Shown: piece after piece, positions 1-64,000 of the stretch
Layout of the letters: each line of letters opens with the position of its first letter
Position numbering within the stretch: position 1 is the stretch's first letter
NCBI RefSeq assembly: GCF_020911925.1
Contig: NZ_CP087134.1
Coordinates: 5,580,001-5,644,000 of the forward strand
Length of the DNA: 64,000 nt
Direction: 5' to 3'
Origin: Flavobacterium cupriresistens
Lineage (GTDB): Bacteria; Bacteroidota; Bacteroidia; Flavobacteriales; Flavobacteriaceae
Notes under the pieces: generated by a model
What the model was told of the DNA's origin: nothing
What the model saw: only the letters and a program-made list of their open reading frames with translations
Database searches by the model: none
Translations under genes and position numbers: made by a program

Positions 1-74
1 AAACAAATGATTGTTCCGCTTTTCAAATTGGCAAATGGATTTTTATGGTCTTTCATTACAAACTATTTTTATTA

Positions 75-698
75 TTATTTTTTACAACTTTTTTGTGTTT
101 CTAAAGCTCTGTCTAATCCCCATTTTGGTGAAAAAGGAGTCTCCGGTTTAAAAGTAGCAAAAAGTTCTATAGCTTTGTCAACCTGAGCACATAATGGTTT
201 TGTGTCAACACCTGTCCATTTTGCTCCTCCTAACTGATAATCCGCTTCACCAAAAACTGCTCTTGGATTATTTGGATCTATAGCTTTTGCTTTAGCATAA
301 TTTTCCATTATTTTACCGGAATATTTCTGAGCATTTGTCATTGGGTCTTGTACTACCCAAGCCGTGTAAAGTAAAGCTTGTAACACATATAGTTCTGCAT
401 TGTTTTGATCTTTTATGAATTCAACATCAAGTGCATCTTGCGCTTTTGTCAATAACAAATCAACTTTAGATCCGTCTTTTTCTGAAAAAGCTGCTGTTGT
501 ATTCACTAAAGCCACATAATAATTAGGCAACCAGCTATTTTTTTCAGCAGAAGCAATTCTTTCGAACATAGCCGATGCTTCTGTACTTTTTCCTTCTTTC
601 CAAAGTCCGAATGCTTTTCCCATTCCTTGTTCGAATTGTGTTTGTGCAGATAATAAACCGCAGATAAACAATGTGATGGCTGTAATAATTTTGGTCAT
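75..698 (-). CDS. Secreted TPR-like protein, function unknown
   Basis: Encodes 207 aa with a clear N-terminal signal peptide (hydrophobic residues 4-18, ending in LLSAQ), so the product is exported to the periplasm or outer membrane. The rest is alpha-helical with TPR-like spacing: a helix pair around residues 25-70 and another around 100-150, including the TPR-typical phrase YAKAKAIDPNNPRAVFG. Such proteins usually act as protein-interaction scaffolds. No catalytic motif is visible and I do not recognise a specific family. The gene stands alone: the next gene upstream on this strand starts 2.4 kb away, and the 250 bp behind its start holds only repeats. Confidence 0.75.
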   Translation of the reverse strand: MTKIITAITLFICGLLSAQTQFEQGMGKAFGLWKEGKSTEASAMFERIASAEKNSWLPNYYVALVNTTAAFSEKDGSKVDLLLTKAQDALDVEFIKDQNNAELYVLQALLYTAWVVQDPMTNAQKYSGKIMENYAKAKAIDPNNPRAVFGEADYQLGGAKWTGVDTKPLCAQVDKAIELFATFKPETPFSPKWGLDRALETQKSCKK

Positions 699-863
699 AA
701 TTTCTTGTTTTTAAAAAGTTATTTATTTAGTTTTTTGAATCTCTAAGACTCTGATTTTTGATACTGATTGAAACTCTATTAATTTATACTTCAAAAGTAG
801 GTCGGTTCTTCCGCTTTAAAAACTAATTCCTACCGAGTTGTTGAATTTGGTGACTGAAATGTT

Positions 864-948
864 TTTTTTTTCTAAAGGTTCTGAGGTTCTGAGTGGCTAA
901 GGTTCTGAGTTTTTCTTCTTAGAGACTTAGAACCTTAGCAACTCCCCC
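864..948. repeat. Heptad-periodic inverted repeat (CTnAG family), no ORF inside
   Basis: The stretch is built of roughly 7-bp units such as GGTTCTGA and GGCTAAG. The left half reads GGCTAAGGTTCTGAG and the right half returns as the near-complement CTTAGAACCTTAGC, giving a long imperfect hairpin just behind the TonB receptor gene. The same units occur at 9076-9096, 9507-9547, 19668-19705 and 19870-19907. Seen directly; function unknown. Confidence 0.6.
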
Positions 949-3114
949 CTAAAGATTCTTCAATTGGTTCTCTTTCTTATTCTCACTAATTGTCCAGAAG
1001 AAACCAACAAAGAAAAATCGGTCTGCTGTTGGTATAACGGCTTGTCTGTTGTAAACTCCGTTTGTGTCCGGTGATCTTGCGTAATCATATCCGAAAACAT
1101 TCTGAGTTCCTAAAAAGTTCGAAACCGAGAAATAAAGAATCTTTTGTGTGGTCAGCAAATATGCCCAGTTAAAACTCAAACTATTATACGATTTTGTTTT
1201 TCCATTCATAAATTGTGTTTGATTGGGATCATTATAAGGTCTTCCTGAGCTAAAGCTGTTGGTAAAACCGATCTGCGATTTCCAATCGGTTATGAAATAT
1301 TTAGTTACAATTGACAGACTGTGATTGGCAATAAAATTAGGCGTTGCCATCGTTGGGAAATTTTTATACTCTCTTTCTGAATCGATGTACGAGTACGAAA
1401 TCCAATATTCTAAGTTTTTATACAGATTGCTGTCTCTCCAGAATAAATCCAATCCTTTTGCATAACCCGAACCGTTGTTATTGAATACTGAATTGAACTG
1501 AATGTCTCTAGTGTCATATTTTACCAAATTACTGTAATTCTTATAATATGCTTCAGCTCTGAAAGTCTGACCCGGTTTTGTAAATTGATAGTTCAGGATA
1601 TAATGCTGTGCTTTTTCACTTTCAAACTGATGGTATTTTGAATATTTGATATAGTCCACTACAGGAGTCTGCGAGAAATCACCGTAAGCAAAAGAAAACT
1701 GACTGTTTTTGGAAACTTTGTAAGCAATAGAAGCTCTTGGAGCAATATTTGTTTCATTTAATAAACTGTTGTTTGAAAGTCGGAAACCTACTTTGGCTGC
1801 CAGTTTTTTAGAGAATAAGATATCTCCTTCCGTATAAAAAGCAGCAATTCCTGAATCGTACCCATTGGCGACTTTTAGGGCTACATTGTCATCAAAATTT
1901 TCATTGAATTTGGTGATGAAATAATCTGCTCCAAAAGACAATTTAAAATAATTAGAAAAATCTTTTCTCAATTTCAATTTCAACTGTGCGGCATTCTCAT
2001 TACTGTCAACATCATTGATATCAAACGATACTTTATTTTTACTGTAACCATAGCTTATACCTGAAGTCACTTGCCATCCCGTTCCGAAATTTCCTTTATA
2101 CGAAGCGTTCAAATAAAAGTTGTTATTGTTTAAATCGGTTCTGATCGGATCAACAAAGTTTACATTTTTTGAATTTAAATCAAATCTTTCCGAATCAAAA
2201 GCGGCATACAGTTTAAGAACCCCTCTTTCAAAATGATAGCGATAAACCGCCTCACCACCCAAAGATTGATAAGGGTTATTCCAATCCACATTTTGCGGAA
2301 TAGCGGCCTGATACGGAGCTAAATTAATATAATTGGTATTGATACTGAACGAACTTTTTTTCCATTTTTGCGTATTCCCTACTCCTAAACCAACCGTCAT
2401 CAAAGCAATATCTGTTTTATTTTGGTCCGGCTCATCCTGTGTGTTTAAAAGTAAAACACTTGATAACGCTTCCCCGTATTCTGCCGAATATCCTCCCGTA
2501 GAAAAAGCGATTCCACTAAACAAAAAAGGAGAGAAACGGCTGCGGGTTGGTAAATTATTGGTGGTTGCGCCATACGGTTGCGCTACACGAAGTCCGTCAA
2601 CAAAAGTTTGTGTTTCGCTGGCTTCTCCTCCACGTACAAACAAACGACCGTCTTCTCCCACATTTTGGGTTCCGGGTAATGTTTGTAAGGCTGCAATAAT
2701 ATTTCCGGCAGAACCTGCTGTTGTTACAATATCTAATGGTTTAAGTACCGAAACTCTGGCTTTATCACCCGATTCTAATGTTCCTGCGGTAATGACAACG
2801 GCATCAAGGGCATTTACATTCTCTCGAAGTTTAACTGTCTGGTCTTTAAAATTCGCAACATCTATTTCTTGCTTGTAGGTTTCATAAATTAAAAAACTCA
2901 CTATTAAAAACTGATTTCCCTTTGTTGTGGTTTCAAAAGAGAACTCACCGGTATCAGAACTTGTAGCACCATCATAAGTCCCATCGATATAAATACTGGC
3001 TCCCGGAACTGGTTTTCCTTTTTGATCTACCACCTTTCCTGAAATGGTATTTTGGGCGAAAATAAAAGCCGTTGTAAATAAAAATGCAACTGTAAAAATA
3101 ATCTTGGTTTTCAT
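949..3114 (-). CDS. TonB-dependent outer-membrane receptor with carboxypeptidase-like regulatory domain
   Basis: The 721-aa product has a signal peptide ending near FIFAQ, then a carboxypeptidase-regulatory-like beta-sandwich (about residues 22-100, starting TISGKVVDQKGKPVPGASIY), a plug domain (about 115-225, with LFVRGGEASETQTFVDG) and a C-terminal beta-barrel up to an aromatic-rich end. This order is typical of Bacteroidota SusC/CirA-like receptors that import large ligands across the outer membrane using TonB energy. No SusD-like partner is next to it, so the substrate cannot be inferred. It is short for a SusC protein (often about 1000 aa) and closer to siderophore/vitamin-type receptors. 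A TATATTTG box lies at 3142-3135. Confidence 0.9.
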   Translation of the reverse strand: MKTKIIFTVAFLFTTAFIFAQNTISGKVVDQKGKPVPGASIYIDGTYDGATSSDTGEFSFETTTKGNQFLIVSFLIYETYKQEIDVANFKDQTVKLRENVNALDAVVITAGTLESGDKARVSVLKPLDIVTTAGSAGNIIAALQTLPGTQNVGEDGRLFVRGGEASETQTFVDGLRVAQPYGATTNNLPTRSRFSPFLFSGIAFSTGGYSAEYGEALSSVLLLNTQDEPDQNKTDIALMTVGLGVGNTQKWKKSSFSINTNYINLAPYQAAIPQNVDWNNPYQSLGGEAVYRYHFERGVLKLYAAFDSERFDLNSKNVNFVDPIRTDLNNNNFYLNASYKGNFGTGWQVTSGISYGYSKNKVSFDINDVDSNENAAQLKLKLRKDFSNYFKLSFGADYFITKFNENFDDNVALKVANGYDSGIAAFYTEGDILFSKKLAAKVGFRLSNNSLLNETNIAPRASIAYKVSKNSQFSFAYGDFSQTPVVDYIKYSKYHQFESEKAQHYILNYQFTKPGQTFRAEAYYKNYSNLVKYDTRDIQFNSVFNNNGSGYAKGLDLFWRDSNLYKNLEYWISYSYIDSEREYKNFPTMATPNFIANHSLSIVTKYFITDWKSQIGFTNSFSSGRPYNDPNQTQFMNGKTKSYNSLSFNWAYLLTTQKILYFSVSNFLGTQNVFGYDYARSPDTNGVYNRQAVIPTADRFFFVGFFWTISENKKENQLKNL

Positions 3115-3134
3115 GTCATTGGTTTTTGATGAGA

Positions 3135-3142
3135 CAAATATA
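3135..3142 (-). promoter_or_regulatory. Putative -7 promoter box for the TonB receptor
   Basis: Reads TATATTTG on the minus strand, matching the Bacteroidota consensus TAnnTTTG, 20 bp before the receptor start codon. No clear -33 TTTG was found. Confidence 0.45.
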
Positions 3143-3252
3143 TTTTAACACTTTTAGTTAAAAAACATTTAATAACCCAATTGTAGAATTTCATGGATGA
3201 GTTGTAAATTACTTATTTGTATCTTAGCTACTGCGTTTTTAAACTACTGATT

Positions 3253-3711
3253 ATGTTAGAAAGTAAAAGAGTTTCAAATTTGTATCAATCCATCTATAAT
3301 GGAGATCCGTGGCTGGAAGTAACTTTAGAAAATACCTTAAAAAATGTAACTGCAGCTCAGGCATATCGGAAAATAAACCCCAGACTAAACACGATTTGGG
3401 AAATTGTCAATCATCTTATACAATGGAGAAGAAACATTCTACGACGTGTTCAGGGCGAAACGGTCACCACTCCGGATCATAATTATTTTGTCCCCGTATT
3501 AGATTCTTCTGAAGCCGCCTGGGAACAATCTCTACAAAGTCTGGCCAAATCGCAAGAATTATGGAATGTCTTTCTGGATACTTTTGATGATGGCAATTTT
3601 GAAAAAATATATCCTACTAACAATCACACCTATTACGAGCACATTCATGGAATCATTCAACATGACGTTTATCATTTGGGACAGATTGTTATTTTGAAGA
3701 AGTTGCTTTAA
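3253..3711 (+). CDS. DinB-like/damage-inducible family metalloprotein
   Basis: I start the 152-aa protein at the ATG at 3253, since the upstream extension (MYLSYCVFKLLI) is atypical. It has the four-helix DinB/YfiT-like fold signature with a predicted metal triad: His54 in NHLIQW and the pair His137-x3-His141 in HDVYH near the C terminus. DinB-like proteins of this kind are divalent-metal proteins, some being thiol transferases or hydrolases; the substrate here is unknown. It is cytosolic with no signal peptide. It lies between the divergent TonB receptor and a tandem repeat array and has no obvious operon partner. Confidence 0.8.
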   Translation: MLESKRVSNLYQSIYNGDPWLEVTLENTLKNVTAAQAYRKINPRLNTIWEIVNHLIQWRRNILRRVQGETVTTPDHNYFVPVLDSSEAAWEQSLQSLAKSQELWNVFLDTFDDGNFEKIYPTNNHTYYEHIHGIIQHDVYHLGQIVILKKLL

Positions 3712-3731
3712 ATTCGTTTCAAAATTTTTGT

Positions 3732-4255
3732 AACACATAGAGACATAGATTTTATAGTTTTTGCTTGCGATTATTGTAGAAAATCACCATTTTTTCTATG
3801 CGTTTTCATGTTAAGTGAAACGCCTCTTACCAAGTTTTCAAACTATGTCTCTATGTGTTAAAAAAAATCATTACTATTATGAAAAAAAACAAACTTCAAT
3901 ACTCCATTTTATAACACATAGACACATAGATTTTATAGATCATACTTGCGATTATTGTAGAAAATCACCATTTTTTCTCATAGCTATTCTATGCGAATTT
4001 ATGTTAAGTGAAACGCCTTTTACCAAGTTTTCAAACTATGTCTCTATGTGTTAAAAAAAATCATTACTATTATGAAAAAAAACAAACTTCAATACCTCAA
4101 TTTTATAACACATAGACACATAGATTTTATAGATCATACTTGAGATTATTCTAGAAAATCACCATTTTTTCTATGCGTTTTCATGTTGAGTGAAACGCCT
4201 CTTACCAAGTTTTCAAACTATGTCTCTATGTGTTTAAAAAAAAATCATTACTATT
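3732..4255. repeat. Three-copy tandem array (period 181-194 bp) carrying copies of the next gene's start region
   Basis: Units begin with AACACATAG at 3732, 3913 and 4107. Each unit holds an inverted repeat whose arms are AACACATAGAGACATAG (or a near copy) and CTATGTCTCTATGTGTT. Each unit ends with the leader ATCATTACTATTATGAAAAAA, giving ATGs at 3879, 4072 and 4256; only the last opens a long gene. Up to about 25 bp after the first two ATGs still resemble the true coding start. A duplication of the leader plus start codon is the simplest reading. Confidence 0.85.
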
Positions 4256-4714
4256 ATGAAAAAATCAATTTTCACACTCGCCTTTTTACTTTTGAATTTA
4301 GTTGGTTTCGCACAAGCAACCGAATCCAAATACGACGAAAAATTAGCAAAATCCTTAAATGCCGACGAATACGGCATGAAGAAATATGTCTTCTGTCTTT
4401 TAAAAACCGGAACTAACACAACGGCATCTAAAGAAGAAACCAAAAAATTGTTTGAAGGACATATGACCAATATCGGCAAACTGGTAAAAGAAGGAAAATT
4501 AGTGATCGCGGGACCTTTTATGAAAAACGAACGAAATTATAGAGGTATTTATATTTTTAATGTGGAAACTATCGAAGAAGCCAATGCGCTTGTCGCGACA
4601 GACCCTGCCATTCAGGCCAAATTACTCGAAGCTGAACTTACTCCTTGGTACTCATCAGCAAGCCTGCAGGAAGTATTAAAACTTCACGATAAAATTGCTA
4701 AGAAAAAAATGTAA
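4256..4714 (+). CDS. Secreted YCII-related domain protein
   Basis: The 152-aa product has a signal peptide (MKKSIFTLAFLLLNLVGFAQ) followed by a YCII-like ferredoxin-fold domain at about residues 40-140, with the typical segments MKKYVFCLLKTG, HMTNIGKLVKEGKLVIAGPF and YRGIYIFNVETIEEANALVATDPA. YCII proteins are small, often dimeric proteins with a conserved His and Asp that may act in catalysis; most are cytosolic, so an exported one is slightly unusual. Its start codon is the third copy of a duplicated leader. The acetyltransferase gene follows after 8 bp, suggesting one transcript. Confidence 0.82.
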   Translation: MKKSIFTLAFLLLNLVGFAQATESKYDEKLAKSLNADEYGMKKYVFCLLKTGTNTTASKEETKKLFEGHMTNIGKLVKEGKLVIAGPFMKNERNYRGIYIFNVETIEEANALVATDPAIQAKLLEAELTPWYSSASLQEVLKLHDKIAKKKM

Positions 4715-4722
4715 CTCCCTAT

Positions 4723-5298
4723 ATGAAAACTGAAAAAGAAAAAATGATTTCCGGCGAATACTATATATCCGGCGATCCTGTTTTAATAAAAGAACGCCGA
4801 AAAGCTAAAAATCTCTTACATCGTTTAAACGTAACCGAATATCGTTTGACAAAAAAAGCAAAAGAAATTATAGCCGAATTAATCCCCAATACAGGTAAAA
4901 GTTTCTATATCGAACCCCCTTTTCACTGCGACTACGGGTATAATATTTCTTGTGGAGATAATGTTTATTTTAATGTAAACTGTGTCGTTTTAGACTGTGC
5001 ACCCGTAACTATTGGATCCAATGTTTTTTTTGCACCCAATGTTCAAATTTATACTGCAACTCATCCACTGGATGCCGAATTGAGGAAAACATTAGAAAAT
5101 GCATTACCCATTTCTATCGGAGACGACTGTTGGATTGGTGGTAACTCTGTAATCTGTCCCGGTGTCACAATCGGTAAAGGCTGTGTCATTGGAGCCGGGT
5201 CTGTGGTAACCAAAAACATTCCGGACAATTCCTTAGCCGTTGGTAATCCGGCAAAAGTGATTAGAAAATTAAATCAAGAACCTCAATCAAAACTATAA
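4723..5298 (+). CDS. Sugar O-acetyltransferase (maltose/galactoside acetyltransferase family)
   Basis: The 191-aa product matches the LacA/Maa family: an N-terminal Mac domain (about residues 5-60, MISGEYYISGDPVLIKERRKAK) followed by left-handed beta-helix hexapeptide repeats (about 70-185). The catalytic His is in YTATHPLDAELR, and the acetyl-CoA site includes IGDDCWIGGNSVICPGVTIG and VVTKNIPDNSLAVGNPAKVI. It should transfer acetyl from acetyl-CoA to a sugar hydroxyl; the true substrate is unknown. It overlaps the next gene by one base (TAATG), implying translational coupling. Confidence 0.9.
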   Translation: MKTEKEKMISGEYYISGDPVLIKERRKAKNLLHRLNVTEYRLTKKAKEIIAELIPNTGKSFYIEPPFHCDYGYNISCGDNVYFNVNCVVLDCAPVTIGSNVFFAPNVQIYTATHPLDAELRKTLENALPISIGDDCWIGGNSVICPGVTIGKGCVIGAGSVVTKNIPDNSLAVGNPAKVIRKLNQEPQSKL

Positions 5299-5687
5299 TG
5301 CTTACCTTAAATAAAGTGCACCATATCGCTATTTTATGTTCCGATTATGAGCAATCTAAATATTTCTATACTCAAATTCTCGGACTTACTGTTATCCGCG
5401 AAATCTACCGCGACGAGCGCCAATCGTATAAACTTGATCTGGCTTTAAACGGCACTTATATTGTTGAATTATTCTCTTTTCCGAATCCGCCACAACGACC
5501 GTCACGACCGGAAGCTGTTGGCTTGCGTCATCTGGCTTTTGAAGTTACCGATTTGGAAGAAACGATTGCTTTTTTGAACACAAAAAACATACAATCAGAG
5601 CCAATCCGAATTGATGAAACGACAGAAAAAAGATTCACTTTTATAGCGGATCCGGATTTATTACCGATTGAATTTTACGAGAGATAA
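5298..5687 (+). CDS. VOC family (glyoxalase-like) metalloprotein
   Basis: The 129-aa protein has two beta-alpha-beta-beta-beta modules of the vicinal-oxygen-chelate fold. Probable metal ligands are a His in KVHHIAI, a Glu in YIVELFSF, a His in GLRHLAFEV and a Glu in LPIEFYER. It most resembles the YaeR/GloA2-type glyoxalase-like group, whose substrate is not established. Its start overlaps the acetyltransferase stop, making it the third gene of a short run with the YCII gene. No terminator hairpin with a T-run was found right after it. Confidence 0.85.
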   Translation: MLTLNKVHHIAILCSDYEQSKYFYTQILGLTVIREIYRDERQSYKLDLALNGTYIVELFSFPNPPQRPSRPEAVGLRHLAFEVTDLEETIAFLNTKNIQSEPIRIDETTEKRFTFIADPDLLPIEFYER

Positions 5688-5733
5688 ATCGTTTATCCTT
5701 CTTTAGTTGGATTTTCTGCTCTTTAAAAAAGTC

Positions 5734-5782
5734 TCACGCAGATTTTAGCAGAATAAAAAAATCTGCGTAATCTGCGTAAAAA
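5734..5782. repeat. Short repeat built on the unit ATCTGCGTAA
   Basis: ACGCAGATTTTAGCAG is followed by AATCTGCGTAATCTGCGT, so the region can pair with itself and has a doubled 10-bp unit. It follows the VOC gene but lacks a clean T-tract. It is probably a dispersed intergenic repeat. Confidence 0.4.
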
Positions 5783-5794
5783 AGCTCTTAACTT

Positions 5795-6135
5795 AATGAC
5801 AACGTCCTTTAGCTAGAGGTAAAAAAGAAATCTCATAATGACAGACTTTAGCAAAAAAGCGCTATAAATTTGGCTAAAGCCTTTATCTTCTTCCTTGAAT
5901 TATCCTCCAGCTAAAGCAGGAGGCTATTCAAACATTTCTTTTACCTTTAAAATGAAATTAGTGTAAAAAAACAATTCATTGCTAAAATTCTAAAAAAAAT
6001 ATTCTGTTATATCGCCCAACAAAACAAATTATAAAATTGATTTCAAAACTGTTATCATTTTATCAATTGCCTCCAGCTTTAGCTGGAGATAAAATAGAAA
6101 TTACCCAATGAAAGGCTTTAGCCGAAAAAGAACCC
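5795..6135. repeat. Noncoding region with REP-like palindromes (GCTTTAGC/GCTAAAGC core)
   Basis: The 588-bp gap between the VOC and ClC genes contains several short palindromic motifs: TTTAGCTAGAGG near 5810, GGCTAAAGCC near 5873, CCAGCTAAAGCAGGAGG near 5912, CCAGCTTTAGCTGGAG near 6072 and GGCTTTAGCC near 6115. The pieces around 5805-5860 and 6070-6120 are two versions of one longer unit (AGGTAAAAAAGAAAT versus AGATAAAATAGAAAT). This resembles REP-type elements. I see no gene here. Confidence 0.55.
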
Positions 6136-6275
6136 TAAATTCAGGAAAATCCACATAAAATCTCCACTCAGTTACTTTTAACACAATAATATGCTGATTT
6201 ATTAGGAGAATACTACTTCGATTCTTTAATTTTGTGAATCGCATAAAAATAGTGCGATTTTCAAATTTACTTCTG

Positions 6276-7556
6276 ATGAACAAAACGGCGCAAATCAAAA
6301 AAAATCATCAATTTATTGTCTTTCAAAAATTAGTTGTTGTTTCCCTGTTAATTGGTTTCCTCTCTGCTTTTTTAGGAATTTCACTAAAAAAAATTACAGA
6401 GTATTACGAAGAAATCTTTTTTCATGAAGTTTCGGTAAATCCTATCTTCTACGTTATTTTCCCGGTTTTCGGATTGTCAGTCATTTATTTTTTAAGACAA
6501 TATCTTTTCAAAAAGAAAGAGAATAAAGGAATTAAGGAAGTTTTTGAAAGTACCCAATCAAAATCTAAAAACTTACCAACGTACAAAATACCGTCCCACT
6601 TTATAAACGGATTATTAACCGTTATTTTCGGAGGTTCAACCGGAATCGAAGTTTCAACTGTAGTAGCCACAGCAACAATTGGTTCGGTAGCACAGCAAAA
6701 AGAAAATGTTTTTCGAAAATACAAAACCGAATTAATCTGCGCAGGAGTTGCCGCAGGAATCACGGCATTATTCAGCAGTCCGATTGCGGGGATTTTATTT
6801 GCAGTTGAGGTTATTTCCCGAAAAGTGACCCGTGCCTTTATCCTCACAAACGGAATTGCGGTTTCAATCGCTTTTGGTTTGATTACGATTCTAAAAGAAG
6901 AACCTTTATTTACGGTCAACGTTACAACCTGGCACTTAAAAGCCATTCCGTATTTTATTCTTTTAGGGATTTTAGCGGGAATAAATTCGGTTTATTTAAC
7001 CCGTTGTGTATTGTTTTTCAAATCTCAATTCGGCAAGATCCAAACGCATTACTATAAAATTCTCTTAGGCTCGATTGTTTTAAGTATTTCTTTATTTGTC
7101 TTTCCACAATTGTATGGAGAAGGCTATCATGCTATTAAAATGATTTTTGGCACTTCTTCCGAGCTCCCTCTGACGCTTACTTTAGCTTTAACTTTCATCG
7201 GAATTTTGATCCTAAAACCAGTCGTAACTTCTGTAACACTAGCCTCAGGTGGTGATGGTGGTGTTTTTGCTCCGAGTCTTTTTATCGGTGCTTTTTTAGG
7301 ATTATTAGTAGCTTCAATCTTAAATACGTTTTTTAATACGCAGGTAATTCCGGTCAATTTTATGATTATCGGAATGGCAGCAGTGCTGAGCGCCAGTATC
7401 CATGCTCCTTTTACCGCGATATTTTTAGTTTGTGGATTAACAAATGACTATACCTTATTTTTACCCATTTTAGCAGTTTGTCTGATTTCTAAATACACGG
7501 CAAAAATGATTTATCCGTATACCGTTTATACGTATTCACCAAGTCTAATAAAATAA
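6276..7556 (+). CDS. ClC-family chloride channel/transporter
   Basis: I prefer the ATG at 6276 (426 aa) to an upstream GTG at 6234, because the product then begins with a short basic tail before the first membrane helix. It is a polytopic protein with about ten hydrophobic segments. Family motifs are present: FGGSTGIEVSTVV, holding the equivalent of the gating glutamate, and GGDGGVFAPSLFIGAFLG, matching GxFxP. A Tyr-rich C-terminal stretch follows. ClC proteins are dimeric chloride channels or Cl-/H+ antiporters of the inner membrane; no CBS domains are fused. The HPP gene begins 4 bp after the stop, so the two are probably co-transcribed. Confidence 0.92.
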   Translation: MNKTAQIKKNHQFIVFQKLVVVSLLIGFLSAFLGISLKKITEYYEEIFFHEVSVNPIFYVIFPVFGLSVIYFLRQYLFKKKENKGIKEVFESTQSKSKNLPTYKIPSHFINGLLTVIFGGSTGIEVSTVVATATIGSVAQQKENVFRKYKTELICAGVAAGITALFSSPIAGILFAVEVISRKVTRAFILTNGIAVSIAFGLITILKEEPLFTVNVTTWHLKAIPYFILLGILAGINSVYLTRCVLFFKSQFGKIQTHYYKILLGSIVLSISLFVFPQLYGEGYHAIKMIFGTSSELPLTLTLALTFIGILILKPVVTSVTLASGGDGGVFAPSLFIGAFLGLLVASILNTFFNTQVIPVNFMIIGMAAVLSASIHAPFTAIFLVCGLTNDYTLFLPILAVCLISKYTAKMIYPYTVYTYSPSLIK

Positions 7557-7560
7557 AAAC

Positions 7561-8160
7561 ATGCCTGTTCAGAAAATAAAAAGAAGCTACCGAAAAACAC
7601 GTTACATCCTTTATAAAGAAACCTTAATTGATTATAAAGAGCACTTTTGGTCCTTTTTAGGTTCTTTCGTCGGAATCGGAATTCTGGCTTACCTGCAGTC
7701 TAAAAACTTCTCCGGCAGCGATGCTGTTTATTTAATTGGTTCTTTTGGCGCTTCGAGTGTTTTAGTGTACGGAATCATTCAGAGCCCGTTTTCACAGCCT
7801 CGAAATTTAGTTGGCGGACATATTATCTCTGCTTTTATTGGCGTAACGATTCAGAAATTAGTTCCGGACATTGCCTGGCTTTCTGCCCCGCTGGCCGTTT
7901 CGTTTTCGATTATCTTCATGCAAATTACCAAAACGCTACATCCTCCCGGAGGCGCAACAGCACTTATTGCCGTTACAGGCTCTGATCAGATCAAAAACCT
8001 GGGGTACGAATATGTATTCTCACCTGTCTTAATTGGGGTTTTAGTGCTGCTGCTTACCGCTTTGATTTTTAATAATATGACTTCGAGCAGAAGTTATCCA
8101 AGTCATAGTACTTATCACAAACACTATCATAAAATTAGACAACGATTGACTCGGAGATAA
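7561..8160 (+). CDS. HPP family integral membrane protein
   Basis: The 199-aa protein has a basic N terminus, about four membrane segments and the family signature LHPPGGATALIAVTG at about residue 126. HPP proteins occur in bacteria and plants; some chloroplast members are nitrite transporters, but the role of most bacterial ones is not settled. The basic, His- and Arg-rich C-terminal tail is likely cytosolic. The 4-bp spacing from the ClC gene suggests a joint anion-transport function, which is inference. Tandem repeats follow the gene directly. Confidence 0.88.
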   Translation: MPVQKIKRSYRKTRYILYKETLIDYKEHFWSFLGSFVGIGILAYLQSKNFSGSDAVYLIGSFGASSVLVYGIIQSPFSQPRNLVGGHIISAFIGVTIQKLVPDIAWLSAPLAVSFSIIFMQITKTLHPPGGATALIAVTGSDQIKNLGYEYVFSPVLIGVLVLLLTALIFNNMTSSRSYPSHSTYHKHYHKIRQRLTRR

Positions 8161-8187
8161 AGCGCTGTTGGTAACACGATGTCACCC

Positions 8188-8427
8188 TGAGCGGAGTCGA
8201 AGGCTTGATCGTCGAGAAGGGGCTTCGACTTCGCTCAGCCTGACAGTTGGAGTTTTTAGTCTCGGTTTTCAGTCTCAGTCGCATTTATGTCAACCTTTGC
8301 GGAGTCGAAGGCTTGGTCGTTGAGAAGGGGCTTCGACTTCGCTCAGCCTGACAGTTGGAGGTTTTTAGTTGCGGTTTTCTGTCTCAGTCGCATTTATGTC
8401 AACCTGAGCGGAGTCGAAGGCTTAGAT
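8188..8427. repeat. Tandem intergenic repeat, period 108-109 bp, about 2.3 copies
   Basis: The phrase GCGGAGTCGAAGGCTT recurs at about 8191, 8299 and 8408. Each full unit holds an inverted pair (GAGTCGAAGGCTT against GGGGCTTCGACTTCGCTCAG) and a spacer with TTTTCAGTCTCAGTCGCA. The motif recurs near 60460, so it is a dispersed family. This and AT-rich sequence fill the 372-bp gap; no gene is seen. Confidence 0.8.
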
Positions 8428-8532
8428 CCGTAAGATTAATTCGTCTTTAAAATATTTTCAACAAATCGTAATTCACAATTCGTATTTCGTTTTTTATATT
8501 TTACCTTTGACCTCTCAATAAATACAAAGATT

Positions 8533-9072
8533 ATGGTTTATAAATTTAGAGTAATTCTAGACGCCGAAGAAGACATTTTCAGAGACATTGCAATTCTTGA
8601 AGACGATACGCTTGAGGATTTACACAATGCGATCTTCAACGCTTTTGGTTTTGACGGAATGGAAGTAGCTTCGTTTTATACCTGCGATGAAACTTGGAAT
8701 CAGGAAGATGAAATTCCACTTTTTGATACTGGCGACGTTCCGGGTGAACATAAAATCATGAGTGATTATCCATTATCTGATATCTTAGACAAAGAAAATA
8801 CCAAAATTATCTATGTGTACGATTTTATCAACATGTGGACTTTCTTAGTTGAATTGGCTGCTATCGAAGAGCAATCTGCAGGAGCAACTTATCCGGAAAC
8901 CTTATTCTCTCACGGAGAAATGCCGGACGAAGCCATAGAAAAAAACTTTGAAGCGGACATGCACGATGATATCTACGGCGAATTTGAGGACGATTTAGAC
9001 GAAGATGATCTGGATATGTTTGAAGGAGACGATAGTTTTGAAGATTTCGGATTTGAGGAGAATTGGAACTAA
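8533..9072 (+). CDS. Plasmid pRiA4b ORF-3-like (TnpR-passenger family) protein
   Basis: The 179-aa product begins MVYKFRVILDAEEDIFRDIAILEDDTLEDLH and has the pattern FxFxVxLxxxxxxxWRxI common to the pRiA4b ORF-3-like/IS1096 passenger family (about residues 1-110). That family was first seen on plasmids and insertion sequences but is widespread on chromosomes, with no known activity. The last 40 residues are extremely acidic (runs of Asp/Glu such as EDDLDEDDLDMFEGDD). No transposase is next to it. Family assignment is from remembered pattern, so moderately sure. Confidence 0.65.
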   Translation: MVYKFRVILDAEEDIFRDIAILEDDTLEDLHNAIFNAFGFDGMEVASFYTCDETWNQEDEIPLFDTGDVPGEHKIMSDYPLSDILDKENTKIIYVYDFINMWTFLVELAAIEEQSAGATYPETLFSHGEMPDEAIEKNFEADMHDDIYGEFEDDLDEDDLDMFEGDDSFEDFGFEENWN

Positions 9073-9075
9073 CGT

Positions 9076-9096
9076 AAGTTACTGAGGTTCTAAGTT
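9076..9096. repeat. Left heptad repeat flanking the four-helix-bundle gene
   Basis: Reads TTACTGAGGTTCTAAG, the inverse of the array found after the gene at 9507-9547. It belongs to the CTnAG family seen at 864-948. Confidence 0.6.
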
Positions 9097-9147
9097 TTTT
9101 TTATTTACAGAATTTTCTTATTTTTAATAAAATTTAAATTATTACAA

Positions 9148-9507
9148 ATGAGCAATTTCAGAAAGCTTTTAATCTGGCAGAAGTCAATGAGCTTGATTAC
9201 CAAAATCTATATTTCCACTAACCATTTTCCAAAAGAAGAAATATTTGGATTAACTTCACAAATAAGACGCAGTTCAATTTCAATACCAAGTAATATTGCG
9301 GAAGGTTTTGGAAGAGAAAGCAATAAAGAGTTTTTACGCTTTTTAAGTATTTCGATAGGTTCATTATTTGAAATGCAAACCCAATTAGAAATAGCAAAAA
9401 ACATTGCTTATCTAAACGAAAACGAATTTAATAATTTATATGAGGACAGTCGCGAAGTAGAGAGAATGTTAGTTTCATTTATTAAGAAATTAAAAGAAAG
9501 AAACTAA
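9148..9507 (+). CDS. Four-helix-bundle protein (S23 ribosomal / IVP family)
   Basis: The 119-aa product has the family hallmarks: LLIWQKSMSL near the start, FGLTSQIRRSSISIPSNIAEGFGR at about residues 34-57, then SNKEFLRFLSISIGSLFEMQTQLEIA and a C-terminal helix. The family (TIGR02436-like) includes proteins encoded in intervening sequences of bacterial 23S rRNA and is structurally related to the Avd accessory protein of diversity-generating retroelements; chromosomal free-standing copies have no assigned role. It lies in a 479-bp gap between unrelated genes and is bracketed by inverted heptad repeats, suggesting a mobile cassette. Confidence 0.88.
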   Translation: MSNFRKLLIWQKSMSLITKIYISTNHFPKEEIFGLTSQIRRSSISIPSNIAEGFGRESNKEFLRFLSISIGSLFEMQTQLEIAKNIAYLNENEFNNLYEDSREVERMLVSFIKKLKERN

Positions 9508-9547
9508 AACCTCAGAACCTTAGCAACTCAGAACCTCAGAACCTTTA
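9507..9547. repeat. Right heptad repeat flanking the four-helix-bundle gene
   Basis: Reads ACCTCAGAACCTTAGCAACT followed by more of the same units, starting at the gene's stop codon. It is the reverse complement type of the array at 9076-9096, so the gene sits inside an inverted repeat pair. The next gene starts 4 bp later. Confidence 0.65.
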
Positions 9548-9550
9548 AAT

Positions 9551-10609
9551 ATGATCAACTTATTCAACACCCACATCGAGTCGCTTTCGATACACCGCGT
9601 AGGAAACAAAAGCAGAAATGAAGCGATTTTTTTATCGGAACAACCATTTAACTTAAATGACGAAATTGTGCCTCTGATAAAAGAGTACTTTTTTAAGCCT
9701 TTTAGAGAAAAAGAAGAAAACTATTATCAGTTTGCGCACGAAGTAGATTTGGATTATAATGATATGTACAAATATGCTTCGGAGATTTTTGATAATCCGG
9801 GCAATGTACAAGAGATTTCTAAAAGAATCACGACACATTTATTTGAGCAGTCGAACCATCCGCACATTAAAAACGGAGAGGTTTATGTAACCTATTTAAC
9901 CAATCTGAGCATTGATAACAATGTAGTTGATGCGATTGGAATTTTTAAAAGCGAATTACAGGCTGACTTTTTACAATTTGAAGAAAAAAACAGTAACCTT
10001 GAGATGATCCTGCAACAAGGAATCAACCTGAGCAAACTGGACAAAGGATGTTTGATTTTTAATTATAAAAAAGAAGAAGGATACAAAATTCTGACTGTAG
10101 ACAGCAACCGTTATGATGCACGTTATTGGTTAGAGCACTTTTTATCTGTTGATGCTTTTGAAGATGAAAACTTCATCACTAAAAAATACTTAAAGTTCTG
10201 TCAAAACTTCGCGAAAGATGTGGTTTTACCGGCAGAAGACAAAAAAGAAGAGGTCATGTTTATGAACCGATCCGTGAATTATTTCGCTAAAAACGATCAG
10301 TTTGAAGAACAAAATTTCTTAAATGAAGTATTAGATAATCCTGACTTAATTCCTGAATTCAAAAATTATAAAGTTGATAAAGGAGAAAAATACAGCATCG
10401 AAGATGTAACCTCATTCCCTATCGCAAACTCAGCGGTTTCTGACGCTAGAAAATCGATTAAAAACGTGATTAACCTGGATACTCATATTCAGATTAAAAT
10501 GGATTTTATCAACCCTGAAAGTGCAGAAAAATTTGTTGAAAAAGGCTGGGATGAAGAAAAACAAATGTATTACTATTTAGTTTACTTCAATAAAGAAGAA
10601 AAAAGCTAG
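9551..10609 (+). CDS. Nucleoid-associated protein, NdpA/YejK-like
   Basis: The 352-aa product resembles the 37-kDa nucleoid-associated protein family (NdpA): an N-terminal segment with HRVGNKSRNEAIFLSE, a central part with ISKRITTHLFEQSNHPHIKNGEVYVTYL and a beta-rich stretch with VDAIGIFKSE. NdpA-type proteins bind the bacterial nucleoid; their precise function is poorly known. It is soluble with no signal peptide. The gene starts only 4 bp after the heptad repeat, so the repeat now forms its leader. A shared terminator follows. Confidence 0.82.
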   Translation: MINLFNTHIESLSIHRVGNKSRNEAIFLSEQPFNLNDEIVPLIKEYFFKPFREKEENYYQFAHEVDLDYNDMYKYASEIFDNPGNVQEISKRITTHLFEQSNHPHIKNGEVYVTYLTNLSIDNNVVDAIGIFKSELQADFLQFEEKNSNLEMILQQGINLSKLDKGCLIFNYKKEEGYKILTVDSNRYDARYWLEHFLSVDAFEDENFITKKYLKFCQNFAKDVVLPAEDKKEEVMFMNRSVNYFAKNDQFEEQNFLNEVLDNPDLIPEFKNYKVDKGEKYSIEDVTSFPIANSAVSDARKSIKNVINLDTHIQIKMDFINPESAEKFVEKGWDEEKQMYYYLVYFNKEEKS

Positions 10610-10640
10610 TAGTCATTCATTTTCTATTACTTACTTAAAC

Positions 10641-10677
10641 AAAAAACGGCAACTACTCTTTGTAATTGCCGTTTTTT
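10641..10677. terminator. Bidirectional terminator between ndpA-like gene and tetR
   Basis: Stem AAAACGGCAA/TTGCCGTTTT with a short loop, flanked by an A-run on the left and a T-run on the right, so it can serve both convergent genes. Confidence 0.85.
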
Positions 10678-10698
10678 AATAGGTATATTTTCCAACTA

Positions 10699-11280
10699 TC
10701 AAAACAAAGAAAACAGTGCTTTGAGAATATCATCGTAAACTTGTTTGTCCTTCTCGCCCGAACGAGCCAGCACTCTGATTCCGGTATAATTATTAAAGAT
10801 AAAACGAGCCAGTGTTCTTGCTTCCAGTCGTGTTGAAATCTGTCCTGCTTCCTGCCCTTTTTTGACAGCCGCCAGGAAAATCTCTTCTACTGTTTGTCTG
10901 TTATCAGCAACAATTTTAGCAATCTCTTCATCATGCATCGCCAGTTCAACGGCAGCATTCACTACAAAACAGCCTTTTGTCATTCGATCGTCCAAACTTT
11001 CAATAATGGCTTGTTTAAAGAGTTCTGTCAGTATGACTTTTATGTCCTCGGGTTGGTTTAGAAGCTCCTTAGTCCCCTCCTGTCCGTGTTTGAGATATCT
11101 TTTTAAAGCTTTTGAAAAAAGTTTTTGCTTATCTCCAAAAGTATCGTACAAACTCGAACGACTCAAGCCCAAATGAGATACCAAATCCTGCGCTGAAGTA
11201 CCGTTATACCCTTTGCACCAAAAGATTTCTATCGCTTTATCCAGAGCCTGATCCTCATCAAATTCTTTTGTTCTGGCCAT
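10699..11280 (-). CDS. TetR/AcrR-family transcriptional regulator
   Basis: The 193-aa product has an N-terminal helix-turn-helix domain (about residues 8-55, with ALDKAIEIFWCKGYNGTSAQDLVSHLGLSRSSLYDTFGDK) and an all-helical ligand-binding domain. The sensor ligand is unknown. Its own promoter and that of the adjacent SDR gene each carry a GGAACGAnnGTTCC palindrome (11317-11342 and 12158-12183), which strongly suggests that it represses itself and the SDR gene. The SDR gene lies upstream on the same strand, but each gene keeps its own -7 box. Confidence 0.92.
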   Translation of the reverse strand: MARTKEFDEDQALDKAIEIFWCKGYNGTSAQDLVSHLGLSRSSLYDTFGDKQKLFSKALKRYLKHGQEGTKELLNQPEDIKVILTELFKQAIIESLDDRMTKGCFVVNAAVELAMHDEEIAKIVADNRQTVEEIFLAAVKKGQEAGQISTRLEARTLARFIFNNYTGIRVLARSGEKDKQVYDDILKALFSLF

Positions 11281-11303
11281 GACTTCGTAATTAAATTCCG
11301 TTA

Positions 11304-11311
11304 CAAAGATA
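11304..11311 (-). promoter_or_regulatory. -7 promoter box of tetR
   Basis: TATCTTTG on the minus strand (TAnnTTTG consensus), 24 bp before the ATG and immediately downstream of the operator. Confidence 0.65.
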
Positions 11312-11316
11312 CAAAA

Positions 11317-11342
11317 AATTACGGAACGATTGTTCCGTAATT
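11317..11342. promoter_or_regulatory. TetR-type operator 1 (tetR promoter)
   Basis: Inverted repeat with 11-bp perfect arms AATTACGGAAC and GTTCCGTAATT around a 4-bp centre GATT. It lies directly upstream of the tetR -7 box, where a bound repressor would block RNA polymerase. Its core matches the second palindrome at 12158-12183. Confidence 0.85.
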
Positions 11343-11353
11343 AGAGCAAAAAA

Positions 11354-12106
11354 TTAGACTACAGTGTTTACGATAAGCCCACCGTCTACGACAATTTCTG
11401 TCCCTGTTATAAACGAAGCGTCGTCTGAAGCAAGAAAAGCAACTGTTTTTGCAATTTCTGAAGGTTTACCAAAACGTTTTAATAAAATTTTATCGCTTAA
11501 AGCTGCTCCAAATCCATCGATTTCTTCTTTTTCTAAACCTAATTTTCCGAAAATCGGTGTTTCAATTGGTCCTGGTGAGATGGCATTTATTCTAATGTTT
11601 CTTGGTGCTAATTCAGTCGCAAAGACACGGTTTAAAGATAAAAGCGCTGCTTTACTTGCGGCATAAACTCCTGAGTTTTGCATCCCGACACTGGCATTTA
11701 TTGAAGTATTAAAAATAACCGAACCGCCATCATTCAAAATAGGTAATAACTTTTGAAGTGTGAAATAAACGCCTTTTACGTTAATATCCATAATCGAATC
11801 ATAATGTCCTTCAGATGCAGATTCTAATGGAGCAAAAGAAGCAATTCCGGCATTCAAAAAGACAATATCAATTTTGCCAAATTTTGCTGAAACTTCTGAG
11901 ACCAAATTATCAATTGATTTCAAATCCGATTGATCGGCAACAATTCCTGTTACGTTTAATTCTTCTTCGGCTTTTGTTAATGTCTCTTGGTCTCTTCCCG
12001 TAACAATTACACTGGCTCCACGTTCAGCTAATTCTGCTGCTGTTGCATACCCAATTCCGCTATTTCCGCCCGTTACAATGGCAACTTTTTTTTCTAAATT
12101 TCTCAT
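11354..12106 (-). CDS. SDR-family NAD(P)-dependent oxidoreductase
   Basis: I start the 250-aa protein at the ATG at 12106; a TTG 45 bp upstream would overlap the -7 box. It is a classical short-chain dehydrogenase/reductase: cofactor motif TGGNSGIG at residues 12-19, NAG at 85-87, catalytic Ser135, Tyr148 and Lys152 (YAASK), the PG motif in ISPGPIETP, and a C terminus with FITGTEIVVDGG. The substrate is unknown. The operator in its promoter matches the one before the adjacent tetR, so expression is probably induced by a small molecule, perhaps a toxic carbonyl compound (inference). Confidence 0.93.
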   Translation of the reverse strand: MRNLEKKVAIVTGGNSGIGYATAAELAERGASVIVTGRDQETLTKAEEELNVTGIVADQSDLKSIDNLVSEVSAKFGKIDIVFLNAGIASFAPLESASEGHYDSIMDINVKGVYFTLQKLLPILNDGGSVIFNTSINASVGMQNSGVYAASKAALLSLNRVFATELAPRNIRINAISPGPIETPIFGKLGLEKEEIDGFGAALSDKILLKRFGKPSEIAKTVAFLASDDASFITGTEIVVDGGLIVNTVV

Positions 12107-12148
12107 TTTATTATTTTTTACAGTATTGATTAATTGATTATTACAGGG

Positions 12149-12156
12149 CAAAGATA
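12149..12156 (-). promoter_or_regulatory. -7 promoter box of the SDR gene
   Basis: TATCTTTG on the minus strand, identical to the tetR box, 43 bp before the ATG at 12106 and directly next to operator 2. Confidence 0.65.
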
Positions 12157-12157
12157 C

Positions 12158-12183
12158 AATAACGGAACGATCGTTCCGTTATT
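12158..12183. promoter_or_regulatory. TetR-type operator 2 (SDR promoter), perfect 26-bp palindrome
   Basis: A fully symmetric 26-bp palindrome with core GGAACGATCGTTCC, adjoining the SDR -7 box. The geometry relative to the -7 box is the same as at tetR (box edge, 1-5 bp, palindrome). Confidence 0.88.
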
Positions 12184-12334
12184 GATTTAGTTAATACTTT
12201 GTTAAAAAAAACAACCTCAACAATTGCGCTGCTCCCTTAGTAAAAAAATCTATGGGGTCATAAACGAAAGAAATAATAAAAGGAGTAAACATCTTTAATT
12301 TATACTTAAATTTACAGCCTAAAAACAAATTAAA

Positions 12335-14704
12335 ATGGATAGTCTTTTAAACAGCGAAAGTCCTTTCAAAACCATAATCTCCTTTCACAGGCTAATTGAA
12401 TCTTTTGAGGAAATTGCCTTATCTAATGTTGATTATCGCTCTAACTACGCCAAAGCTATTTTGAAAGAAATAGAAACGATACCCGAGTTCAGAACCGGAA
12501 TTGAAGATTTCAGCATCATTAAAAAAAATGAAGCTTTAATCAAAAACATATCAGCTGATTTATTCCCAACTGCTTTAACCAATAACGAGATAAAAGCGAT
12601 TACAATCCCGTTTCAAAATATCTCCTTCAACTATACCGAGCGTTTCAAGAAAATTTTACGAAATGCGGGCGATGAATTTTATATGGAAATTCGTGATTTT
12701 GACAGTCATCAATTCTATATCAATAACTGTTGTTTAATTCTAAGCAGTTATTACAAACAAAAGATCGATTTTAATAAACCCTTCTTTTATGATATCCCAG
12801 ATGAAGACGGTGTAGAAAAACATTATCGTATTTTGTACAATGCCGATTTTATGGAAATCACGCCAACAGAAAACGCATTACCGCTTACACAAGACGATAT
12901 TGATCTGTTAATCGACAATTACAATGACATAACACTTTGGAAATCTAAGTTCCCACCCGGAAGTTGGACTTTGAAGGGTTTTGGAATTGTTTCTTTGTTT
13001 GATGCTACTACAGAAAGCGCGATCTCTAATTTAAAAAGTAATTTATTAAAACCCGATACACAGTCCGTTGCTACCAACGAAGTGATTGCTGCCATTTTTA
13101 GGTCTATTTTCAAAATTCCGGACCTTGAAGTTGGTTTTATAATTTACAATCCTGAAGACGAAAAATTTATCAAACCCGTAAAATACGACCATCAAATGCA
13201 AAGTTTTTTACTTTCGTCTGATCAGGAAGTAGATTGTAAAAATGCTTTTTTTGGCTGTTCTTTTGAAAATCTATTAGACAATAAAGAACCTTTTGTTATC
13301 TCTAATGTTACAAAATTTATCGAAGCATCGGAAAACAAAAAACTGGGCGAGCATTTGTTAAAACAAGGCATTCACAGTTGCGTTTTTGCACCGGTTGTAA
13401 AAGACGGGCATTTATTGGGAGTTGTAGAGCTCGTTTCTAAAAAACCAAGGGAACTCAACAGCATAAACGCTACCAAACTCGAATTGGTGTTACCGTATTT
13501 AACTGATACAATTGACCGCTATAATACCGACATGCAACATCAGGTTGAAGCGATAATTCAACGGGAGTATACGACGATTCATCCAAGTGTATATTGGAAG
13601 TTTAAAAAAGAATCTCAAAACTATTTTCAAAACACCAATCCGACCAAAGATTATATTTTTAAGGAAATTGTCTTTAAAAATGTTTTTCCTTTATACGGAC
13701 AAATCGATATTAAAGGTTCATCGGAACACCGAAACGAAACCGTAAAACGAGATTTGAAGAATCAGCTGACTACGATTTTAGAAATTTTCGAAAACCAAAA
13801 GCCAAACACAAATCTGATGCTTTTGGAACAGCGTAAATTTGAACTGGAATCACTTCGCGACGAATTGGACCAGCCTTTAAAAGCAGATACAGAACAGCAC
13901 ATTCAGCGTTATATTGAGGAGGAAATACATCCGATTCTGAAAAACACAAAAAATACGGCTAAAAGTGAAAAACTGGAAGAATTGTATTTTGCGACTCTGG
14001 ATCAAAAAACCGGAATGTTTTATCAGGAAAGAAAGAAATTTGATAATGCGATGTCAATTATCAATAAAAAACTGGCTTCGGTTCTGGACAGAAAACAAGT
14101 AGAAGCACAACAAATATATCCGCACTATTACGAACGTTTTAAAACGGATGGTGTGGAACACAATTTGTATATTGGAGCCTCGATTGCACCAACAAAACCG
14201 TTTGACATCATGTACCTTCACAACCTACGTTTATGGCAATTGCAGACCTTATGCGAAATGGAATTGGAGCATCATCAGCTGAAAGAATCTCTACCTTATG
14301 AATTGGATGTAACTTCTTTGATCCTGGTATTCAGCGCAGCGATTTCTATCCGCTTCAGAATGGATGAAAAACGTTTTGATGTTGACGGGACTTATAATGC
14401 CCGATATGAAGTTGTAAAAAAACGTATTGATAAAGCCAACATCAAAGGAACAAAGGATCGTATTACAGAGAAAGAAAAAATTACAATTGTATATTCTCAA
14501 AACAGCGAAGAAACAGAATATCTAAAGTATATTAAGTACTTACAGCACAAAAAAATACTTGAACCTGCCATCGAACAATTTGAAGTTGAAGATTTGCAAG
14601 GGGTTTCAGGCTTGAGAGCCATTCGCGTAAAAGTGATTAACAACATTGCGAATACAAACGCAAAAAAAATCACTTATCAGGATTTATTAGATGAGCTCAA
14701 CTAA
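12335..14704 (+). CDS. GAF-domain protein of unknown function
   Basis: The 789-aa product is cytosolic (no signal peptide or membrane helix). Residues of about 235-400 look like a GAF domain: AIFRSIFKIPDLEVGFIIYN, then KKLGEHLLKQGIHSCVFAPVVKDGHLLGVVELVSKKP. The flanking N- and C-terminal parts are helical and unassigned; the C terminus contains LFYERFKTDGVEHNLYIGASI-like segments. No output domain (kinase, GGDEF, HTH) is visible. GAF domains bind small ligands including cyclic nucleotides. It converges on an HD-PycTM gene with a shared terminator, which is suggestive but not evidence of a link. Confidence 0.75.
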   Translation: MDSLLNSESPFKTIISFHRLIESFEEIALSNVDYRSNYAKAILKEIETIPEFRTGIEDFSIIKKNEALIKNISADLFPTALTNNEIKAITIPFQNISFNYTERFKKILRNAGDEFYMEIRDFDSHQFYINNCCLILSSYYKQKIDFNKPFFYDIPDEDGVEKHYRILYNADFMEITPTENALPLTQDDIDLLIDNYNDITLWKSKFPPGSWTLKGFGIVSLFDATTESAISNLKSNLLKPDTQSVATNEVIAAIFRSIFKIPDLEVGFIIYNPEDEKFIKPVKYDHQMQSFLLSSDQEVDCKNAFFGCSFENLLDNKEPFVISNVTKFIEASENKKLGEHLLKQGIHSCVFAPVVKDGHLLGVVELVSKKPRELNSINATKLELVLPYLTDTIDRYNTDMQHQVEAIIQREYTTIHPSVYWKFKKESQNYFQNTNPTKDYIFKEIVFKNVFPLYGQIDIKGSSEHRNETVKRDLKNQLTTILEIFENQKPNTNLMLLEQRKFELESLRDELDQPLKADTEQHIQRYIEEEIHPILKNTKNTAKSEKLEELYFATLDQKTGMFYQERKKFDNAMSIINKKLASVLDRKQVEAQQIYPHYYERFKTDGVEHNLYIGASIAPTKPFDIMYLHNLRLWQLQTLCEMELEHHQLKESLPYELDVTSLILVFSAAISIRFRMDEKRFDVDGTYNARYEVVKKRIDKANIKGTKDRITEKEKITIVYSQNSEETEYLKYIKYLQHKKILEPAIEQFEVEDLQGVSGLRAIRVKVINNIANTNAKKITYQDLLDELN

Positions 14705-14725
14705 TTTTTAGTTGAGCTTTTTTTT
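14695..14725 (+). terminator. Terminator overlapping the GAF gene stop codon
   Basis: Stem GCTCAACTAA/TTAGTTGAGC, 3-nt loop, then eight Ts. The stop codon of the GAF gene lies inside the left arm. Confidence 0.9.
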
Positions 14726-15902
14726 AAAGATTTTTAAACGCTACTACAAACGCAATAACCGTTATAATAATTCCGAACATAAAAAAGTTGTACGCAATTC
14801 GGAGTAAATTATACTTACGCTGTAAAACTAATCCCAAATAATACAAGTCCTTGATCATGGTTGAATACAAATAATCACGGTCCTTCATCATTTCATTCAT
14901 AGCCCAATCATAGTCTTCAAGAGGCATTTTGTAGAAATTTCCAAAAAACATCAGATTTACTTTTTTTGCTTCTACATCATCTCGTGTAAAAAATCCTGAA
15001 GTTACTTTTGGTCGTGTTGACAAAATCGCAAAAATGATCGTAATCACACTTGACATCAGCATGACAAAAGTCGGGATTACTAAATGTACATTTTTTGGGC
15101 TGTCTAATTTTGGAATAATCGTAGAGAGTGCGATCGAAATAATAATCGCATTTACAGACAATAAAATGTTGGCCTTACTATCTGCAATACCACTTAAACG
15201 GGTATGATTTCCTAGGGTAACGCGAAACAAGGTATCGATTCCGCGATCCGGTTTTTCAATCTTTTCTCTCTTTTTTTCTTCGTCCTCAAGCTCTTTTACC
15301 TTTTTCAGTTCCTGCTTATTGATTCTTTTTTGAACCATGACGATATTTTTCTCTTTTAATGGCTGCCACTTTTTAATAGCATAATCGGTATAAAATCGAT
15401 GTTTGTTCATTAAAAAATTCAAATTTTCCCTCGCCCAATCCAGGTCAGAAAAAGAAAGATTCATGCTGTTTTTTAATTCAAAACGCAATAATTCGCAAGT
15501 CGACTCATATTCTAAACTCGTAATATGAACATAATCGGCATCTTTAATGATCTTTTCTAATTCAGTTTGTGGCACATATTCTTTTACGGTAGCCAAAATC
15601 AATTTAGAAACTTCATTTATAAATTCATCAGACTGCCCTTTCTCTTTTAGAAACATTGTGGCAATCTTTACGCTTTCACTTTCGTGGTTTACAACACCGT
15701 TTACATAACCGGTATCATGAAACCATGCCGCTACCAAAAGTAAATCTTTCTCTGCCCCATCTACATTTTCCTTTGCACAAAGCTTATTAACAGCACTTAT
15801 TACATTAAAAGTATGGTTAATATTATGGTAAGAATATAAATTAGAAAGTTTATCTTTGAGTAATTTACTAACGAAATCTTCGGACTGTTCTATTAGATTC
15901 AT
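14724..15902 (-). CDS. HD-domain protein fused to a Pycsar-type effector transmembrane domain (PycTM)
   Basis: The 392-aa product has an N-terminal HD phosphohydrolase domain with the metal residues in place: His30, His62-Asp63 in WFHDTGYV, His73 and Asp121/123 in KDADYVHI. A charged coiled linker (about 195-225, rich in KKREKIEK) leads to the C-terminal PycTM-like domain (about 235-392): HTRLSGIADSKANILLSVNA, two membrane helices, a short segment, then a further helix pair near the end. PycTM proteins act as membrane effectors triggered by cyclic pyrimidines in Pycsar anti-phage systems. No uridylate or cytidylate cyclase is visible nearby, so an orphan or non-defence role is possible. Its start is 26 bp from a divergent gene. 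Confidence 0.82.
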   Translation of the reverse strand: MNLIEQSEDFVSKLLKDKLSNLYSYHNINHTFNVISAVNKLCAKENVDGAEKDLLLVAAWFHDTGYVNGVVNHESESVKIATMFLKEKGQSDEFINEVSKLILATVKEYVPQTELEKIIKDADYVHITSLEYESTCELLRFELKNSMNLSFSDLDWARENLNFLMNKHRFYTDYAIKKWQPLKEKNIVMVQKRINKQELKKVKELEDEEKKREKIEKPDRGIDTLFRVTLGNHTRLSGIADSKANILLSVNAIIISIALSTIIPKLDSPKNVHLVIPTFVMLMSSVITIIFAILSTRPKVTSGFFTRDDVEAKKVNLMFFGNFYKMPLEDYDWAMNEMMKDRDYLYSTMIKDLYYLGLVLQRKYNLLRIAYNFFMFGIIITVIAFVVAFKNL

Positions 15903-15928
15903 AAAGAATATTTTAATACTACGAAATT

Positions 15929-18900
15929 ATGAAAATGTTTTCGGATAATCCTTTCATTACTATAATTAAAAATTATTCCACTACTTTAACTTTGCTGCTT
16001 ATACTAGGCTCATGTGCAACACATAAACCTCAATACGGGAAAAATGTGAGTGCCAATAAAGACGAAAACGCAACCGATACCATAAAAATTGCGCATACTT
16101 TTTATTTAGTGGGCGATGCCGGCAATGCAGATCAGGTACAAGCACAACAAACGTTGGAATTATTGCATGAAAAACTAAAAAAATCAAGCAAAAAAGCCAC
16201 TTTACTTTTCTTAGGGGATAATATCTATCCAAAAGGTTTTCCTAGTAACGACAATGCTGCTGAGAAGGCTTTAGCGGAAACAAAACTTACCAACCAATTA
16301 AAACTAACAGAAGGATTTAAAGGAAAAACCATTGTAATTCCCGGAAATCATGATTGGTATAATGGCATTAAAGGGCTGGAACGTCAGGCTGCTTTTGTAA
16401 CCGATTATCTTAAGGATAAAAAAGCATTCCTACCCCGAAAAAGCTGTGCAATCGAGGATGTTAAAATCGACAGTATCACCACGTTGATAGCTATTGATAG
16501 TGAATGGTTTCTGGAAGATTGGGACAACCACCCCACTATCAATGACAATTGCGAAATCAAAACCAGAGAAGCGTTTTTTGATGAACTGGAAAGCCTTTTG
16601 AACAAAAATCAAGAGAAGACTGTAATCATTGCCCTTCATCATCCTCTGATGAGTAATGGATCGCATGGTGGACAATTTTCATTAGAAAAACAATTATTCC
16701 CTTTAGAGCAAAAAATTCCGCTTCCGATTATAGGTTCTTTTATCAATTTGTTGCGTCAGACCTCCGGGGTAAGTCCGCAGGATATTCAAAACAAAGAATA
16801 TACAATTTATATCAAACGGATTAAAACCCTTTTGCAAAAGCAAAAAAATGTGATCGTAGTTTCAGGACACGATCACAATCTGCAGTATGTCAATAAAGAA
16901 AACATCAAACAGATTATCAGCGGTGCCGGCTCCAAATCTGAAGCTGCCAGAGCGATTAACGCCAATGATTTTTCGTATGGTGGAAATGGGTATGCTACGC
17001 TGACTTTGTTTAAAAGCGGCGATGCTAAAGTGACGTATTTTGGAAATGAAAACAATACAGAAAAAAAACTTTTTGAACATGAAATTATAAAAGCAAAAGA
17101 ATTTAACTGGGCTTCTGAGACTCCGAATAATTTTCCGCCCACCTTTACTACTTCAATTTATACTAAGGAAATGACCCGAAAGAGTTTCGTTCATTCGTTT
17201 CTATTCGGAAAACATTACAGAAAATATTACAGCCTGCCAATTGAAGCTAAAACGGCCACATTGGATACGCTTATGGGTGGTTTGAAACCGATTCGCGAAG
17301 GTGGTGGTCATCAATCTATTTCATTAAGAATGTCTGATGCTAAAGGTCGCGAATATGTAATGCGTGCCATGAAAAAAAGCGCTACGCAGTTTTTACAAGC
17401 TGTAGCTTTTAAGGATCAGTATATTGTAAATGATTTTCAGGATACCTATGCTGAAGATTTCTTGTTGGATTTTTATACAACTTCTCATCCTTATACACCC
17501 TTTGCGGTTGGTGAAATGGCAGATAAATTGAATTTACCACATACTAATCCGGTTTTATATTATATTCCAAAACAAAGCACTTTAAAAGAATACAACTCCA
17601 ATTTCGGTGATGCTTTGTATATGGTGGAAGAACGACCTGCTGACAACCATTTAGACGTTAAAAGTTACGGAAATCCAAGCGATATTATCAGTACTACCGA
17701 TATGATGCTGAATCTTCACAAGGATGAAAAATACAGTGTTGATGAAAACGAATACATAAAAGCCCGTTTGTTTGATATGCTTATTGGGGATTGGGACAGA
17801 CATAGCGATCAATGGCGTTGGGGCGAATATAAAAAAGACGGCAAGGTAATTTACAAACCGATTCCGCGCGATCGTGATCAGGCCTTTTCAAAATACGACG
17901 GAGCTTTGCTTTCGTTGTTAATGAACATTCCGGCACTTCGTCATATGCGCACTTTTAAGGATAAAATCGACAACGTTAAATGGTTCAACAGAGAACCTTA
18001 CCCGCTTGATCTGGCTTTTCTAAAAACTTCGAACGAAAAAGACTGGCTCGCGCAGGCAAAATTTATTCAGGAAAACTTAACCGACAGTGATATCGATCAT
18101 GCTTTTAAACAACTGCCAAAAGAAGTTCAGGATCAAACCATTGAAGAGATTAAGGAAAAACTAAAGAACCGAAAAAAGGAGCTTGCTCAATATGCCTCTA
18201 CCTATTTTAAAGTTTTGAGTCATACGGTCATGATTGCCGGAACAGACAAAAAAGACAAATTTATCATCAATCACAATGCCGCAAAAAGCATCGAGATTCA
18301 AGTGTACAGAGTTAAAAAAGAAGGAGATGATTTAATTTACACCAAAAAGATCACCGACGACAAAACCAAAAATTTATGGGTGTATGGTTTAGATGACAAC
18401 GATACTTTTCAAGTAATTGGAAAACACAAATCAAATATAAAGATTCGTTTAATTGGAGGTCAGAACAATGACATTTACAACATTGAAAACGGAAAACGAG
18501 TGATTGTGTATGATTTTAAATCAAAACAAAATACTTATAATTTAGATTCTAAAACACAAACACAATTGACTGACGATTATGATGTCAATTTATACAATTA
18601 CGAAAAACCCAAATACAATGTAGTTTCGGGGCTTCCAAACATTGGTTATAATCCCGATGATGGTGTAAAATTGGGTTTCAATTTAAATTATACCGTTAAC
18701 AATTTCAAACAGAATCCGTACACGCAAAAACATATTTTAAACGGTTTTTATTATTTTGCTACGGGAGGTCTGGAATTTACTTATGATGCACATTTCCCCG
18801 GATTATTAGGAAAATGGGTTATTGATGTGGAGTCAAAATACACCACACCTAATTTTGCCATCAACTATTTTGGTTACGGAAATGAAACCCAAAATAAGGA

Positions 18901-19663
18901 TCAGGAATTTGACATGGATTACAACAGAGTCCGCATTCAGCAATTTAAAGTCGCAGGAGCCATCAGACACGTCGGTCGTTACGGAAGTGAGTTTACTTTC
19001 AAACCCTTCCTGGAACAAATGAAAGTGGAAGAAACCAGAGACCGATTCATAAACGTACCAAACAGTATCAATCCTGATGTTTTTGACAGTAAACTTTTTG
19101 GAGGTGTAAAAGTGAAGTACAGTTTTAGAAATTCGGACTTTAAAGCAAAACCGACTTTAGGAATGGCTTTTTCTATTGAAGCGAGTTGGACTGCCAATTT
19201 AGACGATGCGAAACAAAACTTCCCATCGTTAGAAAGTATTTTAGGTTTTACGCATAAAATTGACAAAAACGGAAAACTGATTTTGGCCACTTACCTTAAA
19301 GGAAAAGCGATTCTAAATGACAATTACGAGTTTTATCAAGGAGCCACTCTCGGAGGTGATAAAGATCTTCGCGGTTATAGAAACGAACGTTTCTTAGGAA
19401 ATTCTTACTTCTCTCAAAGCAGTGATTTAAGACTTTCTATTGGTAAAATTCAACGCACCATTGTACCATTAACCTACGGAATTCTGGCCGGTTTTGATTA
19501 CGGAAGAATTTGGCTAGACGGAGAAAACTCCAGAAAATGGCACCAGGATTACGGCGGTGGACTTTGGATCAATGCAGTAAATACAGTCACAGCAAGAATC
19601 TCTTATTTCAAATCCCCTGACGAGGTGGGTAGAGTAATTTTTGGGGCGGCCTATAGTTTTTAG
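15929..19663 (+). CDS. Lipoprotein with metallophosphoesterase domain and C-terminal outer-membrane barrel
   Basis: The 1244-aa product starts with a lipoprotein signal (LGSC, Cys29). Residues 57-330 form a calcineurin-like phosphoesterase: GDAGN 62-66, GDNIYPKG 96-103, GNHDW 139-143, HHP 237-239 and GHDH 313-316, so all metal ligands are present. The middle (about 390-800) is a conserved region of unknown role, with DMLIGDWDRHSDQWRW, a kinase-like-looking phrase. The C-terminal third (about 900-1244) is beta-rich and ends in the surface-antigen (Omp85-like) style: LRGYRNERFLGNSYF and a final aromatic YSF. It is predicted to be an outer-membrane enzyme. Copies of its last codons recur in a downstream array. 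Confidence 0.85.
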   Translation: MKMFSDNPFITIIKNYSTTLTLLLILGSCATHKPQYGKNVSANKDENATDTIKIAHTFYLVGDAGNADQVQAQQTLELLHEKLKKSSKKATLLFLGDNIYPKGFPSNDNAAEKALAETKLTNQLKLTEGFKGKTIVIPGNHDWYNGIKGLERQAAFVTDYLKDKKAFLPRKSCAIEDVKIDSITTLIAIDSEWFLEDWDNHPTINDNCEIKTREAFFDELESLLNKNQEKTVIIALHHPLMSNGSHGGQFSLEKQLFPLEQKIPLPIIGSFINLLRQTSGVSPQDIQNKEYTIYIKRIKTLLQKQKNVIVVSGHDHNLQYVNKENIKQIISGAGSKSEAARAINANDFSYGGNGYATLTLFKSGDAKVTYFGNENNTEKKLFEHEIIKAKEFNWASETPNNFPPTFTTSIYTKEMTRKSFVHSFLFGKHYRKYYSLPIEAKTATLDTLMGGLKPIREGGGHQSISLRMSDAKGREYVMRAMKKSATQFLQAVAFKDQYIVNDFQDTYAEDFLLDFYTTSHPYTPFAVGEMADKLNLPHTNPVLYYIPKQSTLKEYNSNFGDALYMVEERPADNHLDVKSYGNPSDIISTTDMMLNLHKDEKYSVDENEYIKARLFDMLIGDWDRHSDQWRWGEYKKDGKVIYKPIPRDRDQAFSKYDGALLSLLMNIPALRHMRTFKDKIDNVKWFNREPYPLDLAFLKTSNEKDWLAQAKFIQENLTDSDIDHAFKQLPKEVQDQTIEEIKEKLKNRKKELAQYASTYFKVLSHTVMIAGTDKKDKFIINHNAAKSIEIQVYRVKKEGDDLIYTKKITDDKTKNLWVYGLDDNDTFQVIGKHKSNIKIRLIGGQNNDIYNIENGKRVIVYDFKSKQNTYNLDSKTQTQLTDDYDVNLYNYEKPKYNVVSGLPNIGYNPDDGVKLGFNLNYTVNNFKQNPYTQKHILNGFYYFATGGLEFTYDAHFPGLLGKWVIDVESKYTTPNFAINYFGYGNETQNKDQEFDMDYNRVRIQQFKVAGAIRHVGRYGSEFTFKPFLEQMKVEETRDRFINVPNSINPDVFDSKLFGGVKVKYSFRNSDFKAKPTLGMAFSIEASWTANLDDAKQNFPSLESILGFTHKIDKNGKLILATYLKGKAILNDNYEFYQGATLGGDKDLRGYRNERFLGNSYFSQSSDLRLSIGKIQRTIVPLTYGILAGFDYGRIWLDGENSRKWHQDYGGGLWINAVNTVTARISYFKSPDEVGRVIFGAAYSF

Positions 19664-20080
19664 CTTTCTGAGATACTGAGGCTCTAAGCTGCTAAGTAAC
19701 TAAGTTTTTTCTTTGTGAAATGTGAAATACGAAATGGGTATATCTCAATGATATAGACCCTTTTTAGAATAATGACGTAAAAATCAAAAACAAACAATAA
19801 ATACATTTTGTTTCACAACTCACATTTCACATTATATAATTTTTGGAGCGGCTTATAGCTTTTAGCTTTCTGAGGTGCTGAGGCTCTAAGGTGCTAAGTA
19901 ACTAAGTTTTTTCTTTGTGAGATGTGAAATACGAAATGAGTGTATCTCAATGATATAGACCCTTTTTAGAATAATGACGTAAAAAATCAAAAACAAACAA
20001 TAAATACATTTTGTTTAACAACTCAGATTTCACATTTTCTAATTTTCTAATTTTTGGAGCAGCTTATAGCTTTTAGCTAG
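19639..20080. repeat. Three-copy tandem array (period 202-211 bp) containing the 3' end of the preceding gene
   Basis: The codons for FGAAYSF-stop at the end of the phosphoesterase gene recur twice downstream, with stops at 19663, 19865 and 20076. Between them lie copies of a heptad CTnAG segment, a small hairpin around TATATCTCAATGATATA, and TTTGTTTCACAACTCACATTTC-type sequence. The downstream copies differ by only a few substitutions. Confidence 0.9.
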
Positions 20081-20120
20081 GTTCAAAAGAACAGAGGGAC
20101 AAGGGTTTCTTTATAATTAA

Positions 20121-20166
20121 AAAAGTGAGCTATGATCTGGCAATTACCATTTCATAGCTCACTTTT
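20121..20166. terminator. Strong bidirectional terminator between convergent genes
   Basis: A perfect 15-bp stem (AAAAGTGAGCTATGA with TCATAGCTCACTTTT) and a 16-nt loop, with A/T tracts on both sides. It is 458 bp beyond the phosphoesterase stop, separated from it by the tandem array. Confidence 0.85.
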
Positions 20167-20242
20167 AGCTTTTAACATAGGCATGTAACCATTCCCATTT
20201 CACATTATCCCGTTTTCTAATTATCTAATTACCCTCCCCCAA

Positions 20243-21103
20243 CTACTTCAGCTTAAACTCATAAACCTTACCTCCTACTTTGTTTGTTTTTTCATCGGCG
20301 ATGAGTAAGGTCGTATTGTCTTTGAAAACGATGGCTTCTTTTTGTGAAAAATCATTCAGTTCTATTTCAGTCTGCGAGCCTTTGTGGAATAAATCCCCTT
20401 TGAATCCTTTGAATAGAACAATTTTATCATGACTTAACAGCACCACTTTTTTTCCGTCAGGGCTTATTGTTGCACTTGTTAAAACGCAATGATTGTAGTT
20501 GGCACAGGTTTTAAATTCACCAATTTTAGTGGCTTTTTGAGTTCCTGCTGCATTTGGGATTTTATAGATAAAAACGGTACCGTCAAAGCCTTTGCTTCTG
20601 TTTTTGGTGAAAAGATAAAAGTTGTTCTGATATTCGAAGAAACTTTCAACATCAAAAAACAGTTCTTTTTTCTTTGGAGGAAACTCGGTTTGTTCTGGAT
20701 ACGAAAAGGAAATTTTATATTCTGAAACGGCATTTTCTTTATTCAATTCGTTTTTAGCCAATTTATAAATACACAAGTCTTTGCGTTTATTATCGTTATT
20801 TCCAAAATCTCCTATGTAAATATTTCCGGCCTGATCTTTTGTAATATCTTCCCAATCTACATTTGTGGCGTTGGTAACGGTAATGGTTTTATTTATTTTG
20901 CCCTCCGCATTTAATGCGTAGATTTTATTGGCATTCCCGCTATCTTCCAAAGTATAAATCAAATTAGATTTAGGAAAATAAGTAATCCCGGAAACTTCCT
21001 TAAGCTTTTTCGGAAGCGAAAAAAGCGTTTTTAAATCATTGCCTGATTGTTGCTGACAAGCTAATAAAACAATTGAAACAGCAAGTAGAAAAAATTTTCT
21101 CAT
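20243..21103 (-). CDS. Beta-propeller lipoprotein, SdiA-regulated/phytase-esterase-like
   Basis: The 286-aa product has a lipoprotein signal (VLLACQQQ, Cys16) and then a repeating beta-sheet pattern typical of a small propeller: VSGITYFPKSNLIYTLEDSGNANKIYALN, VDWEDITKDQAGNIYIGDFGNND, and VVLLSHDKIVLFKGF. The phrases LYTLEDSG and DWEDI...IGDFGNN are typical of the SdiA-regulated-like group in Bacteroidota, whose function is unknown. It is anchored in a membrane facing the periplasm or surface. It is monocistronic, with its own terminator shared with the convergent neighbour. Confidence 0.75.
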   Translation of the reverse strand: MRKFFLLAVSIVLLACQQQSGNDLKTLFSLPKKLKEVSGITYFPKSNLIYTLEDSGNANKIYALNAEGKINKTITVTNATNVDWEDITKDQAGNIYIGDFGNNDNKRKDLCIYKLAKNELNKENAVSEYKISFSYPEQTEFPPKKKELFFDVESFFEYQNNFYLFTKNRSKGFDGTVFIYKIPNAAGTQKATKIGEFKTCANYNHCVLTSATISPDGKKVVLLSHDKIVLFKGFKGDLFHKGSQTEIELNDFSQKEAIVFKDNTTLLIADEKTNKVGGKVYEFKLK

Positions 21104-21121
21104 AAAATAAATATTTTAAAG

Positions 21122-21191
21122 TTTTTGCCACAGATTAAAAGATTACAATGATTAAAAAAATCCTTTAAATCTGTGCAATCTGTGGCAAACT
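21122..21191. repeat. Inverted repeat of the TTTGCCACAGATT family
   Basis: Left arm TTTTGCCACAGATTAAA and right arm AATCTGTGGCAAA flank AATGATTAAAAAAATCC. Related pieces occur near 31850, 40360, 58895, 60690 and 60740, so it is a dispersed intergenic family. Confidence 0.7.
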
Positions 21192-21195
21192 AATT

Positions 21196-22248
21196 TTAAA
21201 CTAAATTCGTATTTTTAAAATTACGCGTAATAAATTCAAAAGCGGCAAACATAATATGCCCCATCGATCTGGCATTTTTAAATTTCATATCATTAGTATA
21301 ACGATACAATTCCATTTTTAGTTGATTCAAATGTTCTTCTGTCGAAATCGTGTCGTGACACATAATATTCAACAACTTTTTCATTCGGTTCTCGGCAGAA
21401 TGAATACGTTTGGCCAAAATAGCCCTTTCCTCATCTTTATACTGAAGGATCGAACGTTCTTCTAACTTTTCTTTAATCAATTTAATCATCGGATAGTTTT
21501 CCTTAAAAAACTGAGGACGATAGACCTTAAAATTTCCTTCGTAACACTGCTGATCAAAATCTATCGGACGGATTTTATAAACCACCTGATCAAAATCATG
21601 AATCGGTACAATCACATAATTATACGCCCTCATGTCTCCCAAAAGCCGAATCATGCAGCGCTCATTAAACTTTACGAACTCTTTTGCTATCTGAGATTTT
21701 TCCATCTCTGTACAATTGTGCAACAACGTATCCATAAAGACATCACCGGGAATCCCGATAATATGCTCTTCGATTAGAGTATCTTTATAAACCAAAAAGT
21801 TGATTTTGTCCGGCGAAAGAATATCTTCCAATTCCAGTCCGTAAATCCTCGAAGCATCCGCTTTTTTAATATAAAAATGAACGTAATTGTCATTGAGAAT
21901 ATTTCGGACTTTTATCCGGAATGGTTTCGAATTTCCGAAGGTACAGTAATCAATCGCATCAATATTCAAAAACTGTATGATCTCGCTATTTCCATCAGAA
22001 TGTAAAAGGGAATAAATTTTCTTTAAATTTAAATCGATTTCATTTCTTTCAAATTCATTGTAGTACACCCGAATCCATAAAGTGTCTGTTTCATTTTTAT
22101 CATAGACATTTACCGAACCGGAAAACCGCAATAAATCATCATAGAACACTGATACTTTCGAGATTCGTTCGTATCGTTCCAAATAACTTAAAAGAGAGGG
22201 TAATAAAGGATAAGATGGTTTTTTTAAGACCATTAAAGGCTCGCTCAT
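21196..22248 (-). CDS. Conserved hypothetical protein
   Basis: I start at the ATG at 22248 (MSEPLMVLKK, 350 aa), since the upstream extension is hydrophobic and atypical. I do not recognise the family. It is soluble and mixed alpha/beta. A segment about two-thirds along, FVKFNERCMIRLLGDMRAYNYVIVPIHDFDQVVYKIRPIDFDQQ, faintly recalls the catalytic and metal-binding region of protein-kinase-like folds (an Asn and a paired DFD-like motif), but this is speculative. The C-terminal 100 residues are helical and charged. It is divergent from the ABC transporter genes. Confidence 0.6.
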   Translation of the reverse strand: MSEPLMVLKKPSYPLLPSLLSYLERYERISKVSVFYDDLLRFSGSVNVYDKNETDTLWIRVYYNEFERNEIDLNLKKIYSLLHSDGNSEIIQFLNIDAIDYCTFGNSKPFRIKVRNILNDNYVHFYIKKADASRIYGLELEDILSPDKINFLVYKDTLIEEHIIGIPGDVFMDTLLHNCTEMEKSQIAKEFVKFNERCMIRLLGDMRAYNYVIVPIHDFDQVVYKIRPIDFDQQCYEGNFKVYRPQFFKENYPMIKLIKEKLEERSILQYKDEERAILAKRIHSAENRMKKLLNIMCHDTISTEEHLNQLKMELYRYTNDMKFKNARSMGHIMFAAFEFITRNFKNTNLV

Positions 22249-22364
22249 TTTGAATATCTTTAATACAAATTTACAGTAAATTATAATTTTAAACACATAA
22301 ATAAAATTTGACGTAACAATAAACAACTTGAATCGTCATACTAAAAACTAAAACCGAAATAAAT

Positions 22365-23276
22365 TTGGAAACCATTCTTACTATCGAAAATCTTCACAAA
22401 AGATACGGCCGCATTCAAGCCTTAAAAAATGTATCTTTTGAAATACAAAAAGGCCGTGTTTATGGCATACTAGGTCCCAATGGAAGTGGAAAATCAACCA
22501 CCTTGGGTATTGTCCTGAATGTTGTAAACCGAACATCAGGGAGCTACAGTTGGTTTAACGGACAAATCCAGACCCACGATGCCTTAAAAAAGGTAGGTGC
22601 CATTATAGAAAGACCGAACTTTTACCCCTACATGACGGCAGAAGAAAACCTGAAATTGGTTTGCAAAATAAAAAGCATTGATTATTCTAAAATTAATGAA
22701 AAGCTGGATTTAGTAGGTCTAACGGAAAGAAAAAACAGTAAATTCAGCACTTTTTCTTTAGGAATGAAACAACGTCTGGCTATTGCTTCGGCGCTGTTAA
22801 ACGATCCTGAAATTTTAATTTTAGACGAACCAACAAATGGTTTAGACCCACAGGGAATTCACCAGATTCGTGATATTATCCGAAAAATTGCTTCACAGGG
22901 AACTACTATTTTACTGGCTTCCCATCTGCTGGACGAAGTCGAAAAAGTATGTTCGCATGTAATTGTACTGCGAAAAGGAGAAATCCTATACTCCGGTTCT
23001 GTTGACGGAATGTCTTCTAACGAAGGCTTTTTTGAAGTTCAGGCCAATGATAATGAAGCCTTGAAGAACGTGCTGCAAGAACATCCGACCGTAGACCATG
23101 TGGTCGAAGAAGAAGGAAAGGTTTTGGTATACCTAAAATCCGATTTGTCTGCCTCTGAACTAAATTTGTATTTATTCTCTAAAGACATTGCACTAAGTCA
23201 TTTAGTAAAACGCAAAAACAGCTTAGAAGCCCAGTTTTTAGAATTAACCAAAAATACCACTCCAAAAAACAACTAA
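22365..23276 (+). CDS. ABC transporter ATP-binding protein
   Basis: The 303-aa product starts at a TTG; no closer ATG is in frame and the N terminus METILTIENLHKRYG fits the family exactly. Walker A GPNGSGKST is at residues 37-45, signature SLGMKQR at 131-137, Walker B with LILDEPTNGLDP at 151-162, and the H-loop His in LLASHLL follows. The C-terminal 80 residues match the regulatory extension of CcmA/NatA-like exporters. It pairs with the permease 3 bp downstream to form a probable bacitracin/antimicrobial-type or sodium-type ABC-2 exporter; the substrate is unknown. Confidence 0.93.
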   Translation: METILTIENLHKRYGRIQALKNVSFEIQKGRVYGILGPNGSGKSTTLGIVLNVVNRTSGSYSWFNGQIQTHDALKKVGAIIERPNFYPYMTAEENLKLVCKIKSIDYSKINEKLDLVGLTERKNSKFSTFSLGMKQRLAIASALLNDPEILILDEPTNGLDPQGIHQIRDIIRKIASQGTTILLASHLLDEVEKVCSHVIVLRKGEILYSGSVDGMSSNEGFFEVQANDNEALKNVLQEHPTVDHVVEEEGKVLVYLKSDLSASELNLYLFSKDIALSHLVKRKNSLEAQFLELTKNTTPKNN

Positions 23277-23279
23277 ACC

Positions 23280-24116
23280 ATGAACAGACTTATCTCTATA
23301 GAATTGCAAAAAATCTGGAAAAACAAAGCCAGTCGTGTCTTAACGTTAACCTATTTCATTTTACTTTCATTCATTGCCTTAATTGCTTCGATTAAATTTG
23401 ATATTGGTGTTTTTAAATTCCATCTGGCTGAAATGGGAATTTTCAATTTTCCATTTATCTGGCATTTTAACACTTATATTGCGGCATGGCTCAAGTTTTT
23501 CCTCGCCATTGTTATTGTTTCTATGATGGCTAATGAATATAGTTACGGAACTTTAAAACAAAATCTAATTGACGGTTTAAGCAAAAAAGAATTTATATTA
23601 TCTAAATTTCTAACCGTTGTTGTTTTTGCATTGTGCTCTACCATTTTTGTCTTTGTGATGAGCTTAATCTTAGGATTGTGTTTTTCCTCATATAACGAAT
23701 TCGGAATTATTTTTACAGATCTCGATTACCTCTTAGCCTTTTTTGTAAAACTAACGGGCTTCTTTTCCTTCTGTTTGTTTTTAGGAATTTTGGTAAAACG
23801 ATCTGCATTTGCGTTAGGCTTTCTTTTGGTTTGGTTTTTTGTAGAAAGCATCATTAAAGGAATTTTAGTATTCCAAATTTTCCCTGAAAGCGAAACAGGT
23901 CATTATATCACACAATTTCTGCCTCTCGAAGCTATGTCTAATTTAATCAGTAATCCAATTCCCAGATTATCTGTAGTGAAAAACATTGGAAATCAAATAG
24001 GGATTGATACTAATGTCGATTACAGCGTTCAATACCTTCCTATATTGATTGTTTTAATCTGGACATTTATCTTCGTCTATTCTTCATACAAATTATTAAA
24101 AAATAGAGATTTATAG
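23280..24116 (+). CDS. ABC-2 type transporter permease
   Basis: The 278-aa product has six predicted membrane helices and the ABC-2 layout: a cytosolic N terminus (MNRLISIELQKIWKNKASRV), a helix, the coupling segment ANEYSYGTLKQNLIDGLSKKEFILSKF, and the remaining helices. It forms the membrane half of the exporter encoded with the upstream ATPase. Its stop codon lies inside a small hairpin that also covers the next gene's start. Confidence 0.9.
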   Translation: MNRLISIELQKIWKNKASRVLTLTYFILLSFIALIASIKFDIGVFKFHLAEMGIFNFPFIWHFNTYIAAWLKFFLAIVIVSMMANEYSYGTLKQNLIDGLSKKEFILSKFLTVVVFALCSTIFVFVMSLILGLCFSSYNEFGIIFTDLDYLLAFFVKLTGFFSFCLFLGILVKRSAFALGFLLVWFFVESIIKGILVFQIFPESETGHYITQFLPLEAMSNLISNPIPRLSVVKNIGNQIGIDTNVDYSVQYLPILIVLIWTFIFVYSSYKLLKNRDL

Positions 24117-24132
24117 TATATTTGTTATACTA
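24114..24132. promoter_or_regulatory. Hairpin and -7-like box at the permease/T9SS gene junction
   Basis: The perfect inverted repeat TAGTATA-TTTGT-TATACTA covers the permease stop and the first base of the next ATG. It also contains TATATTTG at 24117-24124, a match to TAnnTTTG only 7 bp before the ATG, which would give a leaderless transcript. Confidence 0.45.
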
Positions 24133-26471
24133 TGAACTATTTAAAAAACATTTTATTAGTCTTATTTATCAGTTGCGCATTTGCGAAAGTAAATGCGCAA
24201 AACATTACTATTGACGATCAAAGAGATCCTACGTTTCTCATTGAAGACGTTTTAGTTACCAGCTCTTGTGCTGCTGCTACCAACGCGACAGGTTCGGGGG
24301 ATACGTTTAGACCTGGAAAAAAAAGTTTTGCCTATTTTAACAGAAATGGAAGCAATTTTCCTTTTGCAGAAGGAATCGTAATAGCAACATCAACCGCTCA
24401 AAGCGCCATAGGCCCCTATGTAAGTAATGTTGTAAGCAGTGATAGTGATAGCTGGATAGGGGATACTAATCTGGATCAGGTACTAGGAATTCAGTCTGTA
24501 AATGCAACAGTGCTGGAATTTGATTTTGTTGCTACCGCAAATTCATTGAGTTTTAATTATATTTTTGCTTCAAACGAATACCAATACGATTATCCGTGTC
24601 AATATTCGGATGGGTTTGCTTTTTTAATTAGAGAAGCCGGAACAAGCGATCCCTACACAAATCTGGCGGTATTACCCAAAACTACTACACCCGTTTCTTC
24701 TGTAAACATTCGTCCGGCAATTGGTCCCGGAGTGCGACCAGGAGGGATTGCCTATACGGGTTGCCCTGCTTCAAATCTAAACTTTTTTAATGGTTTAAAT
24801 ACCAATACCAGTCCGGTAAATTACGCAGGACAAACGGTAGTTATGACCGCTCAGTCTACTGTAGTCTCAGGAAAAACATACCATGTAAAATTAGTCATAG
24901 CCGATGATCAAAATAAAAATCTCGAGTCAGCCATTTTTCTGGAAGCCGGAAGTTTTCTTTCGAAAATTGACTTAGGCGAGGATCGTACGATTGCAGCCAA
25001 TAATCCTGCCTGTTTTGGAGAGAAAGTACTCTTAGACTCCAAACTGGACATCGCAGACTATAATTTTAAATGGTATAAAAAAGAAGACCCAGCCACTATT
25101 CTGGGCACAAACGCAACTTTTGAAGTGACTGATGCCGGAACTTATAAAATTGAAGCTTCACTTAAAACAACAGGCTGTACAGCCTATGGAGAAATCAAAA
25201 TTGATTATGCTCCCGAAATACTTTCAACAAATACTCTTCTTTTACAATGTGATGATGATACCGACGGTTTTTCAATCTTCAATTTGACCAAAGTAGATAA
25301 TATTATAAAAAACAATGTTTCGACCATTACAAACAATGGGTATTACGAATCCCTGGCTAATGCACAAGCTAAAACAAACGCCATTGCAAATCCGGGAAAC
25401 TATATCAATAAAAGCCCCAATCAAATTATCTACGCCAGAATTGAAAACCAATACAAATGTTATAAAATTGTCGAAGTCACTTTACAAATTGCAACCACAA
25501 CAATCGCTGATCAAAATCCAATAAAAACCTGCGACGATGATGGTAATCCTGATGGGTTCTATCAATTTGATCTTAAAGCACAAGTGAACCCACAACTTAC
25601 CACAGGTTTACCAAGCGGATTAACTCCTTATTATTATCTCACTGCAATTGATGCTATAACGGAAGTAAATGCGTTACCAAATCTCTTTAAAAACACTACG
25701 GCGTATTCCCAAACCATTTATGCAAGAGTGGTCAATGGAGCCGATTGTTATGACATTACCCCAATTACTTTGGTTGTAAATGTTTTTGATCCGCCAAATT
25801 TTGAAGATGAGACCGCTTATTTATGCAAAGGAAATCAGGTTGACCTGGTAGCAGATCCCGGTTTTAGCAGCTACGTTTGGTCTACAGGAGATACAAGCAA
25901 TCGTATTACCGTTTCTAATCCCGGAGATTATTCGGTAAAAGTGACTGATGTAAACGGCTGCGAAAAAACTAAAAAATACAAAGTAACCTTATCTGAGCCG
26001 GCTGTTATTACCGATGCTATTATTAAAGATTTCTCTGCGAATGATAATTCAGTTCTACTAAAATATACCGGAGTCGGAAACTATGAATTTTCGTTAGACG
26101 GAATTTCTTTTCAAGACGACCCTTTATTCACAAGAGTTAGCCCGGGAATCTATAATGCCATTGCGAGAGACAAAAACGGTTGTGGTAGTTCCAATTTATT
26201 TTTGGTCTATGTTTTAGACTACCCAAGATTTTTCACTCCAAATGGAGACAGTCATAATGATTTATGGCTAATCGAAAACTTAGATCAACTTCCCAACTAC
26301 ACCATTTCTATTTTTGATCGCTACGGAAAATTATTAAAACAAATGAATCAAAACAGCTCAGGCTGGAATGGAGTATTCAACGGCCAGCAATTACCCGCAG
26401 CGGATTATTGGTTTGATTTAAACTTCATTAATGGCAAAAATGTTAAAGGGCACTTTAGTCTTAAAAGATAA
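24132..26471 (+). CDS. Choice-of-anchor L protein with T9SS type B sorting domain
   Basis: The 779-aa product has a signal peptide ending near KVNAQ, then a choice-of-anchor L-like domain (about residues 25-280: TIDDQRDPTFLIEDVLVTSSC, FIFASNEYQYDYPCQYSDGFAFL), several Ig-like or PKD-like modules with paired Cys and repeated CDDDGNPDGFYQFDL-type phrases, and a C-terminal gliding-motility-type sorting domain (about 695-779: FFTPNGDSHNDLW...IFDRYGKLL...GHFSLKR). It is exported through the T9SS and probably attached to the cell surface as an adhesin-like protein. It follows the ABC genes by 15 bp but is unlikely to share their function. Confidence 0.9.
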   Translation: MNYLKNILLVLFISCAFAKVNAQNITIDDQRDPTFLIEDVLVTSSCAAATNATGSGDTFRPGKKSFAYFNRNGSNFPFAEGIVIATSTAQSAIGPYVSNVVSSDSDSWIGDTNLDQVLGIQSVNATVLEFDFVATANSLSFNYIFASNEYQYDYPCQYSDGFAFLIREAGTSDPYTNLAVLPKTTTPVSSVNIRPAIGPGVRPGGIAYTGCPASNLNFFNGLNTNTSPVNYAGQTVVMTAQSTVVSGKTYHVKLVIADDQNKNLESAIFLEAGSFLSKIDLGEDRTIAANNPACFGEKVLLDSKLDIADYNFKWYKKEDPATILGTNATFEVTDAGTYKIEASLKTTGCTAYGEIKIDYAPEILSTNTLLLQCDDDTDGFSIFNLTKVDNIIKNNVSTITNNGYYESLANAQAKTNAIANPGNYINKSPNQIIYARIENQYKCYKIVEVTLQIATTTIADQNPIKTCDDDGNPDGFYQFDLKAQVNPQLTTGLPSGLTPYYYLTAIDAITEVNALPNLFKNTTAYSQTIYARVVNGADCYDITPITLVVNVFDPPNFEDETAYLCKGNQVDLVADPGFSSYVWSTGDTSNRITVSNPGDYSVKVTDVNGCEKTKKYKVTLSEPAVITDAIIKDFSANDNSVLLKYTGVGNYEFSLDGISFQDDPLFTRVSPGIYNAIARDKNGCGSSNLFLVYVLDYPRFFTPNGDSHNDLWLIENLDQLPNYTISIFDRYGKLLKQMNQNSSGWNGVFNGQQLPAADYWFDLNFINGKNVKGHFSLKR

Positions 26472-26722
26472 CTTTTAATAAATTCCAATCTTTTTAAATT
26501 CCAAATTCCAATATTTATTGTAAAAAAAGAATTCCAAATTCTAGAGATCATCATAGTCTTAAAAGATAACTTTTAATAAATTCCAATTTTCTTAAATTCC
26601 AAATTCCAATATTTATTGTAAAAAAAGAATTCAAAACTCTAGAGGTCATTATAGTCTTAAAAGATAACTTTTAATAAATTCCAATCTTTTTAAATTCCAA
26701 ATTCCAATACTTATTAAGAACG
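26455..26722. repeat. Three-copy tandem array (period 98 bp) containing the 3' end of the preceding gene
   Basis: The last coding bases AGTCTTAAAAGATAA recur twice, with the stop triplet at 26469-26471, 26567-26569 and 26665-26667. Each unit also holds AATTCCAAATTCCAAT, a 7-bp-periodic sequence seen again near 31135. Confidence 0.9.
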
Positions 26723-26758
26723 AATCCCAAACTCCAGAATTGGAATTTGGGATTTTTT
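26723..26758 (+). terminator. Terminator of the T9SS type B gene
   Basis: Stem AATCCCAAA...TTTGGGATT with inner TCCA/TGGA pairing, followed by six Ts. It lies after the tandem array. The same hairpin sequence recurs at 26952-26984. Confidence 0.75.
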
Positions 26759-26784
26759 ATATTGGATTTTAAACCTCTACCTAT

Positions 26785-26910
26785 GTTTCTGTCATTTCGA
26801 GCGAAGTCGAGAAATCACATCCAATATTCGACAAAGATTGGCGTTTTTCTTTACGGAATTTCTTGTGTGATTTCTTCTTACGTCGAAAGGACAAACTGAA
26901 TTTTAACATC
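26785..26910. repeat. Dispersed repeat with GTCATTTCGAGCGAAG and GTCGAAAGGACAAACTG ends
   Basis: The segment begins GTCATTTCGAGCGAAGTCGA and ends ACGTCGAAAGGACAAACTG. A second diverged copy of its right half lies at about 31660-31714 (TTTTTACGGAGTTTCTTGCG, then CGTCGAAAGGGCAAACTGT). Confidence 0.65.
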
Positions 26911-26943
26911 CAATTTTCTAAATTCCAAATTCCAATATTTGCT

Positions 26944-26984
26944 GTAAAAAAAATCCCAAACTCCATAGATTGGAATTTGGGATT
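26944..26984 (-). terminator. Terminator of typA
   Basis: On the minus strand, stem AATCCCAAATTCCA with TGGAGTTTGGGATT, then a run of eight Ts. It ends 22 bp after the typA stop and is a near copy of the hairpin at 26723. Confidence 0.75.
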
Positions 26985-27006
26985 TTTATATTGAAATTTA
27001 AATAAC

Positions 27007-28803
27007 TTAGAATTTAAATCTTTTTCTATCAGTTTCTGTCAAGTAGATTTTTCTCAAACGAATAGATTTTGGAGTAACCTCTACATATTCATCTTTTTGA
27101 ATGTACTCTAATGCTTCTTCTAAAGAGAAAATGATTGGAGGAATAATTCTCGCTTTTTCATCATTTCCAGAAGAACGAACGTTAGATTGTTTTTTCTCTT
27201 TCGTTACGTTTACACACATATCATCACCACGAGAGTTTTCTCCAATTACCTGACCTTCATAGATTTCAGCATTTGGCTCAACGAAGAATTTACCACGATC
27301 TTGTAATTTATCGATAGAATAAGGAATAGCTTTTCCTTTTTCCATAGAAATTAACGAACCTTTGTTACGTCCTGAAATTTCACCTTTGTAAGGCTCATAT
27401 CCAATGAAACGGTGTGCCATTATAGCCTCACCAGCTGTTGCAGTAAGTAATTGGTTACGCAATCCAATAATTCCACGAGATGGAATATTAAATTTAACAA
27501 TCATACGTTCCCCTTTAGTTTCCATACTCAACATTTCACCTTTACGCATGGTAACAAACTCTACCGCTCTACCTGAAAGTGATTCCGGTAAATCGATTGT
27601 CAATTCCTCGATAGGCTCACATTTTTTACCATCAATTTCTTTGATGATAACTTGTGGTTGTCCGATTTGTAACTCATATCCTTCTCTTCTCATTGTTTCA
27701 ATAAGAACAGATAAGTGAAGTACTCCACGACCAAAAACCATGAATTTATCAGCAGAATCAGTTTCACCTAACTTCATAGCTAAGTTTTTCTCTAATTCTT
27801 TTGTCAATCTTTCTCTAATATGACGAGAAGTTACAAATTTACCTTCTTTACCAAAGAAAGGAGAGTCATTAATAGTAAACAACATACTCATTGTTGGCTC
27901 ATCGATAGCAATAGAAGCTAAACCTTCAGGATTTTCAAAATCAGAAATAGTATCTCCAATTTCGAAACCTTCAACACCAACAATAGCACAAATATCTCCA
28001 GCAATTACTTCAGTTACTTTTTTACGTCCAAGACCTTCAAAAGTATGTAATTCTTTAATTCTTGATTTTGATACAGTACCATCTCTTTTTACCAAAGAAA
28101 TTGGCATTCCTTCTTTCAAGACACCTCTTTCTAAACGACCGATAGCGATACGTCCTGTAAAAGCTGAGAAATCTAAAGATGTAATCAACATTTGAGGATT
28201 ACCTTCTGATACTTTAGGAGCTGGTACATTTTCAACAACCATATCCAATAATGCTTCAACATTATCAGTTACGTTTTCCCAATGGTCAGACATCCAGTTA
28301 TTTTTAGCAGAACCATAAACGGTTGGGAAATCCAACTGCCATTCTTCAGCACCTAATTCAAACATTAAGTCAAAAACTTTTTCGTGAACTTCTTCAGGAG
28401 TACAGTTCTCTTTATCAACTTTGTTGATAACTACACAAGGCTTAAGACCTAAGTCAATCGCTTTTTGTAATACGAAACGCGTTTGTGGCATTGGACCTTC
28501 AAAAGCATCCACTAGCAAACATACACCATCGGCCATGTTCAAAACACGTTCTACTTCACCTCCAAAATCCGCGTGGCCAGGAGTGTCAATAATATTGATC
28601 TTTGTTCCTTTATATTGAACTGATACGTTCTTAGAAGTAATAGTAATACCTCTCTCGCGCTCTAAATCGTTATTATCAAGAATTAAATCACCTGTGTTTT
28701 CGTTGTCACGAAATAATTGACAGTGATACATAATTTTATCAACCAAAGTGGTTTTACCGTGATCGACGTGGGCAATAATTGCAATGTTTCTAATAGATTC
28801 CAT
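27007..28803 (-). CDS. typA: Translational GTPase TypA/BipA
   Basis: The 598-aa product matches TypA in length and motifs: G1 AHVDHGKTT, switch [16 protein letters not shown]3 [12 protein letters not shown]4 NKVDKEN, then EF-G-like domains and the TypA C-terminal domain ending [15 protein letters not shown]. It is a ribosome-binding GTPase involved in 50S assembly and in stress or low-temperature growth. It is transcribed alone from a promoter with TACCTTTG at 28830-28823. No anomaly was seen. Confidence 0.97.
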
Positions 28804-28822
28804 CTGTGATTTTTAATGGGTG

Positions 28823-28830
28823 CAAAGGTA
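28823..28830 (-). promoter_or_regulatory. -7 promoter box of typA
   Basis: TACCTTTG on the minus strand, matching TAnnTTTG, 19 bp before the start codon. Confidence 0.55.
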
Positions 28831-28959
28831 CACTTTATTTTGATATAAAAAACGTTTCTGCGATAGTTTGCGTACAGACAAGCAATTAGTTGTTTAAATC
28901 AATGTAAATTTACCCCTCAAAATGAACTTTAATTATTGTTTAATTATGGTTAATTTAAC

Positions 28960-28967
28960 TATATTTG
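28960..28967 (+). promoter_or_regulatory. -7-like box next to the PAS kinase start
   Basis: TATATTTG lies 4 bp before the ATG at 28972. If used, transcription would start at or near the start codon (leaderless mRNA). Confidence 0.45.
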
Positions 28968-28971
28968 AGTG

Positions 28972-30684
28972 ATGAAAAGTAAAACTCTCCAAATTACTCT
29001 AATTTATATTATCATTTCGTTATTTATGGCTATAATCTGTCATAAACTACTCGCCAGCTTCATTTCCTCCAAAGAAAACTTTTATTTATTTTTCATTAAA
29101 GACATTTTATTCATACTTATAACTGGTCTTATTTTCAAATACATACTAGCAAAAAACGAAAGTAAAAATGTTGCCGTTTTTGAAAAATTAAAGAAAACAA
29201 ACGAAGACATTAAAGAATCGAACGAAAAATATGACATTGTAGCAAAAGCAACAAGTGATACCATTTGGGACTGGAAAATTCAGAAAGACAGCATCGGATG
29301 GAACAAAGGAATAGAAAGCGTTTTTGGATACAACCATAAAGAGGTAGGCAAAACATCAAAATGGTGGTTTGATAAAATCCATCCGGAAGACAGTATCAGA
29401 ATGTCTATTAAACTTTATTCTTTTATTGAACAAAAAACCGAAAAATGGCAGGATCAATATCGTTTCAGATGCGCAGACGGAACTTATAAATATGTTTTAG
29501 ACCGAGGGTTTTTATTGAAAGATGAAAACGGCAGAGCCATCAGAATGATTGGAGCTATTCAGGACATTACAAAACAGAAAGAAGAAGAACAACGATTGAA
29601 ACTTTTAGAAACGGTAATTACACAATCTAAAGATTCGATCTTAATCACAGAAGCCAATTCAGCAAGCGGCAGAATTCCTAAAATAGTTTACATCAACCCT
29701 GCCTTCTCACAAATGTCGGGTTACCAACCCAATGAAATAATAGGAAAATCAACAAACATTTTCAACAAAGGACCAAATTCAGACTCAGATGAGTTGAAAA
29801 AACTATTAAAAGCGATTAAAAACGAAGAGGAATGCCTGATCGAAACGATAGGCTACACCAAACAAAAAGAAGAATATTGGGTTCGGTTTTCCATGATTCC
29901 GATTTTCAATAACGAAGGCGTTATTTCCCACTGGATCTCCATTCAAAGAGACATTACAGATGAGAAAAAACTAGAAACAGAGAAAGAACATCTTATTCGT
30001 GAACTAACACAAAACAACAAAGATTTAAAACAATTCTCTTATATAACATCTCATAACCTAAGGGCACCACTCTCTAATCTAATCGGGCTTTTAAACCTGA
30101 TCGAGGATATTCCGATTGAAAATCCTGAACTCGAAGAAATCCTAGCCGGTTTCAACAAATCGACACATTTATTAAACGAAACGATAAACGATTTAGTAAA
30201 AGTGATCATCATCAAAGACAACCCTTCGATGCAAAAAGAAGAAGTTTCTTTGAAAGAAGTTTTTGAAAACGTCTTCAGTCAACTGTCTTTTCAGATCGAA
30301 CTACACAAACCAATTATCAAACTCAAATTCGACAGAGTTCCTTTATTAAACACAAATAAAGCTTATATTGAAAGTATTTTACTCAACCTGTTAACCAATT
30401 CCATCAAATACAAATCCGAAAATAGAAAGTTAAAAATATCTATTATCGCCGAACAAATTGACCACAAAGCTATATTAACCTTTAAAGACAATGGAATCGG
30501 AATTGATCTGGAAAGAAATAAAGACAAAGTATTCGGGCTATACCAGAGATTTCACAATTATCCTGACAGCAAAGGCCTGGGCTTATATCTCGTAAAATCA
30601 CAGGTAGAAACCATGGGAGGAACAATAAGCATCGAAAGCGAAGTCAACAAAGGAACTACATTTACAATAACATTTAAAAATTAA
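28972..30684 (+). CDS. PAS-domain sensor histidine kinase
   Basis: I use the ATG at 28972 (570 aa); a GTG lies one codon upstream. Two membrane helices (about residues 5-62) are followed by a PAS/PAC domain (about 70-200, with DTIWDWKIQKDSIGWNKGIESVFGYN), a second PAS (about 205-335) and a HisKA domain with the phospho-acceptor His in SYITSHNLRAPLSNLIGLL. The HATPase domain has the N-box LLTNSIKYKS, DNGIGID and GLGLYLVKSQ. The response regulator begins 4 bp later, so the two form a phosphorelay unit. The signal is unknown; the PAS domains suggest a cytosolic redox or ligand cue. Confidence 0.92.
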   Translation: MKSKTLQITLIYIIISLFMAIICHKLLASFISSKENFYLFFIKDILFILITGLIFKYILAKNESKNVAVFEKLKKTNEDIKESNEKYDIVAKATSDTIWDWKIQKDSIGWNKGIESVFGYNHKEVGKTSKWWFDKIHPEDSIRMSIKLYSFIEQKTEKWQDQYRFRCADGTYKYVLDRGFLLKDENGRAIRMIGAIQDITKQKEEEQRLKLLETVITQSKDSILITEANSASGRIPKIVYINPAFSQMSGYQPNEIIGKSTNIFNKGPNSDSDELKKLLKAIKNEEECLIETIGYTKQKEEYWVRFSMIPIFNNEGVISHWISIQRDITDEKKLETEKEHLIRELTQNNKDLKQFSYITSHNLRAPLSNLIGLLNLIEDIPIENPELEEILAGFNKSTHLLNETINDLVKVIIIKDNPSMQKEEVSLKEVFENVFSQLSFQIELHKPIIKLKFDRVPLLNTNKAYIESILLNLLTNSIKYKSENRKLKISIIAEQIDHKAILTFKDNGIGIDLERNKDKVFGLYQRFHNYPDSKGLGLYLVKSQVETMGGTISIESEVNKGTTFTITFKN

Positions 30685-30688
30685 CATT

Positions 30689-31102
30689 ATGCTTGAGCAA
30701 ATTTTATGCATTGACGATGATCCAATCACGTTAATGTTATGCAAAAAAGTAATTTCAAAATCTTCATTCTCAAATGAAATTATCACAGCACAAAATGGCG
30801 AAGAAGCACTACACCACTTTAACACCTTAAAATACAACAACTGCAAAAACAAAGTCAACAAAAAACCGGAATTGATCTTTTTAGACCTTAACATGCCCGT
30901 TATGAGCGGATGGGAGTTTCTGGACCACTTTACCTCTCCGGATTATGCCGAATTCAACACAGCCAATGTCATCGTATTATCTTCCACAATTGACCCTGAA
31001 GATTTAGCCAAAGCAAAAAAATATCCTATTATCATCGATTTTCTTTCCAAACCTGTCACACAACCGATGCTGGAATACCTAAAGAAAAAAATTGCGCCTT
31101 GA
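30689..31102 (+). CDS. Single-domain response regulator (receiver only)
   Basis: The 137-aa product is a lone receiver domain: acidic pair Asp10/Asp11, phospho-acceptor Asp66 in LIFLDLNMPVMSG, the Ser/Thr of VLSST, and Lys121 in LSKPVT. There is no output domain, so it must act by protein-protein interaction, as CheY-like or Rcp1-like proteins do after PAS/phytochrome-type kinases. It is probably the direct partner of the upstream kinase. No T-run hairpin was found after it. Confidence 0.92.
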   Translation: MLEQILCIDDDPITLMLCKKVISKSSFSNEIITAQNGEEALHHFNTLKYNNCKNKVNKKPELIFLDLNMPVMSGWEFLDHFTSPDYAEFNTANVIVLSSTIDPEDLAKAKKYPIIIDFLSKPVTQPMLEYLKKKIAP

Positions 31103-32050
31103 GGGGCTTATTTTTTTTAAAATTCCAAATTTTTTAAATTCCAAATTCCAATGGGAAGGTAAATATGGGTGAACTTAGAAAGGGTCGTTTTTTTTCTTAT
31201 CTACTCTGCTCTTTCTTCAAAAACGATACAATACAGAACACTTATTGACGATCTTATACTTTTCTATCATTGCTTTTTAAGGCCTTATTCCTCAACTTCT
31301 CTCTTTGACGATTTCGCAAAGACGCCAAGCCGTAAAGTTTTCCCTTCTTATTTTTAAGCTCTATCCTTCTGTTTTCCGATTTTTCACCTTGTGTTTCTCG
31401 AAACATCACAGAACCTCAAAGTTTTTCTACTTTTTCATTAAAACTTTTTGATTTTGCGACTTTGCGACATTTTTTACTCATTTGCCACGAATTACACCAA
31501 TCCGCACGAACTATTTCGGATCAAGACACATTGTTTCGGGGAAATAATAAAACCTCACAGAGTCACTAAGGCTACAAAAGTCAGACACTCACTTTGTCTT
31601 TTTTCACGAAGGTGACCCGAACGAAAGCGAATAAACCAAATAAGTCTGCCTTTGCTGAGCTTGTTTTTACGGAGTTTCTTGCGGAGATTTCTCCTTCGTC
31701 GAAAGGGCAAACTGTATGTGTGTGTGTGTGTGTGTGTATTAGATAAACTAAATTCTCACATCTATTTGTCCTTTTTAGATTAACGAATATATAAGCTTAA
31801 TTTTTGATACTCCACAGGTTTTCGTGTCGATCCATTATTTCTTTGCCACAGATTTTTAAGATTAAAATGAATTTCTTTTTTTTATTTAATTCAATAATCA
31901 TTGTATTTATGTAGCGCAAACCAAATCTAAAATGAACTTACATCACTTATATGGTTTAGACACACTTTTACTTAATCTCAATTTTCACACCTGACCCATT
32001 AAAACTTTGCGACTTTGCGAGATTTTTACTTTTTTTTCAAATTTCACCAA
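31103..32050. other. Noncoding repeat-rich stretch
   Basis: No convincing gene in about 1 kb. It contains an AATTCCAAATTCCAAT piece near 31135, pieces of the form ACTTTGCGACTTTGCGA near 31455 and 31998, a diverged copy of the 26785 repeat at about 31660-31714, a (TG)10 simple repeat at 31717-31737 and a TTTGCCACAGATTTTTAAGATTA piece near 31851. It is a sink for dispersed intergenic repeats. Confidence 0.7.
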
Positions 32051-32056
32051 ACAAAA

Positions 32057-32081
32057 AAAAGCCCTCCAGAAGAGGGCTTTT
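32057..32081 (-). terminator. rpsT terminator
   Basis: Stem AAAAGCCCTC/GAGGGCTTTT with a 5-nt loop; on the minus strand it is followed by a T-run. It lies 25 bp after the rpsT stop. Confidence 0.88.
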
Positions 32082-32105
32082 ATATTTTTAAAAAATTGTA
32101 TTTAA

Positions 32106-32357
32106 TTACAATTTAGCAACATGTTTCGTTAATTTAGACTTCAAGTTAGAAGCTTTATTATCATGAATGATGTTTTTCTTAGCTAATTTATCAATCATAG
32201 AGATTACAGTTGATAATTTTGAAGCTGCATCAGATTTCTCAGTAGACAATCTTAATGCTTTAATTGCATTACGAGTAGTCTTGTGTTGGTATCTGTTAAG
32301 AACTCTTCTTTTTTCGTTACTTCTGATTCTTTTTAATGCTGACTTATGATTTGCCAT
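32106..32357 (-). CDS. rpsT: 30S ribosomal protein S20
   Basis: The 83-aa, strongly basic, all-helical protein begins MANHKSALKRIRSNEKRRVLNRYQ, the S20 signature, and has the usual length. It binds 16S rRNA early in 30S assembly. It is transcribed away from the tRNA cluster side on the same strand, with a strong terminator after it. No anomaly. Confidence 0.97.
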   Translation of the reverse strand: MANHKSALKRIRSNEKRRVLNRYQHKTTRNAIKALRLSTEKSDAASKLSTVISMIDKLAKKNIIHDNKASNLKSKLTKHVAKL

Positions 32358-32512
32358 TTTTTCTTTAATTTTAGATGTAATAATTATTATAAATACTAGT
32401 TAAAAAAGAAAAACCTCCCACAATTGCAAAACAATCACTTTGGTTTTAACTAATAAAATAAAAATCGAGACACCAACTCTTATTTTATAAAACTAATTTA
32501 CAACTAATTTTG

Positions 32513-32584
32513 TAGTCTGTAAGGGAATCGAACCCCTGTTACCAGGACGAAAGCCTGGAGTCCTAACCCCTAGACGAACAGACC
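32513..32584 (-). tRNA. tRNA-Glu (UUC), variant type
   Basis: 72 nt. Acceptor stem GGTCTGT/ACAGACT, anticodon stem CCAGG/CCTGG with loop CTTTCGT, giving anticodon TTC, and T-loop TTCGATT. Position 37 is G. Its body differs from the two copies upstream. Confidence 0.9.
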
Positions 32585-32628
32585 AGCTTTCTTCTAAGTT
32601 TTCTCCAATTGTAATCAATTGAAATTTG

Positions 32629-32700
32629 TAGCCCGTAGCGGAATCGAACCGCTCTTACATGGATGAAAACCATGCGTCCTAACCGATAGACGAACGGGCC
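32629..32700 (-). tRNA. tRNA-Glu (UUC)
   Basis: 72 nt. Acceptor GGCCCGT/ACGGGCT, anticodon stem CATGG/CCATG with loop TTTTCAT, giving TTC with A37. Identical to the copy at 32744-32815. Confidence 0.92.
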
Positions 32701-32743
32701 ATAATAACATCAAGTTAAATAACTTATTTCGCAAAAAAAATAG

Positions 32744-32815
32744 TAGCCCGTAGCGGAATCGAACCGCTCTTACATGGATGAAAACCATGCGTCCTAACCG
32801 ATAGACGAACGGGCC
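32744..32815 (-). tRNA. tRNA-Glu (UUC)
   Basis: 72 nt, identical to 32629-32700, separated from it by 43 bp. It is the first of three tRNA-Glu genes, probably one transcript. Confidence 0.92.
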
Positions 32816-32894
32816 TGCTTCTCTAATGCGGATGCAAAGATACAACTATTTTTAAGTTGCACAATAGCTGAAGCAAAAAAATGTTATTTTTTTT

Positions 32895-34373
32895 TTAATA
32901 AGCCTTAGCAAACAGTACTCTTCGGGCCGATTTCTCTCCTGTTAAAACACAGATTCCCAGCTCCTCAACGGCGTCCAAAGGAATACAACGAATTGTCGCT
33001 TTTGTAAGGTCTTTTATTTTCTCTTCAGTAGCCGCAGTTCCGTCCCAATGTGCTGACACAAAACCACCTTTACCATCTAAAACTTCTTTAAACTCCTCAA
33101 AGCTATTTACTTCCGTAATATGTGTATTGCGATATTCTAAAGCTTTACTGAATAAATCGTTTTGAATCTGCTCCAAAAGATCATTTATATAATTCACGAT
33201 TCCTTCAGCAGCAACCACTTCTTTAGTCAAAGTATCTCTTCTTGCAACTTCAAAAGTACCATTTTCCAAATCTTTTGGTCCTACAGCAATTCTAACCGGA
33301 ACTCCTTTCAATTCCCATTCCGCAAACTTGAATCCTGGTTTTTGAGTTGTTCTGTCGTCATATTTAACCGAAATCTTTAATTTTCTAAGCTTAGCTGTCA
33401 ATTCATTTACAGCAGTAGTAATTTGCTCTAACTGTTCATCTGTTTTATGAATAGGAACAATAACCACTTGTATTGGCGCTAAATTAGGAGGCAAAACCAA
33501 TCCTTGGTCATCAGAGTGCGTCATAACCAACGCCCCCATCAAACGAGTAGAAACTCCCCAAGAAGTCCCCCATACATGCTCTTGTTTCCCTTCGGCGTTA
33601 GCAAACTTCACATCAAATGCTTTTGCGAAATTCTGACCTAAAAAGTGTGACGTACCAGCTTGTAAAGCTTTTCCATCTTGCATTAATGCTTCAATACAAT
33701 AGGTTTCATCTGCACCGGCAAAACGTTCTGTTTCGGTTTTTATACCTTTAACAACCGGAATCGCCATGAAGTTCTCTGCAAAATCAGCATAAACATTCAT
33801 CATTTTTTCAGACTCTTCTAAAGCTTCTGCTTTTGTAGCGTGAGCCGTATGACCTTCTTGCCATAAAAACTCAGCTGTTCTCAAAAACAAACGCGTACGC
33901 ATTTCCCAACGCACCACATTAGCCCATTGATTAATCAACAAAGGCAAATCTCTGTACGATTGCACCCATCCTTTATAAGTAGACCAAATAATAGCTTCAC
34001 TTGTTGGACGAACGATAAGCTCCTCCTCTAGTTTCGCATTTGGGTCAACCATTAGTTTTCCGGGTTTATCCGGGTCATTTTTTAATCTATAATGTGTTAC
34101 GATTGCACATTCTTTTGCAAATCCTTCTGCATTTTTTTCTTCAGCCTCAAACATGCTTTTAGGCACGAATAGAGGAAAATAAGCATTCTGATGCCCTGTC
34201 TCTTTAAACATCCTGTCTAACTCAGCCTGCATTTTTTCCCAAATGGCGTATCCGTAAGGTTTGATAACCATACATCCTCTAACTCCTGAGTTTTCAGCTA
34301 GATCTGCTTTTACAACCAGCTCGTTATACCATTTCGAATAATCTTCTGATCTTGTAGTGAGGTTCTTACTCAT
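32895..34373 (-). CDS. proS: Prolyl-tRNA synthetase (archaeal-like, short type)
   Basis: The 492-aa product charges tRNA-Pro. Class II motifs are visible: motif 2 around [28 protein letters not shown] and motif 3 around [27 protein letters not shown]. The anticodon-binding domain starts near [11 protein letters not shown]. It lacks the about 180-residue editing insertion of long bacterial ProRS and ends in AKAY, as in archaeal/eukaryote-like enzymes; this form is normal in Bacteroidota. It lies just upstream of three tRNA-Glu genes and rpsT on the same strand. Confidence 0.97.
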
Positions 34374-34437
34374 ATTGAATAGTTTGGCACAAATTTTGTT
34401 TTATTATTTTTTAACTAAATAGTTTGACAAAACTAAC

Positions 34438-34445
34438 TATTTTTG
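34438..34445 (+). promoter_or_regulatory. -7 promoter box of the low-complexity lipoprotein gene
   Basis: TATTTTTG (TAnnTTTG), 30 bp before the start codon at 34476. Confidence 0.45.
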
Positions 34446-34475
34446 TAATGTGCAACAATAAAAAACACCACAGAT

Positions 34476-35567
34476 ATGAAAACTTCTCTTTCACTCCGCC
34501 AAAACTCAAGTTATTTTTACCTAATCGGATTATTGAGTTTTCTAGTAACATCGTGTGGTTCTTACCAAAATACGTCTTATCAAGATAATGATGGTGTTTA
34601 TGGTACTACACGAAGCACCTACGCACAAACAACCACCACTAATACGAATAATCAATATAAAGATTACTTTAAATCGCTGCAAGACGACAATCAGTCTACC
34701 GAAATTTTTACAGACGTAGACAATTATGGTAATTATGCTGAAAATGACAGCACACAAACCGCAGCTACATCATACCCAGCCTGGGGAAGCAGCACCACAG
34801 AAGTAGCGATCAACTATTACCCTGACACTACATGGTCATGGGGTCTTTCTATGGGATGGGGTTACCCTTACTACGGATTAGGATGGGGCTATGGTGGCGG
34901 TTATTGGGGTTATCCCGGATATGGATGGGGCTACCCTGGATATTGGGGACCTGGTTACGGATGGGGAGGCTATCCCGGATACTGGGGCGTCGGATACGGA
35001 TATAACAATTATGCTTATAACTACGGAAGAAGAGGTTCTGCAGCTTACTACGGCGGAAGAAATTATGGCGTAAACAGAGATTACACCAACAGAGGTTATA
35101 CTGACAGAAGCTACAGCAATAGAAACTACACCAATAGAAGTTATACTGACAGAAGCTACAGTAACAGAAACTTCACCAACAGAGACAATAGCAGCCGAAA
35201 TTTTACAAACAGAAGCTATAACACGGACAGAAGCTACTCTAACACAAACAGACAAAATAACTATACCGACTATAGAAGAAGTTCTACTGTAAACGGAAGA
35301 ACAACAACGAATCCTACTTTTACAAACAGAACGTACTCACAAGGTCAGAGTAATAGCTACGATAATTCAAACAGAAGATCGTATAACAACAACAACACAA
35401 CAACCCGAAACTACAATTACAATAACGGCAACAACAGCGCTCCAACGAGAAGTTATTCTCCAAGTCCATCACGCTCAACGAATAGTGGTGGTGGAAGCAT
35501 GAGATCTTCTGGCGGCGGTGGCGGTGGCGGTAGATCGTACGGCGGTGGCGGTGGCGGCAGAAGATAA
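34476..35567 (+). CDS. Low-complexity Gly/Tyr/Asn-rich lipoprotein
   Basis: The 363-aa product has a lipoprotein signal (FLVTSCGS, Cys27) and then a short acidic region with DDNQSTEIFTDVDNYGNYAE. Residues of about 120-185 are extremely rich in Gly, Trp, Tyr and Pro (phrases such as WGYPGYWGPGYGW). Residues of about 195-265 repeat NRxYTxRSYSN-like units. An Asn/Ser-rich stretch and a Gly-run tail finish it. It is conserved in type but not in function among Flavobacteria as I recall; no domain is recognised. It is a membrane-anchored, probably surface-exposed sticky or matrix protein (inference). The channel gene follows after 50 bp. Confidence 0.75.
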   Translation: MKTSLSLRQNSSYFYLIGLLSFLVTSCGSYQNTSYQDNDGVYGTTRSTYAQTTTTNTNNQYKDYFKSLQDDNQSTEIFTDVDNYGNYAENDSTQTAATSYPAWGSSTTEVAINYYPDTTWSWGLSMGWGYPYYGLGWGYGGGYWGYPGYGWGYPGYWGPGYGWGGYPGYWGVGYGYNNYAYNYGRRGSAAYYGGRNYGVNRDYTNRGYTDRSYSNRNYTNRSYTDRSYSNRNFTNRDNSSRNFTNRSYNTDRSYSNTNRQNNYTDYRRSSTVNGRTTTNPTFTNRTYSQGQSNSYDNSNRRSYNNNNTTTRNYNYNNGNNSAPTRSYSPSPSRSTNSGGGSMRSSGGGGGGGRSYGGGGGGRR

Positions 35568-35617
35568 TTTCTCTTCTGTTTTTAACACCCCTTCAAAATC
35601 ATCTAAAATTAAACCAA

Positions 35618-37120
35618 ATGAAAAAAATATTCTTCCTATTTATAGCAGGACTATCTGTTAGCGTCTCACATTCTCAAGAAGTTTCAGATGCAATGCGTTA
35701 CGCACAAGACAACATTACCGGAACTGCCCGATTCAGAGCAATGAGCGGCGCTTTCGGAGCAGTTGGAGGCGATCTGTCTTCTTTGACAGTCAACCCTGCA
35801 GGATCAGCAATATTCTTAAACAATCAAGCTGGAGTAACTTTCAGCAATCAAAGTAAAAAGAACAACTCCAATTATTTCGGAACCCAAACAAGTGACAACG
35901 AAAACTCTTTCATCCTGAATCAGGCTGGAGCTGTTTTTGTTTTTCACGACAGAAATCCTAACAACAACTGGAAAAAAATAGCAATTGGAGCTACTTATGA
36001 GAACACAAACAATTTTGATAACAATATTTTCTCTGCCGGAACAAATCCAAGAAATTCAATTGATAAGTATTTTTTAGCTTATGCTAATGGTATTCCTTTA
36101 GGAGACATCACAAACATCAACTACGGCGATCAGTTCTATGACGAACAACAAGCTTTTTTCGGATATAACGGTAAAGTTATTTATCCCGTAACCCCAAACA
36201 ACAGCAACACACTATACACCTCAGGAGTACCATCTGGAGGTAATTATAATCAGAAAAACGAAGTTTACACCAGTGGATACAACAGCAAGGCAAGTTTCAA
36301 TATCTCGACATCATACAAAGACCGTCTTTATATAGGTGCAAATCTAAATGTACACGTTACGGACTTCAGAAGATCAAGTAGTTTTTATGAAAGCAACCGC
36401 AACGCACTACAACCTGTTGAAACAATATCAGACCTGCGTTTTAACAACAATCAGTACACTTACGGGAATGGTTTCTCTTTTCAACTTGGAGCTATTGCAA
36501 AAGTTACCGAATCGTTCCGTCTTGGTTTTGCTTACGAATCTAATACCTGGTACGAACTTAATGATGAAATATCTCAAAGTCTATACACTACCAGACAAGC
36601 AGCGGGAGGACCAGAAAAATATGAATCTGTTAATCCAAATGTTGTAAACGTTTATAAACCCTATACCTTACAAACTCCGGGAAAAGTAACTTTTAGTGGT
36701 GCTTATGTATTCGGAAAATCCGGTTTAATCAGTATTGATTACGCCATTAAAGATTACGGAAACACAAAATACAAACCAAAAAGTGATCAAGGTTTTAGAG
36801 GTCTAAACAACGAAATGAGCAACACTTTAACCAGTGCCGCAGAATTAAGAATCGGTGCAGAATACAAAATCAAACAATTAAGTCTCCGTGGTGGATACCG
36901 CTATGAAGGCAGCCCTTATAAAAACAAAACAACAATTGGCGACTTAAACAGCTACTCAGGTGGTTTAGGCTACAATTTCGGTAGTACAAAAGTAGATTTA
37001 GCTTATTCTTATTTAGAAAGAAAAACAAATCAGGGATTTTTCGCCACCGGATTTACTGACGGAGCCAACATCACATCGAAACTAAATAATGTTTCTTTGA
37101 CTTTATTATTTGAATTGTAA
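35618..37120 (+). CDS. OmpP1/FadL-type outer-membrane channel
   Basis: The 500-aa product has a signal peptide ending SHSQE. The N-terminal AMRYAQDNITGTARFRAMSGAFGAVGGDLSSLTVNPAGSAIFLNN matches the NPAG-type motif of the FadL/TodX family. The rest alternates beta strands and ends in an outer-membrane barrel signal (LLFEL). FadL-type channels take up hydrophobic compounds such as fatty acids; the ligand here is unknown. A terminator follows at 37149-37178. Confidence 0.88.
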   Translation: MKKIFFLFIAGLSVSVSHSQEVSDAMRYAQDNITGTARFRAMSGAFGAVGGDLSSLTVNPAGSAIFLNNQAGVTFSNQSKKNNSNYFGTQTSDNENSFILNQAGAVFVFHDRNPNNNWKKIAIGATYENTNNFDNNIFSAGTNPRNSIDKYFLAYANGIPLGDITNINYGDQFYDEQQAFFGYNGKVIYPVTPNNSNTLYTSGVPSGGNYNQKNEVYTSGYNSKASFNISTSYKDRLYIGANLNVHVTDFRRSSSFYESNRNALQPVETISDLRFNNNQYTYGNGFSFQLGAIAKVTESFRLGFAYESNTWYELNDEISQSLYTTRQAAGGPEKYESVNPNVVNVYKPYTLQTPGKVTFSGAYVFGKSGLISIDYAIKDYGNTKYKPKSDQGFRGLNNEMSNTLTSAAELRIGAEYKIKQLSLRGGYRYEGSPYKNKTTIGDLNSYSGGLGYNFGSTKVDLAYSYLERKTNQGFFATGFTDGANITSKLNNVSLTLLFEL

Positions 37121-37148
37121 TTAGAAATAAAATAGAATGCTTTAATTT

Positions 37149-37178
37149 CCGTTAGGTTTATACTTAACGGTTTTTTTT
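37149..37178 (+). terminator. Terminator of the FadL-type gene
   Basis: Stem CCGTTA/TAACGG with a 10-nt loop, followed by eight Ts, 29 bp after the stop. Confidence 0.75.
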
Positions 37179-37307
37179 ATTCAAAATTAGAGCAAAATCA
37201 TTTTTTAAACCTCTATAAGTAATACAGATCCTATTTAAATAGCGCAATCCGGTTCACAAAAATCACCTAAAACAAACCGAAACAAGCGGTGTTTGAATAA
37301 AAAAGTG

Positions 37308-37315
37308 TAATTTTG
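37308..37315 (+). promoter_or_regulatory. -7 promoter box of rimO
   Basis: TAATTTTG (TAnnTTTG), 19 bp before the rimO ATG. Confidence 0.55.
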
Positions 37316-37334
37316 CACTCCAATTTATAAAAGT

Positions 37335-38648
37335 ATGAGAACCAAGTCTTTAAAAAAGAACAAAATTAACGTAATCACTCTTGGGTGTTCGAAGAATGTA
37401 TATGACAGTGAAGTCTTAATGGGGCAACTTCGTGCAAGCGGAAAAGAAGTTGAGCATGAGGCTCCTGCAGAGAGAGAAGGAAACATCATCGTAATTAACA
37501 CTTGTGGTTTTATTGATAATGCAAAAGCAGAATCAGTAAATATGATTTTGGAATATGCAGATAAAAAAGACAAAGGACTCGTAGATAAAGTTTTCGTAAC
37601 CGGATGTTTATCTGAGCGCTACAGACCTGATTTAGAAAAAGAAATCCCAAATGTAGATCAATATTTTGGTACAACAGAATTACCACAATTATTAAAAGCT
37701 TTAGGAGCCGATTACAAACACGAATTGTTAGGAGAACGTTTAACTACAACGCCTAAAAATTACGCTTATTTAAAAATTGCCGAAGGTTGCGACAGACCTT
37801 GCAGTTTCTGTGCTATTCCGCTTATGCGTGGTAAACACGTTTCTCAATCCATTGAAAAATTGGTTAAAGAAGCTGAAGGTTTGGCAAAAAATGGCGTTAA
37901 AGAATTGATTTTAATTGCTCAGGATCTAACGTATTATGGTCTTGATTTATATAAAAAGAGAAATCTTGGTGAACTTCTGGAAGCCTTAGTAAAAGTGGAA
38001 GGAATTGAATGGATTCGTTTACATTATGCTTTCCCTACCGGTTTCCCGATGGATGTTTTGGAAATCATGAAACGCGAGCCTAAAATCTGTAATTATATTG
38101 ATATTCCGCTACAACACATTTCAGATTCTATTCTGAAATCAATGCGTCGTGGAACTACACAGGCAAAAACAACTCAATTATTAAAAGAATTCCGTGCTTC
38201 TGTTCCGGGAATGGCGATCAGAACAACCTTAATTGTTGGATATCCTGGTGAAACTCAGGAAGACTTTGAAATTTTGAAAGATTTCGTTCAGGAAATGAAA
38301 TTTGACCGAATGGGATGTTTTGCATATTCACACGAAGAAAACACACATGCCTATTTGCTTGAAGATGATGTACCGGATGACGTAAAACAAGCCAGAGCAA
38401 ATGAAATCATGGAATTACAATCTCAAATTTCATGGGATTTGAACCAGGAAAAAGTTGGAAAAGTTTTCAAATGCATCATTGACAGAAAAGAAGGCGCTCA
38501 TTTTGTTGGAAGAACTGAGTTTGATAGCCCTGATGTTGATAACGAAGTTTTAATTGATGCCTCAAAACATTATGTAAAAACGGGAGATTTTGTTAATATC
38601 AAGATAATTGAAGCAACAGAATTTGATTTATACGGAGAACCTGCTTAA
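37335..38648 (+). CDS. rimO: Ribosomal protein S12 methylthiotransferase RimO
   Basis: The 437-aa product is a radical-SAM methylthiotransferase that adds a methylthio group to an Asp of ribosomal protein S12. The N-terminal UPF0004 domain has its three cluster Cys (LGCSKN, NTCGF, VTGCLSERY). The radical SAM domain has CDRPCSFC (CX3CX2C), and a TRAM domain is at the C terminus (about 375-437). RimO rather than MiaB is indicated by the YxSE/VLMGQL start region and the GRTEFDSPDVDNEV phrase. Transcription continues into the following small secreted-protein gene. Confidence 0.96.
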   Translation: MRTKSLKKNKINVITLGCSKNVYDSEVLMGQLRASGKEVEHEAPAEREGNIIVINTCGFIDNAKAESVNMILEYADKKDKGLVDKVFVTGCLSERYRPDLEKEIPNVDQYFGTTELPQLLKALGADYKHELLGERLTTTPKNYAYLKIAEGCDRPCSFCAIPLMRGKHVSQSIEKLVKEAEGLAKNGVKELILIAQDLTYYGLDLYKKRNLGELLEALVKVEGIEWIRLHYAFPTGFPMDVLEIMKREPKICNYIDIPLQHISDSILKSMRRGTTQAKTTQLLKEFRASVPGMAIRTTLIVGYPGETQEDFEILKDFVQEMKFDRMGCFAYSHEENTHAYLLEDDVPDDVKQARANEIMELQSQISWDLNQEKVGKVFKCIIDRKEGAHFVGRTEFDSPDVDNEVLIDASKHYVKTGDFVNIKIIEATEFDLYGEPA

Positions 38649-38690
38649 ATTTACATTATATATTTGCTAACTTTTGACAAAAATACTTTT

Positions 38691-39242
38691 ATGAAATCTA
38701 TTCAATCTTTATTTCTTTTAGTTTTTACGTTACTATGTGTTACTTCTGTTTCTGCTCAATACGGAAACGGGTACAACAATGGTTACGGTGGTGGTGGTAA
38801 TGGTTATGGAAGAGGTGGCGGAATGGGAATGGACAGAAGCATGATGCAGGCAGGCCCGCAAGGCTCTCCCAGCAAACCCAAAGAAATTCCTGCCGAAGAA
38901 ACTGCAGCTAAAATTACAGAGCAGATGAAACCGGTTGTAAATCTTGATGAACTTCAGGTTATTGCAATTACAAATGTTTTTGCTGACAGCTTGAGAGAGC
39001 AAGGGATATTGCTGAAAAACGAAAGCAGTAGTCAAGATCAGAAAATTGAACAAATGAAAGCATTAAAAGAGAGCACAACAAAAAAAATAACTGCTTTTCT
39101 TAATCCTGATCAAATTGAAAAATACAACTCTTTTATGACTGATTTTAAAGAGGTTAAAAAATCAAAGTCAAAAAAGAAAAAAGAGGCTAAAGAACAGAAA
39201 GAAGCAAAAGAAGGTATTGAAACAGAAAAAGTTCAAGAATAA
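38691..39242 (+). CDS. Small secreted Gly/Asn-rich protein with lysine-rich tail
   Basis: I start at the ATG at 38691 (183 aa) because it opens a good signal peptide ending SVSAQ. After it come a Gly/Tyr/Asn-rich segment (about 25-50), a helical region with AAKITEQMKPVVNLDELQVIAITNVFADSLREQGIL that resembles the Spy/LTXXQ-like metal-stress proteins in layout, and a tail of Lys/Glu repeats. No specific family is certain. It follows rimO by 42 bp, likely on the same transcript. Confidence 0.7.
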   Translation: MKSIQSLFLLVFTLLCVTSVSAQYGNGYNNGYGGGGNGYGRGGGMGMDRSMMQAGPQGSPSKPKEIPAEETAAKITEQMKPVVNLDELQVIAITNVFADSLREQGILLKNESSSQDQKIEQMKALKESTTKKITAFLNPDQIEKYNSFMTDFKEVKKSKSKKKKEAKEQKEAKEGIETEKVQE

Positions 39243-39275
39243 CTAACTTAACTTAATTCCAAAATGTAATTGATT

Positions 39276-40181
39276 ATGATGAAAAAACATTTATGTTATC
39301 TGCTTTTAGCACTTATTATCTGTTCCTGCTCGACAAATCCATATAAAAACACAGAAAAAGCATACGATCAGCAGTTAAAAACTTTAGAAAATCAAATTAC
39401 AAGCAAAGAAGCCAAACCAATACCTCCGGTTAGCCCGGTAGTGATTGACACCACATATGCGCAACAACTGGGCATTGTAAAAGACACCTTATCAAAAACA
39501 GGATCTACAGTTTTGCTGAATGGCATCAATACAGAATGGATTGGCACGGTTAATTTTAACTTAAGAAAACCAAGTTTTATAGTTATACATCATACCGCAC
39601 AAGACTCTCTGCAACAAACAATTAACACTTTTACGAAGACAAGAACACAGGTAAGTGCTCATTATATAATTTCGGAAAACGGAAAAGTCGTTCAAATGCT
39701 GAATGACTATTTAAGAGCTTGGCATGCCGGATCTTCTACCTGGGGAAAAAACACTGATTTAAACTCCAGTTCAATTGGTATTGAACTTGACAATAATGGC
39801 TTTAAACCTTTTACTGAAGTGCAAATTGGTAGTTTGGTAGCTCTTTTGACTAAGTTGAAAAAAGATTACAATATTCCAACTCAAAATATACTGGGACATG
39901 CTGATATTGCACCGGGAAGAAAACAAGACCCAAGCGCCTTGTTTCCGTGGAAAACATTAGCAGAAAAAGGATTCGGGATCTGGCCGGATCAAATACTGGA
40001 AGAAGCGCCTTTTGATTTTAAGATTGAACAGGCTTTACGTATTATTGGATACAATACCAAAAATCTTTCGGCAGCAATAATGGCTTTTAAATTACATTAT
40101 ATACAGACGGATACAACTTCTGTTTTGGATAGAAAAACGATAGATACTATTTACTCTATTTACAAAAAACAGATTCAATAA
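39276..40181 (+). CDS. N-acetylmuramoyl-L-alanine amidase lipoprotein
   Basis: About 301 aa from the ATG at 39276 (a second ATG follows immediately). A lipoprotein signal ends IICSCS. The Amidase_2/PGRP-like domain spans about 95-230: IHHTAQDS carries the first zinc His pair region, then HAGSSTWG, SSIGIELDNNG (catalytic Glu), and GHADIAPGRKQDP with the final ligand region. A C-terminal helical part follows. It should cleave the amide bond between MurNAc and the stem peptide. A duplicated piece of its N-terminal coding region lies at 43548-43632. Confidence 0.9.
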   Translation: MMKKHLCYLLLALIICSCSTNPYKNTEKAYDQQLKTLENQITSKEAKPIPPVSPVVIDTTYAQQLGIVKDTLSKTGSTVLLNGINTEWIGTVNFNLRKPSFIVIHHTAQDSLQQTINTFTKTRTQVSAHYIISENGKVVQMLNDYLRAWHAGSSTWGKNTDLNSSSIGIELDNNGFKPFTEVQIGSLVALLTKLKKDYNIPTQNILGHADIAPGRKQDPSALFPWKTLAEKGFGIWPDQILEEAPFDFKIEQALRIIGYNTKNLSAAIMAFKLHYIQTDTTSVLDRKTIDTIYSIYKKQIQ

Positions 40182-40289
40182 TTCATCTTTGTACTTTTCG
40201 AATAATTCTCAATAATCAAGATAAACTATTCCTAAGCCATCTAATCAGTTGCCTGAATTACAACAACCTATAAATCAATCATTTAAACT

Positions 40290-40990
40290 GGCCGCAGATT
40301 TCAAGAATGCGCATTTAGGATTTTGTGGCAAAGAGTTGCTAACTTCGCAGGCCTATGAGTAAAAAAAAGCCACAGATTAAAGGATCAAAATGATTTCTTT
40401 TCCGCACGAATTACACTAATTTTCGCAAATTGTTTCTTTGTTGTTGCGGGGTAAATCATCCTAATCCTTTAATCTTTCACAATGATTCTCTACCTATAAT
40501 TTTAAAACTTAATTCGTGAAAATTCGTGGAAAATACTAAAAAACAAGAAACACTAACGACTTATTCATCACGAACTTTAAAAAAGAGTTAGATAGAATTA
40601 AAATGGTTTCTTTTCCGCCACAAATTACATGAATTATTTCTTTGCTTTTGAGGTTAAATAATCCTTTAATCTTTAGCAATGCTTCTCCCCCAATAATTTT
40701 AATCTTAATTCGTGTAGTTCGTGGCGAAATGATAAAAACCAAAAAACAATAACAACTTATTATCAATAACTTAAAAAAAGAGTCAAATAGGATTAAAATG
40801 ATTTCTTTTTCGCCATGAATTAACTAGTTTTCGCGAATTGTTTCTATGCTATTGGGAGTCAAATCATCCTAATCCTTTAATCTTTAGCAATGCTTCTCCG
40901 TCAATAATTTTAAACTTAATTGGTGTAATTCGTGGCAAAATGATAAAAAACACAAACGACTTCTTTCATTATCTTAAAATAGAATTAAAA
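40290..40990. repeat. Diverged tandem repeat array, about three copies of 185-200 bp
   Basis: The phrases AATCCTTTAATCTTTAGCAA, CCAATAATTTTAATCTTAATT and TTCGTGGCAAAATGATAAAAA recur at about 40460, 40670 and 40870. Elements such as GCCACAGATTAAAGG precede it. It fills most of the 817-bp gap between the amidase and FG-GAP genes; no ORF. Confidence 0.75.
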
Positions 40991-40998
40991 AGTTTAAT

Positions 40999-42486
40999 TT
41001 ATTTTTTAATTATTTTTATATTTTTTGATTTACCCGCAACTGTAACATTTAGAAAATAAACACCAGGCTTAAAATTTGACATATCAATACTTCCTTGAGT
41101 TGAATGAATAAATTTCTCAACAACGACCTGACCCTGCAAATCGACAACAGCTATACTAGTAATTTTTCTATCATAAGAAATAAACAATTCACCTCTAACA
41201 GGATTTGGATAATACCTAAGATTAACTAAATTAAAATCATCTGCTCTCAATTCGGAATTACCCTCTGTATAGGTGAATTTACTGGTTTTCAAATCAGATA
41301 AATCAAACGCCCTAACCTGACCTACCAAATATAATTCTTTAGTCGTAGTATTATAATGAGGCGCCCCAATTGCCAAAGTACTACCATCACTAGAAATAAA
41401 AACACTTTGACCGGTTCGATCACTAGGTGTTTTTCCGTTGACAACTCCTTTTCGCCCCCAAGAAGTTCCTGAATTGTATTTATACACCTGAACTTGATTT
41501 AAATCCGGAGCACCAACAGCCAAAGTGTTACCATTATTAGAAAGCGAAATACTAGAACCGAATGAAGATGTCCCCTCCGTAATAACCGGTCCCATCTGTC
41601 CCCAGAATCCTGCACCGCTGTACTTATACACTTGAACCTGACCAGAACCTGCACCAAAATAGGGTGATCCGACAGCCAAAATAGTACCATTTGCAGAAAG
41701 TGAAACACTATAACCGCTTTGAGCATCAGCTCCTTTCCCATCAATATCACCTCCAAGCTGTGTCCAGACCCTTCCTTTGTTTTTAAATACCCGCACCTGA
41801 CCCGAATTCCTCCCCTTTGCACTACTATTAGACGACCCGATTGCCAGAGTATTACCATCTGCAGAAAGCGAAACACTTTGACCACACAAATCAAACCTTC
41901 CCTTTCCATAGATTGGATTTCCAAGAGACACCCAAGCACCTCCCTTATTTTCATATACCTGAACCATCCCCGAAGCAAACTGAACATAATCATCATGGGG
42001 CGCACCAACAGCCAAAATAGTACCATCTGCGGAAAGGGAAATACTCGTACCACTCCAACTATTATCACTTCCGTAAATAACATTTCCTATCTGCTTCCAG
42101 ACTCCTGCATTATTTTTATATACCCGCACCGCACCTGCATTTATCTCTTTTATATCATTACCTGGCGCTCCAATAGCTAAAACACTACCATCTCCGGATA
42201 GAGAAACACTAGTACCATTATTTTCATCATCATCAATTCCATAAAAAGAATCCCCTAACTGTGTCCAAACTCCTTCCTTATTTTCATAGACCCGAACCAC
42301 CCCTGTATAGTCTCCAGCTGCATCTACTCTATCCGGTGCTCCGATAGCCAAAATTCTTCCATTAGCAGAAAGCGAAACACTGGAACCACTTTCACTGGCA
42401 ATTTCCTTCCCATTAATATCACCTCCAATTTGCACTTGTCCAAATCCAAGTATGGGAAACAATAAAACAAGTAATTTGATTTTCAT
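40999..42486 (-). CDS. FG-GAP-like seven-bladed beta-propeller protein with T9SS type A sorting domain
   Basis: The 495-aa product has a signal peptide ending LGFGQ and then seven copies of the motif GxSVSLSADGxxLAIGAPx, about 45-55 residues apart, each followed by GQVRVYKNKGxxWxQLG. Seven copies fit a seven-bladed propeller. The C-terminal 80 residues are a T9SS type A sorting domain (YYPNPVRGELFISY...GVYFLNVTVAGKSKNIKIIKK). The protein is secreted through the T9SS and probably binds a surface or matrix partner. No enzyme domain is present. Confidence 0.92.
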   Translation of the reverse strand: MKIKLLVLLFPILGFGQVQIGGDINGKEIASESGSSVSLSANGRILAIGAPDRVDAAGDYTGVVRVYENKEGVWTQLGDSFYGIDDDENNGTSVSLSGDGSVLAIGAPGNDIKEINAGAVRVYKNNAGVWKQIGNVIYGSDNSWSGTSISLSADGTILAVGAPHDDYVQFASGMVQVYENKGGAWVSLGNPIYGKGRFDLCGQSVSLSADGNTLAIGSSNSSAKGRNSGQVRVFKNKGRVWTQLGGDIDGKGADAQSGYSVSLSANGTILAVGSPYFGAGSGQVQVYKYSGAGFWGQMGPVITEGTSSFGSSISLSNNGNTLAVGAPDLNQVQVYKYNSGTSWGRKGVVNGKTPSDRTGQSVFISSDGSTLAIGAPHYNTTTKELYLVGQVRAFDLSDLKTSKFTYTEGNSELRADDFNLVNLRYYPNPVRGELFISYDRKITSIAVVDLQGQVVVEKFIHSTQGSIDMSNFKPGVYFLNVTVAGKSKNIKIIKK

Positions 42487-42767
42487 AATAAAAAATTTTA
42501 AGGTTAATAAAGCTATTTCTATAAATAATTAAAATTGTTCGTTAATTGATTTGTTTAATTGTAGTCCAAATACAAACTGAGTAAGTTTTATAAAAAAACT
42601 TCTGAAATTACTGCATGTATGGTTCTTCGAAAAAGTTTCTAAATAGCACTAATACTTGTTTCTGTCCTCTTGGAATATGATTTTCATTAAATCCTCAAAA
42701 AAACACTTATCTTCTTAAAAAAACAGTATCTCCTAAATAGTAATCTAAATAAAACTATTGTTCTAAA

Positions 42768-43060
42768 TAAAAGCTTCATGAGGTAACTTATCAATCAATT
42801 TTCCAAGAACTTTTGCAACGGCTGCTATTCCAGGAGTGAAATTAAAAGCTAATTACTATATCATCTTTTTTTGGTCGCGAACTGCACCTCAACACCCTAA
42901 AATTATTTTTTCATAAAACCTGAATAACCACACCATTTTCTATGCTAAACTATATGTGCGATTTTCCTATAATTGCATACAGCAACCGGGAAAAATAGAT
43001 GACATACTGCATTTCATAGCAGAAGTCTTTAAAACTGAACTTACAATCTCAAATAAACAG
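42768..43060 (-). pseudogene. Possible decayed coding relic
   Basis: On the minus strand three frame-shifted fragments read as plausible protein: FKDFCYEMQYVIYFSRLLYA, then ENGVVIQV and GVEVQFATKK, then FNFTPGIAAVAKVLGKLIDK and a few more residues. Stops and frame shifts interrupt them. I do not recognise the family; the reading could be chance. Confidence 0.3.
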
Positions 43061-43547
43061 TATTAAAATATACTCATCTTTATGTAGCCAACTGTTAATT
43101 CTGTTTTATCAAGCCTATTGGCACTAAATCCATACTACTTCCTGAACTTTATCGCCAAAAAATACTTACCATAAAAATTGGCTAAAAAACAATTCAGTCA
43201 AGATGACTTCACTACACACATACCTGTATTACATGATTTTGTATATGATTAATTCTTTTTTTTAAATATCATCTATTAAACAAAAAATTATATAATTTCA
43301 TCTTTACAAAACATTGGTAAGATTTATTGGTTCGTAAAACAAGCTTACCATACTTCTCTTGTATTTTTTATGCTTTTGGAACTACCATCTTGAATTAAGT
43401 TATCAAAATACATCATTTTCCTACATTAAATTATAATCTTCTTTATTAATGCCTTGAATCGAATTATACTTGTTTATTATTAAAAAACTATCCTCTAATT
43501 TATTTAAAGCTAATAAGTACATTTAAACAGTAAGTCTGTAAAGCGCT

Positions 43548-43632
43548 TGGAAAATCAACAACTAAAAATTTAAAAAAATCAAATTACAAGCAAAGAAGAT
43601 AAACCGATACCTCCGGTTAGTCCGGTAATACC
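43548..43632 (+). pseudogene. Duplicated fragment of the amidase gene
   Basis: About 85 bp match amidase coding sequence around 39372-39447 closely: ATCAAATTACAAGCAAAGAA is identical and ATACCTCCGGTTAG recurs, with scattered substitutions before and after. It keeps neither a start nor a downstream reading frame. Confidence 0.8.
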
Positions 43633-43732
43633 AAGCGACTTGCCTCATAGAGAAGCAAAAGCTCTATATTTTATAATCATGTCTTATAAAACAAGTCCAA
43701 CTAATCAACACCCAAAATAAATTCAATAAAAA

Positions 43733-43778
43733 AGCTGCCAAAACATTTGCACGTTTTGACAGCTCCAAAAAAAAAAAA
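43733..43778 (-). terminator. Porin gene terminator
   Basis: Stem AGCTG-C-CAAAAC/GTTTTG-A-CAGCT with an 8-nt loop. On the minus strand the gene-proximal side carries a long T-run and the distal side another T-run (TTTTTTATTG). Confidence 0.8.
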
Positions 43779-43796
43779 AATATCAATCTTTATCCC

Positions 43797-44870
43797 TTAG
43801 AAAGAGTATGTTGTAGCAAGTAGAGCAAAAAACATTCCACCAGTTGGAAGAGCGTCAGTGTCTTTAAAAATATCTTCAGAGGCGGCATCATATCTCAACT
43901 CCGGGATAATAGTTAACTTTCCAACTTTATAGTTTAGTGAAATCGTGTTCGCAAATACATTTGACCCTGTAAGTGTACCTAAACTCGGAGCAGCATCTTT
44001 GGCATTAAAAAATTCCATTCGGTAAGCCAAGCTTAAAGTTTCCTTGAAAGCATAATTGGCATACCCTACTAATGAGAACCACTCTCCATCTAATGTACTG
44101 TTAAAATCATTTGTTGTTTTAGCATAAGTAGCATTAAAGCCAAGTCCAAAACTGTCGCTTATTGTTTTTGAAGCTACAAAATCAAATTGCGTTTTATTTT
44201 CGTCTGATGCCGGATTAGTACTTCCGGAAGTAAAATTCAAATAAGCACTTCCTGTATCGCCTACATATCCCAATTGTCCTATATACGTTTTCTGTTTTGT
44301 CCCTGCATCCATTGCTGATTTAAAATCGGTCGGATTTGTTATTCCGAACATAGCCGAAAATTTCCCTGTTGTATATTGCGCTTTTACACCTGTATTGAAA
44401 AACGGCCCATAAGAGAAAGCATAAGACATACTGTAGTTTTTATTGTCTACCGCATCTACCAATTCATAACCGATATGAGTACCAAAACTACCTGCGACTA
44501 CTTTAAATTTATCTGTTATCTCATACGTAAAATACAATTGCTTGATTAAAAATTTAGCCGTAATATCTTTATCTGTTGTTTCATTGTATGAAAATTCACC
44601 TGCTCTTTTTCCGAAACCTAAATCTACAAAAACGGATCCTTTTTTGAATGAGTGAGAAGCTTCAATAGAGGCCATTCCTAACTCGAATGAATCTTGAGAG
44701 TTGGTAAAGCTTGTTAAGCCATTCAATTGTTTCGAAAAATCATATTTATAATAGGCGTCTGCAGATCCGGCAAAAGTAGTTGCAGGAGATACTTGTTTTT
44801 CACTATCATCTTGGGCAAATACAAAGGAACTGGTTAACATGGCGGCTAAAATGTGAAATGTTTTTTTCAT
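43797..44870 (-). CDS. Outer-membrane porin
   Basis: The 357-aa product has a signal peptide ending SFVFAQ and then a beta-rich sequence with alternating hydrophobic residues to a C-terminal aromatic (LLATTYSF), typical of outer-membrane barrels. The N-terminal FAGSADAYYKYDFS and FELGMASIEASHSFKKGSVFVDLGFG match a Bacteroidota porin family (outer-membrane beta-barrel, DUF1597-like). It should allow diffusion of small solutes; the specificity is unknown. It is monocistronic with its own terminator. Confidence 0.85.
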   Translation of the reverse strand: MKKTFHILAAMLTSSFVFAQDDSEKQVSPATTFAGSADAYYKYDFSKQLNGLTSFTNSQDSFELGMASIEASHSFKKGSVFVDLGFGKRAGEFSYNETTDKDITAKFLIKQLYFTYEITDKFKVVAGSFGTHIGYELVDAVDNKNYSMSYAFSYGPFFNTGVKAQYTTGKFSAMFGITNPTDFKSAMDAGTKQKTYIGQLGYVGDTGSAYLNFTSGSTNPASDENKTQFDFVASKTISDSFGLGFNATYAKTTNDFNSTLDGEWFSLVGYANYAFKETLSLAYRMEFFNAKDAAPSLGTLTGSNVFANTISLNYKVGKLTIIPELRYDAASEDIFKDTDALPTGGMFFALLATTYSF

Positions 44871-45360
44871 GTTTTTAATTGGTTTTTAGTTGTTAATTGA
44901 TTTTGGTTAGTTATTCTTTTCTATATCTATTTGCTAGTATATGTCATCTCTAAAACCTCAAATTTATCCCTCAAACCTCTTCATTTTCCTTAGCGAATTT
45001 ATTAACTTTTGTATGAGTAGGAGAATCAAAATCTATTTTTTTGATGTTTTAAAGCAAGAATTACGGATTACAAAAATTTACTTCTCTAAAATCACTATTT
45101 GATATTTACAGCGATTTGTTTTTAAAAATTCAACAACACAAAAAACACAAGTAACCATCAAAAAATAGTAGTTATTATAAAATTACTTATAAAAAATATT
45201 AAAAATTGACATTAAAATAAAATCAAAAACAACTAACCCCTTAAAAAAATAGGGTCAATTAAATTTTACGAAAAACTAAAGAAAAACAAAACTCAATTAC
45301 AACACTTAGAAGCGAAAACAAATAAGAAGTCAAAATTCTTACAATTACAAACAACAAAAA
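44871..45360. other. AT-rich noncoding stretch upstream of the porin
   Basis: No gene or repeat family recognised; it presumably contains the porin promoter on the minus strand, but no TAnnTTTG was confidently placed. Confidence 0.5.
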
Positions 45361-45385
45361 AGCCCGTTCAATTTATGAACGGGCT
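45361..45385 (-). terminator. Terminator downstream of the aldo/keto reductase gene
   Basis: Perfect stem AGCCCGTTCA/TGAACGGGCT with a 5-nt loop; on the minus strand it is followed by TTTTTTGTTG. It lies about 200 bp after the reductase stop, leaving a long 3' UTR. Confidence 0.8.
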
Positions 45386-45589
45386 GAAGAATAACGTATA
45401 AAAAAGAATCAAATTCTACTTGCTATAGTTTTACAAAATTGCTTAGTTAATTCCGCATTTTTTTCATTATTAAGCGTATCATTTTTACAGCGACCTTAAT
45501 CCGACAAAAACAATCCATATAAATTTCTACTTATGGTCTTCTCTTGCAAACTCATTCTTAAGAGGATCAAACATAGAAAACCTATTGAA

Positions 45590-46546
45590 TTATTTCAGGA
45601 TCAATTCGATTGCATTTAATTCGTCTGAAGAGAAATCTTGTTTTTGCAGGCAGTCGATATTGTTATTCAATTGTCTGACAGAACTTGCACCGATTAAAAC
45701 GGAAGTAATTCTTTTGTCTTTTTGCAGCCAGGCCAGTGCCATTTGCGCCAAAGACTGACCTCTATTTTGAGCAATTTCATTTAACTGAACTAATTTCTGA
45801 ATGCGTTCCTGAGTCACCTCATCTTCTTTTAAATGTCCGTTTGGATTATGTGCTCTGGAATTTTCCGGGATTCCGCTTAAATACTTATCGGTTAAAAGCC
45901 CTTGCGCTAATGGTGAAAATGCAATACATCCTACTCCCTTTTCTTCCAAAACATCCAACAAACCATTCTCTACCCAACGTTCTAACATTGAATATTTGGC
46001 TTGGTGAATCAAACAAGGTGTTCCCAATTGTTGCAGGACATCAACGGCAACTCTGGTTTGTTCCGCGGAATAATTACTGATTCCGACATACAATGCTTTT
46101 CCGCATTTTACGGCATGATCTAAAGCCATCATGGTTTCTTCAATTGGCGTTTCAGGATCGGGGCGGTGTGAATAAAAAATATCTACATAATCAATATTCA
46201 TCCGTTTTAAACTCTGATCTAAGCTAGACAACAGATATTTACGGGATCCCCAATCTCCATAAGGCCCATCCCACATGGTATAACCGGCTTTGGTAGCGAT
46301 CACGATTTTATCACGTAGATTTCCTTGAAAATTATGCCATAGTATTTTACCAAAATTTTCTTCGGCAGAACCCGGAACCGGTCCGTAATTATTTGCTAAA
46401 TCAAAATGCGTTATCCCTTTATCAAAAGCTTCTTTGGCGATACTTTCAGCATTTTCAAAGTTATCAACTGACCCAAAGTTATGCCATAACCCTAAAGAGA
46501 TTTCAGGTAACAGTAGTCCGCTTTTCCCACATCTGTTGTATTTCAT
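45590..46546 (-). CDS. Aldo/keto reductase (YghZ/MgrA-like)
   Basis: The 318-aa product is an NADPH-dependent TIM-barrel reductase. It begins MKYNRCGKSGLLLPEISLGLWHNFG and has the Asp/Tyr active-site segment FDLANNYGPVPGSAEENFG, Lys in VIATKAGYTMW and His in FYSHRPDPETPIEE. The cofactor region near the end reads SVLIGASSVRQLNNN. The closest relatives I recall are L-glyceraldehyde-3-phosphate reductase/YghZ-type enzymes. It is single and non-operonic. Confidence 0.93.
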   Translation of the reverse strand: MKYNRCGKSGLLLPEISLGLWHNFGSVDNFENAESIAKEAFDKGITHFDLANNYGPVPGSAEENFGKILWHNFQGNLRDKIVIATKAGYTMWDGPYGDWGSRKYLLSSLDQSLKRMNIDYVDIFYSHRPDPETPIEETMMALDHAVKCGKALYVGISNYSAEQTRVAVDVLQQLGTPCLIHQAKYSMLERWVENGLLDVLEEKGVGCIAFSPLAQGLLTDKYLSGIPENSRAHNPNGHLKEDEVTQERIQKLVQLNEIAQNRGQSLAQMALAWLQKDKRITSVLIGASSVRQLNNNIDCLQKQDFSSDELNAIELILK

Positions 46547-46632
46547 TGTTTTGGTTTAATGGTTAAAGTATATAGGTTTTAAAGGTAGAAACAATCTCAA
46601 TTATTTTAAACGCAAATAGTCCTTTATTTTTG

Positions 46633-46640
46633 TAAATTTG
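46633..46640 (+). promoter_or_regulatory. -7 promoter box of the DUF433 gene
   Basis: TAAATTTG (TAnnTTTG), 16 bp before the ATG at 46657. Confidence 0.55.
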
Positions 46641-46656
46641 TTTAAAGCATAAAATT

Positions 46657-46887
46657 ATGAATACTAACTGGCAAAACTTGATTTCTATAGATCCGGATAT
46701 CCGATTTGGTAAACCTATTATCACAGGAACCAGAATTTGCGTTTCCGATATCCTTTCTTGGTTGTCTACAGGAATGTCTTATGAGGATACTATAGAAGAC
46801 TTCCCTGAATTAAAAAAAGAACATATTCTTGCGTCTCTGGCATTTGCGGCCAATAGAGAGAATATAACAAAAATAATTGCTGCCTAA
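46657..46887 (+). CDS. DUF433 protein (VapB-like antitoxin candidate)
   Basis: The 76-aa product is a complete DUF433 protein with a helix-turn-helix-like fold: ISIDPDIRFGKPIITGTRICVSDILSWLSTGMSYEDTIEDFPELKKEHILASLAFAANRE. DUF433 genes typically precede a DUF5615 PIN-like gene, forming a predicted toxin-antitoxin pair. Here the partner begins at the overlapping ATG (46887) but is broken. The gene keeps a full reading frame, normal length and a -7 box, so it may still be expressed. Confidence 0.9.
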   Translation: MNTNWQNLISIDPDIRFGKPIITGTRICVSDILSWLSTGMSYEDTIEDFPELKKEHILASLAFAANRENITKIIAA

Positions 46888-47228
46888 TGAAATTACTTTT
46901 GGATGCAAATATTTCATAGAGAATAATCAAACTAACTTATTGAAAATGATTTTTTTTCTAATTGTTTACATTCTAAAGACATTCAAATAAATCAACCCGC
47001 AAAAGATATTGAATTTGGAATTTTGCTAAATAAAATGACTTTACGATTCTCACTCTTGACGATGATTTCGAAAAATTATCACTTTTAAAAGGAGCTCCTC
47101 CAAAAGTTATAATTTTAAAAACTTTTAACAAAAACACAAAAGAAATTACGGAACTACTAATTTCAAAAAAAGAAATTATTAAATCATTTATCTTAAATAA
47201 CGAATTGATGATTTTGGAAGTTTATTAA
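46887..47228 (+). pseudogene. Broken DUF5615 PIN-like toxin gene
   Basis: The expected DUF5615 protein can be pieced together across three frames: MKLLLDANIS then an in-frame TAG at 46917; ENDFFSNCLHSKDIQINQPA and KDIEFGILLNK in another frame; and TILTLDDDFEKLSLLKGAPP with KVIILKTFNKNTKEITELLI in a third, ending at 47228. At least one nonsense change and two frameshifts are needed. The PIN-like acidic residues (LLDAN, LDDDFE) are still recognisable, so decay is fairly recent. Confidence 0.88.
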
Positions 47229-47252
47229 TTATTTCCGTTTAAATAAAAAAAC

Positions 47253-47285
47253 AAACCCGACAGGTTTCAAAAACCTGTCGGGTTT
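47253..47285. terminator. Strong bidirectional terminator
   Basis: A 15-bp perfect stem (AAACCCGACAGGTTT with AAACCTGTCGGGTTT) and a 3-nt loop, between the DUF5615 relic and the convergent L,D-transpeptidase gene. Confidence 0.88.
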
Positions 47286-47308
47286 AGATAAACGGTTAGT
47301 TTAATCCT

Positions 47309-48889
47309 TTATTCCTCCGTTAATAATTTCAGAAGGCTTTCATCTCTTTGATAGACATCTTTATAGAAATTCAATCGTCCTTTTCGATCTACCCATGCGG
47401 TAAAATAACCGATATAAACCGGAACTTTCTTTTTTAAGGTGTACCAGCTTTCTTTTCCGGCGTGCATGGCTTTGTCAATTCGTTGTGGTGTCCATTTTGG
47501 GTCGCTTTTCAGAAGTTCAATTGCCAATTCTCTGGGTTTTGCTACGCGAACGCATCCGTGACTGAAAGCTCTGTTTTCTCTTTCGAACAAACTTTTTGCC
47601 GGTGTGTCATGCAAATAAATATTGTTTGAATTTGGAAATAAAAACTTCACTAAACCAAGCGAATTATTTACTCCGGGTACTTGACGCACCGCGCCATTAT
47701 TCCATTCTAAGTGTTTTTCAGCCAAGTAATTCTTGTTTTTAGCCATTCCGGGTTTAATCTCTTTATTGATAATACTTTGCGGAACATTCCAATAAGGACT
47801 AAAAACAATATTATTCATCATACCGCTAAAAATAACGGTTTTCGTCATTGCTTTTCCAACTACCACCTCTGAAACAAAAGTAATTTCATGATCCCGAATC
47901 AGATATAATTTAAACTCCGGAATATTAACTTCGATGTATTCTTTACCTTTTTCCAATCCCGGATCAATCCATCTACAACGCTCCATGTTTACTATAATCG
48001 TCTTAATGCGATCTGATACCGGTAGATTTAATTCGTCAATATGTTCTTTTACGATTGTATTTTTTGGTGTATTGCCATGATGCATTTGGTAATCTTTCAT
48101 TGCTGAAATTAGAATCGAATCACATACCGCACTTTTATTATTTTCTTTTAATTCTCCGGTGATAGCAAGTCTTTCTCTAATTTGAGCGATTGCGGTTGCT
48201 GAATCTCCCACTTTAAAACTTTTAAAATCATCGCCGACTTCAATCGTTTTCCATCCCCCTTTTTTCTCAATTGATCTGTATTGTTTCAGTGCTTCACGCA
48301 GTTTATAATACTGACTGAACATTTTACTTTTATTATCATCATTAATGGTAGCATGCTTGAAAATAGAATCCGAAAAGACCTGATAATTCAGTTTTTTTCG
48401 CGGTAGAAGCCATTCTAAAGAAGTTGTTGTCTTTTCATCGACTCCACCGTATACTTTTTCTGCATAATAGAAATACAGATTGGTGATCATTAAATCGGTA
48501 TCAACCTGTGATAATTTATTATCACCCAGACGTTCGAAAATTGGATTTATCTTTTCGTTGTACGGAAAATTGGTTTTCAATCCTTCGTCTCCCAAATTTT
48601 TGTATTTATTAAACAAGGTACTTCCAAACTCTACTACTCCTTTATTATCTAACCACAATTGAGTGTCGTTTTTTTTCTTGTACAACGAGGAAACGTCTCC
48701 CTGAAATTTAACTAATTTAGGATACGTTTGATAAAATAGGGCAATGTCTATACTGTCAATAGAAATCTTAAGTTCGGGCACTTCTGCTTTTTGGATCTTT
48801 TTCTCTTCCTTTTTATCATTTGATTTAGAATTACAGGAAACAGCAATAAAAAGAATGATAACTGCGGCAAGCGGATACAAAATTTTCAT
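47309..48889 (-). CDS. L,D-transpeptidase (YkuD/YcbB type) lipoprotein
   Basis: I start at the ATG at 48889 (526 aa) because it opens a lipoprotein signal (LFIAVSC). A helical scaffold domain, a peptidoglycan-binding-like part and a YkuD catalytic domain follow. The catalytic motif HDTPAKSLFERENRAFSHGCVR contains the Cys nucleophile in SHGCVR and the upstream His. It should form 3-3 cross-links in peptidoglycan or attach lipoproteins. The YcbB-like size (over 500 aa) fits. It lies 47 bp downstream of nothing operonic and shares no gene with its neighbours. Confidence 0.93.
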   Translation of the reverse strand: MKILYPLAAVIILFIAVSCNSKSNDKKEEKKIQKAEVPELKISIDSIDIALFYQTYPKLVKFQGDVSSLYKKKNDTQLWLDNKGVVEFGSTLFNKYKNLGDEGLKTNFPYNEKINPIFERLGDNKLSQVDTDLMITNLYFYYAEKVYGGVDEKTTTSLEWLLPRKKLNYQVFSDSIFKHATINDDNKSKMFSQYYKLREALKQYRSIEKKGGWKTIEVGDDFKSFKVGDSATAIAQIRERLAITGELKENNKSAVCDSILISAMKDYQMHHGNTPKNTIVKEHIDELNLPVSDRIKTIIVNMERCRWIDPGLEKGKEYIEVNIPEFKLYLIRDHEITFVSEVVVGKAMTKTVIFSGMMNNIVFSPYWNVPQSIINKEIKPGMAKNKNYLAEKHLEWNNGAVRQVPGVNNSLGLVKFLFPNSNNIYLHDTPAKSLFERENRAFSHGCVRVAKPRELAIELLKSDPKWTPQRIDKAMHAGKESWYTLKKKVPVYIGYFTAWVDRKGRLNFYKDVYQRDESLLKLLTEE

Positions 48890-48993
48890 AATGATATTTT
48901 TAATAAAAATAAAAAAGTTTTCATGAAAACCGCTCTTTTCTAAAAAAATAAATAAGGACCTAACCACAACATTATTAACCTTTAAAAACGCAA

Positions 48994-49026
48994 AAAACTC
49001 CGGATACATTACATATCCGGAGTTTT
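48994..49026 (-). terminator. Terminator of the DUF1573 gene
   Basis: Perfect 13-bp stem AAAACTCCGGATA/TATCCGGAGTTTT with a 7-nt loop, 30 bp after the stop. Confidence 0.85.
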
Positions 49027-49055
49027 CCTCTTTATAACTAATCTATTTAAAACTC

Positions 49056-49472
49056 TTAGATAACAGTCCCTTTTAAAGTAAGGACTTTAGGTGTAGTTTC
49101 GGCACTGGTAGTTACCGTAACCGTTTTTGTAAAACCACCTTTGTTTGCTGCATTATAAGTTGCAGTTACTTTTGCCGATTTACCAGGTAAAATTGGCTCT
49201 TTAGTATAATCTGTTGCAGTACAACCACAAGATCCCTGAACATTAGTAATAACTACTGCAGTTTTTCCTGTATTTTTAAATTCATAAACAATTGCTTTTG
49301 GAGTTCCTTGTGGAATTTGACCAACATCAATTGTTTCTGCTTTCCAAACAATTACTGAAGCTGTACCTTCCTCCGTTTTTGGAGTAGAAGTCAAAGATTC
49401 AACCGGTGCGATTGCAGAAAAAGACATTAATCCTAAAGCTAAAACTAACATCGAAATTTTAATTATTTTCAT
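49056..49472 (-). CDS. DUF1573 (HYDIN/ASPM-like Ig) secreted protein
   Basis: The 138-aa product has a signal peptide and a single Ig-like DUF1573 domain (about 40-135): IDVGQIPQGTPKAIVYEFKNTGKTAVVITNVQGSCGCTATDYTKEPILPGKSAKVTATYN, with the conserved CGCT motif. It is periplasmic or secreted; the function is unknown, although such proteins are common and multicopy in Bacteroidota. It is monocistronic, with a strong terminator. Confidence 0.93.
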   Translation of the reverse strand: MKIIKISMLVLALGLMSFSAIAPVESLTSTPKTEEGTASVIVWKAETIDVGQIPQGTPKAIVYEFKNTGKTAVVITNVQGSCGCTATDYTKEPILPGKSAKVTATYNAANKGGFTKTVTVTTSAETTPKVLTLKGTVI

Positions 49473-49634
49473 AGTATTTTTATTTAATGGTTACTGGTTC
49501 AATTTTACATTTCAAAAGTACTTTAGAAGAAAACAATTCGCTGTTAAGCGGTTTCAAATCTTTGTTAACAACTTGTTAATGGGTATTTTTGATTTAATTT
49601 TTGATTAATATTACACTTGTAAATTGCATTTCCC

Positions 49635-50897
49635 TTGAAAATAAACAAACTAAATAGTATCATCCTTCTTGGATTAGTTGCCATCATCAGTATATTGGTA
49701 GCACAATTACTATGGACAAAAGAAGCTTTTAGCTTGGAACAAAAAAAACTGAGCCAAAAAACGCATATTGCTTTATTGGAAGTTGCTAAAAAACTTTATG
49801 AAGGCACCAGTCACGACTTGCCTTCTCAAAATCCGGTTCAGAAAATTGCGAATGATTATTATATTGTAAATGTTGAAAATGATTTTGAACCTGATATTTT
49901 AGAGTTTTACTTAAAATCAGAATTCAAAAAAATGAATATCACAACTGATTTTGAATTTGCCATGTACAATTGTCAAAGTGATGAAATGGTTTACGGAAAT
50001 TACATCTCTTTAACTCAAAAGGGAAATACGAAACAAACCGTTCATTTTCCGAAACATAAAAATCTGGTTTATTATTTTGCCGTTCGTTTCCCAAATGAGA
50101 CCACTTACCTATTCAGTTCAATGCGTTTTTGGTTTGTCCTTTCAACTGTCATGATTCTTATATTATTGATTTATGTTTATTCGATTTTTACGCTTTTACA
50201 GCAAAAGAAATATTCTGAATTGCAGCGTGATTTCATCAATAATATGACACATGAATTTAAAACACCTTTATCTTCTATTTTAATTGCATCCAAGTACCTC
50301 ATCGAACAAAATCCGATTAAAGAGGACAAAAAACTGTACACTTATACAGATATCATTATCAAACAAAGTCACAAACTGAACAATCATATCGAGAAGATCT
50401 TAAACGTAGCCAAGTCGGATCATACGCCTTTGGAATTAAAAACGGAATCTGTTTTGATTATACCCGTTATAGAGGAGATCATTACGAATATTCAGTTAAA
50501 GTGTCCGGAAGCCGTTATTAAAATCGAGACAGATTCTGCCGATTATCAGATAGAAACAGACATCTTTCATTTTTCTAACTTAATTTATAATCTGTTGGAT
50601 AATGCTGTAAAGTATTGCAATGAAAAACCTGAAATTCTGATCCGGATTTCGAAGGAAAATCAAACTTTAAAATTAGAATTCATTGACAATGGAATTGGAA
50701 TTGCTTCTAAAAATATCTCTTCTATCTTTGATAAATTTTACCGCATACAAAATGAAAAGAGCAACGAGGTAAACGGTTTTGGTCTTGGTTTGTATTATGT
50801 GAAAGAAATTTGTACCTTACAATATTGGAAAATAAACGCCACGAATAATTCAGAGAAAGGCATCACCATAATGTTGACAATTCCATATAAAAAATGA
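49635..50897 (+). CDS. Two-component sensor histidine kinase
   Basis: The 420-aa product starts at a TTG; no ATG lies close by and the first residues lead straight into a membrane helix (about 8-28). A periplasmic domain (30-160) and second helix (163-187) follow, then HisKA with His206 in NNMTHEFKTPLSS and HATPase boxes LLDNAVKYCNEKPE, DNGIGIAS and GFGLGLYYVKEI. It resembles the Bacteroides RprX kinase in layout. It overlaps the regulator gene by 4 bp (ATGA), so they are a coupled pair. The signal is unknown. Confidence 0.92.
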   Translation: MKINKLNSIILLGLVAIISILVAQLLWTKEAFSLEQKKLSQKTHIALLEVAKKLYEGTSHDLPSQNPVQKIANDYYIVNVENDFEPDILEFYLKSEFKKMNITTDFEFAMYNCQSDEMVYGNYISLTQKGNTKQTVHFPKHKNLVYYFAVRFPNETTYLFSSMRFWFVLSTVMILILLIYVYSIFTLLQQKKYSELQRDFINNMTHEFKTPLSSILIASKYLIEQNPIKEDKKLYTYTDIIIKQSHKLNNHIEKILNVAKSDHTPLELKTESVLIIPVIEEIITNIQLKCPEAVIKIETDSADYQIETDIFHFSNLIYNLLDNAVKYCNEKPEILIRISKENQTLKLEFIDNGIGIASKNISSIFDKFYRIQNEKSNEVNGFGLGLYYVKEICTLQYWKINATNNSEKGITIMLTIPYKK

Positions 50898-51577
50898 AAA
50901 ACTTTAGAATTCTGTACTCCGAAGATGATGAAACATTAGCGTTTCTGACCAAAGATAATTTAGAGCAAAACAACTATGAGGTTACCCATTGCTCTAACGG
51001 AAAATCAAGTTTAGAAACTTTCAAAGAGGAAGATTTTGATATTTGCATTTTTGATATCATGATGCCAAAAATGGATGGTTTTGATCTGGCAACAGAAATC
51101 AGAAAAATTGATACTGATGTTCCGATTATTTTTCTTTCTGCGAAAACATTGAAAGAAGACCGCATAAAAGGACTGCGTCTGGGTGCTGATGATTATCTCG
51201 TTAAACCCTTTAGTATTGAAGAATTACTTCTGAAAATTGAAATTTTCCTCAAACGATCGCAAAAAAACAATGTCATCAAAAAATCTGTTTATGAAATTGG
51301 TAAATACCAGTTTGATACCGAAAATTTCATTCTTTTTAATGAAACGGAAAAAATTAGTCTGACACAACGTGAGGCAGAACTTCTGAAACTTTTTGTCGAC
51401 AATAAAAACTTAGTTTTAAAAAGACAACAAATCCTTACGTCACTTTGGGGAGATGATGATTATTTTATGGGGCGTAGTTTGGATGTTTTTATTTCGCGAC
51501 TGCGTAAAATTTTGGTTAACGAAAAAGGAATATCAATTGAAAACCTACACGGAATAGGTTTTCGTTTTACCATGTAA
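50894..51577 (+). CDS. OmpR/PhoB-family response regulator
   Basis: The 227-aa product has a receiver domain (Asp11/Asp12, phospho-acceptor Asp54 in CIFDIMMPKMDG, Lys104 in VKPF) and a winged-helix DNA-binding domain (about 130-227, with LTQREAELLKLF and RSLDVFISRLRKIL). It overlaps the kinase gene and is its cognate regulator, RprY-like. Target genes cannot be inferred. Confidence 0.94.
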   Translation: MKNFRILYSEDDETLAFLTKDNLEQNNYEVTHCSNGKSSLETFKEEDFDICIFDIMMPKMDGFDLATEIRKIDTDVPIIFLSAKTLKEDRIKGLRLGADDYLVKPFSIEELLLKIEIFLKRSQKNNVIKKSVYEIGKYQFDTENFILFNETEKISLTQREAELLKLFVDNKNLVLKRQQILTSLWGDDDYFMGRSLDVFISRLRKILVNEKGISIENLHGIGFRFTM

Positions 51578-51597
51578 TTCACCAAATTAAATTTATA

Positions 51598-51605
51598 TAA
51601 TTTTG
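51598..51605 (+). promoter_or_regulatory. -7 promoter box of the MBL-fold gene
   Basis: TAATTTTG (TAnnTTTG), 26 bp before the ATG. Confidence 0.5.
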
Positions 51606-51631
51606 TATTTTTAATATCAAATCTATTCGAT

Positions 51632-52396
51632 ATGAAATTACACCATTTGCGCAACGCTACTTTAGTTATTGAAACAGAAAAGCACGTCATCTTAATTGAT
51701 CCAATGTTGGGCAAAAGGAAAACCATTGCTCCTTTTACTCTTTTCCGTTACAAGCCAAAAAGAAATCCGCTTAAGGCATTGCCCAAAAACAGCCGTGAAA
51801 TCCTTAGTAAAGTAACCCATTGTTTAATTACACATTTGCATCCGGATCATCTTGATAAAGCCGGAGAAGTCTTTTTAAGAAGAAACTCAATTCCGGTAAT
51901 TTGCAATACCAAAGATGAAAGTGTCCTGACAAAAAGAGGCTTAACTATTGTTCAAACTTTAGACTACTGGCAACCTCAAGATTTCCTGGACGGAAAAATT
52001 ACCGGTATACCAGCCCTACACGGCTATGGATTTGTTGCCAAACTAATGGGGAATGTAATGGGTTTCTATATCGAACTCGAAAACGAAAAATCGGTTTATA
52101 TTAGCTCTGACACTATTTTTACAAAAGACGTAGAAAAAGTGCTGACAGAATTAAAACCTGATATTGCAACTGTTGCCTGTGGAACCGCAAGATTAGATTT
52201 CGGACAACCCTTATTAATGAGAATGAGCGACATTTTGAAATTTACAGCTTTAGCACCGGGAAATGTTTTTGCGAATCATTTAGAAGCTTTAAATCATTGT
52301 CCTACGACAAGAGAGGAGTTAAAGTTAGCTTTGGGAAACAGTGATCTTTTATCCAAAACGGCTGTTCCTAATGATGGTGAATGCGTGGAGTATTAA
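51632..52396 (+). CDS. MBL-fold metal-dependent hydrolase
   Basis: The 254-aa product has the metallo-beta-lactamase core: LITHLHPDHLDKAG (HxHxDH), an Asp in DPMLGKR, a further His in IPALHGYGF and the His in FANHLEALNH. It resembles UlaG/YcbJ-like L-ascorbate-type hydrolases but lacks specific signatures, so the substrate is unknown. Its stop codon directly abuts that of the convergent radical SAM gene, with no bases between. Confidence 0.9.
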   Translation: MKLHHLRNATLVIETEKHVILIDPMLGKRKTIAPFTLFRYKPKRNPLKALPKNSREILSKVTHCLITHLHPDHLDKAGEVFLRRNSIPVICNTKDESVLTKRGLTIVQTLDYWQPQDFLDGKITGIPALHGYGFVAKLMGNVMGFYIELENEKSVYISSDTIFTKDVEKVLTELKPDIATVACGTARLDFGQPLLMRMSDILKFTALAPGNVFANHLEALNHCPTTREELKLALGNSDLLSKTAVPNDGECVEY

Positions 52397-54601
52397 TTAC
52401 AAAACCAGCAAACCAAATTCACGCAACGTATTGATTGGCTTTGAATACCAAAACAATTCGAAATCCTCTAATTCCGTTTCGAAATCATTTTTCACCTCTT
52501 GAAAAGTATAATTTTTACCACTTGAAACGGTTATTTTTTTCAGGATCTCGACAAGCCATTCTCCTTCATTTTTATTGGTTTGAATGGTAAAACTTTCTTT
52601 TTTGTCATGAAAAACAAAAGCTACCATTTCCCAGGTTTGTCCTTTTTTAGATTTTGTAAAATGCTCTACAGTCGGCTTCCCGCCTAACCAGACTACTTTT
52701 GCATTGGGTTTGGTATTAAAATCGTTTCCTTCTTCAAGAGCATTAAAAATAAAATCGGGATCTATTTTCGTTTTCGGAATTTTAAAGTCAAACCAATCCT
52801 GCAATTCGTAATCAAAACAGATTCCGTGCATGAAATTGAAGAGTGATTTTTTTAATCCAAAACTAAACTTATCGTGATTGATTCCTGTAGAATCGGTATA
52901 GTCAATATCATTATTAGCAAAAGTTCCAATAACCTCTGTTGCTTTGGTTACGCCAAATTTCTCCGGATACAATCCAACGGGACTGTGTGCGGTCATGGCA
53001 AACTGATGCCAAAATCCGGATTGCAGAATTCCTGCTTCAAATAATTGTCGCACCATTTCCAGACTGTCAACTGTTTCCTGAATGGTTTGTGTCGGATATC
53101 CGTACATCAGGTACGCATGCACCATGATCCCTGCTTCCGTAAAATTTCGGGTTACTTTTGCTACTTGTTCTACGGTTACTCCTTTGTCAATTAATTTTAA
53201 CAATCGGTCGGAAGCTACTTCTAAACCACCCGAAACGGCGATACAACCTGAGGCTTTCAGCAATAAACATAAATCGGCAGAGAAGCTTTTCTCAAAACGA
53301 ATGTTGGTCCACCAAGTAACCGCCAGTTTTCTTCGCAAAATTTCCAGCGCTAAAGCACGCATCAAAGCCGGCGGTGCGGCTTCATCTACAAAATGAAAAC
53401 CATTCTGACCAGTTTGCTGCATCAAATCTTCCATTCGATCACAAAGCAGATTGGCTGCAACGGGCTCATATACTTTTATGTAGTCCAGCGAAATATCACA
53501 AAACGTACATTTTCCCCAATAACAACCGTGCGCCATAGTCAGTTTATTCCAACGACCGTCGCTCCACATTCGGTGCATTGGATTTACAATTTCGATCACC
53601 GAAATATATTTATCCAAAGGCAAATCTGAATAGTCCGGCGTTCCTACGTAGGCTTGTTTGTAATCGTGTTTCAACGAATTATTCTTGTAAACAACTTTTC
53701 CCTCTTCCAACAAAAAAGTTCTCTTATAAGAATTGGAATTTGGATTTTCTAAATTGAATATTAACTCTTCTATTGGCACTTCGCCATCATCCAAAGTAAT
53801 AAAATCGAAAAACTCAAAAACACGTGCATCAGAAAGCGAACGCAATTCGGTGTTTGGAAAACCGCCACCCATCGAAATTTTAATTTCGGGATGGTTTACT
53901 TTTACCCATTGCGCACATCTGAATGCACTATATAAATTCCCCGGAAAGGGAACAGAAATCAAAAATAAAGTTGGTTGTACCGCTTCAATCTTAGTTTTCA
54001 ATAGTGAAATTAAAATCGAATCAATGTAGGTTGGTTGTTGTTGCAAGGCTTCATACAACTCATCAAAGGAATTCGCACTGCGGCCTAAACGTTCGGCATA
54101 TCGGCTAAAACCAAAATTCTCATCGACACATTCTACGATATAGTCCGAAATGTCTTCGAGATATAAGGTGGCTAAATGTTTGGCTTTATCTTGCGTTCCC
54201 ATGGTTCCGAAAGCCCAATCGAGTTCTTCCAATTGCGCAAAACGAGAAGCTTCCGGCAGAAAATCCTCCTGACAAATCTGTAAAGCCAACGTTGGATTTT
54301 TCCCTTGTAAAAACTGAATTACAGCATCAATCGTTTTGATGTATTCGTCCTGCAAAGCAAAAATACGTTTAGAATTATCTGAAATCTCAGCACTTGAAAC
54401 CTCAAACCTGAAACTTGAAAATTCAAACAAATCAACAAGACCTTTCTTCGAAAACAACTCCAGAATCACATCAATCCCCAAATCTGCCTGAACTGATGCT
54501 ACATTTTTTGTGTTCAGAAACCCTTTTATATAGGCGGTTGCCGGATACGGAGTATTCAGTTGAGTAAATGGAGGCGTGATTACAAAAAGCTTAGTTTTCA
54601 A
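52397..54601 (-). CDS. B12-binding-type radical SAM protein
   Basis: The 734-aa product begins with a region like a cobalamin-binding domain (about 1-300), although no DxHxxG motif was found. The radical SAM core has the cluster motif CYWGKCTFC, which is CX4CX2C rather than the usual CX3CX2C. Later motifs include GLEVASDRLLKLIDKG and YLMYGYPTQT. The C-terminal 200 residues are unassigned. Members of this group are uncharacterised; a methyltransferase or cyclase-type reaction on an unknown substrate is likely. No partner gene is adjacent. Confidence 0.85.
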   Translation of the reverse strand: MKTKLFVITPPFTQLNTPYPATAYIKGFLNTKNVASVQADLGIDVILELFSKKGLVDLFEFSSFRFEVSSAEISDNSKRIFALQDEYIKTIDAVIQFLQGKNPTLALQICQEDFLPEASRFAQLEELDWAFGTMGTQDKAKHLATLYLEDISDYIVECVDENFGFSRYAERLGRSANSFDELYEALQQQPTYIDSILISLLKTKIEAVQPTLFLISVPFPGNLYSAFRCAQWVKVNHPEIKISMGGGFPNTELRSLSDARVFEFFDFITLDDGEVPIEELIFNLENPNSNSYKRTFLLEEGKVVYKNNSLKHDYKQAYVGTPDYSDLPLDKYISVIEIVNPMHRMWSDGRWNKLTMAHGCYWGKCTFCDISLDYIKVYEPVAANLLCDRMEDLMQQTGQNGFHFVDEAAPPALMRALALEILRRKLAVTWWTNIRFEKSFSADLCLLLKASGCIAVSGGLEVASDRLLKLIDKGVTVEQVAKVTRNFTEAGIMVHAYLMYGYPTQTIQETVDSLEMVRQLFEAGILQSGFWHQFAMTAHSPVGLYPEKFGVTKATEVIGTFANNDIDYTDSTGINHDKFSFGLKKSLFNFMHGICFDYELQDWFDFKIPKTKIDPDFIFNALEEGNDFNTKPNAKVVWLGGKPTVEHFTKSKKGQTWEMVAFVFHDKKESFTIQTNKNEGEWLVEILKKITVSSGKNYTFQEVKNDFETELEDFELFWYSKPINTLREFGLLVL

Positions 54602-54717
54602 AAGGAAATATTTTCTGCAAAAATACGGGATATTTCTAATCTTTTCAGGAAAAGATTTCGACGGTTTTACGATTGGCAGGAGCTGGGATTTTTGATTTTA
54701 TTTTGTAGATAATTAAT

Positions 54718-54725
54718 TACATTTG
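54718..54725 (+). promoter_or_regulatory. -7 promoter box of the large T9SS gene
   Basis: TACATTTG, with a TTTG at 54691-54694 as possible -33 element (spacing 23 bp); the start codon is at 54746. Confidence 0.5.
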
Positions 54726-54745
54726 CTTAGCACTAATAACTCCCC

Positions 54746-57700
54746 ATGAAGCGAATTTTATTTTTTCTGTTGTTACTAATTTTTATTCCTGTATTTTCTC
54801 AGAACAAAAACCAATCTGTCGGTTTTAAAGAAAACAAAGGTCAGATTTTAGATCAGAAAGGTAAGCCGAACCAGGCTGTGAAATTTTTATTAAACACGGG
54901 AGGATTAAATGTTCAATTGAGAAAAAACGGCTTCTCTTATGATGTCCATGAAGTAAAAAAGACACCGATTGTCAGTCGAAAAACATCCAAAACGTTACCA
55001 TACAGAAATCCTAAGGAAGATATCCCGGAAGAACCGGAATATGGTTTAGAGTATAAATTTCACAGAATAGACATTGACTTTGTAAACTCAAATGCTAACG
55101 TTGAGTTCATCACGGATCAGGAAGCAAAAGATTTTGATAATTATTATAATATCCCAAACAAACCTGAAGGCGTTGTTGGCGTGTATCAATACAAACAAAT
55201 CACCTATAAAAACATTTACCCCAATATTGATATCGTTTTTACCATTCCAAAAGATCCTAAAAAAACAGTGGAATACAATTTTGTTGTTCACCCAAAAGGA
55301 GACATTTCGGCTATTAAATTAAAATTTAGCGGCGCAGCAACAGAACTGGTTGATAACAAAATCCAGATGAAGGTTCGTTTTGGAGAAATGGAAGAAACTC
55401 TTCCGGCAAGCTGGACTGAGGAAGGCACAACTAAAAAAGAAATAGCTGTTGGGTATAGAAAAATAAAAAAAGATGTTTACGGTTTTGAAACTTCTGATCC
55501 TGTTTCTGATAAAACGGTGATTATTGATCCTGTGCCAACAAGACTTTGGGGAACTTTTTATGGGGACCAAACCGGGGTACATTTTACTCTTAGACCATCG
55601 AGTATTAGTACCGATTCTTTTGGAAATGCCTATGTAGCAGGAAGTACAAGCGCCTTAAATTCATCATATGCTACAGCAGGAGCACATCAAACGACACAAT
55701 CTTCTTCCTTTTCAAATGGATTCATAGAAAAATTTAATCCTAATGGAATACGTTTATGGGGTACTTATTACGGCGGACAAAATTACTGTGATATAAATGA
55801 TATAAAAATAGATTTTCAGAATAATGTTATTGTGACAGGTACCACACAAGATCAGACAAATATAAGTACAGCTGGTTCTTACAAACCTAATTTATCAGGA
55901 TATCAGGACGCTTTTTTGGTAAAATTTAATAGTTCAGGTGTTAGATTATGGGGAACTTATTTTGGTGGAGAATATGACGATCTGGGTCATGCTTTAGATA
56001 TTGATACTAACAATAATATTTACATGATTGGAACTACTACTAGTACAACTGGCATTGCTATAAATAGTAATTTCCAAACACATATAAATCAAGATCCAAA
56101 TTTCTCTAATACTATTGACGGATATTTAACTAAATTTGAATCTGGGGGTAATGTAATCTGGAGTACCTATGTAGGAGGTGAAAATCGTGATCAGCTTAAT
56201 GCCATTAAGGTAAAAAACAATTACTTAATTATTGGAGGTACGACATATAGCTTTAACAATATTTCTACTCCTGGCGTTTTTCAAGAATTACATGATCCAA
56301 TTACTCATCCGGATGGAGTTATATTCAAATTTTCATTAAATGGCCAAAGAATATGGTCTACCTATTACGGAGGGGAACAAATTGATGACATATATGCGGT
56401 TGAAGCTGATGATGAAGATAATATCTATATCGGTGGGCAAACGGCGAGTGATAATAATATGACCACTCCGAACCGTTTTGACAGTAACAATACCTCTTCT
56501 TACCGAGGTCTTTTTGCAAAATTAAATACTAATGGGAAAAGAATCTGGGGTACATATATTGGTCAAGCCCATGTTTATTCTATTGTTTTTAGAAATAACT
56601 CCCTATATCTTGGTGCAACAAATACTGGATTTGATCTTTCTAAATTAACTACTGCTTGCTCCTATCGATCAAACAAAGATTTTGAAAACTATCTTGCCAA
56701 GTTTTCTAAAGAAGCCGATTTTATATGGGGAACATACCTGGGTGCAGATGGTCACGATAATCAAACAAAAATAGCACTAGACATAAATAATGACATATTT
56801 GTCAGTGGGACCTCAAGTAAAAATGATGGCATTGCAGATGCTAATTCTTATCAATCTAACATTCTCGGATTTTATAATTATTTTTTAATGAAATTTCAAG
56901 AAACCACTATACTAGGTAGTCCTAAAATAGAAAGTAACTCTCCAATCTGCATAGGAAGCTCATTAGAACTTAAAGCCTCTGGTGGAACTAATTACTCCTG
57001 GACAGGACCAAATGGTTTTACATCAATAGATCAAAACCCAATTATAACTGGTGCAGCTGCCTTAAATAGTGGCGAATACAGCTGTACAATTACAGGAACA
57101 GGTGGTTGTGACGATACTAAAAAAACCACTGTTGTTGTGGGTGACTTTGTAGCTCCAATTCCAGATTTAGCAACTCTGCCAACGATTACCGGAGACTGCC
57201 ATACAACAATAACTGTAACTCCAACTGCTACCGATGCCTGTGCAGGCGCAATTACAGGAACAATTATAAGCCCATTAGCCTATACATTACCCGGAACATA
57301 TACCATTGTGTGGGACTACAATGACGGAAATGGAAATCATGCAACCCAAAATCAAACAGTCGTTATAAACAGTCAGCCATTACCAACTGTAACTTCCCCT
57401 CAGAACTTCTGTATTCAGGATAAGCCGACTTTAAGTGCCATCAGCATTTCAACTGGTCAAAACATAAAATGGTATGATGCACTCACAGCCGGAACCCTTT
57501 TATCCAATACCACATTACTCCAAGAGGGCACAACTTATTACGCCTCACAAACCATAAGCGGATGCGAGAGTGAGAGAACTGCTGTAACAGTAAAAATTTA
57601 CGATACCCCTACTCCAACCGGAGATACCAATCAGCCTTTTTGCACGGGTCAAAACCCAACTTTACAGGATATTGTCGTTACCGGAGAAAGTCTAAAATGG

Positions 57701-58807
57701 TATGATGCGCTTACTAATGGAAACAGCTTATCAAACACTGCCACTCTGCAAAACGGAATTACTTATTATGTTTCGCAAACGTTGAATTCTTGCGAAAGCA
57801 AAAGATTAGCCGTTACAGTTTCTGTCCAAAATACACCCGGAATTCCTACCGGCGATTTAAGTCCTGAGTTTTGCAAAAGCGAAAATGCTACTTTGAGCGA
57901 TATCGTTTTGAATGAGTCAAATTTAAAATGGTACAATACGATGATCTCCGCAGCGCCATTACCGAATACTACAGTGTTGCAAAACAATACTACTTATTAC
58001 GTTTCACAGCTTATTGGGTGCGAGAGCGACAGAATAGCAGTATTGGTAATGATCCATGATACCGCTATGCCAACAGCCAATACCGCGCAAACTTTTTGTA
58101 TTGATGACAACGCTACTATAAATGATATTGCAATTCTCACAGGACAAAACCTAAAATGGTATGATGCGGAAACAGCAGGAAGTGTTTTAACCAGCACAAC
58201 CACTCTTGAAAACCGCACTTATTATGTAAGTCAAACAAACACGAACTGCGAAAGTCAAAGATTGGGCATCATTATAAAAATTCAGGATACACAAGCCCCA
58301 ACTGCCCATGCAAATCAGACTTTTTGTATACAGGAAAATGCTACCATTGGCAAAATAGAAATTAACGGTGAAAACATAAAATGGTACAATGCGATAACAG
58401 CCGGAGTAATTTTATCTGAATCAACTCCACTTAAAAATGAAGTTACCTATTTTGCTTCTCAGACCATTAATGATTGCGAAAGTGAACGAACTCCAATAAC
58501 CATAAAAATCGATGAAGCCACAGCTACTCCATGTAGTAAATATATAAATGAACTTCCTTACCCAAAATTCTTTACCCCTAATAATGATACTTTTCATGAT
58601 ACCTGGACCATCGATTTTGATTACTTAGCGCCCAACACCGGAATCCGAATATTTGATCGCTATGGAAAATTCATCAAAGAATTAACCGTCAATACTTCCT
58701 GGGATGGAACTTATACGGGACAGGACATGCCAACATCTGATTATTGGTTTAGTGTCACTCGCTTAAATGGCACTACATTTACAGGCCATTTTACCTTGAA
58801 ACGTTAA
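54746..58807 (+). CDS. Large T9SS type B adhesin-like protein with SBBP propeller and Ig-like repeats
   Basis: The 1353-aa product has a signal peptide ending PVFSQ, an N-terminal domain like DUF7948 (about 25-265: GFKENKGQILDQKGKPNQAVKF), then six or more SBBP-type propeller repeats (about 265-740) with the signature RLWGTYYGGQ...DIxIDxxNNxxVTGTT. An HYR/Ig-like part (745-875) leads into five 70-residue Ig-like modules (about 878-1258) sharing FCxxxNATLxDIxxxGxxLKWYDA...TYYVSQTxxxCESxR. The sorting domain is at 1270-1353 (FFTPNNDTFHDTW...GHFTLKR). It is surface-bound through the T9SS; no enzyme motif. Confidence 0.92.
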   Translation: MKRILFFLLLLIFIPVFSQNKNQSVGFKENKGQILDQKGKPNQAVKFLLNTGGLNVQLRKNGFSYDVHEVKKTPIVSRKTSKTLPYRNPKEDIPEEPEYGLEYKFHRIDIDFVNSNANVEFITDQEAKDFDNYYNIPNKPEGVVGVYQYKQITYKNIYPNIDIVFTIPKDPKKTVEYNFVVHPKGDISAIKLKFSGAATELVDNKIQMKVRFGEMEETLPASWTEEGTTKKEIAVGYRKIKKDVYGFETSDPVSDKTVIIDPVPTRLWGTFYGDQTGVHFTLRPSSISTDSFGNAYVAGSTSALNSSYATAGAHQTTQSSSFSNGFIEKFNPNGIRLWGTYYGGQNYCDINDIKIDFQNNVIVTGTTQDQTNISTAGSYKPNLSGYQDAFLVKFNSSGVRLWGTYFGGEYDDLGHALDIDTNNNIYMIGTTTSTTGIAINSNFQTHINQDPNFSNTIDGYLTKFESGGNVIWSTYVGGENRDQLNAIKVKNNYLIIGGTTYSFNNISTPGVFQELHDPITHPDGVIFKFSLNGQRIWSTYYGGEQIDDIYAVEADDEDNIYIGGQTASDNNMTTPNRFDSNNTSSYRGLFAKLNTNGKRIWGTYIGQAHVYSIVFRNNSLYLGATNTGFDLSKLTTACSYRSNKDFENYLAKFSKEADFIWGTYLGADGHDNQTKIALDINNDIFVSGTSSKNDGIADANSYQSNILGFYNYFLMKFQETTILGSPKIESNSPICIGSSLELKASGGTNYSWTGPNGFTSIDQNPIITGAAALNSGEYSCTITGTGGCDDTKKTTVVVGDFVAPIPDLATLPTITGDCHTTITVTPTATDACAGAITGTIISPLAYTLPGTYTIVWDYNDGNGNHATQNQTVVINSQPLPTVTSPQNFCIQDKPTLSAISISTGQNIKWYDALTAGTLLSNTTLLQEGTTYYASQTISGCESERTAVTVKIYDTPTPTGDTNQPFCTGQNPTLQDIVVTGESLKWYDALTNGNSLSNTATLQNGITYYVSQTLNSCESKRLAVTVSVQNTPGIPTGDLSPEFCKSENATLSDIVLNESNLKWYNTMISAAPLPNTTVLQNNTTYYVSQLIGCESDRIAVLVMIHDTAMPTANTAQTFCIDDNATINDIAILTGQNLKWYDAETAGSVLTSTTTLENRTYYVSQTNTNCESQRLGIIIKIQDTQAPTAHANQTFCIQENATIGKIEINGENIKWYNAITAGVILSESTPLKNEVTYFASQTINDCESERTPITIKIDEATATPCSKYINELPYPKFFTPNNDTFHDTWTIDFDYLAPNTGIRIFDRYGKFIKELTVNTSWDGTYTGQDMPTSDYWFSVTRLNGTTFTGHFTLKR

Positions 58808-58812
58808 GAATA

Positions 58813-58850
58813 AAAAAGGTTGTCCAAATTTATATTTAGACAACCTTTTT
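58813..58850 (+). terminator. Terminator of the large T9SS gene
   Basis: Stem AAAAAGGTTGTC/GACAACCTTTTT with a 14-nt loop, a few bases after the stop. Confidence 0.88.
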
Positions 58851-59004
58851 ATCATTTTGATCTTTTGCCACGAATTGCACCAATTTAAATGGATTATTTC
58901 TTTGCCACAGATTTTTATAATTAAAATGGATTTCTTTTTTCTCCATCAATTCAATACTATTCGTGTTTAATTTTTACTACTCACCAACTTTTGGAATTGA
59001 TTCT

Positions 59005-60285
59005 TTAAAACTTATGTTCTTTTTTACTGATGACCAATAGAGAGAATAAAGAAATACAGGCTGCACCTGTCAAATAAAAACCTACATAGGTCAAACTGTA
59101 ATGAGATGCCAGCCAAATTGCAATCATTGGCGCAAAAGCTGCACCAAAAATTCCCGCCAGATTAAAGGTTAAGGAAGCACCTGAATAACGAACATTGGTA
59201 GGAAATAATTCCGATAAAAATGTTCCTAAAGGACCATAAGTAAATCCCATCAGAGTCATTCCGATACAGGTAAAAATCGATACCAGAGCCATACTTCCAG
59301 ATTTCAAAAAGAAGGAAAATAAAAAACCGAAAACAGCTATAGCCGCCGTAGCAACAATTAGCATTTTTCGACGCCCGATTTTATCTGCAACCACAGCCGA
59401 AACCGGAATAAAAAGAGCAAAAAACAACACCGAAAACAACTGTATCAATAAAGCATCTCTTTTTTCAAAACCTAAATTAGACGTTGCCCAACTCAGTGTA
59501 AAGACTGTCATCAGATAAAAAACCAAGAAAGTCGTAACGGCTGCCAGAGTTCCAAAAATCAATTGATTTTTATATGATTTTATCAAAGTTAAAAATGGAA
59601 CTTTTACTTCTTCTTGTTCTTTTTTTGAATTTTCGAAAGAAGGTGTTTCCGTGATTTTAGTTCGAATATAAAAACCGACTACCACCAAAAGAGAACTGGC
59701 AATAAAAGGAATTCGCCAACCATAATCCATAAAATCCTCGTTGCTCATTGAATCGGTTAACAATAAAAAAGTACCTCCGGACAGCAATAACCCAATTGGA
59801 GCTCCTAACTGTGGGAACATTCCATACCAGGCGCGTTTGTTTGGCGGTGCATTTTCTATTGCCAGCAGAACAGCGCCTCCCCACTCCCCTCCTAATCCGA
59901 TACCTTGTCCAAATCGGCACAACATTAATAACAAAGGAGCAGCCACACCAATACTGGCATAACTTGGTAAAAAACCAATGGTTACAGTCGAAATACCCAT
60001 CGTCAGCAAAGCAGCAACTAAAGTAAATTTACGTCCAATCTTGTCGCCGAAATGTCCAAAAAATGCCGAACCTAATGGACGCGATAAAAAAGCAATCGAA
60101 AAAGTAGCTAATGATTCTAAGGTTGCCATCGTCTTATCTGAACCAGGGAAAAATAGTTCCGGGAACACCAATACTGCTGCATTAGCATAAATATAAAAGT
60201 CAAAAAATTCGATCGTGGTACCAATTAAGCTTCCAAAGAGAACGTGTTTTAAAGAGTTCTTCTTCTGATTTGGGTTATTTTTCAT
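59005..60285 (-). CDS. MFS transporter, metabolite:H+ symporter (MHS) family
   Basis: The 426-aa product has twelve predicted membrane helices and MHS hallmarks: GTTIEFFDFYIYANAAVLVFPELFFPG, the loop FGHFGDKIGRKFTLV and RFGQGIGLGGEWGGAVLLAIE. Family members (ProP, ShiA, KgtP) take up betaine, shikimate or dicarboxylates with protons; the substrate here cannot be told. It is monocistronic. Its promoter region joins a repeat-rich gap. Confidence 0.93.
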   Translation of the reverse strand: MKNNPNQKKNSLKHVLFGSLIGTTIEFFDFYIYANAAVLVFPELFFPGSDKTMATLESLATFSIAFLSRPLGSAFFGHFGDKIGRKFTLVAALLTMGISTVTIGFLPSYASIGVAAPLLLMLCRFGQGIGLGGEWGGAVLLAIENAPPNKRAWYGMFPQLGAPIGLLLSGGTFLLLTDSMSNEDFMDYGWRIPFIASSLLVVVGFYIRTKITETPSFENSKKEQEEVKVPFLTLIKSYKNQLIFGTLAAVTTFLVFYLMTVFTLSWATSNLGFEKRDALLIQLFSVLFFALFIPVSAVVADKIGRRKMLIVATAAIAVFGFLFSFFLKSGSMALVSIFTCIGMTLMGFTYGPLGTFLSELFPTNVRYSGASLTFNLAGIFGAAFAPMIAIWLASHYSLTYVGFYLTGAACISLFSLLVISKKEHKF

Positions 60286-60821
60286 TCAATTTTGATATAG
60301 GTTTATTTTTAAGAAAATAGAACACAAAAATGAACCTAATTCCTGAAATCAACAAACATTTATCTGTTAAAATAAAAGATCATTATGAAAACACAAAAAT
60401 AGTATTAAATTGAGCTGACGCCGGGGATCGGGTCTTAAGGTTGTGGGATTTCATGCGCATGCTTCGACTTCGCTTAGGATGACATTCGAATTTGATCAGG
60501 ACGATATTTGAATTTGATCGTGTGACACGCTCTAAAATAAAAAGCAAAAATCAAATCATTTAAATCCATTTAATTCTATCTAACTCTTTTTAAGTTATTA
60601 AAAAACAAGTTGTTTAGATTCCTCGTTTTCGTGACCTTCTTCATCATTTTGCCACGAATTTTGCCAATTGGCACGAATTATTTTTTTGCCACCGATTAAA
60701 AGGATTTACACAGATTTTATAAATCATTTTAATCCTTTAATCTGTGGCAGAATAAAAAAACAGCCGCGGATATTTAAAATTAATCAGGCCTTTTTTTAAT
60801 CCTTATCAACTTGCTGAAATA
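60286..60821. other. Noncoding repeat-rich stretch upstream of the MFS gene
   Basis: No gene. It contains GCTTCGACTTCGCTTAGGAT near 60463 (the family of the 8188 array) and inverted pieces GCCACCGATTAAAAGG/CCTTTAATCTGTGGC at about 60690-60750. Confidence 0.6.
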
Positions 60822-60850
60822 AAAAAGGATGTCCTTACAACATCCTTTTT
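60822..60850. terminator. Terminator for the rtcB-prfH cluster transcript
   Basis: Stem AAAAAGGATGT/ACATCCTTTTT with a 7-nt loop and A/T-tracts on both sides. It lies 330 bp beyond the TPR gene stop, and the space is mostly the 60882-61159 element. Confidence 0.7.
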
Positions 60851-60881
60851 ATGAGCCAAAAATTGAAATGTACACAAATAT

Positions 60882-61159
60882 AAAATGAAATGTACATTTT
60901 GGTTTTTCATAATTTACTGAATATCAATTTGTTGCTATTTTTTTAAGGCAATGCATGAAGCAACCCATAAGGCAACCCATTGATGATAATTTGTTTAGAA
61001 AATCACTTTACAAGACGTATATCAAGGAATTGCTATCTGTTATTTTTGTAAAATGCGCATTTCATTTTTAAAGGCCAATGCTGAAAACAACTTGCGAAAG
61101 CTTGGTTTTGCTGGCTTTTAGGGTAATATCATAATTTTCTAAAATGTACATTTCATTTT
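60882..61159. mobile_element. MITE-like element with 19-bp terminal inverted repeats
   Basis: The left end AAAATGAAATGTACATTTT (60882-60900) is the exact reverse complement of the right end AAAATGTACATTTCATTTT (61141-61159). The 278-bp interior has no ORF and a third, altered end-like copy (AAAATGCGCATTTCATTTTT) at 61050. A related TTGAAATGTAC lies just outside at 60864. I could not identify target-site duplications, so the element status is provisional. Confidence 0.5.
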
Positions 61160-61179
61160 TTTAGTTATATTTTTCCGTA

Positions 61180-61698
61180 TTATTTTTTCTTTTTGCTTAC
61201 TTGTTTCTTTTTTTTAGAAACCTTGTTTAACTTTTTAGTCAATCGTTTTTCAGTTTCTTCAATAGTACAATCGTAAGTTGCATTTAGAGTTTCAAGTTGT
61301 GTCTCTTTTAATACTTTTTGTGCTTTTTTGAATTTTTTCTGGCTTTCTAAAAGCAGTACTTTCTTTAAGAGAATCTCCACTTTGTTGATTCCTTTAATCG
61401 TAAGTGCAAAATCAATTAACTTCATTGCCTCCTCGTAATCTTCATTCAAAACCAACGTATAAATATAATACGAATACACTTCTATTGCATGAATATTAAT
61501 CGAAATAGCTTGTTGAAAATACTGTTTAGCCTCCTCATATTTAAATAATTGATCGCTCAAAACCTGACCATATAAACATAAAGCCATTGTGTTTTTATCA
61601 TCATAAGACAAGGCATATTCTAATGATTCTATGGTTTCTTCCAACGAATAAGGATAGCTGTCTAACGCCTGAAAAAGATATTTATCTACTGTTTTCAT
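61180..61698 (-). CDS. TPR-like protein with lysine-rich tail, linked to prfH/rtcB
   Basis: The 172-aa soluble product is helical with two or three TPR-like pairs: TMALCLYGQVLSDQLFKYEEAKQYFQQAISI at about 38-68, and VYSYYIYTLVLNEDYEEAMKLIDFALTI. The C-terminal 20 residues are almost all Lys/Ser (KKLNKVSKKKKQVSKKKK). The gene starts 36 bp after prfH, on the same strand, so it is probably in the operon. The basic tail could contact RNA or the ribosome (inference). No assigned function. Confidence 0.75.
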   Translation of the reverse strand: MKTVDKYLFQALDSYPYSLEETIESLEYALSYDDKNTMALCLYGQVLSDQLFKYEEAKQYFQQAISINIHAIEVYSYYIYTLVLNEDYEEAMKLIDFALTIKGINKVEILLKKVLLLESQKKFKKAQKVLKETQLETLNATYDCTIEETEKRLTKKLNKVSKKKKQVSKKKK

Positions 61699-61734
61699 CT
61701 ATTATTTTGTATCGGAACTCAAAGCGTACTGTTA

Positions 61735-62424
61735 TTATTCCCGATCGGAATAATCTTCTCTTTTTAACCTTTGTCGTTCCTGTTTGTAATTTTTTGTTTC
61801 TTTTTGTTTTTTAAAATCCGAACCCTGAAAAATCCGAATCGGATTTCCTCTCTGAATTTGCAGCTGGTTCATCCATTGCGCCTGAAATTCAGCTTTAAAC
61901 TGTTTTACCGTTTCTTCTTTAAATTTTTGCAATAACCTTTCCGTTGCCAGTTTTTTATTCTGATGTTGTGAACGGGAGTCCATCGAAACCACACTGATTC
62001 CGGTTGGGATATGAGTTGCTCTCACGGCCGAACTTACTTTGTTTACATGCTGTCCTCCGGCACCTGAACTTCTCATGGCTTGGTATTGAATGTCATTCTC
62101 GGAAATCTCGGTTGCCGTCGATTTCTCCATTTCAAAGATGCCGATAAACCAGTTTTTACGCTTGTGCAATTTCCTAAACTGACTTTGTCCAATCCATTGA
62201 ATTGTACCCACCCACGAATTCACAAAATCATTCAGATTACTACTTTCCAGTAAAACTGTTGCTGTTTCTACGGTTCCATTTTCAATTCCGGTTTCTCTCT
62301 GAAGCATTGTTGTTTTTATGTTCTTCTCTTTTGCTTCTTCTATAAAAGTTTTTAAAACCTGAGCTACAACCCAGCTGCATTCAGCCGGGCCACGCCCTGA
62401 TGTTATTTGAATTATTTTTTCCAT
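61735..62424 (-). CDS. prfH: Peptide chain release factor H
   Basis: The 229-aa product is a short class-I release-factor homologue: it begins [20 protein letters not shown] as PrfH proteins do, and has the peptidyl-hydrolysis motif GGQ at 123-125 in [19 protein letters not shown]. It lacks the codon-recognition domains of RF1/RF2. Work on E. coli PrfH with its linked RtcB shows that PrfH releases the peptide from ribosomes whose 16S decoding-centre rRNA has been cut, allowing RtcB to religate it. Here rtcB lies 15 bp upstream on the same strand. Confidence 0.95.
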
Positions 62425-62439
62425 AATTTTTATCTTTTT

Positions 62440-63831
62440 TTAGCGGTCCATTCTCACGATTTTTGGTGTGAATGTTCCGAGAACATCAACCAATTCGTTT
62501 TGGTTTGCCATTACTTTATTTATGTCTTTATAGGCCATTGGAGCTTCATCAATGTTTCCACCAATCAGACTCACGTCATTTGCTTTCAAGACTTTATTGA
62601 TCTCACTTTGCGTGAATGATTCTTTGCATTTTCTACGAGAAAAAAGTCGTCCCGCGCCATGTGAAGCAGAATTTAAACTCTCCGCATTTCCTTTGCCTTG
62701 AACAATAAATCCCGGAGCCGTCATCGAACCCGGAATAATTCCCAGTTCACCAACATTGGCCGGAGTCGCTCCCTTACGGTGTACGATGGCTTCTTTGCCA
62801 TTTACGATTTCTTTCCACGCAAAATTGTGATGGTTTTCGATTGTCACAACAACACGTTTTCCTATCGCTTTTGCAATTCGACGGTGAATATCATCATGAC
62901 AAGCTTTAGCATAATCACCGGCCAAATTCATTGCCAGCCAATATTCCTGACCGTCATGTGTATTCAAATCCAACCAAGCCAAATGCTGTACATTTTTTGG
63001 CAACGGACATTGCTTAGTAGCCAGATACGTATAATGTTTGGCGATATTGGCACCCAATCCTCTTGAACCACTGTGCGATAACACTGCAAAATATTCCCCA
63101 ACACCTATTTTCCATTCGTTAAGCGGATTGGTAATCTTTGCGATTCCAAACTCAACAAAATGATTTCCGCCACCTGATGTTCCCAATTGTTTGTAGGCTT
63201 TAGTCAATAGGTTTTTCAGAAGTGGAATATCCTGAAACTCGCTTCGGCTAAACAATTCATGATCGGCTCTTATCGTATGTGTTTCATACATTCCAAATTT
63301 GGTATTATCTTTTAAGATGGCCTGTAACTGATGTTCTTTTCCTTTGAAAAAACTAGCCGGAATATCAAAAATGGACAAACTCATTCGGCAGCCGATATCT
63401 ACACCAACCCCGTACGGAATAACCGCATTGTCTGTTGCAAGTACACCGCCAATTGGCAATCCGTAACCTGAATGCGCATCGGGCATTAGAGCTCCAGCTA
63501 CTGAAATCGGTAATTTTAAAGCATCATACAACTGATACTTGGCCTGCTCGTCGATTTCATTCTCTCCGAATATCGAAAACGGAGCCCTTGTATTATTGAG
63601 CTGATGCATTCTTACTTGCACCGGATTAACTAATCCTTCAGCCACTTTCCCCCAAGTTCCGTGTCCTGTAAATTTTTCAGGAAACAACAAAACTTCTTTG
63701 GCTTCGGTTAGGATACTTTCTTTTTTTTCTCTTTTTCTGTATCGGTTGATTTGCCCTAAAGCAATATTGATACTGTTATTTTTTGGAAAGCCTATTTTAA
63801 TCAGGTCTTTTCCGGATAATTTATTTCCCAT
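62440..63831 (-). CDS. rtcB: RNA ligase RtcB
   Basis: The 463-aa product has every catalytic residue expected of RtcB: Asp145 and Cys148 in VDIGCRM, His224 in GGNHF, His253 in HSGSR, His334/335 in ENHHNF (metal ligands) and the nucleophile His391 in SHGAGR that takes GMP. The C-terminal EAPMAYKDINKVM block is also typical. RtcB joins 2',3'-cyclic phosphate and 5'-OH RNA ends. The pairing with prfH indicates the RtcB2 group tied to repair of cleaved ribosomal RNA rather than tRNA splicing. Its ATG overlaps the stop of an upstream gene by one base. Confidence 0.96.
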   Translation of the reverse strand: MGNKLSGKDLIKIGFPKNNSINIALGQINRYRKREKKESILTEAKEVLLFPEKFTGHGTWGKVAEGLVNPVQVRMHQLNNTRAPFSIFGENEIDEQAKYQLYDALKLPISVAGALMPDAHSGYGLPIGGVLATDNAVIPYGVGVDIGCRMSLSIFDIPASFFKGKEHQLQAILKDNTKFGMYETHTIRADHELFSRSEFQDIPLLKNLLTKAYKQLGTSGGGNHFVEFGIAKITNPLNEWKIGVGEYFAVLSHSGSRGLGANIAKHYTYLATKQCPLPKNVQHLAWLDLNTHDGQEYWLAMNLAGDYAKACHDDIHRRIAKAIGKRVVVTIENHHNFAWKEIVNGKEAIVHRKGATPANVGELGIIPGSMTAPGFIVQGKGNAESLNSASHGAGRLFSRRKCKESFTQSEINKVLKANDVSLIGGNIDEAPMAYKDINKVMANQNELVDVLGTFTPKIVRMDR

Positions 63832-64000
63832 TATATATGTTTTTCTTCTAAATACATTTCATATATCGTATTCAGATTTGTTGTTTTTAAGTCATTATTG
63901 TGCTTTACTTTTTCCAAGCTCCAATAATAGTAGTCTCCTTTGCTCCTCGTTTTATAGATCTTCCATCCTAAATTCCGATTCTGTATGTAATTTTCGATAA
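63831..64000 (-). CDS. C-terminal part of an unknown gene upstream of rtcB (cut by window end)
   Basis: An open frame enters from the window edge and ends at TAA 63833-63831, overlapping the rtcB ATG by one base (TAATG). About 55 codons are visible; they include RNLGWKIYKTRSKGDYYYWS and TNLNTIYEMYLEEKHI. I do not recognise it. The overlap shows that it is translated as part of the rtcB-prfH operon. Its start and identity lie outside this window. Confidence 0.75.
   Translation of the reverse strand, partial: IENYIQNRNLGWKIYKTRSKGDYYYWSLEKVKHNNDLKTTNLNTIYEMYLEEKHI

Follow-up and report, generated by a model that had tools for sequence, protein, structure and literature searches.

Organization of the locus

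The window, by which we mean the whole stretch of DNA analysed (64,000 nucleotides of Flavobacterium cupriresistens), corresponds to positions 5580001–5644000 of a one-contig genome of 5.74 Mb. At its end four genes are found, all on the minus strand and at the places where an earlier note on this DNA had put them: (i) the 3' part of an upstream gene, here called UP (63831..64000); (ii) rtcB (62440..63831), encoding a 3'-phosphate RNA ligase of 463 residues; (iii) prfH (61735..62424), encoding peptide chain release factor H (229 residues); and (iv) a TPR gene (61180..61698) for a protein of 172 residues, the last 25 of which form a Lys-rich tail (61183..61257) with a net charge of +11. The stop codon (TAA) of UP and the ATG of rtcB overlap by one base (TAATG), 15 bp separate rtcB from prfH, and 36 bp separate prfH from the TPR gene; these spacings, the intact GGQ motif of PrfH and the basic tail were all confirmed. 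Reading on past position 64000, as had been proposed, completed the upstream gene, which extends on the minus strand over 63831–64574 in window numbering (L004:4832-5575) and encodes 247 residues. Upstream of UP, outside the window, a putative leader attenuator occupies 64691–64849 in the same numbering and contains a leader ORF of 28 codons (64751–64837).

The RtcB-PrfH core

The two enzymes were assigned by comparison with family models. PrfH scored 238.3 bits against TIGR03072 (cut-off 166.65); it has the GGQ motif at residues 123–125, lacks domain 1 (the alignment to RF2 chains starts at about residue 131) and, beyond an RGNP motif, carries a basic tail of some 30 residues at its C terminus. 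RtcB scored 274.7 bits against PF01139 (cut-off 27) and is the sole match to that family in the genome. The motifs that align with the Pyrococcus enzyme (DIGC at 145–148, GNH at 222–224, SHSGSRG, HHN, and SHGAGR at 390–395) are all present and presumably contain the catalytic residues, in agreement with the intact active site claimed before. The score against TIGR03073 (release_rtcB), the model of PrfH-linked RtcB, was only 133.6 bits and thus below the cut-off of 271.8. RtcB was encoded directly upstream of PrfH in 159 out of 159 distinct annotated prfH loci. Judged from sequence, the core corresponds to the PrfH-RtcB pair already described, and both family membership and constant pairing support the rescue-and-repair module proposed in the earlier note. 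Some relatives have a further gene between rtcB and prfH, the product of which is either NTase-like (weak matches to PF14907) or rich in Cys, with motifs resembling zinc ribbons and a basic end. Archease is the usual helper of RtcB; no match was obtained in the genome of F. cupriresistens (G000), and none of 239 Flavobacterium genomes gave a match above the cut-off, one match of 22 bits (G003) lying below it.

Occurrence of the UP and TPR genes

The distribution of the accessory genes was assessed in 398 Flavobacterium genomes (E≤1e-6 for UP, the curated cut-off for PrfH and E≤1e-10 for the TPR protein). UP was found in 53, PrfH in 131 and the TPR protein in 139 genomes. Among the genomes with prfH, the TPR gene was present within 1.5 kb in 122/131 and UP within 6 kb in 51/131. 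The earlier note had presented both as partners of the pair, to be judged by their co-occurrence in other genomes: such co-occurrence is seen in most prfH genomes for the TPR gene and in a minority for UP, of which at least two of the 51 copies are in pieces, and the case that was to speak against extra partners, a pair devoid of both, accounts for 8 of the 131 genomes (both partners being present in 50). In the set of annotated loci the UP shares are biased, because 80 of these loci were fetched through UP (the best 80 of 103 relatives); the count of 51/131 is free of that bias. The TPR gene was carried by 136 of the 159 distinct prfH loci.

Seventeen genomes had a TPR gene without prfH: 11 with PcfJ-TPR loci, four with lone TPR genes, one with a fragment and one with a broken locus. 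In the PcfJ-TPR loci an intact RtcB was encoded between the two genes in eight cases, an RtcB in pieces in one, and none in the fetched stretch in two. The TPR protein is therefore not strictly a partner of PrfH, since it occurs with PcfJ-RtcB without PrfH and alone in four genomes. The dN/dS between the lone TPR genes of two of these genomes (G130 and G333) was 0.09.

The TPR protein scored 29 bits against PF14559 (cut-off 25). Of 142 distinct tails, taken from TPR frames of >150 aa and >190 bits, 139 had a net charge of +5 or more, and the median was +10 versus −7 for the body; the charge of the tail is conserved, its sequence less so. Neither the TPR protein nor UP has solved sequence relatives that are informative on function. 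In 175 of 178 distinct PrfH proteins a long tail coincided with a TPR gene (135) or a short tail with its absence (40), with three exceptions. That the TPR protein grips the tail of PrfH was considered as an idea only: the two traits change four times each on the tree, giving three independent pairs and a median p of 0.5.

A putative attenuator in the leader of the operon

About 175 nt upstream of UP a leader ORF of 28 codons, MFVLNFTSQNIASGLDSVGMCLRGFSQS, is followed by an intrinsic terminator. Ahead of the start codon lies region 1, ACGAAGACA, which pairs with region 2, UGUCUUCGU, at codons 21–23. Region 2 (CUUCG-U-GGCUU, codons 22–25) is also complementary, with one bulge, to region 3, AAGCCCGAAG, which is the 5' arm of the terminator. 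Three alternative helices can thus be drawn: 1:2 around the leader start, the antiterminator 2:3 and the terminator 3:4, with calculated energies in this leader of −13.5, −14.8 and −18.5 kcal/mol, respectively. The layout is that of a leader-peptide attenuator, with a short ORF, an overlapping antiterminator and an intrinsic terminator before the first gene. The middle of the leader is variable and contains no known stall motif.

The 2:3 helix was more stable than other windows of the leader in 135 out of 135 distinct leaders; in part this is the result of selection, because the CGAAG/CTTCG core common to the three helices was a requirement of the search pattern. The five upper pairs of 2:3 lie outside the pattern, and all five were formed in 114 leaders, four in 12 and two or three in nine. 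Co-variation of regions 2, 3 and 4 is seen in some leaders (for example, AAACC/GGTTT/GGGTTT and AAGTC/GACTT/GGACTT). When the upper pairing was compared with shuffled arms, none of 5000 shuffles was as good over all rows, and 76 of 5000 were over the 15 distinct arm combinations; the independent evidence for covariation in 2:3 is therefore real but modest. In the terminator helix six cells were changed on both sides, a number reached by 0/500 shuffles, and two of five measures did not exceed the shuffles, namely the count of pairs altered in both arms (49/500) and that of pair types (500/500).

The pattern with the CGAAG and CTTCG cores detected the element ahead of 136 of the 159 distinct prfH operons; the remainder of the 1.85 Mb searched (3.70 Mb on both strands), mostly operon neighbourhoods, gave no hit. 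A covariance model recovered 10 of the 23 missed operons at 59–148 bits, bringing the total to 146/159; eight of the ten scored 93–148 bits, several having a GTG start or an altered terminator, and two from Weeksellaceae scored 59–61 bits. Of the 13 operons without a leader, one (L142) is cut by the contig end and 12, all outside Flavobacteriales, are from Sphingobacteriales, Chitinophagaceae or unplaced Bacteroidetes; none of these 12 gave a covariance-model match with E<0.4. When 881 kb of the F. cupriresistens genome (a sample of 15%) were scanned, this operon was the sole strong match (124 bits, the next match having 30 bits). The leader was not matched by Rfam at gathering thresholds in the window and in L004. 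Sixteen loci of Sphingobacteriales and kin have a different short ORF before UP, which is mostly MTExxYISPLSLIA-like and in two loci quite divergent.

Proposed response to stalled ribosomes

We consider it likely, from the layout and conservation of the leader, that the locus is a Flavobacteriales form of the PrfH-RtcB rescue and RNA-repair operon, gated by a transcription attenuator of the leader-peptide type. Working ribosomes would finish the leader and cover region 2, so that the terminator forms; without initiation, 1:2 would form and the terminator would again stand. A ribosome that starts but stalls early, as might be expected with a cut decoding centre, would mask region 1 and leave region 2 free to pair with region 3, upon which RNA polymerase would read through. 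PrfH would then free the nascent peptide and RtcB would re-seal the cut RNA. The basic UP protein could assist RtcB, either as a partner that binds RNA or as a subunit that confers specificity, and the Lys-tailed TPR protein could be an adaptor keeping the enzymes on the ribosome. The attenuator would in this way couple the operon to the very fault it mends. The earlier note had suggested UP as the sensor of the damage; that role finds no direct support, and the leader is the better candidate.

The attenuator could respond to something other than ribosome damage, for instance one charged tRNA or one class of antibiotics. Amino-acid operon attenuation by leader peptides is mentioned in a transcriptome of F. 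psychrophilum, the main text of which does not name rtcB or prfH (PMC9723704), and the PA5471.1 leader of Pseudomonas aeruginosa responds to ribosome-targeting antibiotics (PMC12057347). However, the longest run of a single amino acid in 110 distinct leader peptides was three, and was found in only six of them; the genes controlled are for release and RNA ligation and not for biosynthesis. Overall, we regard another signal as fairly unlikely.

The substrate could also be tRNA or mRNA cut by anticodon nucleases instead of rRNA. RtcB generally joins 3'-phosphate and 5'-OH RNA ends, which would accommodate such substrates. Colicin E3 cuts 16S rRNA. The RtcB2-PrfH pair of E. coli protects against colicin E3 (PMC9223846), and the operon in the window lacks an NTase gene, although relatives have the NTase-like gene between rtcB and prfH, a type that Burroughs and Aravind (2019) tie to the repair of RNAs such as tRNAs (PMC6514570). 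Repair of tRNA or mRNA appears rather improbable for this operon.

UP as a probable partner of RtcB

A Pfam search with the longer, 266-aa reading of UP gave no match, even with E values up to 10 admitted. The fold model of UP has a confident core and no clear structural match, and the median isoelectric point of the family is 9.8. Named relatives among the best 80 of 103 are from Flavobacterium, Sphingobacterium, Pedobacter, Mucilaginibacter, Chryseobacterium and others, the closest being from Flavobacterium poyangense and F. circumlabens. Other Flavobacteriaceae have a divergent branch (about 229 aa), which was joined to the family on the basis of an hhalign probability of 90% and a profile search. 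This branch was present in 3 of 236 genomes of the order, and in all three prfH lies no more than 4.2 kb away and has the same orientation; prfH itself was found in 50 of these 236 genomes.

UP occurs with RtcB but without PrfH in seven loci and alone in three; two further loci (L160 and L182), in which the contig breaks off at UP, were excluded from these counts. In the ten genomes concerned, which include metagenome assemblies where genes can be missed, searches up to E=1e-36 gave no PrfH, and RtcB was present in 10/10; an eleventh genome (L182) has PrfH elsewhere. Because ten genomes hold UP and RtcB with PrfH not detected, UP looks like a partner of RtcB rather than of PrfH. In Flavobacterium sp. 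DG2-3 the two form a single frame of 724 aa, in one record that could reflect an assembly error.

On a more sceptical view, UP would be a passenger of the operon or an addictive toxin that the operon restrains. UP is not near prfH in 80 of the 131 prfH genomes, is apart from RtcB in three genomes and is in pieces in another three (G132, G172 and G198; the first and last are among the 51 with prfH nearby, and in G172 RtcB and PrfH are in pieces as well). It is also the fastest-changing protein of the operon: in comparisons with five chosen relatives, the dN/dS values were 0.17–0.29 for UP, 0.07 for the TPR protein, 0.03–0.05 for PrfH and 0.01–0.02 for RtcB (values from unsaturated comparisons; 3 of the 20 had reached saturation in dS). 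These values for UP are nevertheless well below 1, the UP-RtcB pair persists without PrfH in the seven loci mentioned above, and all 53 Flavobacterium genomes with UP have either prfH at a distance of up to 6 kb (51) or an intact or broken rtcB adjoining UP (2, namely G172 and the UP-RtcB pair of G075). We therefore consider a passenger or toxin improbable, and retain the association with RtcB.

The trees of UP and RtcB are discordant. Eleven loci that belong to one RtcB clade (support 97) sit in two places on the UP tree, and forcing them together on the latter was rejected (AU test, p 0.0002); the group was defined by RtcB identity, but after a pairwise table had revealed the discord. Since the UP tree splits the RtcB clade, UP has most likely been exchanged between operons, while RtcB was retained.

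Occurrence of the putative attenuator in other gene settings

The element is not confined to operons with the window arrangement. It was found before PcfJ in 7 of the 11 PcfJ-TPR loci, 230–320 nt ahead and with weaker scores of 36–54 bits, the lowest of which are near those of background matches (30–35 bits). It was also present ahead of two of four intact lone TPR genes (61–65 bits) and of all three loci with the divergent UP branch (51–80 bits). At least two chromosomal settings were observed, beside bshC and beside a response-regulator gene, and the element precedes whichever gene comes first: UP, rtcB, PcfJ or a lone TPR gene. That the leader ORF is a small gene in its own right, with the hairpin as its terminator and a separate promoter behind them for the operon, is quite unlikely: the 120–270 nt or so between leader stop and first gene (18 loci measured) would leave room for a promoter, and in these 18 loci the final nine codons of the leader differ by silent changes only, their amino acids being invariant, as in a functional small protein, but such a gene would not be expected to precede a variable first gene in different settings, nor would it need an upper half of region 2 that tracks the changes in the terminator arm.

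Taken together, we offer the following joint reading tentatively, leaning slightly against it as a whole. Stalled or damaged ribosomes would induce their own repair in Flavobacteriales, and one ancestral attenuator would govern operons of the RtcB/TPR type (UP-RtcB-PrfH-TPR, UP-RtcB, PcfJ-RtcB-TPR and lone TPR), so that the logic proposed for armZ-prfH in Pseudomonas would have a second lineage. UP, fast-evolving and exchangeable, would be the subunit that gives RtcB its specificity, and would replace Archease. If true, UP, the TPR protein and PcfJ are parts of one stall-responsive repair set.

Comparison with known systems

The pair and the types of its partners are already known. For RFH-RtcB, Burroughs and Aravind (2019) describe a TPR gene as well as charged proteins without homologs among the neighbours, and propose scaffold and rRNA-binding roles for them (PMC6514570). 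The statement in the earlier note that the two extra genes fall outside the described system is thereby outdated, and the genes are only partly new as partners because their types have been described. The likeness extends to the NTase-like and zinc-ribbon genes of relatives; UP is compared here by gene type alone, and the account of these accessory systems differs in giving gene types and no leader. A search of the open-licence literature found no prior description of an operon-specific attenuator in Flavobacteriales, of one common to PcfJ-RtcB-TPR and lone TPR genes, or of UP exchange, and within that scope these features appear to be new.

The RtcB2-PrfH system of E. coli ATCC25922 (PMC9223846) is similar in the order of rtcB and prfH, the release factor without domain 1 and the RNA ligase family. 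It differs in that the RtcB of the window falls below the cut-off of the release_rtcB model, and that the one E. coli record examined has a PrfH of 204 aa with no UP or TPR gene annotated adjoining the pair. In that record MTNPLSMTLCRPFQD lies ahead of rtcB. The bmrCD attenuator of Bacillus subtilis (PMC4191407) likewise acts by ribosome-mediated transcription attenuation before a stress-response operon, but controls a drug transporter and not repair genes.

A published parallel in control is the PA5471.1 leader of P. aeruginosa, proposed, with more study called for, to control armZ by attenuation on impaired ribosomes; armZ is an RtcB-like gene adjoining PA5470/prfH (PMC12057347). Both systems have a leader peptide, proposed attenuation on impaired ribosomes and an RtcB-like gene beside prfH. 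Pseudomonas belongs to another phylum, however, ArmZ also acts as an anti-repressor of an efflux regulator, and the likeness drawn here is one of gene arrangement and proposed control. For the induction of PrfH-RtcB by cut or stalled ribosomes outside Pseudomonas, the leader described here offers a candidate route, and its conserved set of three helices is directly testable; if the proposal is true, stall-sensing attenuation of repair operons reaches a second phylum.

Occurrence of the TPR gene with and without prfH

Among 178 distinct PrfH proteins, a basic C-terminal tail of ∼30 residues and a TPR gene go together in 175, but on the tree these traits have too few changes to support a test of the association. 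The TPR family of the window operon was also found together with a PcfJ-like gene, without prfH, in 11 Flavobacterium genomes (L094, L095, L098–L100 and L265–L270). In most of these loci rtcB is placed between the PcfJ-like gene and the TPR gene; RtcB is intact in eight of the loci, in pieces in one and absent from two. The leader attenuator (short leader ORF, antiterminator and terminator preceding the first gene of the operon) was matched in 7 of the 11 loci. Intact TPR genes standing alone, without rtcB-prfH, were observed at L089, L090, L091 and L092; the attenuator is present at L089 and L091, and remnants matching the zinc-ribbon and prfH models lie upstream of the gene at L090.

Downstream of the TPR gene in the window, positions 60882–60900 and 61141–61159, 240 nt apart, form a perfect 19-nt inverted repeat, with a third, degenerate copy at 61050–61068. 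The 18-nt core of the perfect repeat does not occur elsewhere in the 5.74-Mb genome, allowing at most one mismatch.

Records labelled phage or viral also carry rtcB directly before prfH (L278, L283, L285, L287–L290, L292, L294 and L296), and may represent prophages, real phages or bacterial contamination.

Other short ORFs and variants of UP

Some UP operons and lone UP genes were found to be preceded by a different short ORF, mostly MTE..YISPLSLIA, which may be another leader (L154, L156, L158, L159, L161–L164, L167, L168, L170–L173, L175 and L176). In an E. coli plasmid record, a 15-codon ORF, MTNPLSMTLCRPFQD (L398:1191–1238), is located behind AGGAGG and before rtcB-prfH.

The divergent UP branch (∼229-aa relatives in other Flavobacteriaceae) is present in genome G474 (L271, L274) in two copies, 0.76 kb apart, upstream of rtcB. 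In Flavobacterium sp. DG2-3, UP and RtcB read as a single frame of 724 aa (L118:4968–7142).
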